Assembly: GCF_017876795.1 (NCBI RefSeq)
Contig: NZ_JAGIOR010000001.1
Coordinates: forward strand, 3,436,501 to 3,500,500
Length of the DNA: 64,000 nucleotides
DNA from: Rhizobium leguminosarum
GTDB lineage: Bacteria > Pseudomonadota > Alphaproteobacteria > Rhizobiales > Rhizobiaceae
Direction: 5' to 3'
Under the pieces are notes generated by a model. The model had not been told where the DNA came from. It saw only the letters and a list, made by a program, of their open reading frames with translations, and did no database searches. The position numbers were made by a program, and so were the translations under genes. The first letter of the stretch is position 1; each line of letters opens with the position of its first letter. Below are positions 1-64,000 of this stretch, in pieces.

Positions 1-252
1 TTCGACCTGCGAGGTCTGCGCAGCAAGCCGATACTCGAAGGACCTCATACCTGCGGCGACCGTCTGGCGCTGCTTTGAAGCCACATAAATTGCGCTTGCC
101 GGATCGTCCCCCACCAGAACGACGGCCAGACCAGGAACGGTGCCTGTCGTTGCCTTCAGCGCCTCGACGTCGGCCTTGATGCGCTCGAGCAGCCCTGCGG
201 CGTGCTCTTTGCCGTCAATGTTCGCCGCGCGTGTGAATCTATCCATTCCCAT
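1..252 (-). CDS. folD: Bifunctional methylenetetrahydrofolate dehydrogenase/cyclohydrolase FolD, N-terminal part (runs off window)
   Basis: The minus-strand frame from the ATG at 252 runs open to the window edge (84 codons). It contains IDGKEHAAGLLERIK and then GLAVVLVGDDPASAIYV, the N-terminal folate-binding signature of FolD. FolD interconverts 5,10-methylene- and 10-formyl-tetrahydrofolate with NADP. GGAG lies about 7 bases before the ATG at 252; a second in-frame ATG is at 246. The gene lies 92 bp downstream of the SHMT paralog on the same strand, so the pair could channel one-carbon units released by that enzyme. It is probably a second folD besides a housekeeping copy, but that is inference. 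The C-terminal NADP domain is outside the window. Confidence 0.85.
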   Translation of the reverse strand, partial: MGMDRFTRAANIDGKEHAAGLLERIKADVEALKATTGTVPGLAVVLVGDDPASAIYVASKQRQTVAAGMRSFEYRLAAQTSQVE

Positions 253-344
253 GGGGTGCTCCATTGCATCCAGGCTCGACCAGCAAGCTGCCTCTATGAA
301 AAAATGCAGGGCCTTCGAGATGTCGGCACGGCATTTCCGTATTC

Positions 345-1622
345 TTAGTGACCGTAGACCGGGAACTTCTCGGTCAGTTCCGCGATCTTCGCCTTGGCCA
401 CGCCGACGATCTCGTCCGCCTCGCCCTTCGTTTCGGCGTCGATGAGGTCTGCGATGACGTGGCCGAGAACCCGGAACTCTTCTTCCTTCAGGCCGCGCGT
501 CGTCGCTGCGGACGAGCCGAGCCGCATGCCGACCCACTCCGGAGGACGGGGACTGTCGCCGGGGATCGGGTTCTTGTTGGAGGTGATGTTCGCCTTGGCG
601 AGCAGTGTCTCGGCCTGCTTTCCAATCAGTCCCTTGCTCGACAGATCGAGCAGAACGATGTGGGTGTCGGTGCCGCCGGAAACGATGCGCACGCCACGAT
701 CCGAAAGCGTTTCGGCAAGGATCTTCGCATTGGCCACGACCTGCCGAGCATAGACCTTGAAATCGTCGCGGAGGGCTTCGCCCAGGCAGATCGCCTTGGC
801 GGCCAGGACGTTGCTGTGCAGCGATCCCTGGACGCCGGGAAATACCGCGGCTTGCAGCTTCTTGTACCATTCCTCGTTGTTGGTGAGGATCAGGCCGCCA
901 CGCGGACCACGCAGCGTCTTCGTCGTGGTGCACGTCACGATGTCGGCATGCGGGAATGGCGAAGGATGGACGCCACCGGCAACGAGGCCGGCGATGTGGG
1001 CCATATCCACCAGGAAGTGGGCTCCGACCTTCTTGGCGATCTTCGACATGCGCTCGAAGTCGAGTTCGCGCGGATATGCCGAACCACCGGTGATCAGCAG
1101 CTTCGGGCGGATTTCCTCGGCGATGCGTTCCATCTCATCAAGGTCGATGACCTCGTTCTGCGGGTTGACGCTGTAATTGTTGGCGTCGAACCAGCGGCCC
1201 GACAGGTTCGCCTTCATGCCGTGCGACAGGTGGCCGCCGGCCGCAAGGTCGAGCGAAAGCACCTTTTCGCCTGGCTTCAGCAGCAGGAAGAAGACGGCCA
1301 GGTTGGCCTGCGTCCCCGAGTGCGGCTGAACGTTGGCGTAGCCGCAATTGAACAGTTGCTTGGCGCGATCGATCGCGGCCTGCTCGGCAATGTCGACGAA
1401 CTGTCCGCCACCGTGAAAACGGTTGCCCGGATAGCCCTCGAGCGTCTTATTGGTGATCTCGTGCCCCAAGGCGTCGAGAACCGCACGGCTGACGATATTC
1501 TCCGAAGCGATTAGCTCAATCTGGTTCTGCTGGCGGGCCCGCTCGGACGCGAGGGCATCGGCGACGAGTGGATCAGCTTCCTGGACGGTGGTGTTGAAAT
1601 GCACCCTTGCAGCGTTGGTCAT
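345..1622 (-). CDS. glyA2: SHMT-family PLP enzyme, probable 2-methylserine-type hydroxymethyltransferase paralog
   Basis: A 425-aa fold-type I PLP enzyme of the serine hydroxymethyltransferase family, recognised by ELIASENIVS, PHSGTQANLAV, FLVDMAHIAGLVA and KTLRGPRGG. The Schiff-base lysine is K235 in TCTTTKTLRGPRGG. Canonical GlyA has His just before this Lys (TTTTHKTLRG); here it is Thr. The canonical GYPGKRYYGG is GYPGNRFHGG, changing active-site tyrosine positions. These changes fit a specialised paralog, such as the 2-methylserine hydroxymethyltransferases that give D-alanine and methylene-THF, rather than housekeeping GlyA. It lies upstream of folD and is divergent from a LysR regulator, with a D-serine deaminase nearby. 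Substrate assignment is inference. Confidence 0.8.
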   Translation of the reverse strand: MTNAARVHFNTTVQEADPLVADALASERARQQNQIELIASENIVSRAVLDALGHEITNKTLEGYPGNRFHGGGQFVDIAEQAAIDRAKQLFNCGYANVQPHSGTQANLAVFFLLLKPGEKVLSLDLAAGGHLSHGMKANLSGRWFDANNYSVNPQNEVIDLDEMERIAEEIRPKLLITGGSAYPRELDFERMSKIAKKVGAHFLVDMAHIAGLVAGGVHPSPFPHADIVTCTTTKTLRGPRGGLILTNNEEWYKKLQAAVFPGVQGSLHSNVLAAKAICLGEALRDDFKVYARQVVANAKILAETLSDRGVRIVSGGTDTHIVLLDLSSKGLIGKQAETLLAKANITSNKNPIPGDSPRPPEWVGMRLGSSAATTRGLKEEEFRVLGHVIADLIDAETKGEADEIVGVAKAKIAELTEKFPVYGH

Positions 1623-1689
1623 CTGAGTTCTCCAATTCCTCGAATTCGTGAGGCGGACCCTAGATCGATCAAAACACCAGAAAAAGTTA

Positions 1690-1704
1690 ATAATATTTGC
1701 TTAT
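1690..1704. promoter_or_regulatory. Possible LysR operator in the glyA2/lysR divergent promoter region
   Basis: The 126-bp gap between the divergent SHMT paralog and the lysR gene is AT-rich. It contains the small inverted repeat ATAA-N7-TTAT at 1690-1704, the size expected of a LysR-type recognition element. A regulator usually binds between itself and a divergent target, which supports the placement. No -35/-10 pair stands out. This is pattern matching only. Confidence 0.3.
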
Positions 1705-1748
1705 ACGTTCAGACATGCTAATGATTTCGGAGCCGGAAGGAGGTCGTT

Positions 1749-2645
1749 ATGGATGTCGGACGTCTGCGGGCACTGCGCGAACTATCGATCCGCAAGACCA
1801 TGGCCGCTGTGGCAGAAGCCTTGCACGTCTCGCCGTCGGCCGTGTCGCAGCAAATCGCGCTTCTTGAAGAAGAGGTTGGCATACGGCTCGTCGAGCGACG
1901 CGGCCGAGGCGTTGTCATGACACCTGCCGGCCAGCAGCTGGTGCTGCGGGCAGAGAAGATCCTCATCGAAATCGAATCGGCGAAAGCAGATATCGCCGAA
2001 TTGAAAAGTGTCGTTTCCGGCGAACTTCGGGTGGCGGCGTTTCCTTCGGTGGCGGCCGCGGTCATTCCCAAGGTCGTCTACGATCTTGCCGAACGGCACC
2101 CTCACCTCACCGTCCAGTTCGAAGAAATGGAGCCGGGCGAAAGTCTTGCCGCGTTGCGCAGCTGGCAGACTGATGTCGCGATTATCGATGACTTGAATAT
2201 ACCGACCGGCGCACTCGATCCCAACATCGAGACAATCTTCCTGATGGAGGACGTCTTTAACGTCATGGTCTCCAAGGATCACCGGCTTTCGGAGCGGCCG
2301 ACCGTTGGCCTGCATGAGCTTCGGGAGGACCGGTGGGCGATCGACACCGCTTCCGACACCTATACGAGGATGCTGGTGGAGGCCTGTCAGGAAGAGGGTT
2401 TCAAGCCCGACATCGTGGCGAAGTGCAAGGGGTTTGAGGTGACCATCGCGCTGATCCGGCAGAATTACGGCATCTCGATCCTGCCTGGCCTGCGCGCCAG
2501 CTATGATCTCGAAGACGTCTGGGTCTGCAGGCTCGTTCCGGAAATCCGCCGGAGGATATTTATCGCCTTCCGCAAAGAGGAAAAGCGCAGTCCGGCCCTT
2601 CAGGTATTCCTCGACCGGATGGCCGAGAAGCCGCCGCTGTCTTGA
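1749..2645 (+). CDS. LysR-family transcriptional regulator
   Basis: A 298-aa LysR-type regulator. Residues 1-60 form the winged HTH (TMAAVAEALHVSPSAVSQQI, LVERRGRGVVMTPAG); residues about 85-295 are the periplasmic-binding-like effector domain. A strong Shine-Dalgarno, GGAAGGAGGT, lies 4 bases before the ATG. It is divergent from the SHMT paralog/folD pair and in line with the ABC transporter and D-serine dehydratase, so it probably controls both arms. The inducer may be the transported amino acid; this is inference from position. Confidence 0.9.
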   Translation: MDVGRLRALRELSIRKTMAAVAEALHVSPSAVSQQIALLEEEVGIRLVERRGRGVVMTPAGQQLVLRAEKILIEIESAKADIAELKSVVSGELRVAAFPSVAAAVIPKVVYDLAERHPHLTVQFEEMEPGESLAALRSWQTDVAIIDDLNIPTGALDPNIETIFLMEDVFNVMVSKDHRLSERPTVGLHELREDRWAIDTASDTYTRMLVEACQEEGFKPDIVAKCKGFEVTIALIRQNYGISILPGLRASYDLEDVWVCRLVPEIRRRIFIAFRKEEKRSPALQVFLDRMAEKPPLS

Positions 2646-2953
2646 CGCTGGGCGTCAGCGCACCCGCGCACCATGCCGACAGCCTCAACGCGGCGTCGAG
2701 GCAACAAAACAACAGTTTTCCTAATGTATCACCTCAGGAGAATTAAGTAGATTTGAAGAGATGCCGCTCCTACTGTCCCATCTGCCAATTGATGGGACTG
2801 GGAGCGAGGATCGCACGCAGACCTTGGCCAATAGTGGGAACGACGCATTCAGAAAGGCGACAACGCCGCTAGCGTCTTTACCGGACTTTCGATCGAGCCA
2901 TCGCTCATTGATTTGGCGTCACCGTCACTATGCGATCCGAAAGGGGAACTTCG
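2646..2953. other. 308-bp gap before the ABC transporter operon
   Basis: No convincing gene is visible here. A short open frame beginning at 2761 lacks a good ribosome-binding site, matches nothing recognised, and overlaps the binding-protein gene in another frame. The gap presumably carries the promoter and leader of the transporter operon, but no clear hexamers, terminator or riboswitch-like fold could be picked out by eye. Confidence 0.5.
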
Positions 2954-3988
2954 ATGAAACTACTCAAAATCCTGACTGCCGGCGTTTTCGCAGGCGTTGC
3001 GTTCACCGCGGCCAATGCATCCGCTTCCGTTCTCGACACGGTCAAGCAGCGCGGCGTGCTCAACTGCGGCACCGATAACACCGCTCCCGGCTTCGGCTAT
3101 CTCAATACCACGACCGGACAGATGGAAGGGCTCGACGTCGACTTCTGCAAAGCGGTTGCCGCCGGCGTTCTCGGCGACGCCTCGAAGGTCAAGTTCATCA
3201 CGGTGACCGACAAGAGCCGCTTTGACGCAGTCCTTACCGGTCAGGTCGACGTCGTCTTTGCCCACACCACGATCAAACCGGCGCGTGAATCGTCAATCGC
3301 GATCGATTTCCTCCCGATCAACTTCTACGACGGCACCGGTCTCATGGTGAAAGCTGACGCCGGGATCAAGGAATTCGCAGACCTCGATGGTGCAACGATC
3401 TGCACCACGCAGGGATCGGCTACCGAGACCGTTCTCGCGGCTGCCTTCAAAGCCCGTGGATGGAAGGATTCGAAGGTCCTGACCTACGAAAACCTCGAGA
3501 AGCTTTTCTCTGCTCTCAACTCGGGTCGTTGCAACGCGATGAGCACCGACAGATCCGCACTTGCCGCCTGGGCGGGGAACGCACCGAAGCCAGCCGACTA
3601 TCTGATCCTACCGGAAACGCTGGACAAGTCCCCGTTCGGCGGCTTCGTGGTTGCCAACGACTCCAAGTGGCGCAACGCGCTGCGCTGGATCGAATACGGC
3701 CTCTTCCAGGCCGAGGAGTCCGGGATCACCCAGGCTAATTTGGCCGAAAAGCTGAAGAGCGAAGACCCCTTCGTTCAGAAGTTCCTCGGCAGCAATGGCG
3801 GCGGCTACGGCAAGGACTTCGGTCTCTCCGACGACTTCATTGCTCAGGCAATCAAGGCTATCGGCAACTACGGTGAGGCCTACGATCGCAATTTGGGCCC
3901 GAAGACCAAGATGTATCTCGACCGCAAGGGCACGCCGAACGCCCTGTGGACGCAGGGTGGCGCCATCTACTCCCCGCTCTGGAACTGA
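2954..3988 (+). CDS. Amino-acid ABC transporter, periplasmic binding protein (AapJ-like)
   Basis: A 344-aa binding protein of the polar amino acid family 3 type. The chosen start (MKLLKILTAGVFAGVAF) follows AAGGGGAA and gives a signal peptide ending near ANASA; an upstream in-frame start at 2930 would bury it. The mature protein has LDTVKQRGVLNCGTDNTAPG, GLDVDFCKAVAAGVLG and the hinge-region ICTTQGSATE. Its length and the two long permeases that follow match the AapJQMP general amino acid transporter layout of rhizobia. It is the first gene of a five-gene plus-strand run ending in dsdA. A D- or modified serine is a plausible ligand, by context only. Confidence 0.88.
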   Translation: MKLLKILTAGVFAGVAFTAANASASVLDTVKQRGVLNCGTDNTAPGFGYLNTTTGQMEGLDVDFCKAVAAGVLGDASKVKFITVTDKSRFDAVLTGQVDVVFAHTTIKPARESSIAIDFLPINFYDGTGLMVKADAGIKEFADLDGATICTTQGSATETVLAAAFKARGWKDSKVLTYENLEKLFSALNSGRCNAMSTDRSALAAWAGNAPKPADYLILPETLDKSPFGGFVVANDSKWRNALRWIEYGLFQAEESGITQANLAEKLKSEDPFVQKFLGSNGGGYGKDFGLSDDFIAQAIKAIGNYGEAYDRNLGPKTKMYLDRKGTPNALWTQGGAIYSPLWN

Positions 3989-4045
3989 TGCCGGCCGGGG
4001 GTCGGAACCACAAGGTTTCGCCCCCCAAGCTCTTGGAGCCTGAAG

Positions 4046-5260
4046 ATGACAATCCACGAAACGAGTGCGATCCACGGCATGGCAGAGAGTGATAGACTGA
4101 GGTCGCGGCGCCTGCGCAATCGCATCCGGCACGAAGCGATCCAGCTGGGAATCGTCGCTCTGGTCGTCGTGCTGCTCGGCATCCTGGCCTACGCGGTCAA
4201 GGCGGGCCTTGCCGAGAAGGGCATACGGTTCAGCTTCTCGTTTCTTGCCAACACCGCCGGCTTCGATATCAGCGAAGGATGGACGTTGACGTCTGGTGAA
4301 GGCGTCGTCCCCAGCCTCGCCCAGTTCTCTTCGGACATGTCGGTCGCGTCGGCTTTCATCACAGGTATCTTCAACACCGTAAAGGTCGCACTGCTCGCGA
4401 TCGTTCTCAGCACGATCCTCGGAACGATGCTCGGCGTCGGCCGTCTCTCGACCAACTGGGTGGTGAGAAATCTCTGTTTCTGGATCGTGGAGTTCGTCCG
4501 CAACACGCCGCTGCTCATACAGCTTGTCTTCTGGTACTTCGCGGTCGTGCTGCGCTTTCCTCCAATGGCGTCCGCAGCGAAGCTTTACGGCGGCCTTATC
4601 GTCAGCCAACAAGGCATATACGTTCCCACCCTCTCCTGGAGTGGCGGCGTATCCATCCTTTCGCTCATCCTCGTCACCGCCACATGGGTGTCGGTTCTAG
4701 GAGCGGTGTTCGACCCCGTCCGCGGAATGCGGCGGATATGCATCGCCACAGCGGTCGTCTGCCTCGGGCTACTGATCGCGACCGGCGGAATGACCGTCGA
4801 TTTTCCCGTCGCCAACAAGTTCAAGGCCAGCGGGGGAACCAGCATAAGCCCGGAGATGGCGGCCCTCCTGCTTGCCGTCGTTGTGAACAGCGCATCCTTC
4901 ATCGCCGAGATAGTCCGCGGCGCGATCGACGCTCTTCCGAAGGCCCAGTGGGAAGCAGCGGGGTCGCTCAGCCTCAGCCGGCGCGACACCGTCAACGACA
5001 TCGTCCTTCCTCAGGTATTCCGTGTCGTTCTCCCCTCCTTCGGCAACCAGTATATCAGCCTGACCAAGAACACCGCGCTCGGGATCGCGGTCGGATATCC
5101 GGATCTGTTCAACATCTACGGGACGATCGCCAATCAGACCGGTCACAGCCTCGAAGGCATCATCATCGTCATGGCGTCCTACCTGATCCTCAGCTGGATC
5201 ATTAGTTCGGCCGTGTATTGGGCGAACCGCCGTCTCAACCCAATCGGAGTGTCGCGATGA
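4046..5260 (+). CDS. Amino-acid ABC transporter permease (AapQ-like)
   Basis: A 404-aa inner-membrane permease of the HisMQ/Aap type. It has an N-terminal membrane segment near residues 33-50, a long periplasmic insert, FITGIFNTVKVALLAIVLST in the permease core, and the EAA loop (EIVRGAIDALPKAQWEAAGS) that docks the ATPase. Unusually long N-terminal and central regions are typical of AapQ. It starts 57 bp after the binding-protein gene and overlaps the next permease by the four bases ATGA, so the two are probably translationally coupled and heterodimeric. Confidence 0.88.
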   Translation: MTIHETSAIHGMAESDRLRSRRLRNRIRHEAIQLGIVALVVVLLGILAYAVKAGLAEKGIRFSFSFLANTAGFDISEGWTLTSGEGVVPSLAQFSSDMSVASAFITGIFNTVKVALLAIVLSTILGTMLGVGRLSTNWVVRNLCFWIVEFVRNTPLLIQLVFWYFAVVLRFPPMASAAKLYGGLIVSQQGIYVPTLSWSGGVSILSLILVTATWVSVLGAVFDPVRGMRRICIATAVVCLGLLIATGGMTVDFPVANKFKASGGTSISPEMAALLLAVVVNSASFIAEIVRGAIDALPKAQWEAAGSLSLSRRDTVNDIVLPQVFRVVLPSFGNQYISLTKNTALGIAVGYPDLFNIYGTIANQTGHSLEGIIIVMASYLILSWIISSAVYWANRRLNPIGVSR

Positions 5261-6384
5261 TCACCATCTCCATAAAGTGGACCCGTCATAACCTCTTTGG
5301 AAAGCCATTCGACGTCGCCCTCTCGCTGCTGGTCATTCCAGGCGTTCTCTGGCTCGCCTATTCCATCTTTGACTGGGCGCTCACCACGGCAAGGTGGGAC
5401 ATCATCGCAGCGAGCCTGCGGGTGTTGATGATCGGCGTATTCCCCGCCGATCAGGCGTGGCGCGCATGGACGGCTTCGGCGATCATCGGAGCGATCCTCG
5501 GCGCCGGCCTCGGCTGCGTGTTTTCGTTCAAGCCTCACCACGGTCTCGTACTCGTTCTCGTGCCGTTACTGCTTTTGATCGTCGATCATGGCGATCTGGG
5601 CAATGCACTGCCTGCCGCAGGCGTCGTCGCCGCGACCGTGCTGGGCTGGGTGCTGACGTCCTACCTGCCACTGTCCAGGAAGGTGATACCTGCCGCGGCG
5701 TTCACCGGCTTCATCGTCGTTGTGGCGGTCATGGCCCCTCCAGGCGTGGGGCTCTGGGGCGGACTTCTTCTCAGCGTCCTCCTGACGCTCGTGACTTCGG
5801 TCCTGTCCCTGCCGGTCGGCATCCTGCTCGCGTTCGGACGGCAGAGCCGGCTCTCAAGCCTGCGGATCATTTGCACCTGGTACATCGAGGTCATGCGGTC
5901 GGTCCCGCTCATCCTCGTCGTCTATTGGATCTGGATCCTCATGCCGGTCCTTGCGCCGCAGTGGGAACTGGCCGACGTCGCGCGCGGCATGATCGGCTTC
6001 ACGATCTTCTACTCCGCCTACGTCGCCGAATACGTGCGAAGCGGCCTTCAGGCGGTTCCCCGCGCTCAGAGCGAGGCGGCCAGGTCTCTCGGCATGAGCG
6101 AATTCGACATCAACCGCTCGATCGTTCTGCCACAGGCGCTCCGGGTCGTGGTCGCTCCGCTGGTCGGCAACGTGCTCGACATCTTCAACTCCGCACCACT
6201 CGTCTTCATCATCGGGCTCACGGATTTTCTCCGCGCAGGGCAGATGATCCTGGCGAACCCGCAATATGGCGACCGGACCTTCGAAGTCCTCTCGTTCCTG
6301 CTCATCACCTATTTCCTGGTCGGCTCGATGATCACCTATGCCGCAAGAAAGCTCGAAGACCATATGGCAACGAGCACCCGGTGA
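5257..6384 (+). CDS. Amino-acid ABC transporter permease (AapM-like)
   Basis: A 375-aa second permease. The start at 5257 is chosen because it gives the ATGA overlap with the upstream permease stop; an earlier in-frame start at 5218 would overlap much more. The N-terminal half has extra membrane segments as in AapM, then the HisM-type core with [18 protein letters not shown] and the EAA loop ([20 protein letters not shown]). It should pair with the preceding permease in the inner membrane. The ATPase gene starts 25 bp later. Confidence 0.88.
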
Positions 6385-6409
6385 GCCGATCCAACACGGA
6401 GACATCACG

Positions 6410-7168
6410 ATGAACGCCATCGTCGAAATGAAAAGCATGAACAAGTTCTACGGCGCTCACCATGTGCTGAAGGACATCGATCTCGCCGTCACACGCGGTG
6501 AAGTCATGGTCATCCTCGGGGCCAGCGGCTCAGGAAAGCCGACCCTGATCCGCTGCGTCAACGGCCTCGAAATGTACCAGAACGGCAGCCTCGTCGTGGA
6601 CGGCTACGAAATGCCCGTCGAGGCGGACCGGAAGCTTGGCGGAGAACGCGAGCTCGCGGCGATCCGCAAGGGCGTCGGCATGGTATTTCAACAGTTCGGT
6701 CTGTTCCCGCACAAGAGCGTGCTGGACAATATCACCATCGCGCCGATGCGGGTCCGCAAGAAGTCGCGGGAAGAAGCCGAAGCGACCGCGATAAAGCTTC
6801 TCGACCGCGTCGGCCTCAAGGCGCACGCCGACAAATATCCGGGTCAGCTATCCGGCGGCCAGCAGCAACGCGTGGCTATTGCGCGCTCGCTCGCCATGGA
6901 GCCGCATCTGATGCTTTTCGACGAGCCCACCAGCGCCCTGGATCCGGAAATGGTCGGCGAAGTCCTCGATGTCATGCGGGAGCTGGCCGCCGAAGGCATG
7001 ACGATGATGGTCGTGACCCATGAAATGGGCTTTGCAAGAGAGGTCGCCGACCGCGTCGTCTACATCGACCAAGGTTCGATCATCGAGGTCGGGAAGCCGG
7101 ACGAGTTCTTCGACAATCCGAAAAACGACCGGGCTCGCTCCTTCCTCGCACGCGTCCTGAAACACTGA
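6410..7168 (+). CDS. Amino-acid ABC transporter ATP-binding protein (AapP-like) with altered Walker A
   Basis: A 252-aa cytoplasmic ABC ATPase. The start at 6410 is preceded by GGAG. The Q-loop ([10 protein letters not shown]), signature ([14 protein letters not shown]), Walker B ([12 protein letters not shown]) and H-loop (VVTHEMGF) are intact. Walker A reads GASGSGKPT: residue 44, normally Ser or Thr and a Mg-ATP ligand, is Pro. The codon is CCG at 6539-6541, one base from TCG. If real, this should abolish or greatly weaken ATP hydrolysis and disable the transporter. The rest of the protein shows no decay, so a recent mutation or a base-call error is likely. Confidence 0.88.
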
Positions 7169-7196
7169 CCGCAGCAGAGCAGCGGCGCACGAAGCA

Positions 7197-8531
7197 ATGG
7201 AAATCCATATGAACACGATACTGCCCGCCGAACCCGCTCGGGACGATGTTCTTGCAGGCCGACCCACCCTCTGGCTCAATCCTGCCTATCGGAAACAGGC
7301 GATCGACACCTCAGACCTGCCGGTTTCGCCGACCGACGTGCACAGAGCGCGGCTGAACTGGCAACGCCTGGCGCCGCTTCTTGCCGCGTGCTTTCCGGAA
7401 CTGACGGATTCGGACGGCGAAATCCGCTCCGAACTGGTGGAGCTCAAGGAGCTGCGCGAGGCGCTCGGCTATCGAGAGAGAGAGTTTGGCAAGGTCTTCA
7501 TCAAGGCCGACAGCCACCTGCCGGTCGCCGGTTCGATCAAGGCTCGAGGTGGCGTCTATGAGGTTTTCCTGTTTGCCGAGGGCCTCGCCCGTCAGGCCGG
7601 ACTGCTCGGCGACGGTGAAGACATTCGGAAGCTGGCAGCGGAAGAGGCCCGCTCGTTATTCTCCGGCTACACCGTGGCGGTGGGCAGCACCGGTAATCTG
7701 GGCTTGAGCGTCGGCATCGCCGCGCGCGCGCTCGGCTTCAAAGCCACGGTTCACATGTCTTCCGACGCCAAGGCCTGGAAGGTCGAGCGCCTCCGGCGGC
7801 TGGGAGTTGACGTCATCCAGCACGAGGCGGACTACACGAGTGCGGTCGAAAGCGCCCGCGAAATCGCTGACGGCGACCCAACGATCTATTTCGTCGACGA
7901 CGAGCAGTCTCGGCACCTGTTCCTCGGCTACAGCGCAGCGGCGTCGGAGCTGGCAGCGCAGCTCGACGAGCGTGGGATGACCATCGACGAGGAGAACCCG
8001 CTTTTCCTCTACCTGCCCTGCGGTATCGGTGGGGCGCCGGGCGGCGTTGCCTTCGGTGCCAAAGCGATCTTCGGCGACAACGTGCACGCGTTCTTCGTCG
8101 AGCCGGTTCAGTCGCCCTGCGCCCTCGTCCATATGATGTCGGGTTCGCAGGAGCTGGTATCGGTCTACGACGTCGGCCTGACGAACAAGACCGAAGCCGA
8201 TGGCATGGCCGTCGCCCGCATGTCGGCCTTCGTCGCCACGGTGATGCGTGAGATGCTCGCCGGCGTCTACACGGCCGCCGACGACGATCTGTTCAAGCTG
8301 CTTCGAATGGCGTGGATCACCCAAAGGCAGAAGCTTGAGCCCTCGGCGGCGGCCGCCCTGCTCGGCCCGGACTTCCTTTTGCGCCACGAGGAAGGTCGGC
8401 GGTTCCAAACCCTACACGGCATCGAGGAGAAGATGTCGCGGGCGACGCACATCCTCTGGACGACAGGCGGTTCGTTCGTTCCGGAGGAGCAGTTCCAAAA
8501 CTTCCTTCGTCAGGCGGAAGCCATCGCTTAG
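7197..8531 (+). CDS. dsdA: D-serine ammonia-lyase (D-serine dehydratase)
   Basis: A 444-aa fold-type II PLP enzyme matching DsdA in length and motifs. It deaminates D-serine to pyruvate and ammonia. The PLP lysine is K115 in PVAGSIKARGGVYEV; the phosphate-binding glycine loop is AVGSTGNLGLSVG; GGAPGGVAFG and EPVQSPCALVHMMSG are also DsdA-like. The start may be 7197 or the ATG at 7209, which has GGAAA just upstream. It follows the ABC genes by 28 bp, pointing to joint expression. This gene gives the cluster its best functional label. Confidence 0.9.
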   Translation: MEIHMNTILPAEPARDDVLAGRPTLWLNPAYRKQAIDTSDLPVSPTDVHRARLNWQRLAPLLAACFPELTDSDGEIRSELVELKELREALGYREREFGKVFIKADSHLPVAGSIKARGGVYEVFLFAEGLARQAGLLGDGEDIRKLAAEEARSLFSGYTVAVGSTGNLGLSVGIAARALGFKATVHMSSDAKAWKVERLRRLGVDVIQHEADYTSAVESAREIADGDPTIYFVDDEQSRHLFLGYSAAASELAAQLDERGMTIDEENPLFLYLPCGIGGAPGGVAFGAKAIFGDNVHAFFVEPVQSPCALVHMMSGSQELVSVYDVGLTNKTEADGMAVARMSAFVATVMREMLAGVYTAADDDLFKLLRMAWITQRQKLEPSAAAALLGPDFLLRHEEGRRFQTLHGIEEKMSRATHILWTTGGSFVPEEQFQNFLRQAEAIA

Positions 8532-8612
8532 TCCCACCCTCCGAATAGTGCCACCGGCGCGGTCGGGAACGATCCGCGCCGGTCGACCTGATACCAGCTG
8601 TCTCTGTTTTTT

Positions 8613-8664
8613 AGGCATGTCGTTGGCGCAAAACCGCTGCACAGTCTCGCGCGACGGGCTCTAG
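8613..8664. repeat. Palindromic intergenic repeat, copy A
   Basis: An imperfect palindrome with outer arms GCATGTCG and CGACGGGC and a core AAAACCGCTGCACAG. It shares this plan with elements at 53911-53962, 57639-57683 and, more distantly, 47079-47129. It sits between convergent dsdA and the aldo/keto reductase and touches the latter's stop codon (8661-8663), so it may act as a two-way transcription stop, though no T-run is present. Confidence 0.6.
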
Positions 8665-9653
8665 AAGCGACGCGGGGCATCCGGTTTGTTTCCAACAATT
8701 GTGTCGATCCGGTCCAGCACGTCAGGCGTCATCTTGTGCCTGTGCGAAAGCGCCGCGAGATTGTCCTGCAACTGGCTGGCGCGCGAGGCGCCGAGAATGA
8801 CGGTGGAGACATTGCGATTGGCAAGGCACCACAACAAAGCGAGATGGGTGATCGATATGCCGATCTCGTCGGCGAGCTTTGCGAGCTCACCAACTTGTCT
8901 GAGCTGAACGCGGCCGGCATCGCTGGACCACTTCTCCTTCAGCCATTCGTAGCCCGGCAGGTTCATACGGCTGTCAGCCGGCACACCATTGTTGTATTTG
9001 CCGGTCAGGACGCCGGAGGCGAGCGGCGACCAGATCGTGGTGCCGAGACCGATCAGGTCATAGAGCGGCAAATATTCGGATTCGACCTTCTGGCGTTCGA
9101 AGATGTTGTACTGCGGCTGCTCCATGGTCGGCGGCGTGATGCGCAAGTCGCGAGCCACGGCGTAGGCTTCGGTCAATTGCTGCGCCGACCATTCCGACGT
9201 CCCCCAGTAGAGCACCTTGCCCTGGGCGACGAGATCGTGCATCGCCCGCACCGTTTCCTCGACTGGCGTGTCGATATCCGGGCGATGGCAGAAATAGAGG
9301 TCGAGGTAATCGACCTGAAGCCTCTTCAAAGCGGCATGGCAGGCATCGGTCACGTGCTTGCGCGACAGGCCACGCTGCGTCGGCTTCTGGCCGCCCCAGA
9401 AAACCTTGCTCGAGACGACGAAGCTGTCGCGGCTCCAGCCCAGCGATCTGAGCGCCTCGCCCATGACGATTTCAGACTTGCCGCTTTCGTAGCCTTCGGC
9501 ATTGTCGAAGAAGTTCACCCCGTTGTCATAGGCAAGCCTCATGAGGTCGACGGCGTCGCCTCCATTGACCTGCTTGCCGAATGTGACCCATGAGCCGAAG
9601 GAGAACTCGCTCACCTGCAGACCCGACTTTCCCAAACGACGATATTGCATCAT
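8661..9653 (-). CDS. Aldo/keto reductase, voltage-gated K+ channel beta-subunit-like type
   Basis: A 330-aa NADPH-dependent oxidoreductase of the AKR superfamily. The catalytic tetrad is visible as Asp and Tyr in FFDNAEGYESGKSE, Lys in VVSSKVFWGG and His in LDLYFCHRPD. The NADP-binding end has VILGASRASQLQDNLAA. GNRNVST-type and EQPQYNIFERQ segments resemble the Kv-beta/YghZ-like group, which reduces aldehydes. It converges on dsdA and has no evident operon partner. Its substrate is unknown; a link to the serine cluster is not shown. Confidence 0.85.
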   Translation of the reverse strand: MMQYRRLGKSGLQVSEFSFGSWVTFGKQVNGGDAVDLMRLAYDNGVNFFDNAEGYESGKSEIVMGEALRSLGWSRDSFVVSSKVFWGGQKPTQRGLSRKHVTDACHAALKRLQVDYLDLYFCHRPDIDTPVEETVRAMHDLVAQGKVLYWGTSEWSAQQLTEAYAVARDLRITPPTMEQPQYNIFERQKVESEYLPLYDLIGLGTTIWSPLASGVLTGKYNNGVPADSRMNLPGYEWLKEKWSSDAGRVQLRQVGELAKLADEIGISITHLALLWCLANRNVSTVILGASRASQLQDNLAALSHRHKMTPDVLDRIDTIVGNKPDAPRRF

Positions 9654-9918
9654 ACAGCTCCCGAAAAATGTGCCGGCCCGTCGCCGGCGTCGCGCGATCG
9701 ATCGACGACCGACTCGCCTAATCTATGGCATGCGCGACGATATGCGAGGAGCGGAAAGAAAAAGGGCGCTCGACGACATCAGCCGGAGCGCCCGTAGCAT
9801 GCGGTCGACGACGTTTGCGGCGGAGGTCGACAGCAGCAACGGCAGATGACGAGATTCGGAACGGATTGGCAACGTGCGAGTGGATCAGCGACGTTATCGC
9901 CCGCTGATCATCCACCTG

Positions 9919-9938
9919 TTATCCACAGCTTATCCACA
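9919..9938 (+). promoter_or_regulatory. Two tandem perfect DnaA boxes
   Basis: TTATCCACA occurs at 9919-9927 and again at 9930-9938, in the same orientation and 11 bp apart, about one helical turn. Both match the consensus 9-mer exactly. They lie in an intergenic gap. No AT-rich unwinding element or replication gene is adjacent, so a regulatory or DnaA-titration role is more likely than an origin. Confidence 0.6.
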
Positions 9939-10059
9939 GGCGCGGCGGCGACGACCGCAGCAACTTCAATGACATTCGCCCGGCGGCAAACCGCACCTCG
10001 CAAACGCCATGTGACTGTTGAATGACACTGCGCTTTTGTTTGTCTGCGTGGATATAAAC

Positions 10060-10160
10060 CGCGACCCGGCTCAGCTAGATTCAATTCTCTTCCCGACCGT
10101 GGCGGCGGGCGCCGGGAGGAAGTGGGCGGTGGGCAACATGAGGGCCCGCCGCCCTCTTTT
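10060..10160 (+). ncRNA. Candidate small RNA ending in an intrinsic terminator
   Basis: On the plus strand, GAGGGC-CCGCC-GCCCTC-TTTT at 10140-10160 is a short intrinsic terminator, but no plus-strand gene precedes it. Upstream, CTTCCC near 10089 can pair with GGGAGG near 10114, forming a second hairpin after a pyrimidine-rich stretch. TATAAA at 10053-10058 could be a -10 element; no good -35 is seen. The 5' end given is a guess. Confidence 0.3.
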
Positions 10161-10163
10161 CAT

Positions 10164-11615
10164 TCAGGCGGTGCGCGAACTCCTGTAGACCGAGACGCCC
10201 AGCTCCCTGATCTTCTTGCGCAAGGTGTTGCGGTTGAGGCCGAGAAGATCGGCTGCCTTGATCTGGTTGCCGCGCGTTGCCGTGAGCGCAGCGAGGATCA
10301 GCGGATATTCCATTTCCGTCAGCACGCGGTCATAGAGGCCGGGCGGCGGCAGGTTGTCACCGAAGCCGGAGAAATAGGTGCGCATGTTCTCCTCGACGGC
10401 TTGCGCGATCGTCATCGAGCCATTGCGGATCGGCCCCTTGTCGATCGGGCTGTCGGGCACATCGGAGCGCAACTCGGCGTCGATGATCTCGCGGGTGATG
10501 ACATCCTGCGGATAGAGCGCCATCAGACGGCGGATGAGATTTTCCAGTTCGCGGACGTTGCCCGGCCAGGCATAGGCCTTCATCAGTTCCAGCGCTTCCT
10601 GATCGAAGCGCTTGGAGCCAAGACCTTCCTTTTCGGCCTGCTGGATGAAATGGCGCACCAGATCGGGAATGTCCTCGGCGCGGTCGCGCAGCGGCGGCAG
10701 ACGCAGCGGCACTACATTGAGGCGGTAATAGAGGTCCTCGCGGAACAGGCCCTGGTTGATCGCCTGCTTCAGGTCCTTGTTGGTGGCGGCAACGATGCGC
10801 ACGTCGGTGCGGATCGGCGTGCGGCCGCCGACGGTGGTGTATTCGCCCTGCTGCAGCACGCGCAATAGCCGTGTCTGGGCATCCATCGGCATGTCGCCGA
10901 TTTCGTCGAGGAAGAGCGTGCCGCCTTCGGCCTGCTCGAAGCGGCCCGTCGAGCGGGTCTGCGCACCGGTGAAGGCGCCCTTCTCATGGCCGAACAGTTC
11001 CGATTCGATCAGATCGCGCGGGATCGCCGCCATGTTGATCGCAACGAACGGGCCGTTGCGGCGCTTGCCGTAGTCATGCAGGGCGCGGGCGACGAGCTCC
11101 TTGCCGGTGCCGGATTCGCCGGTGATCATCAGCGTCAGGTCCGTCTGCATCAGGCGGGCGAGCACGCGATAGATTTCCTGCATCGCCGCCGAACGGCCGA
11201 CGAGCGGCATGCCGTCCTGCATATCGTCTTCGAGCTTGGCCGGCTTGCGCTTCGGCTCGGCGAGCGCACGACCAATGATGCCGATCAACTCGGTGAGATC
11301 GAAGGGCTTCGGCAGATAGTCGTAAGCGCCCTTTTCCGAGGCCTTGATGGCGGTCATGAAGGTGTTCTGCGCGCTCATGACAAGAACGGGCAGGTCGGGA
11401 CGCGCCTTCTTGATGCGCGGCAGCAGGTCGAAGGCGTTTTCGTCGGGCATCACAACATCGGTGACGACGAGGTCGCCCTCACCCGCCGAAATCCAGCGCC
11501 AGAGGGTAGCGGCGTTGGAGGTGATGCGAACGTCATAACCGGCGCGGCTCAAAGCCTGGTTGAGCACGGTCCGGATGGCCGCATCATCATCTGCAACGAG
11601 GATCGTGGCTGTCAT
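10164..11615 (-). CDS. ntrC: Nitrogen regulation response regulator NtrC
   Basis: A 483-aa sigma-54 enhancer-binding regulator. The receiver domain covers residues 1-120 with phospho-acceptor D53 ([10 protein letters not shown]) and K103. The AAA+ domain has Walker A GESGTGKE (166-173), the sigma-54 contact loop GAFTGA, and [12 protein letters not shown]. The C-terminal Fis-type HTH is [18 protein letters not shown]. The start at 11615 makes an ATGA overlap with ntrB; an open extension upstream has no receiver sequence. NtrC activates nitrogen-scavenging genes when phosphorylated by NtrB. In related genomes ntrYX follows; here a non-coding gap and accessory genes follow. Confidence 0.95.
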
Positions 11616-12766
11616 CGAGAAGGTCCTGTCGAGCTTGCGGAAGAGGCGTCCTCGAGCGAGGCGTCCTTGGACGCCGGCATGAGAACGCGGAATGTCGTGC
11701 GGCTGTTCTGGCTGTCGCATTCGATGATGCCGCCATGATTGCCGATGATCTTGGCGACCAGCGCCAGGCCGAGGCCGCTGCCGTTCGGCTTGGTGGTGAT
11801 GAAGGGATCGAAGAGATGCGGCAACAGATCGGCGGGAACGCCGGGGCCATTGTCGTGAACGCAGAATTCCAGCGGCAGCGAGATCTTCTCGCGCGTGCCG
11901 GCAACCGAAAGACGGATGCCGGGACGATAGGCCGTCGTCAGCATGATCTCGCCCTCCGGCCGGTCGCCGACCGCTTCGGCGGCGTTTTTCACCAGATTGA
12001 GGAAGACCTGGACGAGCTGATCGCGATTGGCATAGACCGCCGGCAGCGACGGGTCGTAGCTCTCGGTGACGCGGATGTTGCGGGCAAAGCCGGCTTTGGC
12101 AACGGCCTTCACATGATCGAGCACGGAATGAATGTTGACCGGCATGCGGTCGACAGGGCGTTCGTCGGAAAAGACTTCCATGCGATCGACCAGCGAGACG
12201 ATGCGATCGGTCTCGTCGCAGATCAGCCGAGTCAGCGCCCGGTCGTCATCGACCGCCGACTGTTCAAGCAGCTGGGCAGCACCGCGTATGCCGGAGAGCG
12301 GATTCTTGATTTCATGCGCCAGCATCGAGGCGAGACCAGTGACCGAGCGGGCAGCGGCGCGATGCGTCAGCTGCCGGTCGATCTTGTCGGCCATCGAGCG
12401 TTCCTGAAAGACGATGACGACGGCGCCGGGCTCGCTGAGCACCGGGGCGACGTAAAGATCGACGAGCTTGTCCTGGCCGAGGCGGGGCGAGCTCAGGTCG
12501 ACGCGATATTCGTTGACCGGCGCCTTGCGCTCACGCACCTGGTCGATCAGGGCGAGCAGCGGGCTGCCGAAGGGAATGAAGGTCGAGATGCGGTAACGCG
12601 CCAGATGCGAGGCACTGGCGCCGAAGAAGGCCTCCGCCTCCCAATTGGCGAAAACCACGAAACCGGATTCGTCGACCATGACGACAGGGTTCTGGATGGC
12701 GTTGAGCACAGCCATGGCGACGGTTCCGCCGGCGTGATCGGGCGCAGAAATCGTATCCTTCGTCAT
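11612..12766 (-). CDS. ntrB: Nitrogen regulation sensor histidine kinase NtrB
   Basis: A 384-aa soluble kinase without membrane segments. The N-terminal PAS domain (about residues 18-120) senses PII; the phospho-accepting His is H151 in [17 protein letters not shown]; the ATPase domain has the N-box ([16 protein letters not shown]), DNGPGVP and GSGLGLALV. It phosphorylates NtrC under nitrogen limitation. It overlaps dusB upstream and ntrC downstream by ATGA on each side, indicating tight translational coupling. Confidence 0.95.
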
Positions 12767-13779
12767 GCCGCCTCCCGGCTGTCGACAACACCCGATGCCA
12801 ATGCCTCGTAAAGGCGCGCGGCCACCTCGCGCGGATCACGCGATGTCATGATCGCCGCCTTCTCGCTGCCGGCGAGATCAGGGGCGAAACGCTGGAGATA
12901 CCAGCCAAGGTGCTTGCGGGCATGGCGGATTGCCACCGCCTCTCCATAGAAATTCAGCATCATCGCGTAATGTTCGACGGCGACATCGGCGATCTCCTGT
13001 CGGTGCGGCTCGGCGGCTCCGGCAAGGACGCCGGCATGCCAAGGCCTGCCCTGGCAGCCCCTGCCGATCATGACGGCATCGGCGCCGGAGCGGCGCAGTA
13101 TTTCCTGCGCGTCCTTAGCGGTTTCGACATCACCATTGGCGATCAGCGGAATGGAGATCGCCTTGCGGACGGCGCGGATCGCATCCCAATCGGCACGACC
13201 TTCATAAAACTGCATCCGGGTGCGCCCATGAATAGTGACCAATTGGATACCGGCCGCCTCGGCGCGGCGCGCAATCTCGGGTGCGTTGATCGAATTTTCG
13301 TCCCAGCCGAGGCGCATCTTCAGCGTCACCGGAATGTCGACGGCCTTGACCGTCGCCTCGATCAGGCCAAGCGCATGATCGGGATCGCGCATCAGCGCCG
13401 AGCCGGAATAACCGCCGATTACCTTCTTTGCCGGGCAGCCCATGTTGATGTCGATGATATCGGCGCCGTGATCGGCAGCGATCTTCGCCGCCTCCGCCAT
13501 CCAGTGCGCCTCTCGGCCGGCGAGCTGCACCATGTGCGGCCGGAAGCCGGCGGCCTTGAGCCGCGACCAGGATTCGGCGGTGTCATTGACCAGTTCGCGG
13601 CTCGCCACCATTTCGGTGACGACGAGGCCGGCGCCGAAGCGCCAGGCGAGCTCGCGGAAGGGCATGTCCGTGACGCCGGACATCGGTGCCAGCACGACGC
13701 GGTTCCGCACGGAGACGTCTCCTACTCGGAAAGGCGCTGCGAGGTCCTTGGAAATCAAATGATTATCTTTCGGGCACAC
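12763..13779 (-). CDS. dusB: tRNA-dihydrouridine synthase (NifR3/DusB)
   Basis: A 338-aa FMN-dependent TIM-barrel enzyme that reduces uridines in tRNA. Typical motifs are [40 protein letters not shown] with the catalytic Cys, [13 protein letters not shown], and [14 protein letters not shown]. It heads the dusB-ntrB-ntrC operon, the arrangement for which it was named nifR3. The start is a GTG at 13779; no better ATG is seen nearby. The 145-bp gap to divergent ispDF should carry promoters for both directions. Confidence 0.93.
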
Positions 13780-13924
13780 TGTGGAACTGCATGATTTTTA
13801 GCCATTGTTCCCCGGCTTGCCAAGGGGGCTGAGATCGAAATCGATATTTTTCGGGCAGATGCTGGAAAAGGCCAAAGCAAGACGTTAGAGCACTCGGGTC
13901 AATTCCGCATATTTTAGGGGATTT

Positions 13925-15142
13925 ATGCTGCAAATGCCTTCTAAGCAACCGATATCGGCTGGAATTGTCATCGTTGCCGCCGGCCGCGGCGAGCGTGCAG
14001 GCTCCTCCAAGGAAGGCCCCAAGCAATATCGCATGATCGGCGGCAAGCCGGTTATCGCCCATACGCTTGAAAACTTCGTGACATGGGAAGCGGCAACGCA
14101 GATCGTCGTTGTCATTCATCCGGATGACGAGGCACTGTTTGCGAGAGCCTTTCGTCATATCATCTCGGCAACGCCGATCGAAACGGTGCATGGCGGCGCG
14201 ACTAGGCAGCAATCCGTGCTGGCCGGGCTCAGGCACCTCAAGGACAAGCAAATCAGCCATGCGCTGATCCACGATGCCGTGCGGCCGTTCTTCGACCACG
14301 TGCTTCTCGACCGCATTGCCGAGAGCCTTGGCGACGGCGCGCAGGCGGTGCTGCCGGCGATCCCGGTCACCGACACGCTGAAACGCGCCGACAGCGCCGG
14401 CACCGTGCTGACGACGGTTTCGCGCGAGCACCTCTACGCCGCGCAGACGCCGCAATCCTTCGTCTTCGAAACGATTCTCGACGCGCATGAGAAGGCGGCG
14501 GCGAGCGGGCGAAGCGATTTCACCGACGATGCCTCGATCGCCGAATGGCTGGGTGTTCCGGTGACGATCGTCGCGGGCACGCCCGATAACGTCAAGCTGA
14601 CCGTAAAGAAGGATATCGCCATGGCCGACGACAAGCTGTCAACGTCACTGCTTCCCGATGTGCGCACCGGCAATGGTTACGATGTACACCAGCTTGAAGC
14701 GGGCGATGGCGTCACGCTCTGCGGCGTGTTCATTCCACATGACCAGAAGCTCAAAGGGCACTCGGATGCCGACGTCGCCCTGCATGCGCTGACGGACGCG
14801 CTGCTTGCCACCTGCGGCGCCGGCGATATCGGCGATCATTTCCCGCCTTCCGACCCGCAATGGAAGGGTGCAGCGTCGCGGATTTTCATCGAGCATGCCG
14901 CCCGGATCGTGCGCGAGCACGGCGGCACGATCATGAATGCCGATGTCTCGCTGATCGCCGAGGCACCGAAAGTCGGTCCGCATCGCCAAGCCATGCGGGC
15001 GAAACTGTCGGACTATCTCGGCATCGATATCGAGCGCTGCTCGGTCAAGGCGACCACCAACGAGACGATCGGCTTCGTCGGCCGGCGCGAAGGCATCGCG
15101 GCGATCGCCACGGCGACCGTGGTTTATCGCGGGAGGAAATGA
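13925..15142 (+). CDS. ispDF: Bifunctional IspD/IspF isoprenoid biosynthesis enzyme
   Basis: A 405-aa fusion acting in the MEP pathway. Residues 1-about 230 are the cytidylyltransferase IspD ([35 protein letters not shown]). Residues about 245-405 are 2-C-methyl-D-erythritol 2,4-cyclodiphosphate synthase IspF ([45 protein letters not shown]). The two activities flank the IspE step and are commonly fused in alphaproteobacteria. It overlaps cinA by ATGA and is divergent from dusB. Confidence 0.95.
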
Positions 15143-15642
15143 TGGGCCTCTTTCCCAAGGATATTCTGTCGGCGGCCGAGGCGATCATCCGTGACTTCAC
15201 GGCCGCCGGGCTGATGGTGTCGACCGCCGAATCCTGCACCGGCGGATTGATCGCCGGTGCGCTGACCGAGATATCGGGCTCCTCGGCCGTCGTCGACCGC
15301 GGCTTCGTCACCTATACCAATACCGCGAAGATCGAGCTGCTCGGGGTGCAGGCGGAAACGCTGCTGCGCTTAGGGGCGGTGTCGGAGGAAACGGCGCGGC
15401 AGATGGTGCATGGCGCCCTCTTCCGCTCGCGCGCCGATATCGCCGTTGCCGTCACCGGCATTGCCGGCCCCGGCGGCGGATCGGCGGAAAAACCCGTCGG
15501 CCTCGTGCATCTCGCCGCCAAGTCACGCGCCGGCGCGCTCATCCATCGAAAGATGCTCTATGGCGATATCGGCCGCAGCGAGGTTCGGCTGGCAACGGTC
15601 CGGACGGCGCTGGAGATGGCGCGCTCGCTCCTCGCCGGCTGA
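15139..15642 (+). CDS. cinA: CinA-family nicotinamide-nucleotide amidohydrolase (stand-alone C-terminal domain)
   Basis: A 167-aa protein equal to the PncC/CinA C-terminal domain, without the N-terminal MoaB-like domain of long CinA. The catalytic segment is [20 protein letters not shown] with the nucleophilic Ser; [19 protein letters not shown] follows. It deamidates NMN in pyridine nucleotide recycling. The start at 15139 (ATGATG) overlaps the ispDF stop. GGGAGG lies just before. A longer in-frame extension inside ispDF is not coding. Confidence 0.88.
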
Positions 15643-15664
15643 CGACAGTTCGGCAGTCGCCCCG

Positions 15665-16117
15665 TCAGGCCGTCGTGTAGATCCGGTTTGCCCTGGTCTC
15701 GAAGGCTTCGGTGAACATGCGGAAGGCGCGGTCGAACATCGAGCCCATCAATGCCCCAAGGATGCGGCTCTTGAACTCGTAGTCGATAAAGAAATCGACG
15801 GTGCAGCCGCCGGTCGGCGTCTCGGCGAAATGCCAGCGATTGTCGAGATATCTGAACGGACCATCGATATATTTGACCTCGATGACGTGCTCGGCCCGGT
15901 TCAGCAGCACCTGGGTCGTGAAGGTCTCGCGAATCGCCTTGTAGCCGACCGTCATGTCGGCGACGAGCAGGATCTTGCCGTCACGCTCCTTGCGGCTCCG
16001 GATGGCGAGCGCCTCGCAGAGCGGCAGAAATTCCGGATAGCGCTCGACATCGGCAACGAGGTCAAACATCTGTTCGGGCGTGTGCGGGACGGGACGATGG
16101 GTTTCGAATTGCGGCAT
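15665..16117 (-). CDS. RatA/Coq10-type START-like domain protein
   Basis: A 150-aa SRPBCC-fold protein of the Coq10/RatA family (PQFETHRPVPHTPEQMFDLV, VADVERYPEFLPLCEA, DFFIDYEFKSRILGALMG). Coq10 proteins bind ubiquinone and support respiration; E. coli RatA was reported as a translation-interfering toxin. Ubiquinone binding is the more likely role. The ATG at 16117 is preferred to a TTG at 16126. It converges with cinA. In related genomes I recall it near lipA; here an islet of other genes separates them. Confidence 0.85.
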   Translation of the reverse strand: MPQFETHRPVPHTPEQMFDLVADVERYPEFLPLCEALAIRSRKERDGKILLVADMTVGYKAIRETFTTQVLLNRAEHVIEVKYIDGPFRYLDNRWHFAETPTGGCTVDFFIDYEFKSRILGALMGSMFDRAFRMFTEAFETRANRIYTTA

Positions 16118-16254
16118 AGGCGGCAATTAAGCGGGCCGGCCGAGAAGATCAAGAAGCTCGCGCATCTGACGACGGGATTTTAGTTGGAACACGGGCACGT
16201 CGGAGGCGCGAATATCTCGTCGCAAGCGCGATTCCGGGATGCCCAGTTTCGTTC

Positions 16255-16736
16255 TCAGCGCCCATACCACATGCGCGAGAGCAACCCGTCGCTGCGGATG
16301 AACTGATGGAACAGTGCCGCCCCGACATGAGTGAAGAGCAGTCCGAGCAATAGATTCGCCCCAAGCCCATGTGGCAGGCGCGGCGGATAGAGGTGGAAGT
16401 CCGGCAATTCCATGCCCGCTCCGAATATGGATTGCGCCGCGCCGCTCAGCGCGATCATGCCGACACCGCGCGCGAGCCACTCTTGCCACAAGGCCGCCCC
16501 CTTCACCGGCGGCGGTTTCCTATCGAAAAGCCACCACCAGCCGATGCGGCACATGGTCAGCAAAGAACCATGATTGCTGCTGGGATATGCACGCGGAGAA
16601 GCGCCGCCTTCGTGAGCGGTTCGACCGTATTTCCAGCGCGGAAACCGGAGACAAGGGCAACGAGCAAGAATATCGCGGTCAGCCAATGCATGGTGACGGC
16701 GATCGCGCCGTAACGATCAGTCGTGCTTTTCAGCAT
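16255..16736 (-). pseudogene. Cytochrome b561 family protein, frameshifted
   Basis: Two adjacent minus-strand frames together encode a four-helix b561-type membrane cytochrome. The first gives MLKSTTDRYGAIAVTMHWL with a heme His, then LLRVHIP, and stops at TGA near 16560. The second resumes with LTMCRIGWWWLFDRKPPP and ends FTHVGAALFHQF with further His. Adding one T to the T-run (A-run on the plus strand at 16562-16564) restores one frame of about 160 residues. It overlaps the marR gene by 20 bases. Either a real inactivation or a homopolymer base-call error. Confidence 0.7.
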
Positions 16737-17193
16737 CAATTTCTCCTTCGAGACTGTCCCGCAGTGTCATCATAACGCGATGCGCGGTTTGGATTTCGTC
16801 AAGTGAAAGTCCTCCGGCTACGGCGTTGACACGCGGGTTGTAAGCGGCAATCGCCGCATCATAAGCTTGCTGTCCTTTCCCGGTCAGCACGACAAGCTGC
16901 GCCCGCCGGTGATGCGGGTTTGGTTCGAAATCGACCAGCCCTTCTCCGTGCAGATCATTGACGATGCGCTGAACGTTCTGGCGGTTGGCACCGAGGTCCC
17001 GGGCGAGCCATGCCACCGGCTGCGGTCGGTCGGCATGCACGATGGCCCCCAATATCTGCCAGCGTGCGCTGGTCAGCCCGTAGGGTGCAACAAGTCGGTC
17101 TCCCCAGGTCAAGGTCAGGTTGTTCACCCGAAACATCGAAAGAATCAGATCCGTCAAGGCCTCGCCTATCGGGGTTCGCGTCGCTCCATCCAT
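16717..17193 (-). CDS. MarR-family transcriptional regulator
   Basis: A 158-aa winged-helix regulator: LTSARWQILGAIVHADRPQP, VAWLARDLGANRQNVQRIVN (recognition helix region) and the wing FEPNPHHRRAQLVVLTGKG. It is divergent from the ABM-domain gene and cotranscribed with the cytochrome b561 gene. The 96-bp divergent region holds a perfect 18-bp palindrome at 17213-17230 and a near copy at 17256-17273, both good MarR operator candidates. It probably represses both arms and itself. Phenolics, quinones or oxidants would be typical inducers of the family; the actual one is unknown. Confidence 0.9.
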   Translation of the reverse strand: MDGATRTPIGEALTDLILSMFRVNNLTLTWGDRLVAPYGLTSARWQILGAIVHADRPQPVAWLARDLGANRQNVQRIVNDLHGEGLVDFEPNPHHRRAQLVVLTGKGQQAYDAAIAAYNPRVNAVAGGLSLDEIQTAHRVMMTLRDSLEGEIDAEKHD

Positions 17194-17212
17194 TTGTCAC
17201 CATATGTCCGTA

Positions 17213-17230
17213 TTGACATCATCATGTCAA
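17213..17230. promoter_or_regulatory. MarR operator candidate overlapping a divergent promoter
   Basis: TTGACAT-CATC-ATGTCAA is a perfect 7-bp inverted repeat with a 4-bp spacer. Its left arm is also a consensus -35 (TTGACA) that lies 17 bp before TATGTA, giving a plausible plus-strand promoter for the ABM gene. The complementary strand also starts with TTGACA, so one palindrome could serve both directions. A bound MarR dimer would block the -35. Confidence 0.65.
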
Positions 17231-17255
17231 GTTAATATGTATGCATCACACCAGA

Positions 17256-17273
17256 TTGACATCATTATACCAA
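17256..17273. promoter_or_regulatory. Second, imperfect copy of the MarR operator
   Basis: TTGACAT-CATT-ATACCAA repeats the left half and spacer plan of the palindrome 43 bp upstream, with five of seven right-arm bases conserved. It lies 17 bp before the start codon of the ABM gene, overlapping its leader. Spacing of about four helical turns would allow two dimers on the same DNA face. Confidence 0.5.
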
Positions 17274-17289
17274 TACGAAGGAGTCTCAA

Positions 17290-17658
17290 ATGACGCGTAT
17301 GCAATCGCTTGATGAGAATTTCCCGATCCAGCGCCAGCTCCAGGTCGATGCAGCCCCGGTGGTGCTGATCAATCTTTTCACGCTCGACCCCGCTGATGAG
17401 TCGCGCTTCCTCGAGGTCTGGAGCCGCGATGCCGAGTTTATGAAGCGACAGCCCGGCTTCATCTCCACGCAGCTCCATCGAGCGCTCGGCGACAGTGTGA
17501 CCTACCTGAACTATGCGGTGTGGGAATCGAATGAGGCATTTCGCGCTGCGTTCAATCATCCCGACTTCCGCGCCCAAGTCGCCGCATATCCGGCATCCGC
17601 CGTCGCAAGGCCGCACCTGTTTCAGAAGATCGCCGTAGCCGGCATCTGCACAGCTTGA
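17290..17658 (+). CDS. Antibiotic biosynthesis monooxygenase (ABM) domain protein
   Basis: A 122-aa protein with a ferredoxin-like ABM fold: PVVLINLFTLDPADESRFLE, FMKRQPGFISTQLHRAL, YLNYAVWESNEAFRAAF. Such small dimeric proteins act as quinone-forming monooxygenases or heme-degrading enzymes, or have unknown roles. AAGGAG precedes the ATG. It sits behind the MarR palindromes and 24 bp before a DUF1772-like membrane protein gene. A role in aromatic or quinone handling fits the context but is inference. Confidence 0.82.
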   Translation: MTRMQSLDENFPIQRQLQVDAAPVVLINLFTLDPADESRFLEVWSRDAEFMKRQPGFISTQLHRALGDSVTYLNYAVWESNEAFRAAFNHPDFRAQVAAYPASAVARPHLFQKIAVAGICTA

Positions 17659-17682
17659 GCATCATTATAAGGAAACTACCGC

Positions 17683-18129
17683 ATGTCACTGCTGTTCAAA
17701 ATCATGGCAATCGCCGGTCCTGCGGGGTTCGGGGGCGTCATGCTCGCCATCGGCATCATCCTTGGCGGACACTGGAAGAGCCTGCCTCCCGCCGATTTCC
17801 TTGACTCGTTTGGCAGGTATGGCGGCTTTATCAAACGCGCCATTCCGCTGGTCGTGATCCCAACGCTGATCGGGCTGGCCGGCATGCTCTGGATCGACTG
17901 GAGCAATGCGGCAACGCGCTATCTCTGGCTTGCCGAGGCGGGGTGCATCGCCGCTATCCTCGTGCTGACGATGGCCTATTTTTCGCCTAGCAATGACGCT
18001 CTCGCCGCGAGGGCCGTGCCCGTCGATCAGGCTTCGGCGAAGCTCGACACCTGGCTGTTCGTTCACAATTTCCGGATCGCCCTTGCCTTCGCCGCCTCCT
18101 CGCTCGGAGTGTGGGCTCTCAGCCGGTGA
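17683..18129 (+). CDS. Four-helix membrane protein, DUF1772-like
   Basis: A 148-aa integral membrane protein with about four hydrophobic segments (roughly residues 8-28, 52-72, 83-103, 127-147). A conserved-looking VHNFRIALAFAA lies in the last helix. It resembles the DUF1772/anthrone-oxygenase-like group, but this is a weak assignment. It follows the ABM gene by 24 bp with AAGGAAA before its ATG, so the pair is probably a two-gene MarR-controlled operon. Confidence 0.7.
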   Translation: MSLLFKIMAIAGPAGFGGVMLAIGIILGGHWKSLPPADFLDSFGRYGGFIKRAIPLVVIPTLIGLAGMLWIDWSNAATRYLWLAEAGCIAAILVLTMAYFSPSNDALAARAVPVDQASAKLDTWLFVHNFRIALAFAASSLGVWALSR

Positions 18130-18168
18130 AAGGAAGCGCCGCCTCCCATGCGGTCACGTTCCTAAGCT

Positions 18169-18687
18169 CTAAGAGAGCCGGCTAGCTGCTTCGCGTGATC
18201 TTATGACGACAGTTGACTTTGCGAGTCCATAATCCCGGAGCGCCGTCTCGATTAATGGGACCGCATCCCGCTCGAAATTCCAGATATAAGCGAGAGTATC
18301 CAGCGAGAGGCGTTCAGGGCAGCTGGCGGGCAGTTCGGGACGGTTGCGCCCGAAATAACGAAACGCTCTCGAGACGATACCGTAGAGGCATGCATATCGT
18401 GGCGGGCGAAGCAAAATGACCGCATCGGCGCGTGGCAGGCGGAGATGGAAGGAGCTGAGGCCGGTTCCATCCATGATCCAGCGCTCTCCCGCCACAGCCT
18501 TGGCGATAAGGCGATCGATCTCATCGCGCGGTCTCTTTCTCCAGCCGGGTAGCCAATAGGTGTCGCGGTCCATGGAGATGTAATCAAGGTCGAGCGCTCG
18601 CGAAAGCCGCTTTGCGAGCATGCTCTTGCCGCTGTCGGGGCAGCCGATCACCAGAATACGGTCGGCTTCGGCCAGCGTCGCTTTCAA
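18169..18687 (-). CDS. P-loop NTPase, adenylate kinase/topology-modulation (FlaR)-like
   Basis: A 172-aa small NTPase. The Walker A is VIGCPDSGKSMLAKRL near residues 13-28; LDYISMDRDTYWLPGWRKRP and WIMDGTG resemble the nucleotide-kinase-like group annotated as DNA topology modulation protein FlaR. The name is historical and the true function is uncertain. The apparent start is TTG at 18687. It converges with the DUF1772-like gene and is the last member of the islet between ratA and lipA. Confidence 0.75.
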   Translation of the reverse strand: MKATLAEADRILVIGCPDSGKSMLAKRLSRALDLDYISMDRDTYWLPGWRKRPRDEIDRLIAKAVAGERWIMDGTGLSSFHLRLPRADAVILLRPPRYACLYGIVSRAFRYFGRNRPELPASCPERLSLDTLAYIWNFERDAVPLIETALRDYGLAKSTVVIRSREAASRLS

Positions 18688-18746
18688 ATTGATGGGCCTT
18701 TCATCGGCGGCCGCCCAAAGAAAAACCGCCGCGGTCAGTTGGTAAA

Positions 18747-18862
18747 CTAACCTCGCTCCCTACTCGGGCGACTTCCTCGGCGTTGTGCCGAGGATCTGCT
18801 ACCCATCAACCGGCTGCAGATGCTCGGGACAAGCCCGAGCATGACGAAAGAGAGGTTGGTAG
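18747..18862. repeat. Mosaic palindromic intergenic element, RIME-like
   Basis: About 116 bp with nested inverted repeats. CCTCGGC-GTTGT-GCCGAGG at 18774-18793 and TGCTCGGG-ACAAG-CCCGAGCA at 18821-18841 form perfect hairpins, and the outer ACTAACCTC/GAGGTTGGT arms pair almost fully. Size and plan resemble the Rhizobium intergenic mosaic elements I recall, but identity was not checked. It lies in the 239-bp gap downstream of lipA. Confidence 0.55.
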
Positions 18863-18926
18863 CCGTTGTCAGCAGGTGACCGCAGCGAAAATCGCCGCGG
18901 TGCAATCAAAAGGCAAGTGCCGGCTC

Positions 18927-19898
18927 TTACTCGGCGGCGATCAGCAGTTTCTTTTCGCGCGCCGCTCTCAACCGAGCGAAATCGTCGCCGGCGTGGTGGG
19001 AGGAGCGGGTCAGCGGGCTGGAGGCGACCATCAGGAAGCCCTTGCTGTAGGCGACGGTCTCATAGGATTTGAACTCGTCCGGGGTGACGAAGCTTTCGAC
19101 CTTGTGGTGTTTGCGGGTCGGCTGCAGGTACTGGCCAATCGTCAGGAAATCGACATCGGCGGTGCGCAGATCGTCCATCAGTTGCAGCACTTCGTTTCGT
19201 TCCTCGCCGAGACCGACCATGATGCCCGATTTGGTGAACATGGTCGGATCAAGTTCCTTCACCCGCTGCAGCAGGCGGACGGAGTGGAAGTAGCGGGCAC
19301 CGGGGCGAACCGTCAGATAGTTGCCGGGCACAGTCTCCATGTTGTGATTGAAAACGTCGGGCTTGGCGGCGACGACGCGCTCCAGCGCGCCAGGCTTCTT
19401 CAGGAAGTCCGGCGTCAGGATTTCGATCGTCGTCATCGGCGAGGCCGCGCGGATCGCCCAGATGACCTTTTCGAAGTGTTCGGCGCCGCCGTCCTCCAGG
19501 TCGTCACGGTCGACCGAGGTGATGACGACGTGGGATAGGCCCATCTCCTTGACCGCCTTGGCGACGTTCTCCGGCTCGGCCATGTCGAGCGCGTTCGGCT
19601 TGCCGGTGGCGACATTGCAGAAGGCGCAGGCACGGGTACAGATCTCGCCCATGATCATGAAGGTGGCGTGCTTCTTGTCCCAGCACTCGCCGATATTCGG
19701 GCAGCCGGCCTCCTCGCAGACGGTGACGAGCTTGTGCTCCTTCACGATCGCGCGCGTCTCGGCATAGCCCTTGGAGGTCGGCGCCTTGACGCGGATCCAG
19801 TCCGGCTTGCGCATGACCTCGGTATCCGGCCGATGCGCCTTCTCGGGATGGCGCACGCGCTTGGCGTCAGGATTTATCGTGTCGAGAATGGTCACCAT
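18927..19898 (-). CDS. lipA: Lipoyl synthase
   Basis: A 323-aa radical SAM enzyme that inserts two sulfurs into protein-bound octanoyl groups. The SAM cluster motif is [10 protein letters not shown] (C-x3-C-x2-C). The auxiliary, sacrificed cluster is [12 protein letters not shown]. The C-terminal [15 protein letters not shown] with its conserved serine is present. It supplies lipoate for the E1-beta/E2 subunits encoded in the same strand run upstream. Two small membrane protein genes separate it from lpdA. Confidence 0.96.
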
Positions 19899-19943
19899 TG
19901 CAGTATCAGCTTTCTACCGCTCCTTGCGGCAAATCATCCGGAT

Positions 19944-20192
19944 CTAGCGCCGCACCAGCCGCGCCAGGAATATCAGCAGGCAGGCGCCGAGGAAACCCGT
20001 CACGAAGTAACCGAGCCGCCCACCGACCACTTCGACATGAAACTGCGCGAGCACGGCGCTGGCGACGACCGAACCGACGATGCCGAGCACGATGTTCAGG
20101 AAAATCCCGTATCGCGCTTCCATCAGCTTGCCGGCGAGCCAGCCCGCAAGTCCGCCGATGATGATTGCCGAAATCCAGCCGACACTTTCCAT
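19944..20192 (-). CDS. GlsB/YeaQ/YmgE family small membrane protein
   Basis: An 82-aa protein with three hydrophobic helices and the family motif GGLAGWLAGKLMEARYGIFLNIVLGIVG (shown at residues about 13-40; written in short: GWLAGKLM, NIVLGIVGS). The family is often called transglycosylase-associated and is linked to envelope stress, without a defined activity. It starts 25 bp after a related gene and lies 45 bp before lipA. Confidence 0.8.
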   Translation of the reverse strand: MESVGWISAIIIGGLAGWLAGKLMEARYGIFLNIVLGIVGSVVASAVLAQFHVEVVGGRLGYFVTGFLGACLLIFLARLVRR

Positions 20193-20216
20193 TCTGCCCT
20201 GCCCTTCAGTTGCGCC

Positions 20217-20471
20217 TCAAGCGACCGCTCTTGCGATCAGCACGACGATGATGGCGCCGACGGTGGCGTGGATGATCTGTACCACCAGCGCATTTTCAAT
20301 GCCCAGCGAAATGCCGAGCGCGCTGAACAGATAACCGCCGACGAAGGCGCCGATGATGCCGCTCAGCAGGCATCTGATCAAGCCGCCGCCACCGACGACC
20401 AGACTTGCGAGAAAGCCTGCGACCAGACCGATCAGCAAAAACACCAGTAACGCCTGCGTCTCCATAGACAT
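20217..20471 (-). CDS. GlsB/YeaQ/YmgE-like small membrane protein, second copy
   Basis: An 84-aa, three-helix protein (LVFLLIGLVAGFLASLV, LLSGIIGAFVGGYLFSAL, IHATVGAIIVVLIARAV). The glycine-rich helix pattern and length match the neighbour at 19944-20192, suggesting an old tandem duplication that has diverged. AAAGGAAA precedes the start. It lies between lpdA and lipA, an unexpected place for a membrane protein pair. Confidence 0.75.
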   Translation of the reverse strand: MSMETQALLVFLLIGLVAGFLASLVVGGGGLIRCLLSGIIGAFVGGYLFSALGISLGIENALVVQIIHATVGAIIVVLIARAVA

Positions 20472-20605
20472 GATGATTTCCTTTCGTTTTTTCCACCCTG
20501 GAGGAATGAGTCACCCGGAGATGGTTAGGCCACCCCGGCGGAACGGCTTTGCCGCCCTGGGGGATGGCATACGCCACCCGGGATAAAGGGCGGCCCTGGA
20601 AATTA

Positions 20606-22051
20606 TCAAGCGTTCAGCACACGGCCATAGGCATCGAGAACCGCTTCCTTCATCGTTTCGGAAACGGTGGGATGCGGGAAAATAGTGTGCATCAGTTCTT
20701 CCTCGGTCGTCTCCAGATTCATTGCGACGACGAAGCCCTGAATGAGCTCGGTGACCTCGGCGCCGACCATATGGGCGCCGAGCAGCTCGCCGGTCTTCTT
20801 GTCGAAGATCACCTTCACCATGCCCTGGTCTTCGCCGAGCGCGATCGCCTTGCCGTTTGCCGCGAAGGAGAAGCGGCCGACGCGAATGTCGCGGCCCAGT
20901 TCCTTGGCTTTGGCTTCGGTGATACCGACGGAGGCGACCTGCGGATTGCAATAGGTGCAGCCGGGAACCTTGCCCTTGTCTGTGGGATGAACATTCGGCA
21001 GGCCGGCAATCTTTTCGACACAGACCACACCCTCATGCTCGGCCTTGTGCGCCAGCATCGGCGGGCCGGCAACATCGCCGATCGCATAGATGCCGGCGAC
21101 ATTGGTCTTGCCGTAACCGTCGATGACGACGCAGCCGCGATCGGTCTTCACCCCAAGCCCCTCGAGGCCGAGATTTTCGATGTTGCCCTGAACGCCGACA
21201 GCCGAAATCAGCCGGTCGGCAGTGATCTGCTGGAGCTTGCCGTCTGCTGTCTCGACATGCGCGGTGATGGTGCCCGCACCCTTCTCGACCTTGGTGACCT
21301 TGGCGCTAGTGAAGATTTTCAGGCCGCGCTTTTCGAGCTGCTTGCGGGCGATGGCGGTGACCTCGGCATCCTCGACCGGCATGATGGTCGGCATGACTTC
21401 CACAACCGTCACGTCGACGCCCATCGAGCGATAAAAGCTTGCGAATTCGATGCCGATCGCGCCCGAACCCATGACGATCAGCGACTTCGGCAGTGCATCC
21501 GGCTTCAGCGCCTCGAAATAGGTCCAGATCAGCTTGCCGTCAGGCTCGATGCCGGGCAGTGCGCGCGGGCGGGCGCCGGTGGCGATGATGATGTGTTTGG
21601 CGGTATAGGTGCCCTCGCCCTTGACGTTCTTCGGCAGCGGGTGCTGCGGTTCGACGACGGGTTTCGACGACTTGCCGACGACGATTTCGCCGGGCTTGGT
21701 GATCTTGCCTTCGCCCCAGATGATGTCGATCTTGTTCTTCTTCATCAGGAAGCCGACGCCGGCATTCAGGCGGGCGGAGACGGCGCGCGAGCGGCCAACG
21801 ACGGCCTTGGCATCCGGCTTGACCGTGCCTTCGAGAACGAGGCCGTAATCCTTGAAGTGGTTGGCATGGTCGAGCACCTCAGCCGAGCGCAGCAGCGCCT
21901 TGGTCGGGATGCAGCCCCAGTTCAGGCAGATGCCGCCCATATGCTCGCGCTCGACGATCGCGGTCTTAAGACCGAGCTGGCTGGCGCGTATGGCAGCGAC
22001 ATAGCCGCCGGGGCCGGAGCCGATGATGATGACGTCGTAGGATTCAGCCAT
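20606..22051 (-). CDS. lpdA: Dihydrolipoamide dehydrogenase (E3)
   Basis: A 481-aa flavoprotein. The N-terminal FAD motif is IIGSGPGGYVAAIRASQLG; the redox disulfide is in GGICLNWGCIPTKAL; the NAD motif is VMGSGAIGIEFASFYRSMG; the C-terminal dimer-interface catalytic His lies in FPHPTVSETM. It reoxidises the lipoyl groups of the pyruvate dehydrogenase E2. It follows pdhA-pdhB-pdhC on the same strand, with a GDSL hydrolase and an acetyltransferase between, so it is most likely the PDH-dedicated copy. Confidence 0.95.
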   Translation of the reverse strand: MAESYDVIIIGSGPGGYVAAIRASQLGLKTAIVEREHMGGICLNWGCIPTKALLRSAEVLDHANHFKDYGLVLEGTVKPDAKAVVGRSRAVSARLNAGVGFLMKKNKIDIIWGEGKITKPGEIVVGKSSKPVVEPQHPLPKNVKGEGTYTAKHIIIATGARPRALPGIEPDGKLIWTYFEALKPDALPKSLIVMGSGAIGIEFASFYRSMGVDVTVVEVMPTIMPVEDAEVTAIARKQLEKRGLKIFTSAKVTKVEKGAGTITAHVETADGKLQQITADRLISAVGVQGNIENLGLEGLGVKTDRGCVVIDGYGKTNVAGIYAIGDVAGPPMLAHKAEHEGVVCVEKIAGLPNVHPTDKGKVPGCTYCNPQVASVGITEAKAKELGRDIRVGRFSFAANGKAIALGEDQGMVKVIFDKKTGELLGAHMVGAEVTELIQGFVVAMNLETTEEELMHTIFPHPTVSETMKEAVLDAYGRVLNA

Positions 22052-22067
22052 GTGTTTCCTGCCTTTG

Positions 22068-22649
22068 TTACGCTGCGCTGCGGGTCATGAGCACCCACGC
22101 GTGTCTTTTGCTGTTTTCGAAGAGCGGCACGGCATCGGCGCGCGCAGCCTCCAGGAATCCGTTTCTTCCATAAAGCGACAGAGCCGCTTCGTTATCACTT
22201 GCGGTAATGAGACTGACCGAGCGGCGATCGGCCCTGTCGATCTGATCCTCCAGCAGCCTGCGTCCGATGCCGATGCCGCGCAGATGGCGATAGACGCCGA
22301 GAGTGCCGACGAACCAGCTTCCGACCACCGTTTTCTGCAAGGCGAGCATCGGCTGGGTCGCTGGTATCGTCGCCTCGATATCGCCTATGCCTTCCTCCAG
22401 CGCATGGCCAATCGCCACACCTGCAACCTCGGCATAGGCCTCGGCGATGATGGCATCCTGCCAGCCGCCGACAGCTTCCTCTTCGCGCATCTTCAGCCGG
22501 CCTCGCTCCAAGGACGTGTCGCTGATGCCGTTCGCCACATCGGCAAACCAGAGCCAGGAGGCAAAACCGTGCGAGGCAATATCCGCCAAGATCGCCAGTT
22601 CCGAGGCATCCCGCCGTGAGGCCTGCCGCAGCGCGATGAAGGCGGTCAT
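22068..22649 (-). CDS. GNAT family N-acetyltransferase
   Basis: A 193-aa protein with the GNAT acetyl-CoA loop as GTLGVYRHLRGIGIGRRLLEDQ (core RHLRGIGIGRRLLE) and the later ASDNEAALSLYGRNGFLE, typical of amino-acid or small-molecule acetyltransferases. It starts 2 bp after the upstream GDSL hydrolase gene and ends 16 bp before lpdA, so it is part of the same transcript. The substrate is unknown. Confidence 0.85.
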   Translation of the reverse strand: MTAFIALRQASRRDASELAILADIASHGFASWLWFADVANGISDTSLERGRLKMREEEAVGGWQDAIIAEAYAEVAGVAIGHALEEGIGDIEATIPATQPMLALQKTVVGSWFVGTLGVYRHLRGIGIGRRLLEDQIDRADRRSVSLITASDNEAALSLYGRNGFLEAARADAVPLFENSKRHAWVLMTRSAA

Positions 22650-22651
22650 GG

Positions 22652-23293
22652 TCAGATCCCCAGCATCATCCGCACGATCGATTCCAGCCCGCGTCCGAGC
22701 GCCCGCGTATTTTCCGCATCGAGGTGAATGCCATCGATCGGTGTGGTTCTGGCGACGGAATTGCCGTCGAAAAAGCCGCAGCCGAGTTCGTCGGCAAGAT
22801 CACGATAAAGCGTTGCAAGCTTTGCCGATTCGTCGATGCCGCCGGGAAAGGACGCGGCGAAGGGCACATTGCCGGTCGCGCAGATCGCCGGCGGCGCCAC
22901 GATCAAGATCTCCGGCCCATCGAATTCGAAGGGCCAGGCATGATTGCGGATCAGCCGCACGAGCCGGCTGATGCCCTGGCACGCGGCAAAGGCCGAACCG
23001 GCGACAATCGGCTTCATGTCATTGGTGCCGAGCAGAAGGATGACGAGGTCGAGCGGCGCGTGCGTCTGCAGGATCGTCGGCAGGATGCGCGCACCGTTGC
23101 GGTCGCAATCGGCGAGGTGGTCGTCGAAAGCGGTCGTGCGACCATTCAGGCCTTCGGCAATGACCCGCGCCTCGCTGCCGAGCGCTGCCTGAAGCACGCT
23201 CGTCCAGCGATTTCTGTAGTCATGACGGCCGATCGTCTCGGCGTCGTAACCCCAGGTCAGCGAGTCGCCATAACAAAGAACGGTCTTGGTCAT
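22652..23293 (-). CDS. SGNH/GDSL-family hydrolase (arylesterase-like)
   Basis: A 213-aa hydrolase without signal peptide. Block I is YGDSLTWG with nucleophile S11; block III is LLGTNDM; the Asp-His pair is DGIHLDAEN near the C-terminus. Acyl-ester hydrolysis is expected. It is 19 bp downstream of pdhC and 2 bp from the acetyltransferase gene. Its presence within a PDH operon is a genus habit as far as I recall, with no known functional reason. Confidence 0.88.
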   Translation of the reverse strand: MTKTVLCYGDSLTWGYDAETIGRHDYRNRWTSVLQAALGSEARVIAEGLNGRTTAFDDHLADCDRNGARILPTILQTHAPLDLVILLLGTNDMKPIVAGSAFAACQGISRLVRLIRNHAWPFEFDGPEILIVAPPAICATGNVPFAASFPGGIDESAKLATLYRDLADELGCGFFDGNSVARTTPIDGIHLDAENTRALGRGLESIVRMMLGI

Positions 23294-23312
23294 TTCCGCC
23301 TCCGCCCAGCTA

Positions 23313-24659
23313 TCAGACCAGCATGCTCATCGGGTTTTCGATATAGCCCTTGAAGGCCTGAAGCAGCTCGGCGCCGAGCGCGCCATCGACGCAGCGATGG
23401 TCGGTCGACAGCGTGACCGACATCACGGTGGCGATGGCCATTTCACCCTTCTTGACGACGACCCGCTGTTCGCCGGCGCCGACCGCAAGGATGGTCGCAT
23501 GCGGCGGGTTGACGACGGCGGCGAAGTTCTTCACGCCCATCATGCCCATGTTCGAGACCGAGCTGGTGCCGCCCTGATATTCCTCGGGCTTCAGCTTGCG
23601 GTCCTTGGCCCGCTTGCCGAGATCGCGCATCTCATTGGAGATCGCCGACAGCGTCTTTTGCTCGGCCTTGCGGATGATCGGGGTGATCAGGCCGCCGGGG
23701 ATCGAGACGGCGACGCCGACATCGGCGTACTTGTGCTTGACCATGTTGTTGTCGGTCCAGGAGACGTTGGCATCCGGAACGTCGCGCAGCGACAGCGCCA
23801 TGGCCTTGATGACCATGTCGTTGACCGAGAGCTTGTAGGCCGGAGCGTTGTCCTTGCGGGGCGCCGCATCGTTCAGCTGGGCGCGCAGCGCCATCAGAGC
23901 ATCGAGCTCGCAATCGACGCTGACGTAGAAATGCGGGATCGTCTGCTTGGATTCGACCAGGCGCCGGGCGATCGTCTTGCGCATGCCGTCATGCGGCACG
24001 AGCTCGTAGGAACCCGGTTCGAACAACTTGAGCACGGCCTCCTCGGAAGCGCCCTTCGGCGCCGCAGCGGCCGGAGCGGGAGCCGCAGCAGCTTGCGGAG
24101 CGGACGCTGCGGGTGCGGCGGCTTTGGCGCCACCACCGGCAACGGCGGCTTCGACGTCGCTCTTGACGACGCGGCCATGCGGGCCGGAGCCTGCGACAGC
24201 CGAAAGGTCGATACCGGCTTCCTTGGCGAGCCTGCGGGCAAGCGGCGAAGAGAAAGTGCGGTTGCCGTCTGGTGAAACCGATGCGGGTGCAGCGGCAGGC
24301 GCCGGTGCTGCAGCGGCCTGGGCCGGAGCAGCCTCGGCCTTCGCAACTGGTGCGGCTTCGGCCTTCTGCGCCGGAGCGGCAGAGCCCGCGCCGCTTGCGG
24401 CGGCGGCGACATCCTCGCCATCGGCGGCGAGAACGGCGATCAGCGCGTTGACCTTGACGCCTTCGGTGCCGGCGGCAACGACGAGCTTGGCAACCGTGCC
24501 TTCATCGACGGCTTCGACTTCCATCGTCGCCTTGTCGGTCTCGATCTCGGCGATCACATCGCCAGACTTGATCGTGTCGCCTTCCTTGACCAGCCATTTG
24601 GAAAGATTGCCTTCTTCCATGGTCGGAGAGAGGGCGGGCATCGTGATATTGATCGGCAT
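23313..24659 (-). CDS. pdhC: Pyruvate dehydrogenase E2, dihydrolipoamide acetyltransferase
   Basis: A 448-aa E2 subunit. The lipoyl domain has the modified lysine K43 in [14 protein letters not shown]. An Ala/Pro-rich linker (about residues 85-130) leads to the E3-binding domain ([18 protein letters not shown]) and, after another Ala-rich linker, the catalytic domain with [16 protein letters not shown] near the end. It transfers acetyl groups to CoA at the core of the complex. It follows pdhB by 15 bp. Confidence 0.95.
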
Positions 24660-24674
24660 CGAGATACCCTCCCC

Positions 24675-26060
24675 TTATTTGTAACAAACAGCCTTCACCG
24701 CATCGACAACTTCGCCGACATTCGGAAGCGCCAGCTTTTCGAGATTGGCGGCGTAAGGCATCGGTACGTCCTTGCCGGCAACCGTCAGGATCGGCGCATC
24801 GAGATAATCGAAGGCCTGCTGCATGACGCGGGTGGCGATTTCGGTGCCGACGGATGATTGCGGATAACCTTCCTCGACGGTGACCAGACGGCCGGTCTTC
24901 TTCACCGATTCGATCACGGTCGGCAGATCCATCGGGCGGATGGTGCGAAGGTCGATCAGTTCGACGTCGATGCCGATCTTTTCGAGTTCGGCAGCGGCCT
25001 TCGTCGCATAGGTCATGCCGATGCCGAAGGAGACCACCGTTACGTCCCTGCCCGGACGATGGATGCGGGCCTTGCCGATCGGCAGGACGAAATTGTCGAG
25101 CTTCGGTACTTCGAAATGCTGGCCGTAGAGAATTTCGTTCTCGAGGAAGATCACCGGGTTCGGATCGCGGATCGCAGCCTTCAGCAGGCCCTTGGCGTCG
25201 GATGCCGTGTAGGGCATGACGACCTTCAGGCCGGGGATTGCGCTGTACCAGGCAGCATAGTCCTGGCTGTGCTGGGCGCCGACACGCGCCGCAGCACCAT
25301 TCGGGCCGCGGAAGACGATCGGCGCGCCCATCTGGCCGCCGGACATATAGAGCGTCTTGGCGGCGGAATTGATGATGTGGTCGATCGCCTGCATGGCGAA
25401 GTTGAAGGTCATGAATTCGACGATCGGACGAAGGCCGGCCATTGCGGCACCGACACCGACGCCGGCAAAGCCGTGCTCGGTGATCGGCGTATCGATGACG
25501 CGGCGAGGGCCGAATTCCTGCAGCAGACCCTGCGTGACCTTGTAGGCGCCCTGGTATTCGGCAACTTCCTCGCCCATGACGAAGACGTCTTCGCTGGCGC
25601 GCATTTCCTCGGCCATGGCGTCGCGGAGCGCTTCGCGCACGGTCGTCGACACCATTTCGGTACCGGCCGGGATTTCCGGATCATTCGGCACCACGGCCTT
25701 CGGCTCAGCCGGAAGCGGCGCGGAAGCGGAACCGGCATTGGTCGGTTTTTCTTCCTGGGCAACCGCTGGGGTGGCAGCGGCGGCCGGCTTGGCGGCGGAA
25801 ATGTCCGCGGCAGATTCGCCGTCCTGCAGCAGCACGGCGATCTTGGTGTTGACCTTGACGCCTTCGGTACCGGCATCGACGAGCAGCTTGCCGATGACGC
25901 CTTCGTCGACGGCTTCGACTTCCATCGTCGCCTTGTCGGTTTCGATTTCGGCGATCACATCGCCGGAGGTGACCTTGTCACCTTCCTGTTTCAGCCATTT
26001 GGACAGCGTGCCTTCTTCCATCGTCGGAGAGAGGGCGGGCATGAGGATATCGATAGGCAT
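24675..26060 (-). CDS. pdhB: Pyruvate dehydrogenase E1 component subunit beta with N-terminal lipoyl domain
   Basis: A 461-aa E1-beta. Residues 1-80 are a lipoyl domain ([34 protein letters not shown]) nearly the same as that of E2, then an Ala-rich linker to about residue 130. The rest is the transketolase-type beta subunit ([55 protein letters not shown]). The start at 26060 is the ATG that opens the lipoyl domain; upstream sequence in frame belongs to pdhA. A lipoylated E1-beta is known in some alphaproteobacteria. Confidence 0.94.
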
Positions 26061-26076
26061 GGGTTCCCTCCCCCGA

Positions 26077-27123
26077 TTAGAGCAGAATGTCGGTGTAGAG
26101 CTCGGATGCATCCGGCTCCGGATCGGCCTGAGCGAAGTCGGCGCTGTCGGCGACGATGTCGCGGACATCCTTGTCGACCGCCTTCAGATCGTCTTCGGAA
26201 GCCCAGCCCTTTTCGATGAGGCGTGCCTTGACCTGCTCGATCGGGTCATGCTCGGAGCGCATCTTCTGCACTTCGTCCTTGGAGCGATACTTCGCCGGGT
26301 CGGACATGGAATGGCCGCGATAACGATAGGTCAGCATTTCGAGAATGATCGGGCCCTTGCCGGAGCGGCAATGTTCGAGTGCTTCGTCGGCCGCCGCCTT
26401 GACGGCGCGAACGTCCATGCCATCGACCTGAATGCCGGGGATGCCGAAGCCGGATCCGCGCAGCGAGTAGTTCGACTGGGCGGTGGCGCGGGCCGTCGAC
26501 GTGCCCATTGCGTAGCGGTTGTTCTCGACGATATAGACGATCGGCAGCTTCCAGAGGGCCGCCATGTTGAAGCTCTCGTAGACCTGGCCCTGGTTAGCGG
26601 CGCCGTCGCCGAAATAGGCGATCGAGACATTGCCGTTGCCGCGGTAATGGTTGGCAAAGGCAAGACCGGTTCCGAGCGAAACCTGGGCGCCGACGATGCC
26701 GTGACCGCCGTAGAAATGCTTCTCTTTCGAGAACATGTGCATCGAGCCGCCCTTCCCGTGGGAATAGCCGCTGCGGCGCCCGGTCAGTTCCGCCATGACG
26801 CCGCGCGCTTCCATGCCGGTTGCCAGCATGTGGCCGTGGTCGCGATAGGCGGTGATGACCTGATCGCCTTCCTTTTGCGCCATCTGCATGCCGACGACGA
26901 CAGCTTCCTGACCGATATAGAGGTGGCAAAAGCCGCCGATGAAGCCCATGCCGTAGAGCTGGCCGGCCTTCTCCTCGAAGCGGCGGATCAGCAGCATCTC
27001 GCGATAGGCCTTGAGCTCTTCATCGCGATCGAAGTCGGCTACCGGGCCGCCATTCGATGCTTTGGCTGCCGGTTTTGCTGCAGTTTTGCGGCTGGAAACG
27101 GTCGCGGTCTTTCGCGGCGCCAT
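26077..27123 (-). CDS. pdhA: Pyruvate dehydrogenase E1 component subunit alpha
   Basis: A 348-aa thiamine-diphosphate enzyme subunit. The TPP motif runs from [17 protein letters not shown] to NNRYAMGTS; the phosphorylation-loop region equivalent [15 protein letters not shown] is present; [16 protein letters not shown] marks the N-terminal substrate side. A Lys/Ala-rich tail of about 25 residues opens the protein. It is the first gene of the pdhABC operon and pairs with PdhB to decarboxylate pyruvate. Confidence 0.95.
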
Positions 27124-27268
27124 TCAACCCTCCCTATGGGTTTGTCGGTTCTTGGTGGCGCGTACCATAGGGAAGAAATTTGACCACAGCAATGCCATAA
27201 TTGCATGGCTCGTATTCAGGTCTAAACTACTGATAAAACTTATGAAATACCAATTAACCTGATTTCGG

Positions 27269-27589
27269 TTAATTGGAATAATGGTTGAATATGACGATCT
27301 CGTCCGCGCGCGACATGTTGAGCTGATAGCGCGCTTTTTCGTCCAGCATATCCTTGTCGAGCGAGCCGTCACTCAGCAGCGCGACCTGATTTTCCAGATG
27401 TTCGCGCTTCGCCTTCAAGATCGCAAGCTCTTTTTCACGCGCGACACGCTGATGCTCGAACGTCTCCGTTGCGCGCAGGCCATAATCGCCGTGAATGCAA
27501 TGATAACCGAAATAGGAGAGGAAGGCGACCGTCATGGCCGGAATGACGAAGCGGCCGAATTTTCTCTTCTTATGATGCTTTGTCCACAT
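27269..27589 (-). CDS. ftsB: FtsB/DivIC-family septum formation initiator
   Basis: A 106-aa bitopic protein: a basic cytoplasmic start (KHHKKRKFGR), one membrane helix (about residues 14-31), then a coiled coil (EHQRVAREKELAILKAKREH) and ARYQLNMSRADEIVI, the usual FtsB/DivIC layout. It acts in the divisome with FtsL and FtsQ. It lies between eno and pdhA, the typical place in this group. Its start is the ATG at 27589. Confidence 0.85.
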   Translation of the reverse strand: MWTKHHKKRKFGRFVIPAMTVAFLSYFGYHCIHGDYGLRATETFEHQRVAREKELAILKAKREHLENQVALLSDGSLDKDMLDEKARYQLNMSRADEIVIFNHYSN

Positions 27590-27673
27590 ACACGCATGCT
27601 CTTGAACGCATTACCAATTCGTTCAGCATAACGCCCAGAGATTAACCGTTCGTTGACCGTAAAAACGGGCAAT

Positions 27674-27701
27674 AAAAAACCCGCGCCGGGAGGGCGCGGG
27701 T
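27674..27701 (-). terminator. Rho-independent terminator of eno
   Basis: ACCCGCGCC and GGCGCGGGT (27679-27687 and 27693-27701) form a perfect 9-bp GC-rich stem with a 5-base loop. Read on the minus strand it is followed by TTTTTT. It lies 24 bp after the eno stop codon. Confidence 0.9.
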
Positions 27702-27724
27702 CAAGCCGTTGACAGCAGATTCGA

Positions 27725-29023
<1,299 letters not shown>

Positions 29024-29139
29024 TCAATCGTTCGAAGCCTGTCATAATCGAAGGCGTGCAAATTACAATGGCGCTTACGACACCTTCGACCTGCATGTCT
29101 GATCGTCGCTATAGCACGAACATGTCAGGCTTTTGACTG

Positions 29140-29985
29140 TCAGCCCTTGGCGACAGCATCGAAGGCCAGCAGCTTTTCCAGAAGCCGCGGCATGTCCTCG
29201 AGATAGACCATGTTCGGACCGTCGGACGGTGCGTTGTCGGGGTCCTGATGGGTTTCGACGAAGACGCCGGCGATACCGGTCGCCACCGCCGCGCGCGCCA
29301 GCGTTTCCACGAATTCCCGCTGACCGCCGGAGGAATCGCCCTGCCCGCCCGGCTGGGCCACGGAATGGGTCGCATCGAAAACAACCGGTGCGCCCATCGA
29401 CGCCATGATCGGCAGCGAGCGCATGTCGGAGACCAAAGTGTTGTAACCAAAGGAGGCGCCGCGTTCGCACAGGAGCACGTTCGGATTGCCGCTGGCGTTG
29501 AGCTTCTTCAGGACGTTTTTCATATCCCAGGGAGCGAGAAACTGGCCCTTCTTGACATTGACGGCGCGGCCGGTCTCGGCGGCGGCGATCAGAAGGTCGG
29601 TCTGGCGGCAGAGGAAGGCCGGGATCTGCAGGACATCGACAACCTTCGCCACTTCGGCGCATTGCTCGGCGGTGTGGACGTCGGTCAGGACGGGAAAACC
29701 GAACTCTTTCTTCAGATCGGCAAAGATCTGCATGCCCTTTTCAAGCCCGATGCCGCGTTCGGCCGAGAGCGAGGTGCGGTTCGCCTTGTCGAAGGAACTC
29801 TTGTAGACGAGACCGATGCCGAGTTTCGCGCAAAGCTCCTTCAGCGTGCCGGCAACCATGAAGGCGTGGTCGCGGCTCTCCATTTGACAAGGGCCGGCAA
29901 TCAGCGACAGGCGGCCGGTGTTGGAAAAGGTGACCTGGCCTGCGCCGTCGCCGATCCTGACTTCGGAATTCGTATCAGTGCTCAT
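29140..29985 (-). CDS. kdsA: 3-deoxy-8-phosphooctulonate (KDO-8-P) synthase
   Basis: A 281-aa TIM-barrel enzyme condensing PEP with arabinose 5-phosphate for the inner core of LPS. Motifs include [54 protein letters not shown] and [12 protein letters not shown]. It overlaps the upstream VOC-protein gene by ATGA. A 140-bp gap before eno shows no clear terminator. Confidence 0.96.
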
Positions 29986-30878
29986 CGTGTTTCCTCGAAG
30001 GCGAAGAGCGTGCCCTGCCCGGGCGCGGGCTTCACCAGAATGCGATTGTTCTTGCGCGTGTATGTCACTCCGTTAGCAGCCAAATGCGCTTCTGTCACGG
30101 CAAGATCGGCGACGGTGAAGAGGATAGCCCGGCCGCGCAGGCCGCGGTCGGCGGATGCGACGACGATCTCGAAATAGGCCTCCAGCCCTTCCGGCGTCAT
30201 CAGGCTGATTTTCGCATTCGACGCCGCGATATTCACGCCGAAACCGGTTTTCTCGACGGCCGATTGCGCCACTGCAAGGCTGATGAAGGCGGCGAATGCA
30301 GCGGGGTCCGGCGCGCAAAGCGCGATCTCGGCAATGCCGGTCACGCCATTGGCATGCGTCTCCAGCGCGCCGCGATCGGCCGGCAGCGGATTGATGCGCT
30401 CGACGCAGAAGAGGAAGAAATCCGGCGCGCGCAAATCAGCGGCAAAGGCCAACTTGAAGCCGGCCATGGTCTCGGAATCGTCCGGCATTTTCATCGGCCG
30501 GCTGAACTGCAGCATGTCGCCGGCGCTCGATCCGCTGCCGACGAAGCTCCGATGAGCGCGGCCGGCATCCCCGGTGCCGAACGCCACTGCCGAAAGCCCC
30601 TCATGGCCGCAGCGAAAGCGGAAGGCTCGGTTGCGGGCGGTGAAGACATTGCCTTGCCGGGCCGATGCCTCGCTCTCCTCGAGGCTCGCGATGCCGAGCG
30701 GCTCCAGATAGGTCTTGTCGGCAAAAAAGACGCAGGCATTCTCCGTTCCGAAGGGATGGCGGGCATCGGCGGCAACGGTGAAGCCGAGCTTGCCGAGCCT
30801 TTCGCGCGCCAGATCTATATTGACGACGGGCAGCACGACATGATCCAGCCGGTGCTGTTTGGCGGAGTGTTCGTTCAT
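29982..30878 (-). CDS. VOC-family (glyoxalase-like) protein
   Basis: A 298-aa protein with paired glyoxalase/bleomycin-resistance-type modules. The N-terminal half opens [20 protein letters not shown] and matches the glyoxalase-like domain group used by VOC proteins; the C-terminal half ends [19 protein letters not shown]. The start at 30878 has AGGGA upstream and gives the VOC module at once; a longer frame adds only leader sequence. Its stop overlaps the kdsA start by ATGA, so they are coupled, though no link to KDO synthesis is known. Confidence 0.78.
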
Positions 30879-31011
30879 GATATCCCTCCCTGAAACGGCA
30901 GGAAGGTGCGACAGCGCCACCTTCAATGCAAGACATGTGCCCAATCCGGCGAATGAAAATAAAAATCTCAACGAGTTGGCGCCAAGTTTTACGGAAATTT
31001 AGCTACTTGCG

Positions 31012-31026
31012 GAACACATATGGAAC
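31012..31026 (+). promoter_or_regulatory. LexA (SOS) box, alphaproteobacterial type
   Basis: GAAC-ACATATG-GAAC at 31012-31026 fits the alphaproteobacterial SOS consensus GAAC-N7-GAAC exactly. It lies 47 bp before the chosen lexA start codon, in the expected promoter position, so lexA is probably autoregulated. Confidence 0.9.
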
Positions 31027-31073
31027 ATATAGTGTCTGTTCTGGATTTGTTTCAATCAAGGGGTCACACGTCG

Positions 31074-31793
31074 ATGCTCACGCGCAAACAACAGGAGCTC
31101 CTCCTTTTCATTCATGAGCGCATGAAAGAATCCGGCATTCCGCCCTCTTTCGACGAAATGAAGGATGCCCTGGATCTGGCCTCGAAATCCGGCATTCATC
31201 GTCTGATCACAGCGCTTGAGGAACGAGGCTTCATTCGCCGCCTACCGAACCGCGCCCGGGCGCTCGAGGTCATCAAGCTTCCGGAAGCCTACAGCCCCAG
31301 CATCCAACCCCGGCGCGGCTTTTCGCCAAGCGTCATCGAGGGCAGCCTCGGCAAGCCCCAGCCGGTCGCCGCCCCCGCGCCAGCAAAACCGGTAGCAGAT
31401 AATGGCAACTCGGTCTCCGTGCCGGTCATGGGCCGGATCGCAGCCGGCGTTCCGATCTCGGCGATCCAGAACAACACTCACGACATCGTCGTTCCCTCAG
31501 ACATGCTCGGCTCGGGTGAACATTATGCGTTGGAGGTCAAGGGCGATTCGATGATCGACGCCGGCATCTTCGATGGCGACACGGTGATCATCCGCAACGG
31601 CAGCACCGCAAGTCCCGGCGACATCGTCGTTGCCCTGGTCGACGACGAGGAAGCGACGCTGAAACGCTTCCGCCGCAAGGGCGCCTCGATCGCGCTGGAG
31701 GCTGCCAATCCGGCTTACGAGACCCGGATCTTCGGGCCGGACCGCGTCAAGGTGCAAGGCAAGCTCGTCGGCCTCATTCGCCGCTATCACTGA
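31074..31793 (+). CDS. lexA: LexA repressor
   Basis: A 239-aa SOS repressor. The winged HTH is residues 1-65 ([20 protein letters not shown]). The self-cleavage bond is A124-G125 in RIAAGVPIS; the catalytic dyad is S159 (GDSMIDAG) and K197 (ATLKRF). The start at 31074 ([10 protein letters not shown]) is the family start; an in-frame start at 31020 would overlap the SOS box. The last 20 bases overlap the convergent comEC gene. Confidence 0.96.
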
Positions 31794-34203
31794 CAACGGA
31801 TAGGCCGGATTCGGCAAAACTGTTGCTGCGCCAGTCATAGGCGCGATGGCGCATCCATGGCCGCGATAGGGTCTCGAATGCGGTCACGACCTCCAGGCCG
31901 GCGTCGAGCAAGCGCAACTCGACGGAGCCAGTCCTGCGCAGCGTCTCGCCGGTAAAGAGCGTCGCTCCCGAGCGACAGCTGTTGAACCGCAGGCGGACCG
32001 ACGTCACGACGATATCCGCCGCGTCGCAGGCTGGACCGAGATAGGCGGCGTTGTCGATGACGGCAACCACATGGCCATTGCCAAGCCTTGATGTGCACCA
32101 GGCCTTTTTGACGCAGGAAAAGCGGTTTGCTTCACCACCGGCGACAGCCGCCCGCATCGCCGCCCTAGCTTCATTCTGCTGATCGCGGGAAAGCCTGACG
32201 CGGCGGTCTTCTCCCTCCGGCGGGATAGCGGGACCATCGAGCATTTTCGGCGGGTAATGCGTCGGCAGGACGAGTGCTCTCTGCCACTGGTCAAAGATGA
32301 AATCCGGCGGGTTTTCGCGGTTGGAAGCGATTGCCGCAGCCGCGACCACCGCGACGAGACTGCCATCCTCCGAAATCACCAGATCCGGCGGCCGGGGAAC
32401 CGGCGGAAGCAGCACGCCGAGCGTAGAGACGGCAATGATCGATGTGCCGATATGGCGCAGCCGGGTGCGCAGCAGCGTCAGCAGCAGAAAGCCGGCCACG
32501 GCGACTGCGAAATACCAAGCGGGCAAGCGGCCGATGCCAATATCACCGCCCCAGCCGGAGACCGTCTTGGCGACCGCAATCACCAGATCAAGGCCGAAAC
32601 CCACCACCTTCCAGAGCGGAGCGTCCAGACCGAACGGCATGAGCAACATCGCCAGCAGCCCGGCCGGCATGACGATGAAGGAGATGATCGGCATTGTCGC
32701 GAGGTTTGCCGGCAGGCCGTAAGCGGTCAGGCGATGAAAATGTTCGATCGAAAACAGCGCCGTGGAAAAACCGCCGATCAGCGAGGTCAGGAAGACGCCG
32801 CCGAAGAAGCCGGCGACGGCAACCACCGGCCTGATGATCGGCAGTTTCAGGAGGGCGTTTTCGCGGACGCGCCGGTCCTTCCACAGTTGATAGCCCGATA
32901 CGAGTGCCAATGTCGCGGCAAAGGACATCTGGAAGCTCGGGCCCAAGACCTCGGACGGCGAAATGGCGATGATGAGGAGCGCCGAGAGAACGACATTGCG
33001 CAGGCTGATCGACGGCCGGTCGAAGAAGACGGCAACCAGCATGATCGCCATCATGATGAAGGCACGTTCGGCAGAGACCCCGAAGCCGGAAATCAGGTAG
33101 TAGGCGGTGACGGCGATGAGCGCGCCGGCGGCGGCGATCTTCTTTGTCGGATAGGCCTGAGCGACGCCCGGAAAGAGGCTGAGCAGCATCCGGAAGCCGA
33201 CGAAGAAGATGCCGGCCGACAGCGCCATGTTGAGGCCGGAGATCGCGACAATATGTGCAAGGCCGGACTGGCGCAGCGCCTCCGTCGTCGCATTCGAGAT
33301 GGCGCGTCGCTCGTCCGTTACAAGAGCAGCGGCAAAAGCGCCGGTGTCGCCGGGCAGGATGGACCGTATGCGGTCGCCGATGCTGCTGCGCAGCCGGTAA
33401 AGCCATTCGAGCAGAGCTTCCGACGTCGATCTGGCAGCCTGCGGACCTGCCTCCAAATCTTTCTCCGGAGCACCGTAAAAGAAGCCGTTGGCGCCGATGC
33501 CATCAAAATAGGCGCCGAAGGAAAAGTCGTTGAGTTCGGGAAGTGCGGGGCCTGCGGGCGGCGTCAGCCGTGCCCTGCCGGTTATCAGGTCGCCGATCTC
33601 GAAAGGCATGTCGGCGCCGCGGACGATCGCGGTTACGCGTCCCGGCGGCCGCTTCAACTCCGGCGCCTCCGTGCCGGTGACGGCAAGAATGTAGCGCCAG
33701 CGCCCACGGCCGTCGCCTTCTCGGCGCTCGACACGGGCGGTCACCGTCGTCGTCACGGAGCAATCAAGGATCACCGTCGAAGCCCGCCAGCTCTCGAACT
33801 GCGCGCAGTGCATGCCGCAGGCGAAAAGTGCGGGCGCCAGTAGCGTTGCCCGCAATGCCGCCCGGCTGCGGCCGGCGATGAGAACCGCGATCGTCAGCAC
33901 CAACAGAGAGAGCAGCGATGCAGCGAGCGGAAAATCGGATGCCGAAACAAACCAGAAGGCCGCCCCGGCGCCGAGAAACACCGGTGAAAACAGCAGCAAG
34001 CGGCCATGATCCGCCTCCTCGCCCAGCATGCGCATGTAGGCGCCAATCGATTGCCGGGCTGCGGCCGGCAGCCGGTGGCGCAAGGGTGTCGTCGACTGCG
34101 TCCTTATCGGTCGCGCCACCACGACGGGCGCCGAAAATCCGGAGGAGCCGGCTGGGCCGGCGCCTGCTTGCGGCCGCAATTCGACTGTCGTCACTTCCTG
34201 CAT
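31774..34203 (-). CDS. comEC: ComEC/Rec2-family DNA uptake membrane channel protein
   Basis: An about 809-aa polytopic membrane protein. It has an N-terminal pair of helices, a soluble OB-like DUF4131 region (about residues 95-220), the competence core with [19 protein letters not shown], and a C-terminal part resembling the metallo-beta-lactamase-like domain in position but without an obvious HxHxDH motif. It would carry single-stranded DNA across the inner membrane. The ATG at 34203 is preferred; a TTG at 34263 would add 20 residues. Its 3' end overlaps lexA by 20 bp, tail to tail. Confidence 0.88.
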
Positions 34204-34493
34204 GTGCCGCCCAAGGTCACTCGCGAAAGCGGCCAGAATGCAATCTCTAATCAAATCCGGCAAGGATAATCGATTGAAATATGAGGGAAAATCGCCAGCG
34301 CCAAAAGACTAAGCGAATCATCGGCTTCCGATATGCACGGGGCTCATCGCTGCAGTGCCTAAAAGGTGATACCGCAATGCACAAAATGCCGGCACGGTAA
34401 CTTGGCATTAGCTTCACGATCATATAGCTATCGGTAAGGACGCTTAACCCCTATGGCGCTTTTATGGCGCCACCGCCATTTCGGAGGATCAGC

Positions 34494-35783
34494 ATGACGG
34501 ATCAAAGCGCTACAATAAAAATCGGTGACAAATCTGTCGACCTTGCCGTCAAGAGCGGCACGATCGGCCCGAGCGTCATCGATATCGGTGCCCTTTACAA
34601 GAACACGGCTTCCTTCACGTACGATCCGGGTTTCACCTCGACCGCATCCTGTGAATCGAAAATCACCTACATCGACGGCGACGAAGGTGTGCTGCTGCAT
34701 CGCGGCTATCCGATCGAGCAGCTGGCTGAGCATGGCGACTTCCTCGAGGTCTGCTACCTGCTGCTCTACGGCGAACTGCCGACCACCGTGCAGAAGAAGG
34801 ATTTCGATTATCGCGTCACGCACCACACCATGGTGCACGAGCAGATGAGCCGCTTCTTCACCGGCTTCCGCCGCGATGCGCACCCGATGGCCGTCATGTG
34901 CGGCTGCGTCGGCGCGCTTTCGGCCTTCTATCACGACTCAACCGACATCACCGATCCGCACCAGCGCATGGTCGCCAGCCTGCGCATGATCGCCAAGATG
35001 CCGACGCTTGCCGCCATGGCTTACAAGTACCATATCGGCCAGCCCTTCGTTTATCCGAAGAACGATCTCGACTACGCCTCGAACTTCCTGCGCATGTGTT
35101 TTGCCGTGCCTTGCGAAGAATATGTGGTCAATCCGGTGCTTGCCCGCGCCATGGATCGCATCTTCATCCTGCATGCCGATCACGAGCAGAACGCCTCGAC
35201 ATCGACGGTCCGTCTTGCCGGTTCGTCGGGCGCCAACCCGTTCGCCTGCATCGCGGCCGGCATTGCCTGCCTCTGGGGCCCCGCGCATGGCGGCGCCAAC
35301 GAAGCAGCACTCAATATGCTGCATGAGATCGGCTCGGTCGACCACATTCCGGAATATATCGCTCGCGCCAAGGACAAGAACGATCCGTTCCGCCTGATGG
35401 GCTTCGGCCACCGCGTCTACAAGAATTATGATCCGCGCGCCAAGATCATGCAAAAGACGACGCATGAGGTGCTCGGCGAGCTCGGCATCAAGGACGATCC
35501 ATTGCTCGAAGTGGCGATGGAGCTGGAGCGCATCGCGCTCACCGACGAATATTTCATCGAGAAGAAGCTCTATCCGAACATCGACTTCTATTCCGGCATC
35601 ACGCTGAAGGCGCTGGGCTTCCCCACGACGATGTTCACCGTGCTCTTCGCGCTTGCCCGCACCGTCGGCTGGATCGCGCAGTGGAACGAGATGATCGAGG
35701 ATCCAGAGCAGCGTATCGGCCGTCCGCGCCAGCTCTATGTCGGCGAACCGAAGCGCGACTACATTCCGGTTTCGAAGCGCTGA
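34494..35783 (+). CDS. gltA: Citrate synthase (type II)
   Basis: A 429-aa hexameric-type citrate synthase that opens the TCA cycle. The N-terminal DUF-like beta domain ([20 protein letters not shown]) is present. Catalytic elements are [24 protein letters not shown] and the Asp-bearing [18 protein letters not shown] lies 7 bases before the ATG at 34494; an upstream in-frame start at 34464 adds a non-conserved leader. It ends at a strong bidirectional terminator shared with lpxB. Confidence 0.97.
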
Positions 35784-35800
35784 TCGCTTCCCAACCAATG

Positions 35801-35840
35801 AAAACCCGGTCACTTCAGAAGTGACCGGGTTTTTTCTTTT
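35801..35840. terminator. Bidirectional terminator between gltA and lpxB
   Basis: A perfect 15-bp stem, AAAACCCGGTCACTT and AAGTGACCGGGTTTT (35801-35815 and 35819-35833), has a 3-base loop. On the plus strand a long T-run follows; on the minus strand the A-run becomes TTTT. The right arm lies inside the lpxB coding end and the loop holds its stop codon. Confidence 0.93.
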
Positions 35841-36984
35841 TCAGCACGTCGAGAAGGATTTCGGCGGCATGTTCGCCGGGCGGTTTTTCGGTCTGCATGC
35901 GCTGCCAGATAAGATCATAGCCTTCCTTCATCGCCTTGAGCTGGTAGGTGTCGGCTGACAGCCTTTCCATCCAGCGCGCGAGACTTGCGCCGCGAACGAT
36001 ATCGTTCAAATATTCCGGCACCACCGCGTAATCGGCAATCAGGTTTGGCAGCGCGCCTGTCCAGGTTTTGATGCCCGATGTCAGCAGACGCATGATCCAG
36101 TCGACCTTGTAGGCGGAAACGACGGGAACATCGGCAAGCGCCAGTTCAAGAATGACGGTTCCGGATGCCGCCATGGCAGCATCGGCTTCAGCGAATGCCT
36201 TCCACTTTGCTTCCGCGCCGACCACGATCTCCGGCTTTACCGCCCATCCCGCCGTCAATTGGCGGACAAGCGCTTGCCTGTGTGTCACCGTCGGCAGAAT
36301 AAGGCGCATCGGCCCATTGCGGGCGGTCAATTCGCTTGCTGCGACTTCGAAATGCGGCAGGAGCTTCTGGATTTCGGAAGAACGTGAGCCGGGCAGAAGA
36401 AGGATCGCGCCCTTGCCGGGCTGCCTGCCGGCGCGCAGGCGCCGGGTCTCCAACAGCGCAGGGTCAGCGGTCAGGCGATGACCGACATAGGTGGTGGCCG
36501 GTCCGCCAAGGCGCTGCATCGTCGCCGGCTCAAAAGGCAGGACGGCGAGCACTTGATCGACATAGGCGAGCATGCGCGTGGCGCGATATTCCTTCCACGC
36601 CCAGACGCTCGGGCAGACATAATTGACGACAGGTAGATCGGGAAGCGCCGCTCGGACCCGCTTTGCGACGCGATGGGTGAAATCCGGACTGTCGATAATG
36701 AGAAGAATGTCAGGCCTTGCGGCGATGACGGCGGCGGTCGTCTGGCGGATCAGGGTATAGAGCTTTGGCAGCCGGCTCAGCACCTGGGTGATGCCCATGA
36801 TCGAGAGTTCGGAGAAATCGAACAGGGATGTCAGCCCCTCGGCCTGCAACCCCTCGCCGCCGACGCCGACAAGTTCCACCGGTCCGGCATGAATCCGCTT
36901 GAGGGCAGCGATGAGATCGGCACCGAGCAGATCACCCGACACTTCACCGGCAATGACGGCGATCTTCAGCGGTGCCCCGTTCAT
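35815..36984 (-). CDS. lpxB: Lipid-A-disaccharide synthase
   Basis: A 389-aa peripheral membrane glycosyltransferase that joins UDP-2,3-diacylglucosamine and lipid X. It opens LKIAVIAGEVSGDLLGADLI and has LIDSPDFTHRVAKRVR, NYVCPSVWAWKEYRA, YVGHRLTADP, LLLPGSRSSEIQKLLP and GTVILELAL. The start at 36984 makes an ATGA overlap with lpxI. Its last codons (KKKKPGHF) lie inside the terminator shared with gltA. It is the last gene of the bamA-lpx run. Confidence 0.95.
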   Translation of the reverse strand: MNGAPLKIAVIAGEVSGDLLGADLIAALKRIHAGPVELVGVGGEGLQAEGLTSLFDFSELSIMGITQVLSRLPKLYTLIRQTTAAVIAARPDILLIIDSPDFTHRVAKRVRAALPDLPVVNYVCPSVWAWKEYRATRMLAYVDQVLAVLPFEPATMQRLGGPATTYVGHRLTADPALLETRRLRAGRQPGKGAILLLPGSRSSEIQKLLPHFEVAASELTARNGPMRLILPTVTHRQALVRQLTAGWAVKPEIVVGAEAKWKAFAEADAAMAASGTVILELALADVPVVSAYKVDWIMRLLTSGIKTWTGALPNLIADYAVVPEYLNDIVRGASLARWMERLSADTYQLKAMKEGYDLIWQRMQTEKPPGEHAAEILLDVLKKKKPGHF

Positions 36985-37862
36985 TCGAGCCCCCATGCCG
37001 GCAGCCCGCGATCGATGCCGCAGACAAAAAGTCCGGCCTCATCGGCGGCTTCGATCACCGCGGCACGGTCGAGCACCAGCGAGCGGCCGGCCTCGACGGC
37101 AATGCCGGCAAGGCCGGCTTTCTTAGCGTTCAGAACCGTGGAAACGCCGATCGCCGGCAGGTCGGCGCGAATATCCTGTTGCGGCTTGCAGAGCTTGACG
37201 AGCGCGCCGCGGCGGCGCGGCGAGATGCGCCCGGCGCCTCTGAGACTTGCGACACGGTCCAGCATCTCATCCGTGCCCTCAAGACCCTCAAGCGCGACGA
37301 CACGTCCGCCGATGCTGATGGAACCCTGCCCGACATCAAGCCGGCCGAGCATGTCCGCGGCTTCGGCTGCGCGGCTGATATCGCGCCGGTCTTCTTCGCC
37401 GGGCGCGACCGCGCCAAGCGGGCCGACAGAGGCAAGAAGGTCGGGGGCGATTTCCTGGGCGCCGACGACGCGGCGGCCGTTTCCTTCGATCAGCCGGATG
37501 ACCATCTGCAGAACCGTGTCGTCGCCGCCGGAAAGCAAGGTCCGTATGGCGGCCGGCACTTTCATCAGGATGCGCAGCGTCGGGCGCACCTCGCGCCATT
37601 CCGGCCGGCGGGCGACGCTGCCCGACATCACGACCCGGCCGACGCCATAGCGGTTGAGCAACCCATCAAGAGCTGCGAAATCGCCGATGCCGATAACGGC
37701 GTGGTCATAACCTTCCCAGCGCCTGTCGCTTTCGTCTTTCAGCGCAACGATGACGGGATTTTCACCTGCCGCACGCGCAGCTTCGGCGACATAGGAAGGC
37801 AGAAGACCGCCGCCGGCAATAATCGCCAGCCGGCCCGCAGCAGTTTCGCCGGATAAAGCCAC
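36981..37862 (-). CDS. lpxI: UDP-2,3-diacylglucosamine diphosphatase LpxI
   Basis: A 293-aa protein of the DUF1009 family, the alphaproteobacterial replacement for LpxH. It opens LAIIAGGGLLPSYVAEAARA, has VVMSGSVARRPEW in the N-domain and VKLCKPQQDIRADLPAIGVST in the catalytic C-domain. It hydrolyses UDP-diacylglucosamine to lipid X for LpxB. It starts with GTG, with AAGGG 7 bases upstream, and lies between lpxA and lpxB with 3-bp and overlapping junctions. Confidence 0.93.
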   Translation of the reverse strand: MALSGETAAGRLAIIAGGGLLPSYVAEAARAAGENPVIVALKDESDRRWEGYDHAVIGIGDFAALDGLLNRYGVGRVVMSGSVARRPEWREVRPTLRILMKVPAAIRTLLSGGDDTVLQMVIRLIEGNGRRVVGAQEIAPDLLASVGPLGAVAPGEEDRRDISRAAEAADMLGRLDVGQGSISIGGRVVALEGLEGTDEMLDRVASLRGAGRISPRRRGALVKLCKPQQDIRADLPAIGVSTVLNAKKAGLAGIAVEAGRSLVLDRAAVIEAADEAGLFVCGIDRGLPAWGLE

Positions 37863-37865
37863 GGA

Positions 37866-38684
37866 CTAGCCCTTCTGCCCCCGGGTCGGCGAAGAGAGAG
37901 CGCGGTCGCTGTCGGCGGCGATGAAATCGAGGATGTGGACCGCCTGCTCGCAATCGGCATAATCGTTACGAATGGCGGCGGCGTTTTCGCGGACGGAACC
38001 CGTTCCTTCGAAGATCGACTTATAGGCGCGACGCACCCTGTGGATGACGGCGCGGTCGACGCCGGCGCGCGTCATGCCGACGACATTGAGGCCGCTCAGC
38101 AGCCCGGGATTACCGTTCAGCATGCCGTAGGGAATGACGTCGTAACTCACCGCCGAAAGCCCGCCGACGAAGGCGTGGCGGCCGACGCGAGTGAACTGGT
38201 GGACGGCCGAGCCGCCGCCCAGGATGACGCGATCCTCGATGACGACATGGCCGGCGAGCATGACGTTGTTCGACATGATCACGTGATTGCCGACCCTGCA
38301 GTCATGCGCGACATGGGAATTGGCAAGGAAGAGGTTGTTATCGCCGACGATCGTCTGGGCACCGAAATCGGCCGTGCCGGTGTTCATCGTCACACCTTCG
38401 CGGATCGTGCAGTTGGCGCCGACCGTCAGCGTCGTCTCCTCGCCGCCGTGATGCACGCTCTGCGGATCGCCGCCGATGACGGCCATAGGAAAGATCCGCG
38501 TGCCGTTGCCGATCACTGTGCGGCCGGTGACGACCGCATGCGTCAAGAGCTCGACATTTTCATGCAGGACGACGTGCGGCCCAACATGGCAGAACGGACC
38601 GATCTTGACGCCCTCACCGATAACAGCCCCGTCTTCGACGACAGCCATCGGATGAATACGGGCGCTTTCGGCGATAGTGCTCAT
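37866..38684 (-). CDS. lpxA: UDP-N-acetylglucosamine acyltransferase
   Basis: A 272-aa left-handed beta-helix enzyme, first step of lipid A synthesis. Hexapeptide repeats run through residues 10-190; the catalytic His lies in [37 protein letters not shown] and the C-terminal helical cap with [16 protein letters not shown] follow. Its start overlaps the fabZ stop by ATGA, so dosage is coupled to fatty acid dehydration. Confidence 0.96.
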
Positions 38685-39148
38685 GCCTGTTCCTTACGAA
38701 CTATCATCGCGCCGATATCGGCTTCGGCGACAAGCGCGCTATCAACCTTGGCGTCGCAATGGAATTTCCAGATATTGCCGCGCTGCTTGTGCTTCCTGAC
38801 ATGGAATTCGACGCGATCTCCGGGAACGACAGGCTTGCGAAAGCGCGCATTCTCGATGGTCATGAAGTAGACGAGGTTACCCGGCTGGCCTTCCTTCTTG
38901 GCACAGATCGCACCCGCGGTCTGCGCCATGCCCTCGATCAGGAGAACGCCCGGCATGATCGGAGCTTCAGGAAAATGGCCCGTGAAATGCGGTTCGTTCA
39001 CGGTGACATTCTTGATGCCGATCGCGCTGTTGTCGCCGTCGATCTCGATGATCTTGTCGACCATGAGGAACGGGTAACGATGCGGCAGCAGCTTCATGAT
39101 CTCGGTGATGTCAGCCGAAGAAAGCGTTGTCGTGGCTCCCTCAGTCAT
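38681..39148 (-). CDS. fabZ: 3-hydroxyacyl-ACP dehydratase FabZ
   Basis: A 155-aa hot-dog-fold dehydratase in fatty acid elongation. The active-site His is in [16 protein letters not shown] and the Glu in [24 protein letters not shown] opens the fold. It competes with LpxA/LpxD for hydroxyacyl-ACP and sits between them, overlapping lpxD by 8 bases and lpxA by 4. Confidence 0.96.
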
Positions 39149-40208
39149 TTTCCTTGCCTCCAGGGTTCCGGCCGCGCAACTTGGACTTCGACACTTGTTG
39201 TGCGGCCTCTCTCAGATAGTCTTTTAGCGGACGAGCAGGTATACCGCCATATTGCCCGCCGGCGGCAAGGTCGGTCATGATACCGCTTTTGGCAGCGATC
39301 TGCACGCCGTCGCCGATCGTCACATGGCCCTTGATGCCGACCTGGCCGCCGATCTGCACGCCATTGCCGATCTTCGTGCTGCCGGCGATGCCGACCTGCG
39401 CGACGATGGCGCAATGGCGGCCGATCTGAACGTTGTGGCCGATCTGTACCTGGTTGTCGATCTTGGTGCCTTCACCGATGACCGTATCGTCCATGGCGCC
39501 GCGGTCGATCGTGGTGTTGGCGCCGATTTCGACATTGTCCTGGATGATCACCCGGCCGATCTGGACGATTTTGATCATGCCACGCGGGCCAGGGGCGTAA
39601 CCGAAACCATCCTGGCCGATGCGGGCGCCATTATGGATGATGACGCCATTGCCGACCAATGCGCAGAGCACGCTTGCGCCGGCCGCAATCGAACAATCGC
39701 GGCCGATTTTGACATTCGGACCAATGATACTGTGCGCGCCGATGCGCGTCCCCTCGCCGATCTCGGCATGCGCACCGATGACGGCCATCGGCTCGACGAT
39801 CACGCCCTTTTCAAGCTTGGCGCTCGGATCGATCACCGCGCTTGGCGCGATCTCGTTTTCACCTGAGGAAAAGACGACCGGGCGCAACGCAGCCGGATAA
39901 AACAGGCCGCCCGCCATCGCGAAGGCCGCATGCGGATTGGACGACAGGATAATCGGGATATGCGGGGGTACGAGATCGCGGACCGCCTTGTCGCAGATCA
40001 CCGCCGAGGCTTCGCATGTCGCCAGTTCGTCGCGGTTGCGGCGCGACAGGATATAACAGACATCACCCGCCCGCGCCCTGTGGATCGGGGCAACGGACCT
40101 GACAATAACATCGGCGTGGTCGGAATTGGCAAGTTCCGCCCCAAGAAACTCTGCCAGCTCAGCGAGCTTCAGACCTTCATGGGGCAGAAAAAAAACGTTT
40201 TGCTCCAT
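39141..40208 (-). CDS. lpxD: UDP-3-O-acylglucosamine N-acyltransferase
   Basis: A 355-aa trimeric beta-helix acyltransferase. The N-terminal uridine-binding domain covers about residues 1-105; hexapeptide repeats follow ([40 protein letters not shown]) with the catalytic His region [20 protein letters not shown]. The ATG at 40208 is preferred over a TTG at 40214. It adds the second hydroxyacyl chain of lipid A and lies 51 bp downstream of bamA. Confidence 0.95.
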
Positions 40209-40258
40209 CGGCAATGCTCCAGAACGGAATTGAGTCTTACAGTTCCGGACTGCCGATA

Positions 40259-42598
40259 TCAGAATTGGTTGTTGATGCCAAACTTGAAGTTCTGCGTCTT
40301 GTCGAAGTCTTCCTTGAGAACCGGGATCGCGTAATCCAGGCGCAATGAACCGAAGGGAGACTGCCAGACGACACCGACACCGACAGAAGCGCGCAGCGAG
40401 GCGTCTTCGCCGTCAATGCCGTCGCCCCTCAGGTCAACGTCGTTGCCGAACAGCGTGCCGGCGTCGGCAAAAACCGCACCGCGCAGGTTGAAGTCACGCG
40501 GGAAGCCCGGCATCGGGAAGGTCGCTTCGGCCGATGCGGTGAAATACGTCGTGCCGCCCAGCGGATCGTCGTTGGTGCCGGAAACGCGCGGGCCGATGCC
40601 CTTGTTTTCAAAACCACGAATATCGCCGTTGGTCAGGGTGAACTGATCGAAGACATTCAGGTGGTCCCCAAAGCCGACGACATAACCCGCCGAAGCAGAA
40701 ACCGAGCCGATGATATCGGCATCGTCAGCGAGCAGACGGTAATAACGGGCCTTGCCGTAGATCTTGTAGAATTGCGAGTCGCCGCCGAGGCCGGCAAGTT
40801 CCTGCGTCGCCGTCGCATAGATGCCTTCGCGTGGCAGGACCGTATCGTCAAGCGTGTTGTAGGTCAGCGTCTGGGAGACGGAAGAACGTGTCCACGGGCT
40901 GTCCTCGACAAGGTGCTGATACGGTGCTGACAGGTCGGAAAGATCGTTGTTATCAGCGTCATACTTCATCTGTTTGTAGTTATAGCGGAAAGTCGTCGCC
41001 AGGTCCTCGGTGATCGGCGCGGTGACGCGCAGGACGACGCTGGTTTCCTCGTAGTCGTAGTTGTCGTTGCTCGACGTTTCGCTGTGGTTGACGTCGAAGC
41101 CTGCAGCCAGACGATAGCCGAGGAAATAGGGTTCGGTGAAGCTGAGGCCGTAGGCGCGTGAACCTTCCTGACCGCCGCCGGCCGAGATGCGGATGTACTG
41201 ACCGCGGCCAAGGAAGTTCTTTTCCTCGATGGATGCTTCAAGCAGCAGACCATCGCCGCCTGCGGCATAACCCGCGCCGACACCGAACGAACCCGTGGAC
41301 TGATCCTGCACGTCGACGACCACCACGACGCGATCCGGCGAGCTGCCCGGCTGGGTGGAGATATTGACGGAAGAGAAGTAACCGAGCGCTTCGAGGCGGC
41401 GCTTGGCCTTGGTGATCATCTGCTGGTTGAAGGCGTCGCCTTCGCTCATGTCGAATTCGCGGCGGATCACGTAATCGCGCGTGCGGCTGTTGCCACGGAT
41501 TTCGATGCGCTCGACATAGGCGCGCTCGCCCTGGTCGACCAGATATTCGACACCGATCGTGTTGTTGTTAAGGTCGCGGTTACCGCGCGGCGTGACGCGC
41601 GCAAAAGGATAACCGGCAGACGCGACCTGATCGGAGATCGCTTCGATCGACTTCTGCACTTCCTTGGCGTTGTAGACTTGACCTTCGTGGGTGCGCACGA
41701 GCGGCTGCAATTGCTCGGAACCGACGCCTTCGACGGTCGACTGGACGGTCACCGGTCCGAAGTCGTAACGCTGGCCTTCCTCGATATTGAAGGTGAGCGT
41801 GTATTTGTTGGTCGCATCGTCAAACGTCGCATCGGAAGAGACGATGCGCATGTCGGCGTAGCCGCGATTGTAATAGAACTGGCGCAGCGCTTCCTCGTCG
41901 GCATGGAGCTTGTCTTCGTTATAGACATCCTTGCGGGTCAGGAACGACAGGAAGTTCGACCGCTTGGTAGCGATGACGGCAGCCAGGCGGCCGGCGCTGT
42001 AGGCATTGTTGCCGACGAAGTTGATCGAATCGATCTTTGTGCGGTCGCCCTCGTTGATGACGAAGGCAAGGTTGACTCGGCCTTCGCCCAGCGGCACCAC
42101 CTGCGTGGTGACTTCGATCTCGCTGCGGCCGGTGGCGGCGTAGGCTTCCTTGATCGCCTGGATGTCGGACTGGATCTGGGTATCGCTGTAGGGGCCGGCG
42201 GCATGGGTCTGGACGATGGTCGCGAGCTTGTCGTCCTTGATCTTGCGATTGCCGTTGAAGACGACCTGATTGACGAGCTGGGCTTCCTGGACGTTGACGA
42301 CAAGCGTGCTTCCGGAGACCGAAATCTTCACGTCGGAGAAGTAGCCAGTGCCGTAGAGTTGCTTGACCGAGTCATCGATATCGGTGTTCGAAAAACTCTT
42401 TCCGGGAGCGATGGTGAGGTTCGACCGGACGGCTTCCGCGCCAACGCGGCTTGCGCCGCGCACATCAATGCGCTGGATAACCGCGGCCTCAGCGGCCGTA
42501 GCAGAAACGAACGTCAATGCACCTGCGCCCGAAGCAACAACACTAGCAGACAGCGCAACCGCCGATACTGCGTTCAAAAACTTTGAACCAGCCTTCAT
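40259..42598 (-). CDS. bamA: Outer membrane protein assembly factor BamA
   Basis: A 779-aa Omp85 protein. A signal peptide covers about residues 1-39 (cleavage near AEAAV); five POTRA domains follow ([19 protein letters not shown] starts the first); the C-terminal 400 residues are the beta-barrel ending in NNQF with the terminal Phe needed for assembly. It is essential in Gram-negative bacteria. It lies 203 bp downstream of the IS-interrupted rseP on the same strand, so it must have its own promoter or rely on read-through. Confidence 0.95.
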
Positions 42599-43130
42599 TT
42601 CACCTATTACCTTTTTTTCCCTCGTCCCCGGCTTCGAGAGAACCCGATTCCGGTCACGTGTGTCGTTTTACCCGCTTTTGACATACAAGCAAGGGAGGTC
42701 GTTAATTTCTGTTTACTTCATTTCGAAGCGTGACCCATTCGCCACTACAGCCTTGAAACATCGTAAATAAATAGTAATTCCTCTGCCTTGCGCGTTTACC
42801 CTTAGCTCAGGCCAATGTCGTTCCAGGTCGTGAAAACCATCAATGTTAATATCATCGCCAAGCCAATGCGAAATGCGATTTCCTGAGCCTTGGCGCCCAG
42901 CGGTTTTCCTCTCACCGCTTCCACCGCATAGAACATCAGGTGGCCGCCATCAAGTACCGGAACCGGCATCAGGTTAAGCAATCCTATCGAAACCGAAAGC
43001 ATGGCGGCAAGCTGCAACACTGCCCCTATGCCAAGCTTCGCCATCTGGCCCGAAGCCTGCGCCACGCGGATCGGCCCGCCCAGTTGATCGGCCCGCATCG
43101 TTCCGCGGAAAATATTGCCGATATATTTGA

Positions 43131-43151
43131 GAGGCTGCCCCAAAAAGATTT
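43131..43151. repeat. Left terminal inverted repeat of the IS
   Basis: Starts GAGGCTGCCCCAAAAAG at 43131, directly after the target duplicate TGA (43128-43130). It pairs with the right end at 44041-44061 at 15 of 21 positions, with the block AAAAG and terminal TTT conserved. Confidence 0.85.
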
Positions 43152-43209
43152 GAGTGATTTCAGCCAGTTGTGATTCCTTCGGATTTGCGAAGATTCGATG
43201 GAGTGCACA

Positions 43210-44041
43210 ATGGCCTAGACTGAAACCACCCGACAGCAATATGTCCGTCGGACGAGCCGATATGCAAGCGATGTTACCGATCGCGAATGGGAATTTATTG
43301 CGCCGTTCATGCCCGCGCCACGGCGTCTGGGCCGGCCACGCAAGACCGATCTGCGCGAGGTTTTAAACGCCCTTCTCTATATCGCTTCGACAGGCTGCCA
43401 GTGGCGGATGCTGCCGAAGGACTTTCCGCCCTGTTCAACGGTGCAGCGGTACTTCTATGAATGGCGGGCAATGGGTCTTGGCCACGGATCAACCACCACC
43501 TCGTCATGGAGGCACGGGAGCTGGATGGGAAAGAAGCTTCACCGACGGCTGGCGCCATCGACAGCCAAAGCGTCAAGACGACGAAAGCGGTGGTATTCGG
43601 GGCTTTGACGCTGGCAAGAAGATCAAAGGACGCAAGCGTCATATCATTGTCGATACGCTCGGGCTGATGGTCAGCCTCATGGTGCACAGCGCTGATATCC
43701 AGGACCGCGACGGGGCTCCCGATCTTCTGAAGTCCATCCGCAACCGATGGCCGTGGCTCCTTCATGTCTTCGCCGATGGCGGCTATGCGGGCGACAAGCT
43801 GAAAAAGCGGCTGCAGAAAATAGGAAAATGGACACTCGAAATTATCAAGCGTACCGACAAGGCCAAGGGTTTCGAAATCCTGCCGCGCCGCTGGGTCGTC
43901 GAGAGGACGTTCGCCTGGCTGGGACGATGCAGAAGATTGGCCAAGGACTTCGAGACATCCATCGCTTCAGCAGAAGCCTGGATAACCATCGCTCACATCC
44001 GAATGCTCACCAGACGGCTGGCAAGATACGGATATCGTTGA
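43210..44041 (+). pseudogene. IS5-family transposase, broken by an amber codon and two frameshifts
   Basis: Three successive frames make one DDE transposase of about 275 residues. Frame one, after ATG GCC TAG at 43210, reads [20 protein letters not shown] to YFYEWRAMG. Near 43478 a missing base moves it to [17 protein letters not shown] with the first Asp in IDSQSVKTT. Near 43583 a second missing base moves it to [18 protein letters not shown], then FADGGYAG (second Asp) and WVVERTFAWLGRC (Glu). The shifts are not at slippery A-runs, so programmed frameshifting is unlikely. The stop overlaps the right terminal repeat. Confidence 0.85.
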
Positions 44042-44061
44042 AACCTTTTCGAGTCCGACTC
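44041..44061. repeat. Right terminal inverted repeat of the IS
   Basis: Reads AAACCTTTTCGAGTCCGACT plus a final C; its reverse complement starts GAGTCGGACTCGAAAAGG, matching the left end at 15 of 21 positions. It is followed directly by the second target copy TGA at 44062-44064. Confidence 0.85.
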
Positions 44062-44891
44062 TGAAGGTGCCGGTGACGATGTCCCGGGTCTCGATCACAC
44101 TCTCACGCAGCGCCTGGACCGGCGTATAGGTCTGCAGGCGGAAATTACCGACCTCCTTGTTGGTGACGATGCCGATCTGGCCGAGCTCGATCTTGTTGCC
44201 GAACTGGTCGGTCTGGTCGACGCGTTGCGGCACCATCGGCAAGTCGAGCTTCTGGCCGCCGCGTTCGATGGTGACGACGATCGTCTGGCTCGGGCGGATA
44301 GCGACATAGCGGCGCACGTCGTCGAAAGTCTCGACCTTGCCGCCGTCGATGGCGACCAAGAGATCGCCTGGAAGGATGCCGGCGGCAGCCGCCACGCCAT
44401 CCGGTTTGACCTCGGCAACGACGGGATCGGCGACCGAGCGGCCGTAGACCGAGAAAAGAATGGTGAAGATAGCGATCGCCAGCAGGAAATTGGCGATCGG
44501 GCCGGCGGCAACCGTCGCTGCACGTTTCCACAACTTTGCTCCGGCAAAGGAGCGCGCCCTATCCTCCTCTGACATGGCGGCGATCTTGTCGGTGTCGGGC
44601 TTGCTCGAGGCGTCCTCGTCGCCGAAGAAACGGACGTAACCGCCAAGCGGGATCACCGAGATCTTCCAGCGCGTTCCATGACCGTCGGTGAAGCCGAATA
44701 TTTCCGGACCGAAACCGACGGAGAAGGCAATGATGCGGATACCGCTCCAGCGCCCGACGAGGTAATGGCCCATCTCGTGCACGAAGACGAGCAGCGAGAG
44801 CACGAGGATGAAGGTGACGATATTCCCCATCAGGAATGCGTATATATCGGCCATCACTTCTATCAGTTCCTTCCGTCAGGCTGCGGCGTCA

Positions 44892-45722
44892 TCAAAGGCC
44901 GAACAATGCCGCGCCGAGCGACGTCATCGCAGTCCCCTTTATCAGGGAAAATATTCCAGCAAGCAAGAACGCTGAAAAACAGGCAAAAATCAGTCCGTCT
45001 ACACGGTCCATGACGCCGCCATGACCCGGAATGAGACGGCTTGAATCCTTGACGCCGAATTTTCGCTTGATGAAAGATTCGAACAGATCTCCCGACTGGC
45101 TGCAAACCGAGAGAACGAATGCTGCGACGGCGGCGATGATTTCAGCGCCCGGAAGGAGAAAATGGACGAGAACCACACCGGCTGCGACCGCCGAAACGGC
45201 GCCGCCGATCGCGCCTGACCATGTTTTTCCCGGCGAGATCGAAGGGGCAAGCTTCGGTCCGCCAAGCGCCCTGCCGACGAAATAAGCAAGGATGTCGGTT
45301 GCCCAGACGACGGCAAAGACGAAGAGCATGGCGTAAAGGCCAGGCCGGTCATCGCTTCTGATGGCGGCGAGCGCCAGGCCGGTGGCACCGGCATAAAACA
45401 GGCCCACCGGCAGCCAGCGGCTGGTGCCGTGCAGGATGATCAGCGCTATGCCGACAGCGGTGACGCCGGCCAGCATGCCGGCGGCGAATTCGAAATTGCC
45501 GACAAGCACGAGGAAGGCGATCGCCGCCTGGCCAATCCAGCCGACTGTATTGGCGACCCAATCACGCGCGATGCCGGTTATTGTCGACCATTCATAATAG
45601 ATCAGTAGGCCGATCACGGCCGCCAGAATGCGGAAGGCAAACCCGCCATACCAGGTGGCGGCAAGAACGATGGCCGCAAGAATCAGTCCTGAAACGATGC
45701 GGAGCTTCAATTCTTGCTGCAT
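44892..45722 (-). CDS. cdsA: Phosphatidate cytidylyltransferase
   Basis: A 276-aa inner-membrane enzyme with about eight helices that makes CDP-diacylglycerol for phospholipid synthesis. The family signature is at the C-terminal side: KRKFGVKDSSRLIPGHGGVM followed by DRVDG. SPGKTWSGAIGG is the other conserved loop. It begins at the TGATG junction with uppS (1-base overlap) and ends 37 bp before rseP, so the IS in rseP lies downstream of it in the same transcript. Confidence 0.94.
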   Translation of the reverse strand: MQQELKLRIVSGLILAAIVLAATWYGGFAFRILAAVIGLLIYYEWSTITGIARDWVANTVGWIGQAAIAFLVLVGNFEFAAGMLAGVTAVGIALIILHGTSRWLPVGLFYAGATGLALAAIRSDDRPGLYAMLFVFAVVWATDILAYFVGRALGGPKLAPSISPGKTWSGAIGGAVSAVAAGVVLVHFLLPGAEIIAAVAAFVLSVCSQSGDLFESFIKRKFGVKDSSRLIPGHGGVMDRVDGLIFACFSAFLLAGIFSLIKGTAMTSLGAALFGL

Positions 45723-46465
45723 CAGGTGCCAACCGCGGCTGCCTGCGACGACAGACCGCCGAAGCGCCGGTCGCGAGAGGCGAACTTCTCGAGCGCCGAG
45801 CGGAAGATCTCAGGGCTGAAATCCGGCCAGTATTCCGGAACGAAAATAAATTCCGAATAGGCGGCCTGCCAGAGCAGGAAGTTGGAAAGCCGCTCCTCGC
45901 CGCTGGTGCGGATGATCAGATCCGGATCGGGAATATCAGCCGTGTCGAGACGGGCGTTGATCAGCGCCGGGGTGATATCCTGCGCCCTCAGGCGGCCGGC
46001 CTCGACATCCCTCGCCAGGCTCACCACAGCCCGGGAGATCTCATCGCGCGAACCGTAATTGAAGGCGATGACCAGTGTCAGCGCCGTATTGTCCTTGGTC
46101 GTTTCCTCCGCCTCGAGCAGCAGGCCAAGAATGTCACTGCGCAGGCTGTGGCGGTCGCCAATCACCTTGATCCGGACGTTCTGACGATGAAGCTCGGCGA
46201 GGTCACGCCGGATGAAGGCCTTCAACAGACCGAGCAGATCGGAAACCTCGGCCTCCGGCCGGCGCCAGTTTTCCGAGGAGAAGGCAAAGAGGGTCAGATA
46301 TTTTATGCCGGCCGCGCCGGCGGCGCGTACTGTTTCGCGTACCGTCTCGACGCCCTTGCGATGGCCCATTGTCCGCGGCAGGCCGCGCTGCTTGGCCCAA
46401 CGGCCATTGCCGTCCATGATGATGGCAACATGCTCTGGCACAGTCACAAATACAGATTCCGACAT
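45722..46465 (-). CDS. uppS: Undecaprenyl diphosphate synthase
   Basis: A 247-aa cis-prenyltransferase making the lipid carrier for peptidoglycan and LPS. Motifs are [20 protein letters not shown] with the catalytic Asp, [22 protein letters not shown] and [20 protein letters not shown]. The start at 46465 is the family start; an in-frame extension to 46537 runs into the frr end and looks non-coding. It is 37 bp after frr. Confidence 0.95.
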
Positions 46466-46502
46466 TTCCCGTCCGGTCTTTCCAGGCAAAGGCACAGATC
46501 CA

Positions 46503-47063
46503 CTAGACCTGCATGATTTCCTTTTCCTTCTCGCCAAGCAAGCGGTCGATTTCGGAAATCGTCTCGTCCGTCATCTTCTGTACACGTTCCGACTGCGCCC
46601 TGCCCTCGTCCTGGCCGATTACGCTATCCTTTTCGGCCTTCTTAAGGCCATCCATGCCATCGCGGCGAACATGGCGAATCGCGACCTTGCTCTTTTCGGC
46701 ATAGTCGTGAGCCACCTTGACGAGCGACTTGCGGCGCTCCTCGTTCAGTTCCGGCAACGGAATACGCAGGCTCTGGCCGTCGACGATCGGGTTGAGGCCG
46801 AGATTGGATTCGCGGATGCCGCGCTCAACGGCGCTGACCATCGACTTGTCCCAGACAGAAACCGACAGCATGCGCGACTCCGGTACAGTGATGTTGGCGA
46901 CCTGGTTCAACGGCATACGCGAACCATAGGCCTCGATCGTCACCGGATCGAGGATGTTGGCCGAAGCACGGCCGGTGCGAAGCGATGCGATGTCGCTCTT
47001 GAATGCCGAAACCGCGCCGTCCATGCGGCGCTTCAGTTCCTTGATGTCGATGCCTTCACTCAT
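46503..47063 (-). CDS. frr: Ribosome recycling factor
   Basis: A 186-aa two-domain RRF: a three-helix bundle with [22 protein letters not shown] at the hinge and [20 protein letters not shown] in domain I. With EF-G it splits post-termination ribosomes. It follows pyrH after a 164-bp gap filled with palindromic repeats and is followed closely by uppS. Confidence 0.96.
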
Positions 47064-47078
47064 GTCGATGCTCCCATC

Positions 47079-47129
47079 TAGAGCATGATGCCGAAAGTGT
47101 CAGCGGTTTTCGGACGACATCACGCTCTA
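47079..47129. repeat. Palindromic intergenic repeat, copy D
   Basis: TAGAGCATGATG and CATCACGCTCTA are the outer arms; CCGAAA and TTTTCGG form an inner stem around the core AGTGTCAGCGG. The core reads as the complement of the AACCGCTGCACACTT core seen at 8613-8664, 53911-53962 and 57639-57683. It lies just upstream of frr. Confidence 0.6.
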
Positions 47130-47140
47130 ACTATTTAATG

Positions 47141-47192
47141 TAGAACATGATTCAGCCTTTAGGCCAACCGGGCCTGAAATCATCATGTTCTA
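47141..47192. repeat. Second inverted repeat in the pyrH-frr gap
   Basis: TAGAACATGAT at 47141 pairs with ATCATGTTCTA ending at 47192, with GGCC/TTCAG segments pairing further in. The outer arms resemble those of the element at 47079-47129 (TAGAGCATGAT), so it may be a degenerate member of the same family. No T-run follows on either strand. Confidence 0.5.
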
Positions 47193-47227
47193 GCGAGGGC
47201 TGCGCCTGATAAAGCGGCGCAGCAGAA

Positions 47228-47950
47228 TCAGTCGTCGGAGACGATGGTCTTGAGGCCACCCCCCGTCAAGATTTCAGCAAAACCGCCTTTCTCATGGATC
47301 GAGAAGACGATGATCGGAATGGAATTCTCCCTGGCGAGCGCCACGGCGGCAACGTCCATCACCGCAAGCCCCCTGTCCAGCACTTCCTGGTGTGTCAGGC
47401 GGTCGAGGCGAGTCGCATCGGGATATTTCTTCGGGTCGGCGGTATAGATCCCGTCGACCTGCGTGCCCTTGAAGATCGCTTCCGCGCCCATTTCAGCGGC
47501 GCGTAGCGCTGCGGCCGAATCGGTGGTGAAGAAGGGGTTGCCGGTGCCGCCGGCAAAGATCACCACGCGTCCCATCGACAGATGATAGAGGGTTGCGCGC
47601 TGCGAAAAGCTCTCGCAGATCTCGGGCATGGAGATGGCCGAAAGCACCACCGTATCGATGTTCAGCTTGCGCAGCGAGGTCGCCAGCGCCAGCGCATTGA
47701 TGATGGTGCCGAGCATGCCCATGTGGTCGCCGGTGACCCGGTCGCCGCCCTTGGACGCTACCGCGACACCGCGGAAGATATTGCCGCCACCGACGACGAC
47801 GCCGACTTCCACGCCCATATGCCTTGCTTCGGCGATGTCGGATGCAACGCGGTCCGCTACCGCAACATCGATCCCGAAGCCCTGGCTACCCATGAGCGCT
47901 TCGCCGGAAGCCTTGAGTAGAACGCGTTTATAGACAGGCTCTAAAGACAT
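47228..47950 (-). CDS. pyrH: UMP kinase
   Basis: A 240-aa amino-acid-kinase-fold enzyme phosphorylating UMP. Motifs are KRVLLKASGEALMGSQGFGI, VVVGGGNIFRG, HMGMLGTIINALAL and the allosteric/acceptor region GTGNPFFTTDSAAALRA. It lies between tsf and frr, the standard bacterial order. Confidence 0.96.
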   Translation of the reverse strand: MSLEPVYKRVLLKASGEALMGSQGFGIDVAVADRVASDIAEARHMGVEVGVVVGGGNIFRGVAVASKGGDRVTGDHMGMLGTIINALALATSLRKLNIDTVVLSAISMPEICESFSQRATLYHLSMGRVVIFAGGTGNPFFTTDSAAALRAAEMGAEAIFKGTQVDGIYTADPKKYPDATRLDRLTHQEVLDRGLAVMDVAAVALARENSIPIIVFSIHEKGGFAEILTGGGLKTIVSDD

Positions 47951-47990
47951 CTTGGCTCCTCGTAAATTGCCGTGAATGCCCGATACACGA

Positions 47991-48018
47991 AGGGCACCGC
48001 GTTGTCACGCGATGCCCT
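47991..48018. other. Stem-loop between tsf and pyrH
   Basis: AGGGCACCGCG and CGCGATGCCCT can form an 11-bp stem with one mismatch and a 6-base loop. There is no following T-run on the minus strand, so it may be a weak terminator, an mRNA-stabilising hairpin or a processing site between tsf and pyrH. Confidence 0.45.
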
Positions 48019-48045
48019 GGTGTTTTCCCAATTATGGCTGGAAGA

Positions 48046-48972
48046 TCAACCCTTGACGGCAGCCGCGACTTCGGCTGCGAAATCGGTCTCTTCCTTCTCG
48101 ACGCCTTCGCCGAGCAGAAGGCGGGCCATGCCGGCAACTTCGATCGGCGCGCCGACGGCCTTTTCAGCTTCCTTGACGGCGGCTGCGACCGTGAGATCGG
48201 GATTGATGACGAAAGCCTGCGAGAGAAGGGCGACTTCCTCGAAGAACTTGCGCATGCGGCCGTCGACCATCTTCTCGATGATGTTATCAGGCTTGCCGGA
48301 AGCACGCGACTGCTCGATGAAGACGTTGCGCTCGCGCTCGGCGACGGCGGCATCGACCTCCTCAGGGCGGATCGCCAGCGGCGCAGTCGCGGCAATGTGC
48401 ATGGCGACCTGACGCCCGATTGCGTTCAGAGCTTCCTTGTCGCCGGTCGACTTCAGGGCAACGAGAACGCCGAGCTTGCCGAGGCCGTCGGAAACCGCAT
48501 TGTGGATATAGGTGGCGACGACGCCGTCCTCGACGGAGAGCGCGACCGAGCGGCGCAGGTTCATGTTCTCGCCGATCGTTGCGATCGCATCCTTGATCGT
48601 ATCGGAAACGGACTTGCCGGAGGCCGGGTAGGTCGCAGCCGCAACGGCGTCGACGGCGCCGTCTGTGGAGACGGCGACCTTGGCAATGCCGCGGACGAGA
48701 TCCTGGAAGGCGTCGTTACGGGCGACGAAGTCGGTTTCGGAGTTGACTTCGACGACGACGGCCTTGGTGCCCTGGCTGGAAACGGCGATGAGGCCTTCAG
48801 CGGCAGTGCGGCCGGACTTTTTGTCAGCCTTGGCGATGCCCTTGGCGCGCAGCCAGTCGATCGCCGCTTCCATCTCGCCGCCGGTTTCAGCAAGAGCCTT
48901 CTTGCAGTCCATCATGCCTGCGCCGGTCTTCTCGCGCAGTTCCTTCACCATTGCAGCCGTAATCTCGCTCAT
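48046..48972 (-). CDS. tsf: Elongation factor Ts
   Basis: A 308-aa nucleotide exchange factor for EF-Tu. The N-terminal UBA-like module [20 protein letters not shown] leads to the core with the TDFVARND motif ([14 protein letters not shown]) and the dimerisation region. It follows rpsB by 238 bp on the same strand, as usual. Confidence 0.96.
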
Positions 48973-49210
48973 TAGCTTCCTCTTGTCGGTTCATACGGTG
49001 GGCCGCAAAGCGCGGCGCGGCACCGGATTGAGGCACGAAATGTACCTGTATGTATGACAGCGTGATGAAGACGCGCCATACCGAAACTTATCTGGCAAAG
49101 AGCCTGATGCCCTCGCCCTGAAACAGGCAAGGCCGCCGAACTTCGATGAGTCGCGAGCGGCCTTTCCAGTCATGCAAGCATTGGCGGAACTTCCGATCCG
49201 CCCGCTTTCA

Positions 49211-49978
49211 TCAGCCTTCGGCTGCTTCCTCGAGAGCCGGCTCGACCGGAACTTCTGAGGACGCGCCGAGATCACGGCCGGAAGAGCCCTGCTGACGGGC
49301 AATGCCGTCGATGGCAGCGCGGGAGATCAGCTCGCAATAGAGAGCGATAGCGCGCGATGCGTCGTCGTTACCCGGGATCGGATAGTCGATCAGGTCCGGG
49401 TCGCAGTTCGAGTCGATGATGGCAACGACCGGGATGCCGAGGCGCTTGGCTTCGTCGATCGCGATCTTTTCCTTGTTGGTGTCGATGATGAACATCAGGT
49501 CCGGCGTGCCGCCCATATCGCGGATACCGCCGAGAGCCTTGTCGAGCTTTTCACGCTCGCGCTCAAGGTTCAGGCGTTCCTTCTTGGTGAAGCCCTGGGC
49601 TTCGCCGTTCAGGATCTCATCGAGCTTGCGCAGGCGCTGGATCGAATTGGAGATCGTCTTCCAGTTCGTCATCATGCCGCCGAGCCAACGCGAGTTGACG
49701 TAATACTGGGCCGAACGCTTGGCGCTGTCGGCGATGATCTCAGACGCCTGGCGCTTGGTGCCGACGAAGAGAACGCGGCCGCCGCGGGCAACGGTGTCGC
49801 TGACGACCTGCAGGGCGCGCGACAGCATCGGAACGGTCTGGGCGAGATCGATGATGTGGATGTTGTTACGATCGCCGAAGATGTACGGCTTCATCTTCGG
49901 GTTCCAGCGGTGCGTCTGGTGGCCGAAGTGGACGCCTGCTTCGAGAAGCTGGCGCATAGAGAAATCGGGCAATGCCAT
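49211..49978 (-). CDS. rpsB: 30S ribosomal protein S2
   Basis: A 255-aa S2 protein: [69 protein letters not shown] and [21 protein letters not shown] short acidic C-terminal extension ([10 protein letters not shown]) is present. The leader upstream has a perfect hairpin that could be an S2 autoregulatory site. Confidence 0.97.
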
Positions 49979-50020
49979 GCCTTTTTATCCTTTTCCGGTT
50001 GAACCTCCGCAAGGCGAACA

Positions 50021-50039
50021 GCATCCTCTTCGAGGATGC
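50021..50039 (-). promoter_or_regulatory. Hairpin in the rpsB leader
   Basis: GCATCCTC and GAGGATGC form a perfect 8-bp stem with a 3-base loop, 43 bases before the rpsB start codon. Further upstream on the minus strand, TTGCTT-N17-TATGGG (about 50107-50135) could be the promoter, giving a leader of roughly 120 nt. In E. coli the rpsB leader binds S2; the same role here is inference. Confidence 0.45.
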
Positions 50040-50200
50040 CACCGGGCGGAACGATCCGGATTTCTCCCGGACAATCCCATGCCTTACGTGTGGAATGCCG
50101 CTGCCCATACATTCGATTTGGCGCAAAAGCAAGGCTTATGCCGAAAAATCCCGGTTCATTCGCCCGGCCCCAGAACCTCTGGTCCTGCGAAGGCCGCCGG

Positions 50201-52678
50201 TTAGCTTGCAAGCGTCAGCAGTAGCGACAGCATGACGCCGGCGTCTGGCATCGGCAGGATGGCATCGACCTCGGCCGGCAACAGGCTGCCGATTGCGCTG
50301 TCGGCGTTGCCGGTCGCGGTTCCGAGGGGACCGCGGAAGCCGTGTCTCGTCCAGGCGAGCTCCTGCAGATTCGGGCTCACCAGCGCGTCGATCAGCCGGT
50401 TGGCGTTCTCGTCGACGACGATCAGCGGATGCGCCGAATAGACGGTTGGACGCGGATAGAGCACCACCGGCTTTGCGCCTGCGCTTGCCTTGATGCGGTC
50501 CCAGCGCGCGGGATCAGCAAGGATCCATTCGACCAGCTGGTTCTCATAGCCGACGATCATCGGCTCGCCGCCGAGGCCGCCTGCGAGATACTGGTCGAAA
50601 AGTTTGCCTGACGAGGGTGACTTGAAGCCCATGTTGCGGAAGATCGCCTGCACCTTGCCGCCGAACGCGGCAAGATCGCCAGATGTCGCGACATTGCCGG
50701 CAAAAAGGCTGAGCACGAGGCCTGCGAACATGAAGCCGGAATTGGAGCGGTTGGGATCGGTCGAGACGATGCGGGCGCGGCCGTAAAGAGAATTGACGCC
50801 GAGTTTCGACCAGTCGGCGCCGGCAAGGATTGCGTCAAGTAGCGCCTTGAGATCGAGCTGATGATGGCCTTCGTTCGTCACCGTGACCAATCCCGCTTTG
50901 ATCAACCCATCGACCACGGGCTGCCAGGAATAGACGACGATCGGTGTGTTCAGCACAACGCGGTCGTTGCGGATACCGATGCCGTTCTGCCTGGCGATAT
51001 CGACCATGATCGAAGAGGACGGCCAGAGGAATTGCGGATGCTGCGACAGCAGCGCCTGTTCACGAACCATCTCGACGGAGCCGGCGACGCGGCTGTCCAC
51101 CGTCAATCCGTATCCGCCGAGCGCCCTGATGACGTCAGGGTCGGAGAGGAATGCCTCCTTCTCGCCGCCGACGAAGCCGAACAGCGTCGTGCGGGCGCCG
51201 AGCAGTCCCTGCAGTTCTGGCCGGTCCTTGACGGCGAAATAACCGCCAGTGCCGACGATGCCGGCTCCGAGCAGTCCCACTCCAAAAGCGCGGCGAGAAA
51301 GAGCCATCAGCGTCCGATATCCTCTTTGAGCGAAGCCTGAATGAGGCGCAGATCGGACGGCGATCTGCTGCAGGGCCTGTTCGGCGCAGGCATACATGTT
51401 CGTGCCGCCATCCGCCTTCTGCCGGGAAATCTCGTTTAGCAGCCCTTGCTGCTCCAGCGGGTTTCCACTCGCCATGAAGGTGTTGCGCACGCTGCCGTCG
51501 AAGGGAATGACGATGATCTGGTCGGCGGGCGACCATTGCACCAGCACCTTGCTCGCTTCGTCGGGCGTCAACAGGAAACGCATCGCCTTCTGCAACTGGT
51601 CCTCGCCGTCGCCCTGCATCGAACCGGAAAAATCGAGGCAGAGCGCGGTCAGGGACGGCTTGCGCAGCGCCGCCTGATAAAGGGTGAGCGCCTGGCGGAT
51701 GACGCCCGGCTCAGGCATGCGGATCGCCGTCACTAGCCGGGTTGGATCGAAATTCCAGCCTGGTTCCGGCTTTGTGGCAACGCCGGTCAGCGGAATGCGC
51801 CGGCCGGTATCGGCGATGCGCTGCTGTACGGCGGCAGAGCCGAGATAGGCGAGCAGATCGTTGAAGAAGGTCTGGACTTCCGGCCCGCGGCCGTGATCGA
51901 CGAAACCGATCGGCGAATCCGCCATGGCGACACCATCGGCCGGATAGATCGCGTAAAGCGGTTCCTGAGACAAGGCGGCAAGCTTGTCGTTGGTTTCCTT
52001 CAGCACCGCCTCGTAATTCCACATGGCGTCGTAAACCGTGCCCTTACCAGCGGATTCGACGTAGAGATCGGCAAGCCAACCGGACGAGCCGGACGAGCGC
52101 ACGACACCTGAAAGCAGCGAGCGGACGCTCTCCTGGACTGCTCTGTCGTCGAGATCGCCGGGTTCGATCACAGTCTTGTTGCCGAGTGCGCTCGACAGCA
52201 TGGCAAGATAGGCGCTAGCGCCGGAGTTGGATTGCGTCGCCGAGGTCATCAGGAATTTCAGCGATCCGTTTTCGACGGCGGCGAGAATGTCCTTCATGAA
52301 CACATCCCTGCCGATCCAGCCGAGCTGCTCAGCCTTCGACTTGCGCACGCCCAATACTACCGGCGTCTGGGCGATCGAGGTGAGACTCTTGACGCGGCGC
52401 TTGGTGTCGAACATGTCGACCCAGACGCTGGAGGCTGGCCAAACCGCATCCTGCTCGACGCCCTGGTCGCTCTGCAGGGCCAAGCCGATATCGAGCGTGC
52501 CTTCATATTTGAAGGTGCAGGTCGCATTCTTCTGCTTGCAGAATTCTTCGACGATCGGCTGCAGAACGGTATTCTCCGATCCCGATACGATCGAGAAATT
52601 CGGTCCCTGAGCGAAGGGATTGCAGCCGGCAAGAGCCAGAGCGGCAAGAAGCGCCATCCCTGAAAGCAGTGCTCGCAT
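50201..52678 (-). CDS. Chimeric protein: SBP-VWA lipoprotein (truncated) fused to a second solute-binding-like protein
   Basis: An 825-aa frame from the ATG at 52678 (a GTG at 52696 is also in frame). It opens with a lipoprotein signal (ALLAALALAGC). A binding-protein-like domain covers about residues 25-320; a VWA domain starts LTALCLDFSGSMQGDG (MIDAS DxSxS) and reaches GGTNMYACAEQALQQI, then breaks off without its second half. After 16 unrelated residues comes MALSRRAFGVGLLGAG at 51307, a Tat-like signal opening a second binding-protein-like protein of 368 aa. In another frame SDLRLIQASLKEDIGR ends at a TGATG junction with that ATG, so an internal deletion probably fused two genes. Confidence 0.7.
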   Translation of the reverse strand: MRALLSGMALLAALALAGCNPFAQGPNFSIVSGSENTVLQPIVEEFCKQKNATCTFKYEGTLDIGLALQSDQGVEQDAVWPASSVWVDMFDTKRRVKSLTSIAQTPVVLGVRKSKAEQLGWIGRDVFMKDILAAVENGSLKFLMTSATQSNSGASAYLAMLSSALGNKTVIEPGDLDDRAVQESVRSLLSGVVRSSGSSGWLADLYVESAGKGTVYDAMWNYEAVLKETNDKLAALSQEPLYAIYPADGVAMADSPIGFVDHGRGPEVQTFFNDLLAYLGSAAVQQRIADTGRRIPLTGVATKPEPGWNFDPTRLVTAIRMPEPGVIRQALTLYQAALRKPSLTALCLDFSGSMQGDGEDQLQKAMRFLLTPDEASKVLVQWSPADQIIVIPFDGSVRNTFMASGNPLEQQGLLNEISRQKADGGTNMYACAEQALQQIAVRSAPHSGFAQRGYRTLMALSRRAFGVGLLGAGIVGTGGYFAVKDRPELQGLLGARTTLFGFVGGEKEAFLSDPDVIRALGGYGLTVDSRVAGSVEMVREQALLSQHPQFLWPSSSIMVDIARQNGIGIRNDRVVLNTPIVVYSWQPVVDGLIKAGLVTVTNEGHHQLDLKALLDAILAGADWSKLGVNSLYGRARIVSTDPNRSNSGFMFAGLVLSLFAGNVATSGDLAAFGGKVQAIFRNMGFKSPSSGKLFDQYLAGGLGGEPMIVGYENQLVEWILADPARWDRIKASAGAKPVVLYPRPTVYSAHPLIVVDENANRLIDALVSPNLQELAWTRHGFRGPLGTATGNADSAIGSLLPAEVDAILPMPDAGVMLSLLLTLAS

Positions 52679-52692
52679 CGTCGTCCTGCCGA

Positions 52693-53817
52693 TCACGCCT
52701 TGGTCATCGCCGTCTTGAGTTCGATCGTCATCTGCTCCATCTGCTGCTCGGCCTGCGCCCGTTTCCGGCGCCCCTCCTCCTGAACCTGCAGCACGCCTGA
52801 TATCGTGTCGATCAAATCCCTGTTGGCCCTGGCGAGTGTGTCGATATCGACGATGCCGCGCTGCGACTGCTGCTCGATGGCGATCGCCTGATCCTTCATC
52901 ATCTCGGATGCCTGGCGGATCATGTCGTTGGTGGCGTCGGTCACCGCCTTCTGCAGATCGAGCGCCGATTTCTGCCGCGTCAGCCCGAGGAGGATCACCA
53001 TCTTCTGCTTCCAGGCCGGCACCGTCAGCGCCGAAGTCGCCTGCAGGTTCTCGATCAGTGTTTCATCGCCCGCCTGGACGATGCGGATCTGCGGCAGTTG
53101 CTGAATGCCGAGCTGGCGAGCCTGCTGCAGGTAGAACACGCGCTTTTCCAGTCGGTCGAGCGCCTGTAGGCTGTCTTGATAGGTCTGTGCTTCCAGCATG
53201 CCGCCGCCGGGGCCAGTCGCGGCCGCCTCGGCTTCAGCCTTCAGCCTCGGCAGCTCAATGCCGCGAAAACGCTCTGCAAAAGTCTTGCCGGCCTGCACAT
53301 AGGCCTCGAGCCGCATGATCGACTGCCTTGTTTCCTCATGCAGGTCGTCAAGCAGCGCGATGTCGCGCCTCAGCGTATCCTTATGACGGTCGAGCTCCAA
53401 GCCGATCCGGTCGATCTGGCCGGCCACGTCCTCGAACTCCGCCTTGAACCGTTCGAGCCGCGCCTTTGCAGAGAAGAATATGCGGCTGAGGAAACCCTTG
53501 TCCTTCAATGACGCCGGGTCGAGGCCCTTTGACTTGAGGATGATGTCGCTCAAGAGGCGACCGATCTCACCGAGATCCTTGTTGCGGACTTCGCGCAGGA
53601 TCCGGTCGGCATAGTCGCTGACCGCCTGCTGGGCACGGTCGCCATAGACCGAGATGCCGGCGCGATCGGTGATATTGATGCTATCGGAAATGCGGGCAAT
53701 TTCCGCCGGATCGGCGGCCACAACCGGCAGGGCGGCGTTCTGAACAGTCGCGAGATCGGTATCGGTCATCGGTCGAGCTTTTCCAGGCTTGCGGCGCGTC
53801 ATCGTCTGGAGGCCCAT
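52693..53817 (-). CDS. TelA-family toxic anion resistance protein
   Basis: A 374-aa coiled-coil protein of the TelA/KlaA family: ISDSINITDRAGISVYGDRA at the N-terminus, KGFLSRIFFSAKARLERFK, a long heptad region (about residues 115-240), and LIENLQATSALTVPAWKQKM to LLGLTRQKSALDLQKAVTD. Members are linked to tellurite and colicin resistance; the mechanism is unknown. It lies immediately upstream of the VWA/binding-protein gene, ending inside the GTGA overlap, so these form one module. Later in-frame ATGs exist at 53802 and 53769. Confidence 0.88.
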   Translation of the reverse strand: MGLQTMTRRKPGKARPMTDTDLATVQNAALPVVAADPAEIARISDSINITDRAGISVYGDRAQQAVSDYADRILREVRNKDLGEIGRLLSDIILKSKGLDPASLKDKGFLSRIFFSAKARLERFKAEFEDVAGQIDRIGLELDRHKDTLRRDIALLDDLHEETRQSIMRLEAYVQAGKTFAERFRGIELPRLKAEAEAAATGPGGGMLEAQTYQDSLQALDRLEKRVFYLQQARQLGIQQLPQIRIVQAGDETLIENLQATSALTVPAWKQKMVILLGLTRQKSALDLQKAVTDATNDMIRQASEMMKDQAIAIEQQSQRGIVDIDTLARANRDLIDTISGVLQVQEEGRRKRAQAEQQMEQMTIELKTAMTKA

Positions 53818-53910
53818 CTTCGCAATAAACAGGCCTCATCGCAATGGACTGGCCGCTAAGCGCACAGCGATTTTTCAGATTCGCTTGTCGCGCTTTAAGC
53901 CTTTGATTTT

Positions 53911-53962
53911 GCGCATGTCGTTATCGCAAAACCGCTGCACACTTTTGCGCGACATGCCCTAG
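53911..53962. repeat. Palindromic intergenic repeat, copy B
   Basis: The best copy: GCATGTCG (53913-53920) pairs with CGACATGC (53950-53957), CGCAAAA pairs with TTTTGCG, and the core CCGCTGCACAC forms the loop. It lies in the 257-bp gap between telA and eipB. Nothing else was recognised in that gap. Confidence 0.7.
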
Positions 53963-54074
53963 GATCGCACCGAGGCGAAGAGCAGGACGACAGAAGGCGA
54001 CTCAATCATCGCTGGTCGCCGCACAATAATGAACTTTATGCTACAGTTTTATGACAGTCGAAAAACCTGCAGAC

Positions 54075-54911
54075 TTACTTGCAAACCTCGGCCTTGCGGT
54101 CGAGCAGCTCCAGCTTGGCGAGCTTGCCGGTCAGGACGAAATCGCCGTAATCCATTGTCAGGTCGCGGGTGATGCCGTTCTCATAGAGCTTGAAGGACAT
54201 GCGGTAGACCGGCAAAGCATCCGATTTCGCATTCTCGTTGAAATAAGCGATGGTCACCGGCCAGAAGGCCGTCTTGGAAAAGGCGCCGGCATTGCCGGCA
54301 TCGGCCTCCTCGGCAACCGGCGTCTCCTGTTTGCCGACGATCGTCGTCGTCACCAGCGACTTGTCGCCGTCATCCGAGCCGTCGAAGACGCGGGCCTCGA
54401 AGAAACGCTTGCCGTCCTTGGCGTTCTGAATCACGTCGAGCATATGTTCGGTGGGAAAGCGACTTTCAGCAAGCTGCAGCTCGCGGCTCGACGGCTGCTT
54501 GAGATCGACCTTGACGCCATCCGGCTGATCCTGAGCCGCACCGTTGACCTCCTTGTCGAGCTGTTGGTCGGTGAAGGATTTGGTGTCGAAGGTAAACTGG
54601 CCGTCCTTGAGATTCTCGAAGGTCTTGGTCTGCTGGTCGCTGACGCGGACGCTGTCGCCGGTGTCGATCTGCGTCACGAAGCGGAAATTGGTGGTGAAGC
54701 CCTGGCAATAGCTGCCGTCGAACTCATAAACCATGCGACCGTACATGCCGGCGATGCCGGAGCGGTCCGAGGCGTCCTTCAGTTCCAGATCATAGACGGC
54801 GCGATGTGCGACGAGGCCGGTCGCGATCGCAGCACTTACCGCAGGCGCAGCCGCCCATGCATTGGCGGAAACGCTGGCGAGAAGCAGAGCGACAAGACTC
54901 GATCGGAACAT
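54075..54911 (-). CDS. eipB: Cell envelope integrity protein EipB (DUF1849)
   Basis: A 278-aa periplasmic protein with a signal peptide ending near ANAWA. The DUF1849 pattern is visible in VAHRAVYDLELKDASDRSGI, YEFDGSYCQGFTTNFRFV and the C-terminal MDYGDFVLTGKLAKLE with a Cys near the end (AEVCK) that pairs with the Cys in SYCQG. EipB was described in Brucella as a beta-spiral protein needed for envelope integrity. It is monocistronic and divergent from ridA. Confidence 0.9.
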   Translation of the reverse strand: MFRSSLVALLLASVSANAWAAAPAVSAAIATGLVAHRAVYDLELKDASDRSGIAGMYGRMVYEFDGSYCQGFTTNFRFVTQIDTGDSVRVSDQQTKTFENLKDGQFTFDTKSFTDQQLDKEVNGAAQDQPDGVKVDLKQPSSRELQLAESRFPTEHMLDVIQNAKDGKRFFEARVFDGSDDGDKSLVTTTIVGKQETPVAEEADAGNAGAFSKTAFWPVTIAYFNENAKSDALPVYRMSFKLYENGITRDLTMDYGDFVLTGKLAKLELLDRKAEVCK

Positions 54912-55047
54912 TCATTAACTCCTGTTGGACTCGGTCGCGATGTTATAAGAACGCTTTCGGCCAAATCGAGGCTCGAACCTGTCATATTAAAGATTCTAGT
55001 CTTGATGCATAATTTTTGAAGAATTGACAACAAAAGCGGAGACGAAA

Positions 55048-55518
55048 ATGTCCGATGAAATTGCAAAGCGCCTGACTGAGATGGGGATAACCCTGCCCGA
55101 AGCCGCAGCACCTGCTGCAAATTACGTTCCCTATGTCATCAGCGGCAATCTTCTCTACATCTCCGGGCAGCTGCCACTCGAAGGCGGCAAGATCGCCGTT
55201 TCGGGCCATCTCGGCAAGACCGTCGATGTTGCCGCCGGCCAGCGCGGCGCCGAACTTTGCGCCATCAACATCCTTGCCCAGGCGAAGGCGGCACTTGGCG
55301 GTGATCTCGCCCGCATCCGGCGGGTCATCAAGCTGAACGGCTTCGTCGCCTCGGCGCCCGACTTCGTCGAGCAGCATCTCGTCATCAACGGTGCTTCTAA
55401 CCTGATTGCCGGCGTGCTCGGCGAGGCCGGCAAACATGCGCGTGCCGCCGTCGGCATGGCCGCCCTGCCGCTCAATGCCGCTGTCGAGATCGATGCTATC
55501 ATGGAAATCGCAGTATGA
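55048..55518 (+). CDS. RidA/YjgF family protein
   Basis: A 156-aa protein of the larger RidA subgroup: VISGNLLYISGQLPLEGGKI, GQRGAELCAINILAQAKAAL, VIKLNGFVASAPDF and ARAAVGMAALPLNAAVEIDA. RidA proteins deaminate reactive enamine/imine intermediates; the key Arg is expected in the HARAAVG segment. The start at 55048 follows GGAGA; an earlier in-frame start has no site. It overlaps the phosphodiesterase gene by ATGA. Confidence 0.88.
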   Translation: MSDEIAKRLTEMGITLPEAAAPAANYVPYVISGNLLYISGQLPLEGGKIAVSGHLGKTVDVAAGQRGAELCAINILAQAKAALGGDLARIRRVIKLNGFVASAPDFVEQHLVINGASNLIAGVLGEAGKHARAAVGMAALPLNAAVEIDAIMEIAV

Positions 55519-56234
55519 CCAACGCCGCCTGGATCAGGGACCTGCCGGTCGCCCACCGCGGCTATCACGATCTCAACATGCTCGTCTGGGAAAACACGCT
55601 TTCGGCCTTCTCGCGCGCCGTCGACGCGGGCTTTGCGATCGAATGCGACCTGCATTACGCCTCCGACGGCGTGCCGGTCGTCTTTCACGACGAGGATCTG
55701 CAACGGCTCTGCAATCTCACCGGCGACATCCGCGAGCGCACCTCCAGGGAACTCGGACTGATCGCCGTCGGTGGCACTGGAGACAAGGTGCCGACGCTGC
55801 GCCAGCTCCTCGATCTCGTCCAAGGCAAGGTGCCGCTGGTGCTGGAGCTCAAGGGCCGCGAGGCCGACGACGAGGGTTTCGCCGAAGCCGTTCTCGAGGT
55901 GCTTCAGGATTATGAGGGCAAGGTGGCGCTGATGAGCTTCGACCACTGGCTGCTGCGCGATCTGAAGGCGCTTGACGCAGCCTACCCGCTCGGGCTGACG
56001 GCGAATGGCAACACGCCCGAGGAATTCGAGGCGCATGCAAAGGCGATGGAGATCGGTCTCGATTTCATATCCTACTATTATGACGATCTGCCGAATGCCT
56101 TCATCACCGGCGAACGCCAAAAGGGTATTCCTGTCATCACCTGGACGGTGCGTGACGAGGAGGCGCGCCGGCGTACATTCGCAAACGCAGATCAGATGAC
56201 CTTCGAAGGCTTCGACCCGCGTGTGGCGGTTTGA
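55515..56234 (+). CDS. Glycerophosphodiester phosphodiesterase
   Basis: A 239-aa cytoplasmic TIM-barrel enzyme. The catalytic pattern is PVAHRGYHDLN, ENTLSAFSRAVDAGFAIECD with Glu and Asp metal ligands, and VFHDEDLQRLCNLTG with the second His. It releases glycerol 3-phosphate from deacylated phospholipids. It is coupled to the ridA-like gene by a 4-base overlap, a pairing without an obvious metabolic reason. Confidence 0.9.
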   Translation: MTNAAWIRDLPVAHRGYHDLNMLVWENTLSAFSRAVDAGFAIECDLHYASDGVPVVFHDEDLQRLCNLTGDIRERTSRELGLIAVGGTGDKVPTLRQLLDLVQGKVPLVLELKGREADDEGFAEAVLEVLQDYEGKVALMSFDHWLLRDLKALDAAYPLGLTANGNTPEEFEAHAKAMEIGLDFISYYYDDLPNAFITGERQKGIPVITWTVRDEEARRRTFANADQMTFEGFDPRVAV

Positions 56235-56415
56235 CGCTCGCTTTTTGGCCAAGATCATGCGCAGACTGCTGCATAATTCCTTAGTTCGGAATCGATTTAA
56301 GGATAAAATTGTGCAGCAACTCAAAGTGTTACAGCGTCCTTTGTGCGTCTGAAAAAACGCGCGGCGCTGTAAGGCAGAGCCGAGACCACCCTCCCACAGG
56401 CTTCGCATCCGCCCC

Positions 56416-57606
56416 ATGACCGACGACCTTACCATTCGCGTAGAACGCTCCTTCACCGCGATTTCCCCGCAGAGCTGGTCCAGGCTTTCGGCGGCGTCGA
56501 AGACTTGCAAGACGCTTGCCTACAACCCCTTCGTTTCGCATGCCTTTCTATCGGCGCTGGAGGAATCCGGCTCGGCCGACGCCGAGACCGGCTGGCTCGG
56601 CCACCACCTGCTGCTCGAGACCGAGCGCGGCGAACTGATCGGCGCCCTGCCCGGCTACCTCAAGAACCACAGCCAGGGCGAATATGTCTTTGATCATGGC
56701 TGGGCCGACGCCTTCGAGCGGGCCGGCGGTCGGTATTACCCCAAACTTCAGTGCTCGATTCCGTTCACCCCGGCCACAGGCCCGCGTCTGCTTGTCGCCG
56801 AGGGGCTGCAGCGGCTGCCGGTCCAGAGCGCGATCGCCGAAAGCCTGAAGGAGATCGTGCGCCGTCTTGGCGTCTCCTCGGCCCATATCACCTTCGTGCC
56901 GGATGACGAGATCGGCGTCTTCGAGATGGATGGCTATCTGCACCGCACCGACCAGCAGTTCCATTTCATCAATGAGGGCTATGCCAATCACGAGGAATTT
57001 CTCGAAACGCTGGCTTCGCGCAAACGCAAGGCGTTGCGCAAGGAACGCCGCGCCGCCCTCGAAAACGGCATCAGCATCGACTGGCTGACCGGCCGCGATC
57101 TGACGGAACGCATCTGGGACCAATTCTTCAAATTCTATATGGATACCGGTGGCCGCAAATGGGGTCGGCCCTATCTCACCCGCAAATTCTATTCGCTGAT
57201 CGGCGAGCGCATGGCCGACGACATCCTGCTGGTCATGGCCAAACGCAACGGGCGCTATATCGCCGGCGCGATCAACTTCATCGGCGGCGATACGCTCTAT
57301 GGCCGTCACTGGGGCTGCATCGAGGAGCATCCCTTCCTGCATTTCGAGGTCTGCTATCACCAGGCGATCGACTTCGCGCTTTCGAAAGGGCTGAAGCGGG
57401 TCGAGGCCGGAGCCCAGGGCGAACACAAGCTCGCCCGCGGTTACCTGCCGGTGACGACACATTCCGCGCATTATGTCGCCCATGCCGGGCTTCGCCGGGC
57501 GATCGGCGACTATCTCGCGCGCGAGCGCGCCGATGTCGAACAGATGAGCGAGCTGCTGAGTGAGCACAGCCCATTCCGCAAGGGCGAGCGGCAGCAGGAC
57601 GATTGA
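56416..57606 (+). CDS. GNAT-like protein of the DUF482 / peptidoglycan-recognition type
   Basis: A 396-aa protein with two GNAT-like halves as in FemAB-related COG3146 members: NPFVSHAFLSALEESGSAD, YPKLQCSIPFTPATGPRLL, FLETLASRKRKALRKERRAA and FEVCYHQAIDFALSKGLKRV with AGAQGEHKLARGY. Acyl transfer to an unknown amine is expected; no member is well characterised. It starts 181 bp after the phosphodiesterase gene, probably from its own promoter. Confidence 0.82.
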   Translation: MTDDLTIRVERSFTAISPQSWSRLSAASKTCKTLAYNPFVSHAFLSALEESGSADAETGWLGHHLLLETERGELIGALPGYLKNHSQGEYVFDHGWADAFERAGGRYYPKLQCSIPFTPATGPRLLVAEGLQRLPVQSAIAESLKEIVRRLGVSSAHITFVPDDEIGVFEMDGYLHRTDQQFHFINEGYANHEEFLETLASRKRKALRKERRAALENGISIDWLTGRDLTERIWDQFFKFYMDTGGRKWGRPYLTRKFYSLIGERMADDILLVMAKRNGRYIAGAINFIGGDTLYGRHWGCIEEHPFLHFEVCYHQAIDFALSKGLKRVEAGAQGEHKLARGYLPVTTHSAHYVAHAGLRRAIGDYLARERADVEQMSELLSEHSPFRKGERQQDD

Positions 57607-57638
57607 CGCCGCCTCGCCGACCGCGCTACCCGATCACG

Positions 57639-57683
57639 GCATGTCGCCCGGAAGTGTGCAGCGGTTCCGGGATAACGACATGC
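57639..57683. repeat. Palindromic intergenic repeat, copy C (inverted relative to A and B)
   Basis: GCATGTCG (57639-57646) and CGACATGC (57676-57683) are perfect outer arms; CCCGGAA and TTCCGGG form the inner stem around the GTGTGCAGCGG core. It lies between the GNAT-like gene and the HIT gene, both on the plus strand. Confidence 0.7.
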
Positions 57684-57719
57684 AAAACAAAGAGCTTGAG
57701 GAAGTGAGGAGATTTCGCA

Positions 57720-58145
57720 ATGACCAGCGTCTATGACGACAACAACATCTTCGCCAAGATCCTGCGCGGCGAAATCCCCTCGCACCGTATCTATGAGGAC
57801 CAGCATACGGTCGCCTTCATGGATGTGATGCCGCAGGCGCCGGGCCATGTGCTCGTCGTGCCGAAGGCGGCGTCGCGCAATATTCTCGATGCCGATCCAG
57901 CCACCCTCACCCATGCTATTACCGTCGTTCAGAAGATCGCCAAAGCGGTCAAGGAGGTCTTCGACGCCGACGGCGTGTTCATCGCCCAGTTCAATGAACC
58001 GGCGGCCGGGCAAACGGTGTTTCATCTGCATTTCCACATCATCCCGCGCCACGAGGGCGCAGCACTCAAGCCGCATTCCGGCAAGATGGAGGATGGCGCC
58101 GTGCTGGCCGCCAATGCCGAAAAGATCAGGGCGGCGCTGGCCTGA
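57720..58145 (+). CDS. HIT-family hydrolase
   Basis: A 141-aa histidine-triad protein (HinT-like). The motif HLHFHIIPRHEG near residue 101 carries the triad; IFAKILRGEIPSHRIYEDQH and FMDVMPQAPGHVLVVPK are typical N-terminal signatures. It would hydrolyse nucleotide phosphoramidates or similar. It shares a bidirectional terminator with clpA. Confidence 0.93.
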   Translation: MTSVYDDNNIFAKILRGEIPSHRIYEDQHTVAFMDVMPQAPGHVLVVPKAASRNILDADPATLTHAITVVQKIAKAVKEVFDADGVFIAQFNEPAAGQTVFHLHFHIIPRHEGAALKPHSGKMEDGAVLAANAEKIRAALA

Positions 58146-58195
58146 CATCGCCCCTGCCGCAGCGAGGCAGAGGCTACGGAAAGAGCAGAAACCGA

Positions 58196-58222
58196 AAAAG
58201 GCCGCGGATGACGCGGCCTTTT
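58196..58222. terminator. Bidirectional terminator between the HIT gene and clpA
   Basis: AAAAGGCCGCG and CGCGGCCTTTT (58196-58206 and 58212-58222) form a perfect 11-bp stem with the loop GATGA. T-runs follow on both strands. It lies 50 bp after the HIT stop and 19 bp after the clpA stop. Confidence 0.9.
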
Positions 58223-58241
58223 CCAATTCAATGACGAAAGC

Positions 58242-60734
58242 TCACTTCTTGCGTGGAACCTTCGGAACCGTGCTTCCCTTCTTGGGCGCGTCGCGGACCT
58301 CAGGCTCGGCCTGCGGGACCGCCTTGGCGCGGGTCTTGGGGGCCGCCTTGGTCTTCAGCTCGCCATCACCGTGGTCGTCGGCTTCGGGATGGGCGACTTC
58401 AGCCTCCGGCTTCGGCTTGATCGGCGCTGTCTCTGGTATGGCTTCCAGCACGATGCCCGGCTTGCCGTCTTCCTTCGGGCCGACGGTGACGTTGACGACG
58501 CCGCCCTTCTTCAGCTTTCCGAAGAGGATTTCGTTGGCCAGCGGCTTCTTGATGGTGTCCTGGATGACGCGGGCAAGCGGGCGGGCGCCCATCTTCTCGT
58601 CGTAACCCTTTTCCGAAAGCCAGGCGATCGCATCCTCATGCAGGTCGAAGGTGACGTTCCTTTCGGAAAGCTGGGCCTCCAGCTGCATGATGAACTTCTG
58701 CACGACTTTGTGGATCACAGCCGTCGGCAGCGCCGCGAAAGGAATGATCGCGTCGAGACGGTTGCGGAACTCCGGCGTGAACAGGCGGGTCAGCGCCTCC
58801 TCGTCTTCGCCGGTGCGCTTGGACGAGCCGAAGCCGATCGCGGCCTTGGCCATTTCGGAGGCGCCCGCATTCGTCGTCATGATCAGGATGACGTTGCGGA
58901 AGTCGATCTTCTTGCCGTTGTGGTCGGTCAGCGTGCCGTGGTCCATGACCTGCAGCAGGATATTATAGATGTCGGGATGCGCCTTCTCGATTTCGTCGAG
59001 CAGGACCACGCAATGCGGGTGCTGGTCGACGCCATCGGTCAAGAGACCGCCCTGGTCGAAGCCGACATAGCCGGGAGGCGCTCCAAGCAGACGCGACACC
59101 GTGTGCCGCTCCATATATTCCGACATGTCGAAGCGCAGCAGTTCGACGCCGAGCGACGATGCCAGCTGCTTTGCCACCTCGGTCTTGCCGACGCCGGTCG
59201 GACCGGAGAAGACATAAGCGCCGATCGGCTTGTTCGGCTCGCGAAGGCCGGCACGGGCCAGCTTGATCGAGGTCGAAAGGGCTTCGATCGCGATATCCTG
59301 GCCGTAGACGACCGAGCGCAGTTCCTTTTCGAGATTGGCAAGCACCGCTTCGTCGTCCTTGGAGACGGTCTTCGGCGGAATGCGCGCCATCGTGGCGACC
59401 GTCGCCTCGATCTCCTTTTCGGTGATCAGCTTGCGGCGCTTCGACGGCGGCAGCAGCATCTGGGCTGCACCGGTCTCGTCGATGACGTCGATTGCCTTAT
59501 CCGGCAGTTTGCGGTCGGAGATATAGCGGGCCGACAGTTCGACGGCCGACTTGATGGCATCGTTCGAATAGCGCAGGTGGTGATATTCTTCAAAATAAGG
59601 CTTCAGGCCCTTCATGATCTCGATCGCATCCTCGATCGACGGCTCGCTGACGTCGATTTTTTGGAATCTGCGAACCAGCGCCCGGTCCTTCTCGAAGAAC
59701 TGGCGATATTCCTTGTAGGTGGTCGACCCGATGCAACGGATCGCACCCGACGACAGAGCCGGCTTCAGAAGGTTCGATGCATCCATGGCGCCGCCCGAGG
59801 TGGCGCCGGCGCCGATCACCGTGTGAATCTCATCGATGAAGAGCACGGCACCCGGATATTCCTCCAGTTCCTTGACGACCTGCTTCAGGCGCTCCTCGAA
59901 ATCGCCGCGATAGCGTGTGCCGGCGAGCAGCGTGCCCATGTCGAGCGAGAAAATCGTCGCATCGGCCAGCGCTTCGGGAACCTTGCCTTCGACGATGCGC
60001 TTGGCAAGGCCTTCGGCGATCGCCGTCTTGCCGACGCCCGGATCACCGACGTAGAGCGGATTGTTCTTCGAACGGCGGCACAGGATCTGGATGGTGCGGC
60101 TCACCTCGGCGTGACGGCCGATCAGCGGGTCGATCTTGCCGCCCTTGGCCTTCTCGTTGAGATTGACGCAATAGGCCTTGAGCGCATCCTGCTGCTTCTT
60201 GGGGCCGCCCTCTTCCTCGCCGCCGCGCGCCGTCGGCTTGCTGCTTTCGGCTTCGTCCTCGGCACCGCGCGGGGGGCGAGTTTCCGAAGCACCGGGGCGC
60301 TTGCCGATACCGTGCGAGATATAGTTAACGGCGTCGTAGCGGGTCATCTCCTGCTCCTGCAGGAAATAGGCGGCATGGCTTTCGCGCTCGGCGAAGATCG
60401 CGACGAGCACATTGGCGCCGGTCACCTCTTCGCGGCCGGACGATTGCACATGGATGACGGCACGCTGGATGACACGCTGGAAGCCGGAGGTCGGCTTCGA
60501 ATCCTCGTCATAACCGGTGATCAGATTGGAAAGTTCATTATCGACATATTCGACGAGCGTCTTGCGCAGCGCGTCGAGATCGACATTGCAGGCTCCCATG
60601 ACCGCGGCCGCATCGGCATCGTCGATCAGGGCGAGCAGCAGATGCTCGAGCGTCGCATATTCGTGGTGCCGCTCATTGGCAAAGGTCAGTGCCTGATGGA
60701 GCGCCTTCTCTAAGCTAGGCGAAAATGTTGGCAC
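58242..60734 (-). CDS. clpA: ATP-dependent Clp protease ATP-binding subunit ClpA
   Basis: An 830-aa AAA+ unfoldase. The N-domain (about residues 1-140) is the ClpS-binding site; a charged linker (about 145-180) follows; Walker A motifs are GDPGVGKT and GPTGVGKT, with DEIHTVIGAGATSGGAMDAS between. IGFGSS, where the ClpP-binding IGL/IGF loop lies, is present. The last about 65 residues are a Lys/Pro/Ala/Glu-rich tail beyond the usual ClpA end. It starts with GTG after TGAGGA and lies 10 bp behind clpS. Confidence 0.95.
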   Translation of the reverse strand: MPTFSPSLEKALHQALTFANERHHEYATLEHLLLALIDDADAAAVMGACNVDLDALRKTLVEYVDNELSNLITGYDEDSKPTSGFQRVIQRAVIHVQSSGREEVTGANVLVAIFAERESHAAYFLQEQEMTRYDAVNYISHGIGKRPGASETRPPRGAEDEAESSKPTARGGEEEGGPKKQQDALKAYCVNLNEKAKGGKIDPLIGRHAEVSRTIQILCRRSKNNPLYVGDPGVGKTAIAEGLAKRIVEGKVPEALADATIFSLDMGTLLAGTRYRGDFEERLKQVVKELEEYPGAVLFIDEIHTVIGAGATSGGAMDASNLLKPALSSGAIRCIGSTTYKEYRQFFEKDRALVRRFQKIDVSEPSIEDAIEIMKGLKPYFEEYHHLRYSNDAIKSAVELSARYISDRKLPDKAIDVIDETGAAQMLLPPSKRRKLITEKEIEATVATMARIPPKTVSKDDEAVLANLEKELRSVVYGQDIAIEALSTSIKLARAGLREPNKPIGAYVFSGPTGVGKTEVAKQLASSLGVELLRFDMSEYMERHTVSRLLGAPPGYVGFDQGGLLTDGVDQHPHCVVLLDEIEKAHPDIYNILLQVMDHGTLTDHNGKKIDFRNVILIMTTNAGASEMAKAAIGFGSSKRTGEDEEALTRLFTPEFRNRLDAIIPFAALPTAVIHKVVQKFIMQLEAQLSERNVTFDLHEDAIAWLSEKGYDEKMGARPLARVIQDTIKKPLANEILFGKLKKGGVVNVTVGPKEDGKPGIVLEAIPETAPIKPKPEAEVAHPEADDHGDGELKTKAAPKTRAKAVPQAEPEVRDAPKKGSTVPKVPRKK

Positions 60735-60744
60735 GTTCAGATCC

Positions 60745-61101
60745 TCACTTCTTTTCCATGACGCATTGCAGCGGATGCTGGTGCTGCCGGGCGAAGTCCA
60801 TCACCTGGCTGACCTTCGTTTCCGCTACCTCGTATGTGAATATTCCGCATTCGCCGACGCCGTGGTTGTGGACATGGAGCATGATGCGGGTGGCACTTTC
60901 ACGATCCTTTTGAAAAAAACGCTCCAGAATATGGATGACGAATTCCATGGGAGTGTAGTCGTCGTTCAAAAGCAGCACGCGGTACAGATTGGGCTTCTTG
61001 GTCTTCGGCTTGGTGCGTGTGATGACCGAGGTTCGATTTCCGTTCTCCCCGTTCCTTTCGCCGTCATTCTGCATCCGGATCGGCTTTGCGATCATTGTCA
61101 T
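60745..61101 (-). CDS. clpS: ClpS adaptor protein
   Basis: A 118-aa N-end-rule adaptor. The core has [20 protein letters not shown] and the His/Met ligands of the N-degron pocket ([20 protein letters not shown]). A flexible charged N-terminus of about 35 residues precedes it. It hands substrates to ClpA, encoded next. Its ribosome-binding site GAGGA lies in the second unit of a perfect 15-bp tandem repeat at 61107-61136. Confidence 0.94.
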
Positions 61102-61106
61102 TCATT

Positions 61107-61136
61107 CCTCAAGCAATCCGGCCTCAAGCAATCCGG
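61107..61136. repeat. Perfect 15-bp tandem repeat over the clpS ribosome-binding site
   Basis: CCTCAAGCAATCCGG occurs twice, at 61107-61121 and 61122-61136, without mismatch. Read on the minus strand each unit ends in TTGAGG, so the Shine-Dalgarno core before clpS is duplicated 15 bases upstream. It looks like a recent slippage duplication. Confidence 0.85.
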
Positions 61137-61316
61137 CGGAGCATGGGAGGGTGCTTTTCCCGCCGAATATCTGAAACACTAACTTAGTTCATAATAGGCC
61201 GATTTTAAGCCCCCTGTCAGTCACTGCAATCAAGAAATGGCCGGCATGCACGGGAAAGACCAAAAAAGTCCCCGGCCGATCCCATGGAGGCGTTGCGGCG
61301 AAAGTGGAAACAAAAA

Positions 61317-61342
61317 GACCGGCTACAAATGCGTAGCCGGTC
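61317..61342 (-). terminator. Rho-independent terminator of the phasin gene
   Basis: GACCGGCTAC and GTAGCCGGTC (61317-61326 and 61333-61342) form a perfect 10-bp stem with a 6-base loop. On the minus strand TTTTTG follows. It lies 44 bp after the phasin stop. The rest of the clpS-phasin gap shows nothing else apart from the tandem repeat before clpS. Confidence 0.88.
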
Positions 61343-61386
61343 CTCAATTTTCAATATGTAGCGCAGGTTGCCCCTGCAGAATCAGT

Positions 61387-61758
61387 TCATGCGGCAGCGG
61401 GCGTCGAAATCGGCGCCGGCTTGGTGGTCTTGGCGACGGCAGCGGCGACAGGCGCTTCATAGGGCTTGTAAGCGGATTTGGCCAGATCGGCATACATCTC
61501 GCCGAGCTTCGTGGTCTCGGAGACGAAGCCTTCGAAATATGCCTTGACGTAGTTGCTCTGCAGTTCGAAAGCGGCCTCGAAGCTCTTGACGCCAGCCAGG
61601 GTTTCAAAATGCGTCACCGCGTCCTGAAAGGACTTCTTCGAATAGTCCGCGGCTTCGGCGGCAATCGCCTGGAAGCCCTTGGTCGTGTCGGAATAGGTTT
61701 TCAGCGCCGTATCGACGGCTTCCTTGCTCTTCCTGTTTGCATCGTCAAAGTTGAACAT
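61387..61758 (-). CDS. Phasin-family protein
   Basis: A 123-aa, mostly helical phasin: FNFDDANRKSKEAVDTALKT, KGFQAIAAEAADYSKKSFQD, HFETLAGVKSFEAAFELQS and YVKAYFEGFVSETTKLGEMY, ending in an Ala/Pro-rich tail. Phasins coat polyhydroxyalkanoate granules. The start at 61758 follows GAGGAC on the minus strand; the open frame reaching 61818 adds an uncharacteristic leader. It is a single-gene unit with its own terminator. Confidence 0.88.
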   Translation of the reverse strand: MFNFDDANRKSKEAVDTALKTYSDTTKGFQAIAAEAADYSKKSFQDAVTHFETLAGVKSFEAAFELQSNYVKAYFEGFVSETTKLGEMYADLAKSAYKPYEAPVAAAVAKTTKPAPISTPAAA

Positions 61759-62032
61759 GACCGTCCTCCGTTGGGCTGTGGGATGGCGGCAGGGTAGCTG
61801 CAACGCACAATTAGTCAAGTAGTCTTGTGCATCGCAACACCCCTATGAGTTGTGCTACAATAATAAAACAAAGGATGCGCGCCGGGGCACGTACGTCTTT
61901 AACTGATTTTGCTAATATATATCAGATCACTACAACCGGAAGCTTTAAAATTATTTTTTGCTCCGCAGCCAGAAAACAAAAAAGGACCGAACGGATCGCG
62001 CCATTCGGTCCTTTGAAAGTGTTCGAACACGA
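61759..62032. other. AT-rich 274-bp gap between the DUF3126 gene and the phasin gene
   Basis: No gene was recognised. The stretch 61850-61975 is markedly richer in A and T than the rest of the window. It holds the phasin promoter region (TTGACT on the minus strand near 61817 is a possible -35) and the DUF3126 terminator at 61981-62014. Confidence 0.5.
61981..62014 (-). terminator. Rho-independent terminator of the DUF3126 gene
   Basis: AAAGGACCGAA and TTCGGTCCTTT (61981-61991 and 62004-62014) form a perfect 11-bp stem with a 12-base loop; the minus strand continues into a T-rich run. It lies 19 bp beyond the stop codon. Confidence 0.88.
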
Positions 62033-62236
62033 TCAGAGATCGACGTCGAGGATCGCCATCGAAAAGTTGTAGGAGCGGTCGCCGTCCTCGTCATCGACAT
62101 AGACGAGGCCCAGAAATTCTTCGCCGAGATAGACCTCCGCAGAATCATCCTTGCGCGGACGCGCCTTGACGACGACCTGCGGGTTGAGCGTGCGTTTGAA
62201 ATAGGCGTCGAGCTTCTTGATTTCTTCAGGCTTCAC
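62033..62236 (-). CDS. DUF3126 family protein
   Basis: A 67-aa protein opening KPEEIKKLDAYFKRTLNP and containing VYLGEEFLGLVYVDDEDGDR and SYNFSMAILDVDL, the pattern of the small alphaproteobacterial DUF3126 family. No function is known. The start is GTG at 62236. It is followed by its own terminator and preceded by a 140-bp gap from cysE. Confidence 0.85.
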   Translation of the reverse strand: MKPEEIKKLDAYFKRTLNPQVVVKARPRKDDSAEVYLGEEFLGLVYVDDEDGDRSYNFSMAILDVDL

Positions 62237-62376
62237 TCTGTCATCTCCGTAAACGGTCTTGATTGGCCGCTTCTTGCACAGGAAAAGCAGCGGTGTAAAG
62301 GCAAGGTTGCCACATGGCAGTTTCTGTCCCCGCCCGGGTTCCGCCGGTTTTTCCCGATCCTATCTCCGGCAGCCGC

Positions 62377-63210
62377 TCAGATATCGGCGCCGATCACCTG
62401 GTCCATGTTACGCGACGGCTCGGAACAACCGGCTTCGCCGACGACCTTGGCCGGCACGCCGGCGACCGTCTTTTTGGGCGGCACGGCCTTCAGTACGACA
62501 GAGCCAGCGGCAACGCGTGAGCAGAAGCCGATCTCGATATTGCCGAGGATCTTTGCGCCAGCGCCGATCATGACGCCGCTGCCGATCTTCGGATGGCGGT
62601 CGGCGCCCTCTTTGCCGGTGCCGCCGAGCGTGACGCCGTGCAGGATCGAGACGTTGTCGCCGATAACCGCCGTCTCGCCGACGACGAGGCCGGTGGCGTG
62701 ATCGAGAAAGATGCCCTTGCCGATACGAGCGGCCGGGTTGATGTCGGTCTGGAAGACGCTGGAGGAGCGGCTCTGCAGATAGAGCGCGAAATCCCGCCGG
62801 CCGCGGTTCAGCAGCCAATGCGCGAGACGGTGTGTCTGCAGAGCATGGAAGCCCTTGAAATAGAGCACTGCTTCCATGAAACGCAGGCAAGCGGGATCGC
62901 GGTCGTAGATGGCCTGGATATCGACACGCAGGATGGTGCTCCACTCCGGCCAGTCGAGGAGCATTTCCTCGAAGGTCTGGCGAAGCAGAGTCGCCTGTAT
63001 GTCGGGATGATCGAGACGTTCGCAGATACGGTGAATGACACATTCCTCGAGCGAACGGTGGTTGATCACCGTCGCGTAGAGGAAGGCGGCAAGAACCGGG
63101 TCCCGTTCGGCGGCGAGCCGGGCTTCCTCGCGCAGGCTATCCCAGATGGGATCCATCACCTTCAACGGATGGCCTGTCTCAAAAGCACGAATGTCAGTCT
63201 TTGCGACCAT
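62377..63210 (-). CDS. cysE: Serine O-acetyltransferase
   Basis: A 277-aa enzyme that acetylates L-serine for cysteine synthesis. The N-terminal helical domain (DPIWDSLREEARLAAERDPV, HRSLEECVIHRICERLDHP) leads to the left-handed beta-helix with DINPAARIGKGIFLDHATGL, the catalytic HGVTLGGTGKEGADRHPKIG and VPPKKTVAGVPAKVVG. The start at 63210 (MVAKTDIRAFE) is the family start; the frame extends to 63315 without a good site. Confidence 0.95.
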   Translation of the reverse strand: MVAKTDIRAFETGHPLKVMDPIWDSLREEARLAAERDPVLAAFLYATVINHRSLEECVIHRICERLDHPDIQATLLRQTFEEMLLDWPEWSTILRVDIQAIYDRDPACLRFMEAVLYFKGFHALQTHRLAHWLLNRGRRDFALYLQSRSSSVFQTDINPAARIGKGIFLDHATGLVVGETAVIGDNVSILHGVTLGGTGKEGADRHPKIGSGVMIGAGAKILGNIEIGFCSRVAAGSVVLKAVPPKKTVAGVPAKVVGEAGCSEPSRNMDQVIGADI

Positions 63211-63350
63211 CGCCGCTCTCCTCGTTGCCAGCCGGAATGCCGTTTTCGGAATGCCAATATATAGGGGAAAACGCCAATAACATAAATGGGTGCCGTCGCC
63301 ATGGTTTTTTAGCATGGTTTTTCGGCATCACGATGATGTCACCGGCAATA

Positions 63351-64000
63351 TCACCCTCTGGCAACCTTCGCGTAGAAGGCCAGCACCGCCTGCTTGAAAA
63401 CTCTGTCACCGACGGCGAGCATGTGATCGCGGCCCGGAATATCGAGCGCTTCGGCATTGGGCATCAGCGCCGCCAATTCCTGCGGCGAGCCGGCAATATC
63501 ATCCCTGGTGCCGACGCCGATCAGCGTCGGCATGTCGAGCCTGGTGATATCCGAGCGGGCGACGAGATCGCGCGAGCCGCGGATGCAGTCGGCAAGGGCG
63601 ACGCGGTCGCTTTTCGTCTGGTCGGCGAAGGCGCGGAACATGCGGCCGCGGGCATCCGTCACGTCTTCCAGCGAGAGTGCCAGCAGCGAGTCGGCGATCG
63701 GATCCCAGTCGCCGACGCCGTCGGTCATACCGATGCCGAGGCCGCCGAGCACCAGCGAACGGACGCGATGCGGATTGGCAAGGGCGGCAAAGACGGAAAT
63801 GCGCGCGCCCATCGAATAGCCCATGACATTGGCTTCCGGAATGCCGAGATGATCCAGCAGCGCGATCGCATCGCCGGCCATCACCCAGGGACGATAGGCT
63901 TCGGCATCGTGCGGCTTGTCGCTTGCGCCGTGACCGCGATTGTCGATGGCGATCACCCGGTAGCCGGCATCACCGAGTGTCTTCAGCCAGCCCGGATGCA
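63351..64000 (-). CDS. Alpha/beta hydrolase, C-terminal part (runs off window)
   Basis: The minus-strand frame is open to the window edge and its N-terminus lies outside. Visible parts are HPGWLKTLGDAGYRVIAIDN, the RGHGASDKPHD loop, the nucleophile elbow NVMGYSMGARISVFAA with Ser, an Asp in TLIGVGTRDDIAG and the catalytic His in IPGRDHMLAVG. It is an esterase/lipase-like member; the substrate is unknown. It is upstream of cysE on the same strand with a 140-bp gap. Confidence 0.88.
   Translation of the reverse strand, partial: HPGWLKTLGDAGYRVIAIDNRGHGASDKPHDAEAYRPWVMAGDAIALLDHLGIPEANVMGYSMGARISVFAALANPHRVRSLVLGGLGIGMTDGVGDWDPIADSLLALSLEDVTDARGRMFRAFADQTKSDRVALADCIRGSRDLVARSDITRLDMPTLIGVGTRDDIAGSPQELAALMPNAEALDIPGRDHMLAVGDRVFKQAVLAFYAKVARG

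Follow-up and report, generated by a model that had tools for sequence, protein, structure and literature searches.

An ISRm4-1-like IS5 element splits the site-2 protease gene rseP in a Rhizobium genome: a candidate natural null allele

A bacterium whose gene for the site-2 protease RseP is cut in two by an insertion sequence (IS) raises the question of what is left of the enzyme and how the cell would do without it. E. coli requires RseP for RseA/sigma-E signalling, and both RseA and the DUF4880-type FecR are substrates of the E. coli protease. The locus lies in a stretch of 64,000 nucleotides (the window), which belongs to a 5.09-Mb contig in a genome of 7.58 Mb on 9 contigs and has its closest named relatives in Rhizobium. 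On the minus strand, the genes are arranged in the order frr, uppS, cdsA, rseP, bamA, lpxD, fabZ, and lpxA, of which cdsA and bamA were assigned by Pfam and frr, uppS, lpxD, fabZ, and lpxA by eye from their translations. Upstream of rseP, cdsA is an open frame of 276 amino acids (44892..45722, minus strand; PF01148); bamA, an open frame of 779 amino acids with Omp85 and POTRA matches, begins 203 bp downstream of rseP (40259..42598, minus strand). The explanation that accounts best for the findings, and in which we place good confidence, is that an active ISRm4-like IS5 element has recently created a null allele of rseP, which is tolerated by the cell.

The rseP gene runs on the minus strand from a GTG at 44857, or alternatively an ATG at 44854, to a stop at 42802. 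Its 5' part (44065..44857, minus strand) is native coding sequence as far as the target duplication and contains residues 1-264 including the HEMGH motif, which lies near the N terminus, and the PDZ domain; the 3' part (42802..43127, minus strand) encodes the C-terminal residues with the LDGG motif. The two are separated by an element of 931 bp (43131..44061) that is bordered by TGA on either side (44062..44064 toward the N half and 43128..43130 toward the C half), as is expected of a target-site duplication. While LDGG is kept, it is found on a separate frame past the IS and not on the same chain as HEMGH. In profile searches, the open reading frame of the N half (43967-44857) matched positions 2-139 of PF02163 as well as PDZ_6 and TIGR00054, and that of the C half (42802-43239), whose TTG start falls within the IS, matched positions 123-221 of PF02163 and 311-416 of TIGR00054. 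On the E. coli RseP structure 7w6x, the second alignment of the N half extends to residue 304 and that of the C half begins at residue 342, which places the break between the PDZ domain and the LDG-bearing helix.

The interruption of rseP by a 931-bp element, first proposed in a sequence-only reading of this DNA, is thus confirmed, and so is its claim that exact removal of the element plus one TGA restores the frame. What is obtained is a single frame of 373 codons plus stop, reading ...RDIVTGTFKYIGNIFRG..., with the same length as in L063, L064, and L065, the three relatives that share the frame in the comparison; in the alignment, the DNA at the insertion site without the element equals that of three named relatives. 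The reconstructed gene is 97.8% identical at the DNA level to that of Rhizobium sp. CCGE 510, and its N half is 98% identical over query residues 1-266. Compared with CCGE 510, there are 19 synonymous base changes (dS 0.0745) and 6 nonsynonymous ones (dN 0.0066), with no further damage to the frame, from which it follows that decay has not yet begun; the divergence between the two genes may largely predate the insertion.

The inserted element belongs to the IS5 family and is of the ISRm4-1 type (43131..44061, transposase on the plus strand; NF033580, transpos_IS5_3). Over the whole query, its DNA is about 90% identical to Sinorhizobium (S. meliloti) elements annotated as ISRm4-1, and it is 96.7% identical to a plasmid-borne element of Rhizobium sp. 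C104. The termini, starting with GAG and ending with CTC, are imperfect inverted repeats that match at 15 of 21 positions. The transposase is left as a remnant on the plus strand (43309..44041; PF13340, PF01609), split into two frames that overlap (43309-43608 and 43457-44041). The two frames give PF01609/PF13340 and NF033580 matches, as is typical of a DDE transposase of the IS5 type, with the NF033580 cut-off passed by 43457-44041 only. Relative to sibling copies, the transposase frame is disrupted by 1-bp deletions near 43477 and 43582, that is, near positions 347 and 452 of the element, and the copy in rseP carries no intact transposase frame. The earlier description as a complete IS with intact ends therefore applies to the ends, which are complete, and has to be given up for the transposase.

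A search of the genome for this IS returned at least 41 matches (40 of 85 candidates scored), and at least 16 near-full copies with an identity of ≥97% are present. All 16 near-full copies included in the alignment, from which the partial copy L019 was omitted, have the GAG...CTC ends. Flanking TNA triplets are identical on both sides of 14 of them, the exceptions being L006 (TGA/TCA) and L017 (TAA/TCA), and this regularity argues that the TGA duplication at rseP is not due to chance. Thirteen of the 16 copies reach the full length of 933 bp and contain a long transposase frame, and twelve form one group in which no more than 4 positions vary. The rseP copy sits in the other group of four copies (L003-L006), where it shows not a single difference across 931 bp from L004 (C1:1549178); both deletions are common to these two copies, and the other 14 near-full copies have neither. 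Since an identical twin with the same deletions exists elsewhere on the chromosome, the deletions probably preceded the last move, for which the transposase would have been provided by sibling copies, and the insertion looks recent. The same pattern would result if one copy had been converted by the other.

Further copies of the IS are located within apparent coding frames, namely next to pieces of an MFS protein (L010), of a LysR substrate-binding domain (L018), and of a ferritin-like protein (L005). At L011 (G000:C1:4730377-4734306), a copy is flanked by HAD-like and UbiA prenyltransferase pieces in compatible frames and probably interrupts one fused gene. Ten of the 26 IS-flanking pieces were searched, and four of these ten gave no match. 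Two related IS5 lineages have multiplied in this genome, one comprising the 16 near-full copies at ≥97%, the other 17 copies of almost equal length at 76%, plus a further one at 77%; the 17 copies all have one score, which suggests that they are identical or nearly so.

From these data, the course of events may be envisaged as follows. An ISRm4-like IS5 element would have inserted at a TNA target in rseP, the copy being moved by transposase from its siblings. Translation of the 5' part would then enter the element and stop after about 30 foreign codons (43967..44061, minus strand), the predicted chain ending in VTGTFRVGLEKVSTISVSCQPSGEHSDVSDGYPGFC before the stop. Its product would be a membrane stub that retains HEMGH and the PDZ domain and lacks the LDG helix. 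As this helix supplies a zinc ligand in RseP, the stub would be incapable of proteolysis; judged from the sequence, the RseP product is most likely lost. The GTG of rseP itself has a strong ribosome-binding energy (-9.3, top 0.7% of background). Within the element, two terminator-like sites are found on the minus strand, compared with a mean of 1.8 in shuffled sequence. The bamA gene downstream of the insertion must be expressed, yet no sigma-70-like site is seen between the IS and bamA.

If the allele is null, its distribution in the genus becomes relevant. A full-length RseP match in a single frame is present in 144 of 148 genus genomes, the genome sample holding one genome per species, and the genome described here is the only case among the 148 in which the gene was seen to be split by an IS. 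The other exceptions are G003, G079, and G083. In G003, an assembly of about 1,320 contigs, rseP is distributed over two contigs, the N piece being cut off within the PDZ region where its contig ends; the IS was not found there, in a search run without positive control. In a sample of 61 genomes, 58 have an uninterrupted RseP, the rest being this genome, G003, and G042; the last, from another family of the same order, gave neither an M50 nor a BamA match and hence says nothing on the loss of RseP. All 80 relatives that were fetched with the N half, the best of 132 and hence a biased sample, have a single frame of more than 360 amino acids with HExGH and LDGG. A truncated RseP was also looked for in other strains: among the best 120 of 7998 matches, none covers more than 90% of the 296-amino-acid query, so that the IS-derived tail is absent from those 120 (scoring was limited to 8000 candidates, strains are concealed within clusters, and the matches listed do not include the protein of the window itself). 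The prevalence of full-length RseP in 144 of 148 genomes implies that selection maintains the gene in natural populations, and by this comparison its loss may be costly.

Two genus members deserve mention in their own right. The rseP frame of G079 (L159, G079:C1:1191800-1195500, about 1330-1420) is broken past HEMGH and ahead of the PDZ region, at about residue 55. G083 (L160, G083:C1:1986500-1990200, 630-2297) has an RseP of 555 amino acids with several PDZ repeats, whose C-terminal end diverges from the family after LDGG, as if frameshifted. These frame breaks may be sequencing errors, and the two genomes were not counted as recurrent loss of rseP in the genus. Many members of the genus have a long version of RseP, with open frames of about 563 amino acids, and others a short one of about 380 amino acids.

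The near-universal presence of an intact single-frame rseP, both in the genus and in the biased set of fetched relatives, together with the recent look of the insertion and the many near-identical copies of the IS family, is also what would be seen if the insertion were real but had come about while the sequenced clone was being isolated or cultured, or were carried by a minor part of the population, the natural lineage being intact. This is a serious competitor, to which we assign somewhat less than an even chance; it overlaps with the favored explanation in mechanism and differs from it in the place of origin. That the genome represents a wild Rhizobium lineage devoid of any site-2 protease, or one whose RseP functions as two separately made, IS-created chains, is a tentative proposition that we consider rather doubtful.

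The favored explanation, a recent null allele tolerated by the cell, calls for an account of how RseP can be spared. A paralogue had been suggested as one way out, and this suggestion found no support: no second M50 (PF02163) or M50B (PF13398) match was found elsewhere in the 7.58-Mb genome, which is rated 100% complete, in searches where the M50 profile matched in 14 of 14 control genomes and the M50B profile in 6 of 14. RseA_N (PF03872) has no match in the genome, E. coli alone being positive among the 14 controls. Likewise, the DUF4880 domain of FecR (PF16220), present in 11 of 61 genomes searched, has no match in this one, where two matches to the FecR domain PF04773 are both without DUF4880. 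The DUF4880-type FecR is missing in 50 of the 61 genomes, whereas 58 have an uninterrupted RseP; consequently, RseP must do other work in these bacteria, and the absence of FecR by itself does not account for the tolerance of RseP loss. The rirA gene is intact and encodes a full-length RirA (NF008886, 289.9 bits versus a cut-off of 193). One IS copy is situated near another Rrf2 gene (C1:4977079), which was judged by eye not to be RirA.

Laboratory work on other bacteria is more informative on the point of tolerance. According to the portions of PMC8822346 drawn on here, rseP was associated with 3 of the 65 transposon mutants that suppressed a rirA deletion in Sinorhizobium fredii, an in-frame double mutant of rirA and rseP was constructed, and the rseP insertions were selected in nodules; these mutations were studied in the rirA-deletion background and act via FecR/FecI. 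In Rhodobacter sphaeroides, the extract of PMC3818230 describes deletion of the rseP homologue RSP_2710, giving a strain that grows and has a raised sensitivity to singlet oxygen. For Caulobacter, the table row of a review (PMC10202637) gives PodJ as the protein acted on by the S2P MmpA and lists no sigma factor in that row, and an excerpt of PMC3471834 has rseP among the listed pseudogenes of Serratia symbiotica SAp, a symbiont of aphids. A further published passage hints that RseP has a function near plants. A natural IS insertion in a rhizobial rseP was not found reported in the open-licence PMC literature. The gene is not named in the main text of the R. leguminosarum transposon-sequencing paper PMC5118466, and no mentions of it were counted in the transposon-sequencing papers PMC5929573 (S. 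meliloti) and PMC11211677 (Sinorhizobium). Tolerance in the present strain would follow from RseP being non-essential in Rhizobiaceae, and the phenotype to be expected, going by the parts of PMC3818230 and PMC8822346 cited above, would be a weaker activation of some ECF sigma responses with no growth block.

The conclusion that suppressors are needed, which had been drawn from the essentiality of the gene in E. coli, is weakened by the lack of RseA_N and by the published rseP mutants of S. fredii and R. sphaeroides as far as these are described in the extracts. Suppressors would not be required by what is known in the family; they may nevertheless be present, since the S. fredii mutants were seen in a rirA-deletion strain and rirA is intact here. 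Of the ways out that had been considered, a different role in this organism, in the sense of being non-essential, is the part that fits. A selected loss, by which shutting down an anti-sigma cascade would have benefited the cell as it does in the S. fredii rirA-deletion suppressors, has its precedent in the nodule-selected rseP insertions reported in the cited part of PMC8822346, but with rirA intact and no DUF4880-type FecR found the S. fredii route is missing, and we regard this as quite unlikely. For that route, the FecR of S. fredii is presumably of the DUF4880 type. The idea of a natural counterpart of the rirA suppressors was discarded on account of the full-length RirA (NF008886, 289.9 bits).

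Copies of an IS are classic points of misjoining in assemblies, and one could have been joined into rseP by error; a misjoin would, however, not yield, on both sides of the element within one continuous rseP, a 3-bp TNA duplication of the sort seen at 14 of the 16 copies, and an error of this kind is very improbable. The least probable reading is that the two halves are both produced and come together in the membrane as a working two-piece protease, which would be in keeping with two open frames that retain their motifs and a break outside both catalytic motifs, past the PDZ domain and ahead of the LDG helix. Against it, no sigma-70-like site is found in 42590-44100 (in a scan covering this promoter type alone), and, going by the topology of RseP, the first helix of a lone C half would have to enter the membrane with the N tail translocated. 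Possible C-half starts (TTG 43239, TTG 43143, ATG 43098, and ATG 43044) are of ordinary ribosome-binding energy, 33-72% of background positions being as strong, save for GTG 43065, which is better (6%) but lies within native sequence; this test is weak in that the predicted starts of cdsA (25%) and bamA (16%) are also unremarkable.

Summarizing, the split rseP is best regarded as a commonplace knock-out by an IS, and the gene, though conserved, is probably dispensable. Judged from the assembly, the insertion is real, and it is a mild rather than a great surprise, since related bacteria are known to live without rseP. As a candidate for a natural rseP-null strain in Rhizobium, it adds to the laboratory evidence that Rhizobiaceae can lose RseP, and it cautions against transferring essentiality from E. 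coli to other bacterial classes. The strain would allow one to ask which envelope or stress response of Rhizobium needs RseP, most of the relatives searched having RseP but no DUF4880-type FecR. If the lineage should indeed have no site-2 protease, or a two-chain RseP, it would offer a natural test bed for the role of RseP in alphaproteobacteria.

Comparison with known systems puts the case into perspective. The gene belongs to the RseP/MmpA site-2 proteases (M50, TIGR00054), as both halves fall into the family and removal of the IS restores a full-length frame like that of the relatives; it differs from other members in that an IS splits it and HExxH and LDG are borne on separate chains. The element resembles the ISRm4-1-like IS5 elements of Sinorhizobium and Rhizobium in its DNA, with about 90% identity, and in the TNA duplications of 14 of 16 genome copies, and it is set apart, together with its twin, by the two 1-bp deletions in the transposase. 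The rseP mutants of S. fredii, as described in the cited portions of PMC8822346, are comparable in that a member of the Rhizobiaceae lost RseP and the cells were alive; those mutants were laboratory-made in a strain with rirA deleted and work through FecR/FecI, unlike the present strain with its intact rirA and no DUF4880-type FecR found. The RSP_2710 deletion of R. sphaeroides belongs to another order, was engineered, and has singlet-oxygen sensitivity as its phenotype, but in the extract of PMC3818230 it provides the same basic likeness, an alphaproteobacterium that is viable without its RseP homologue.
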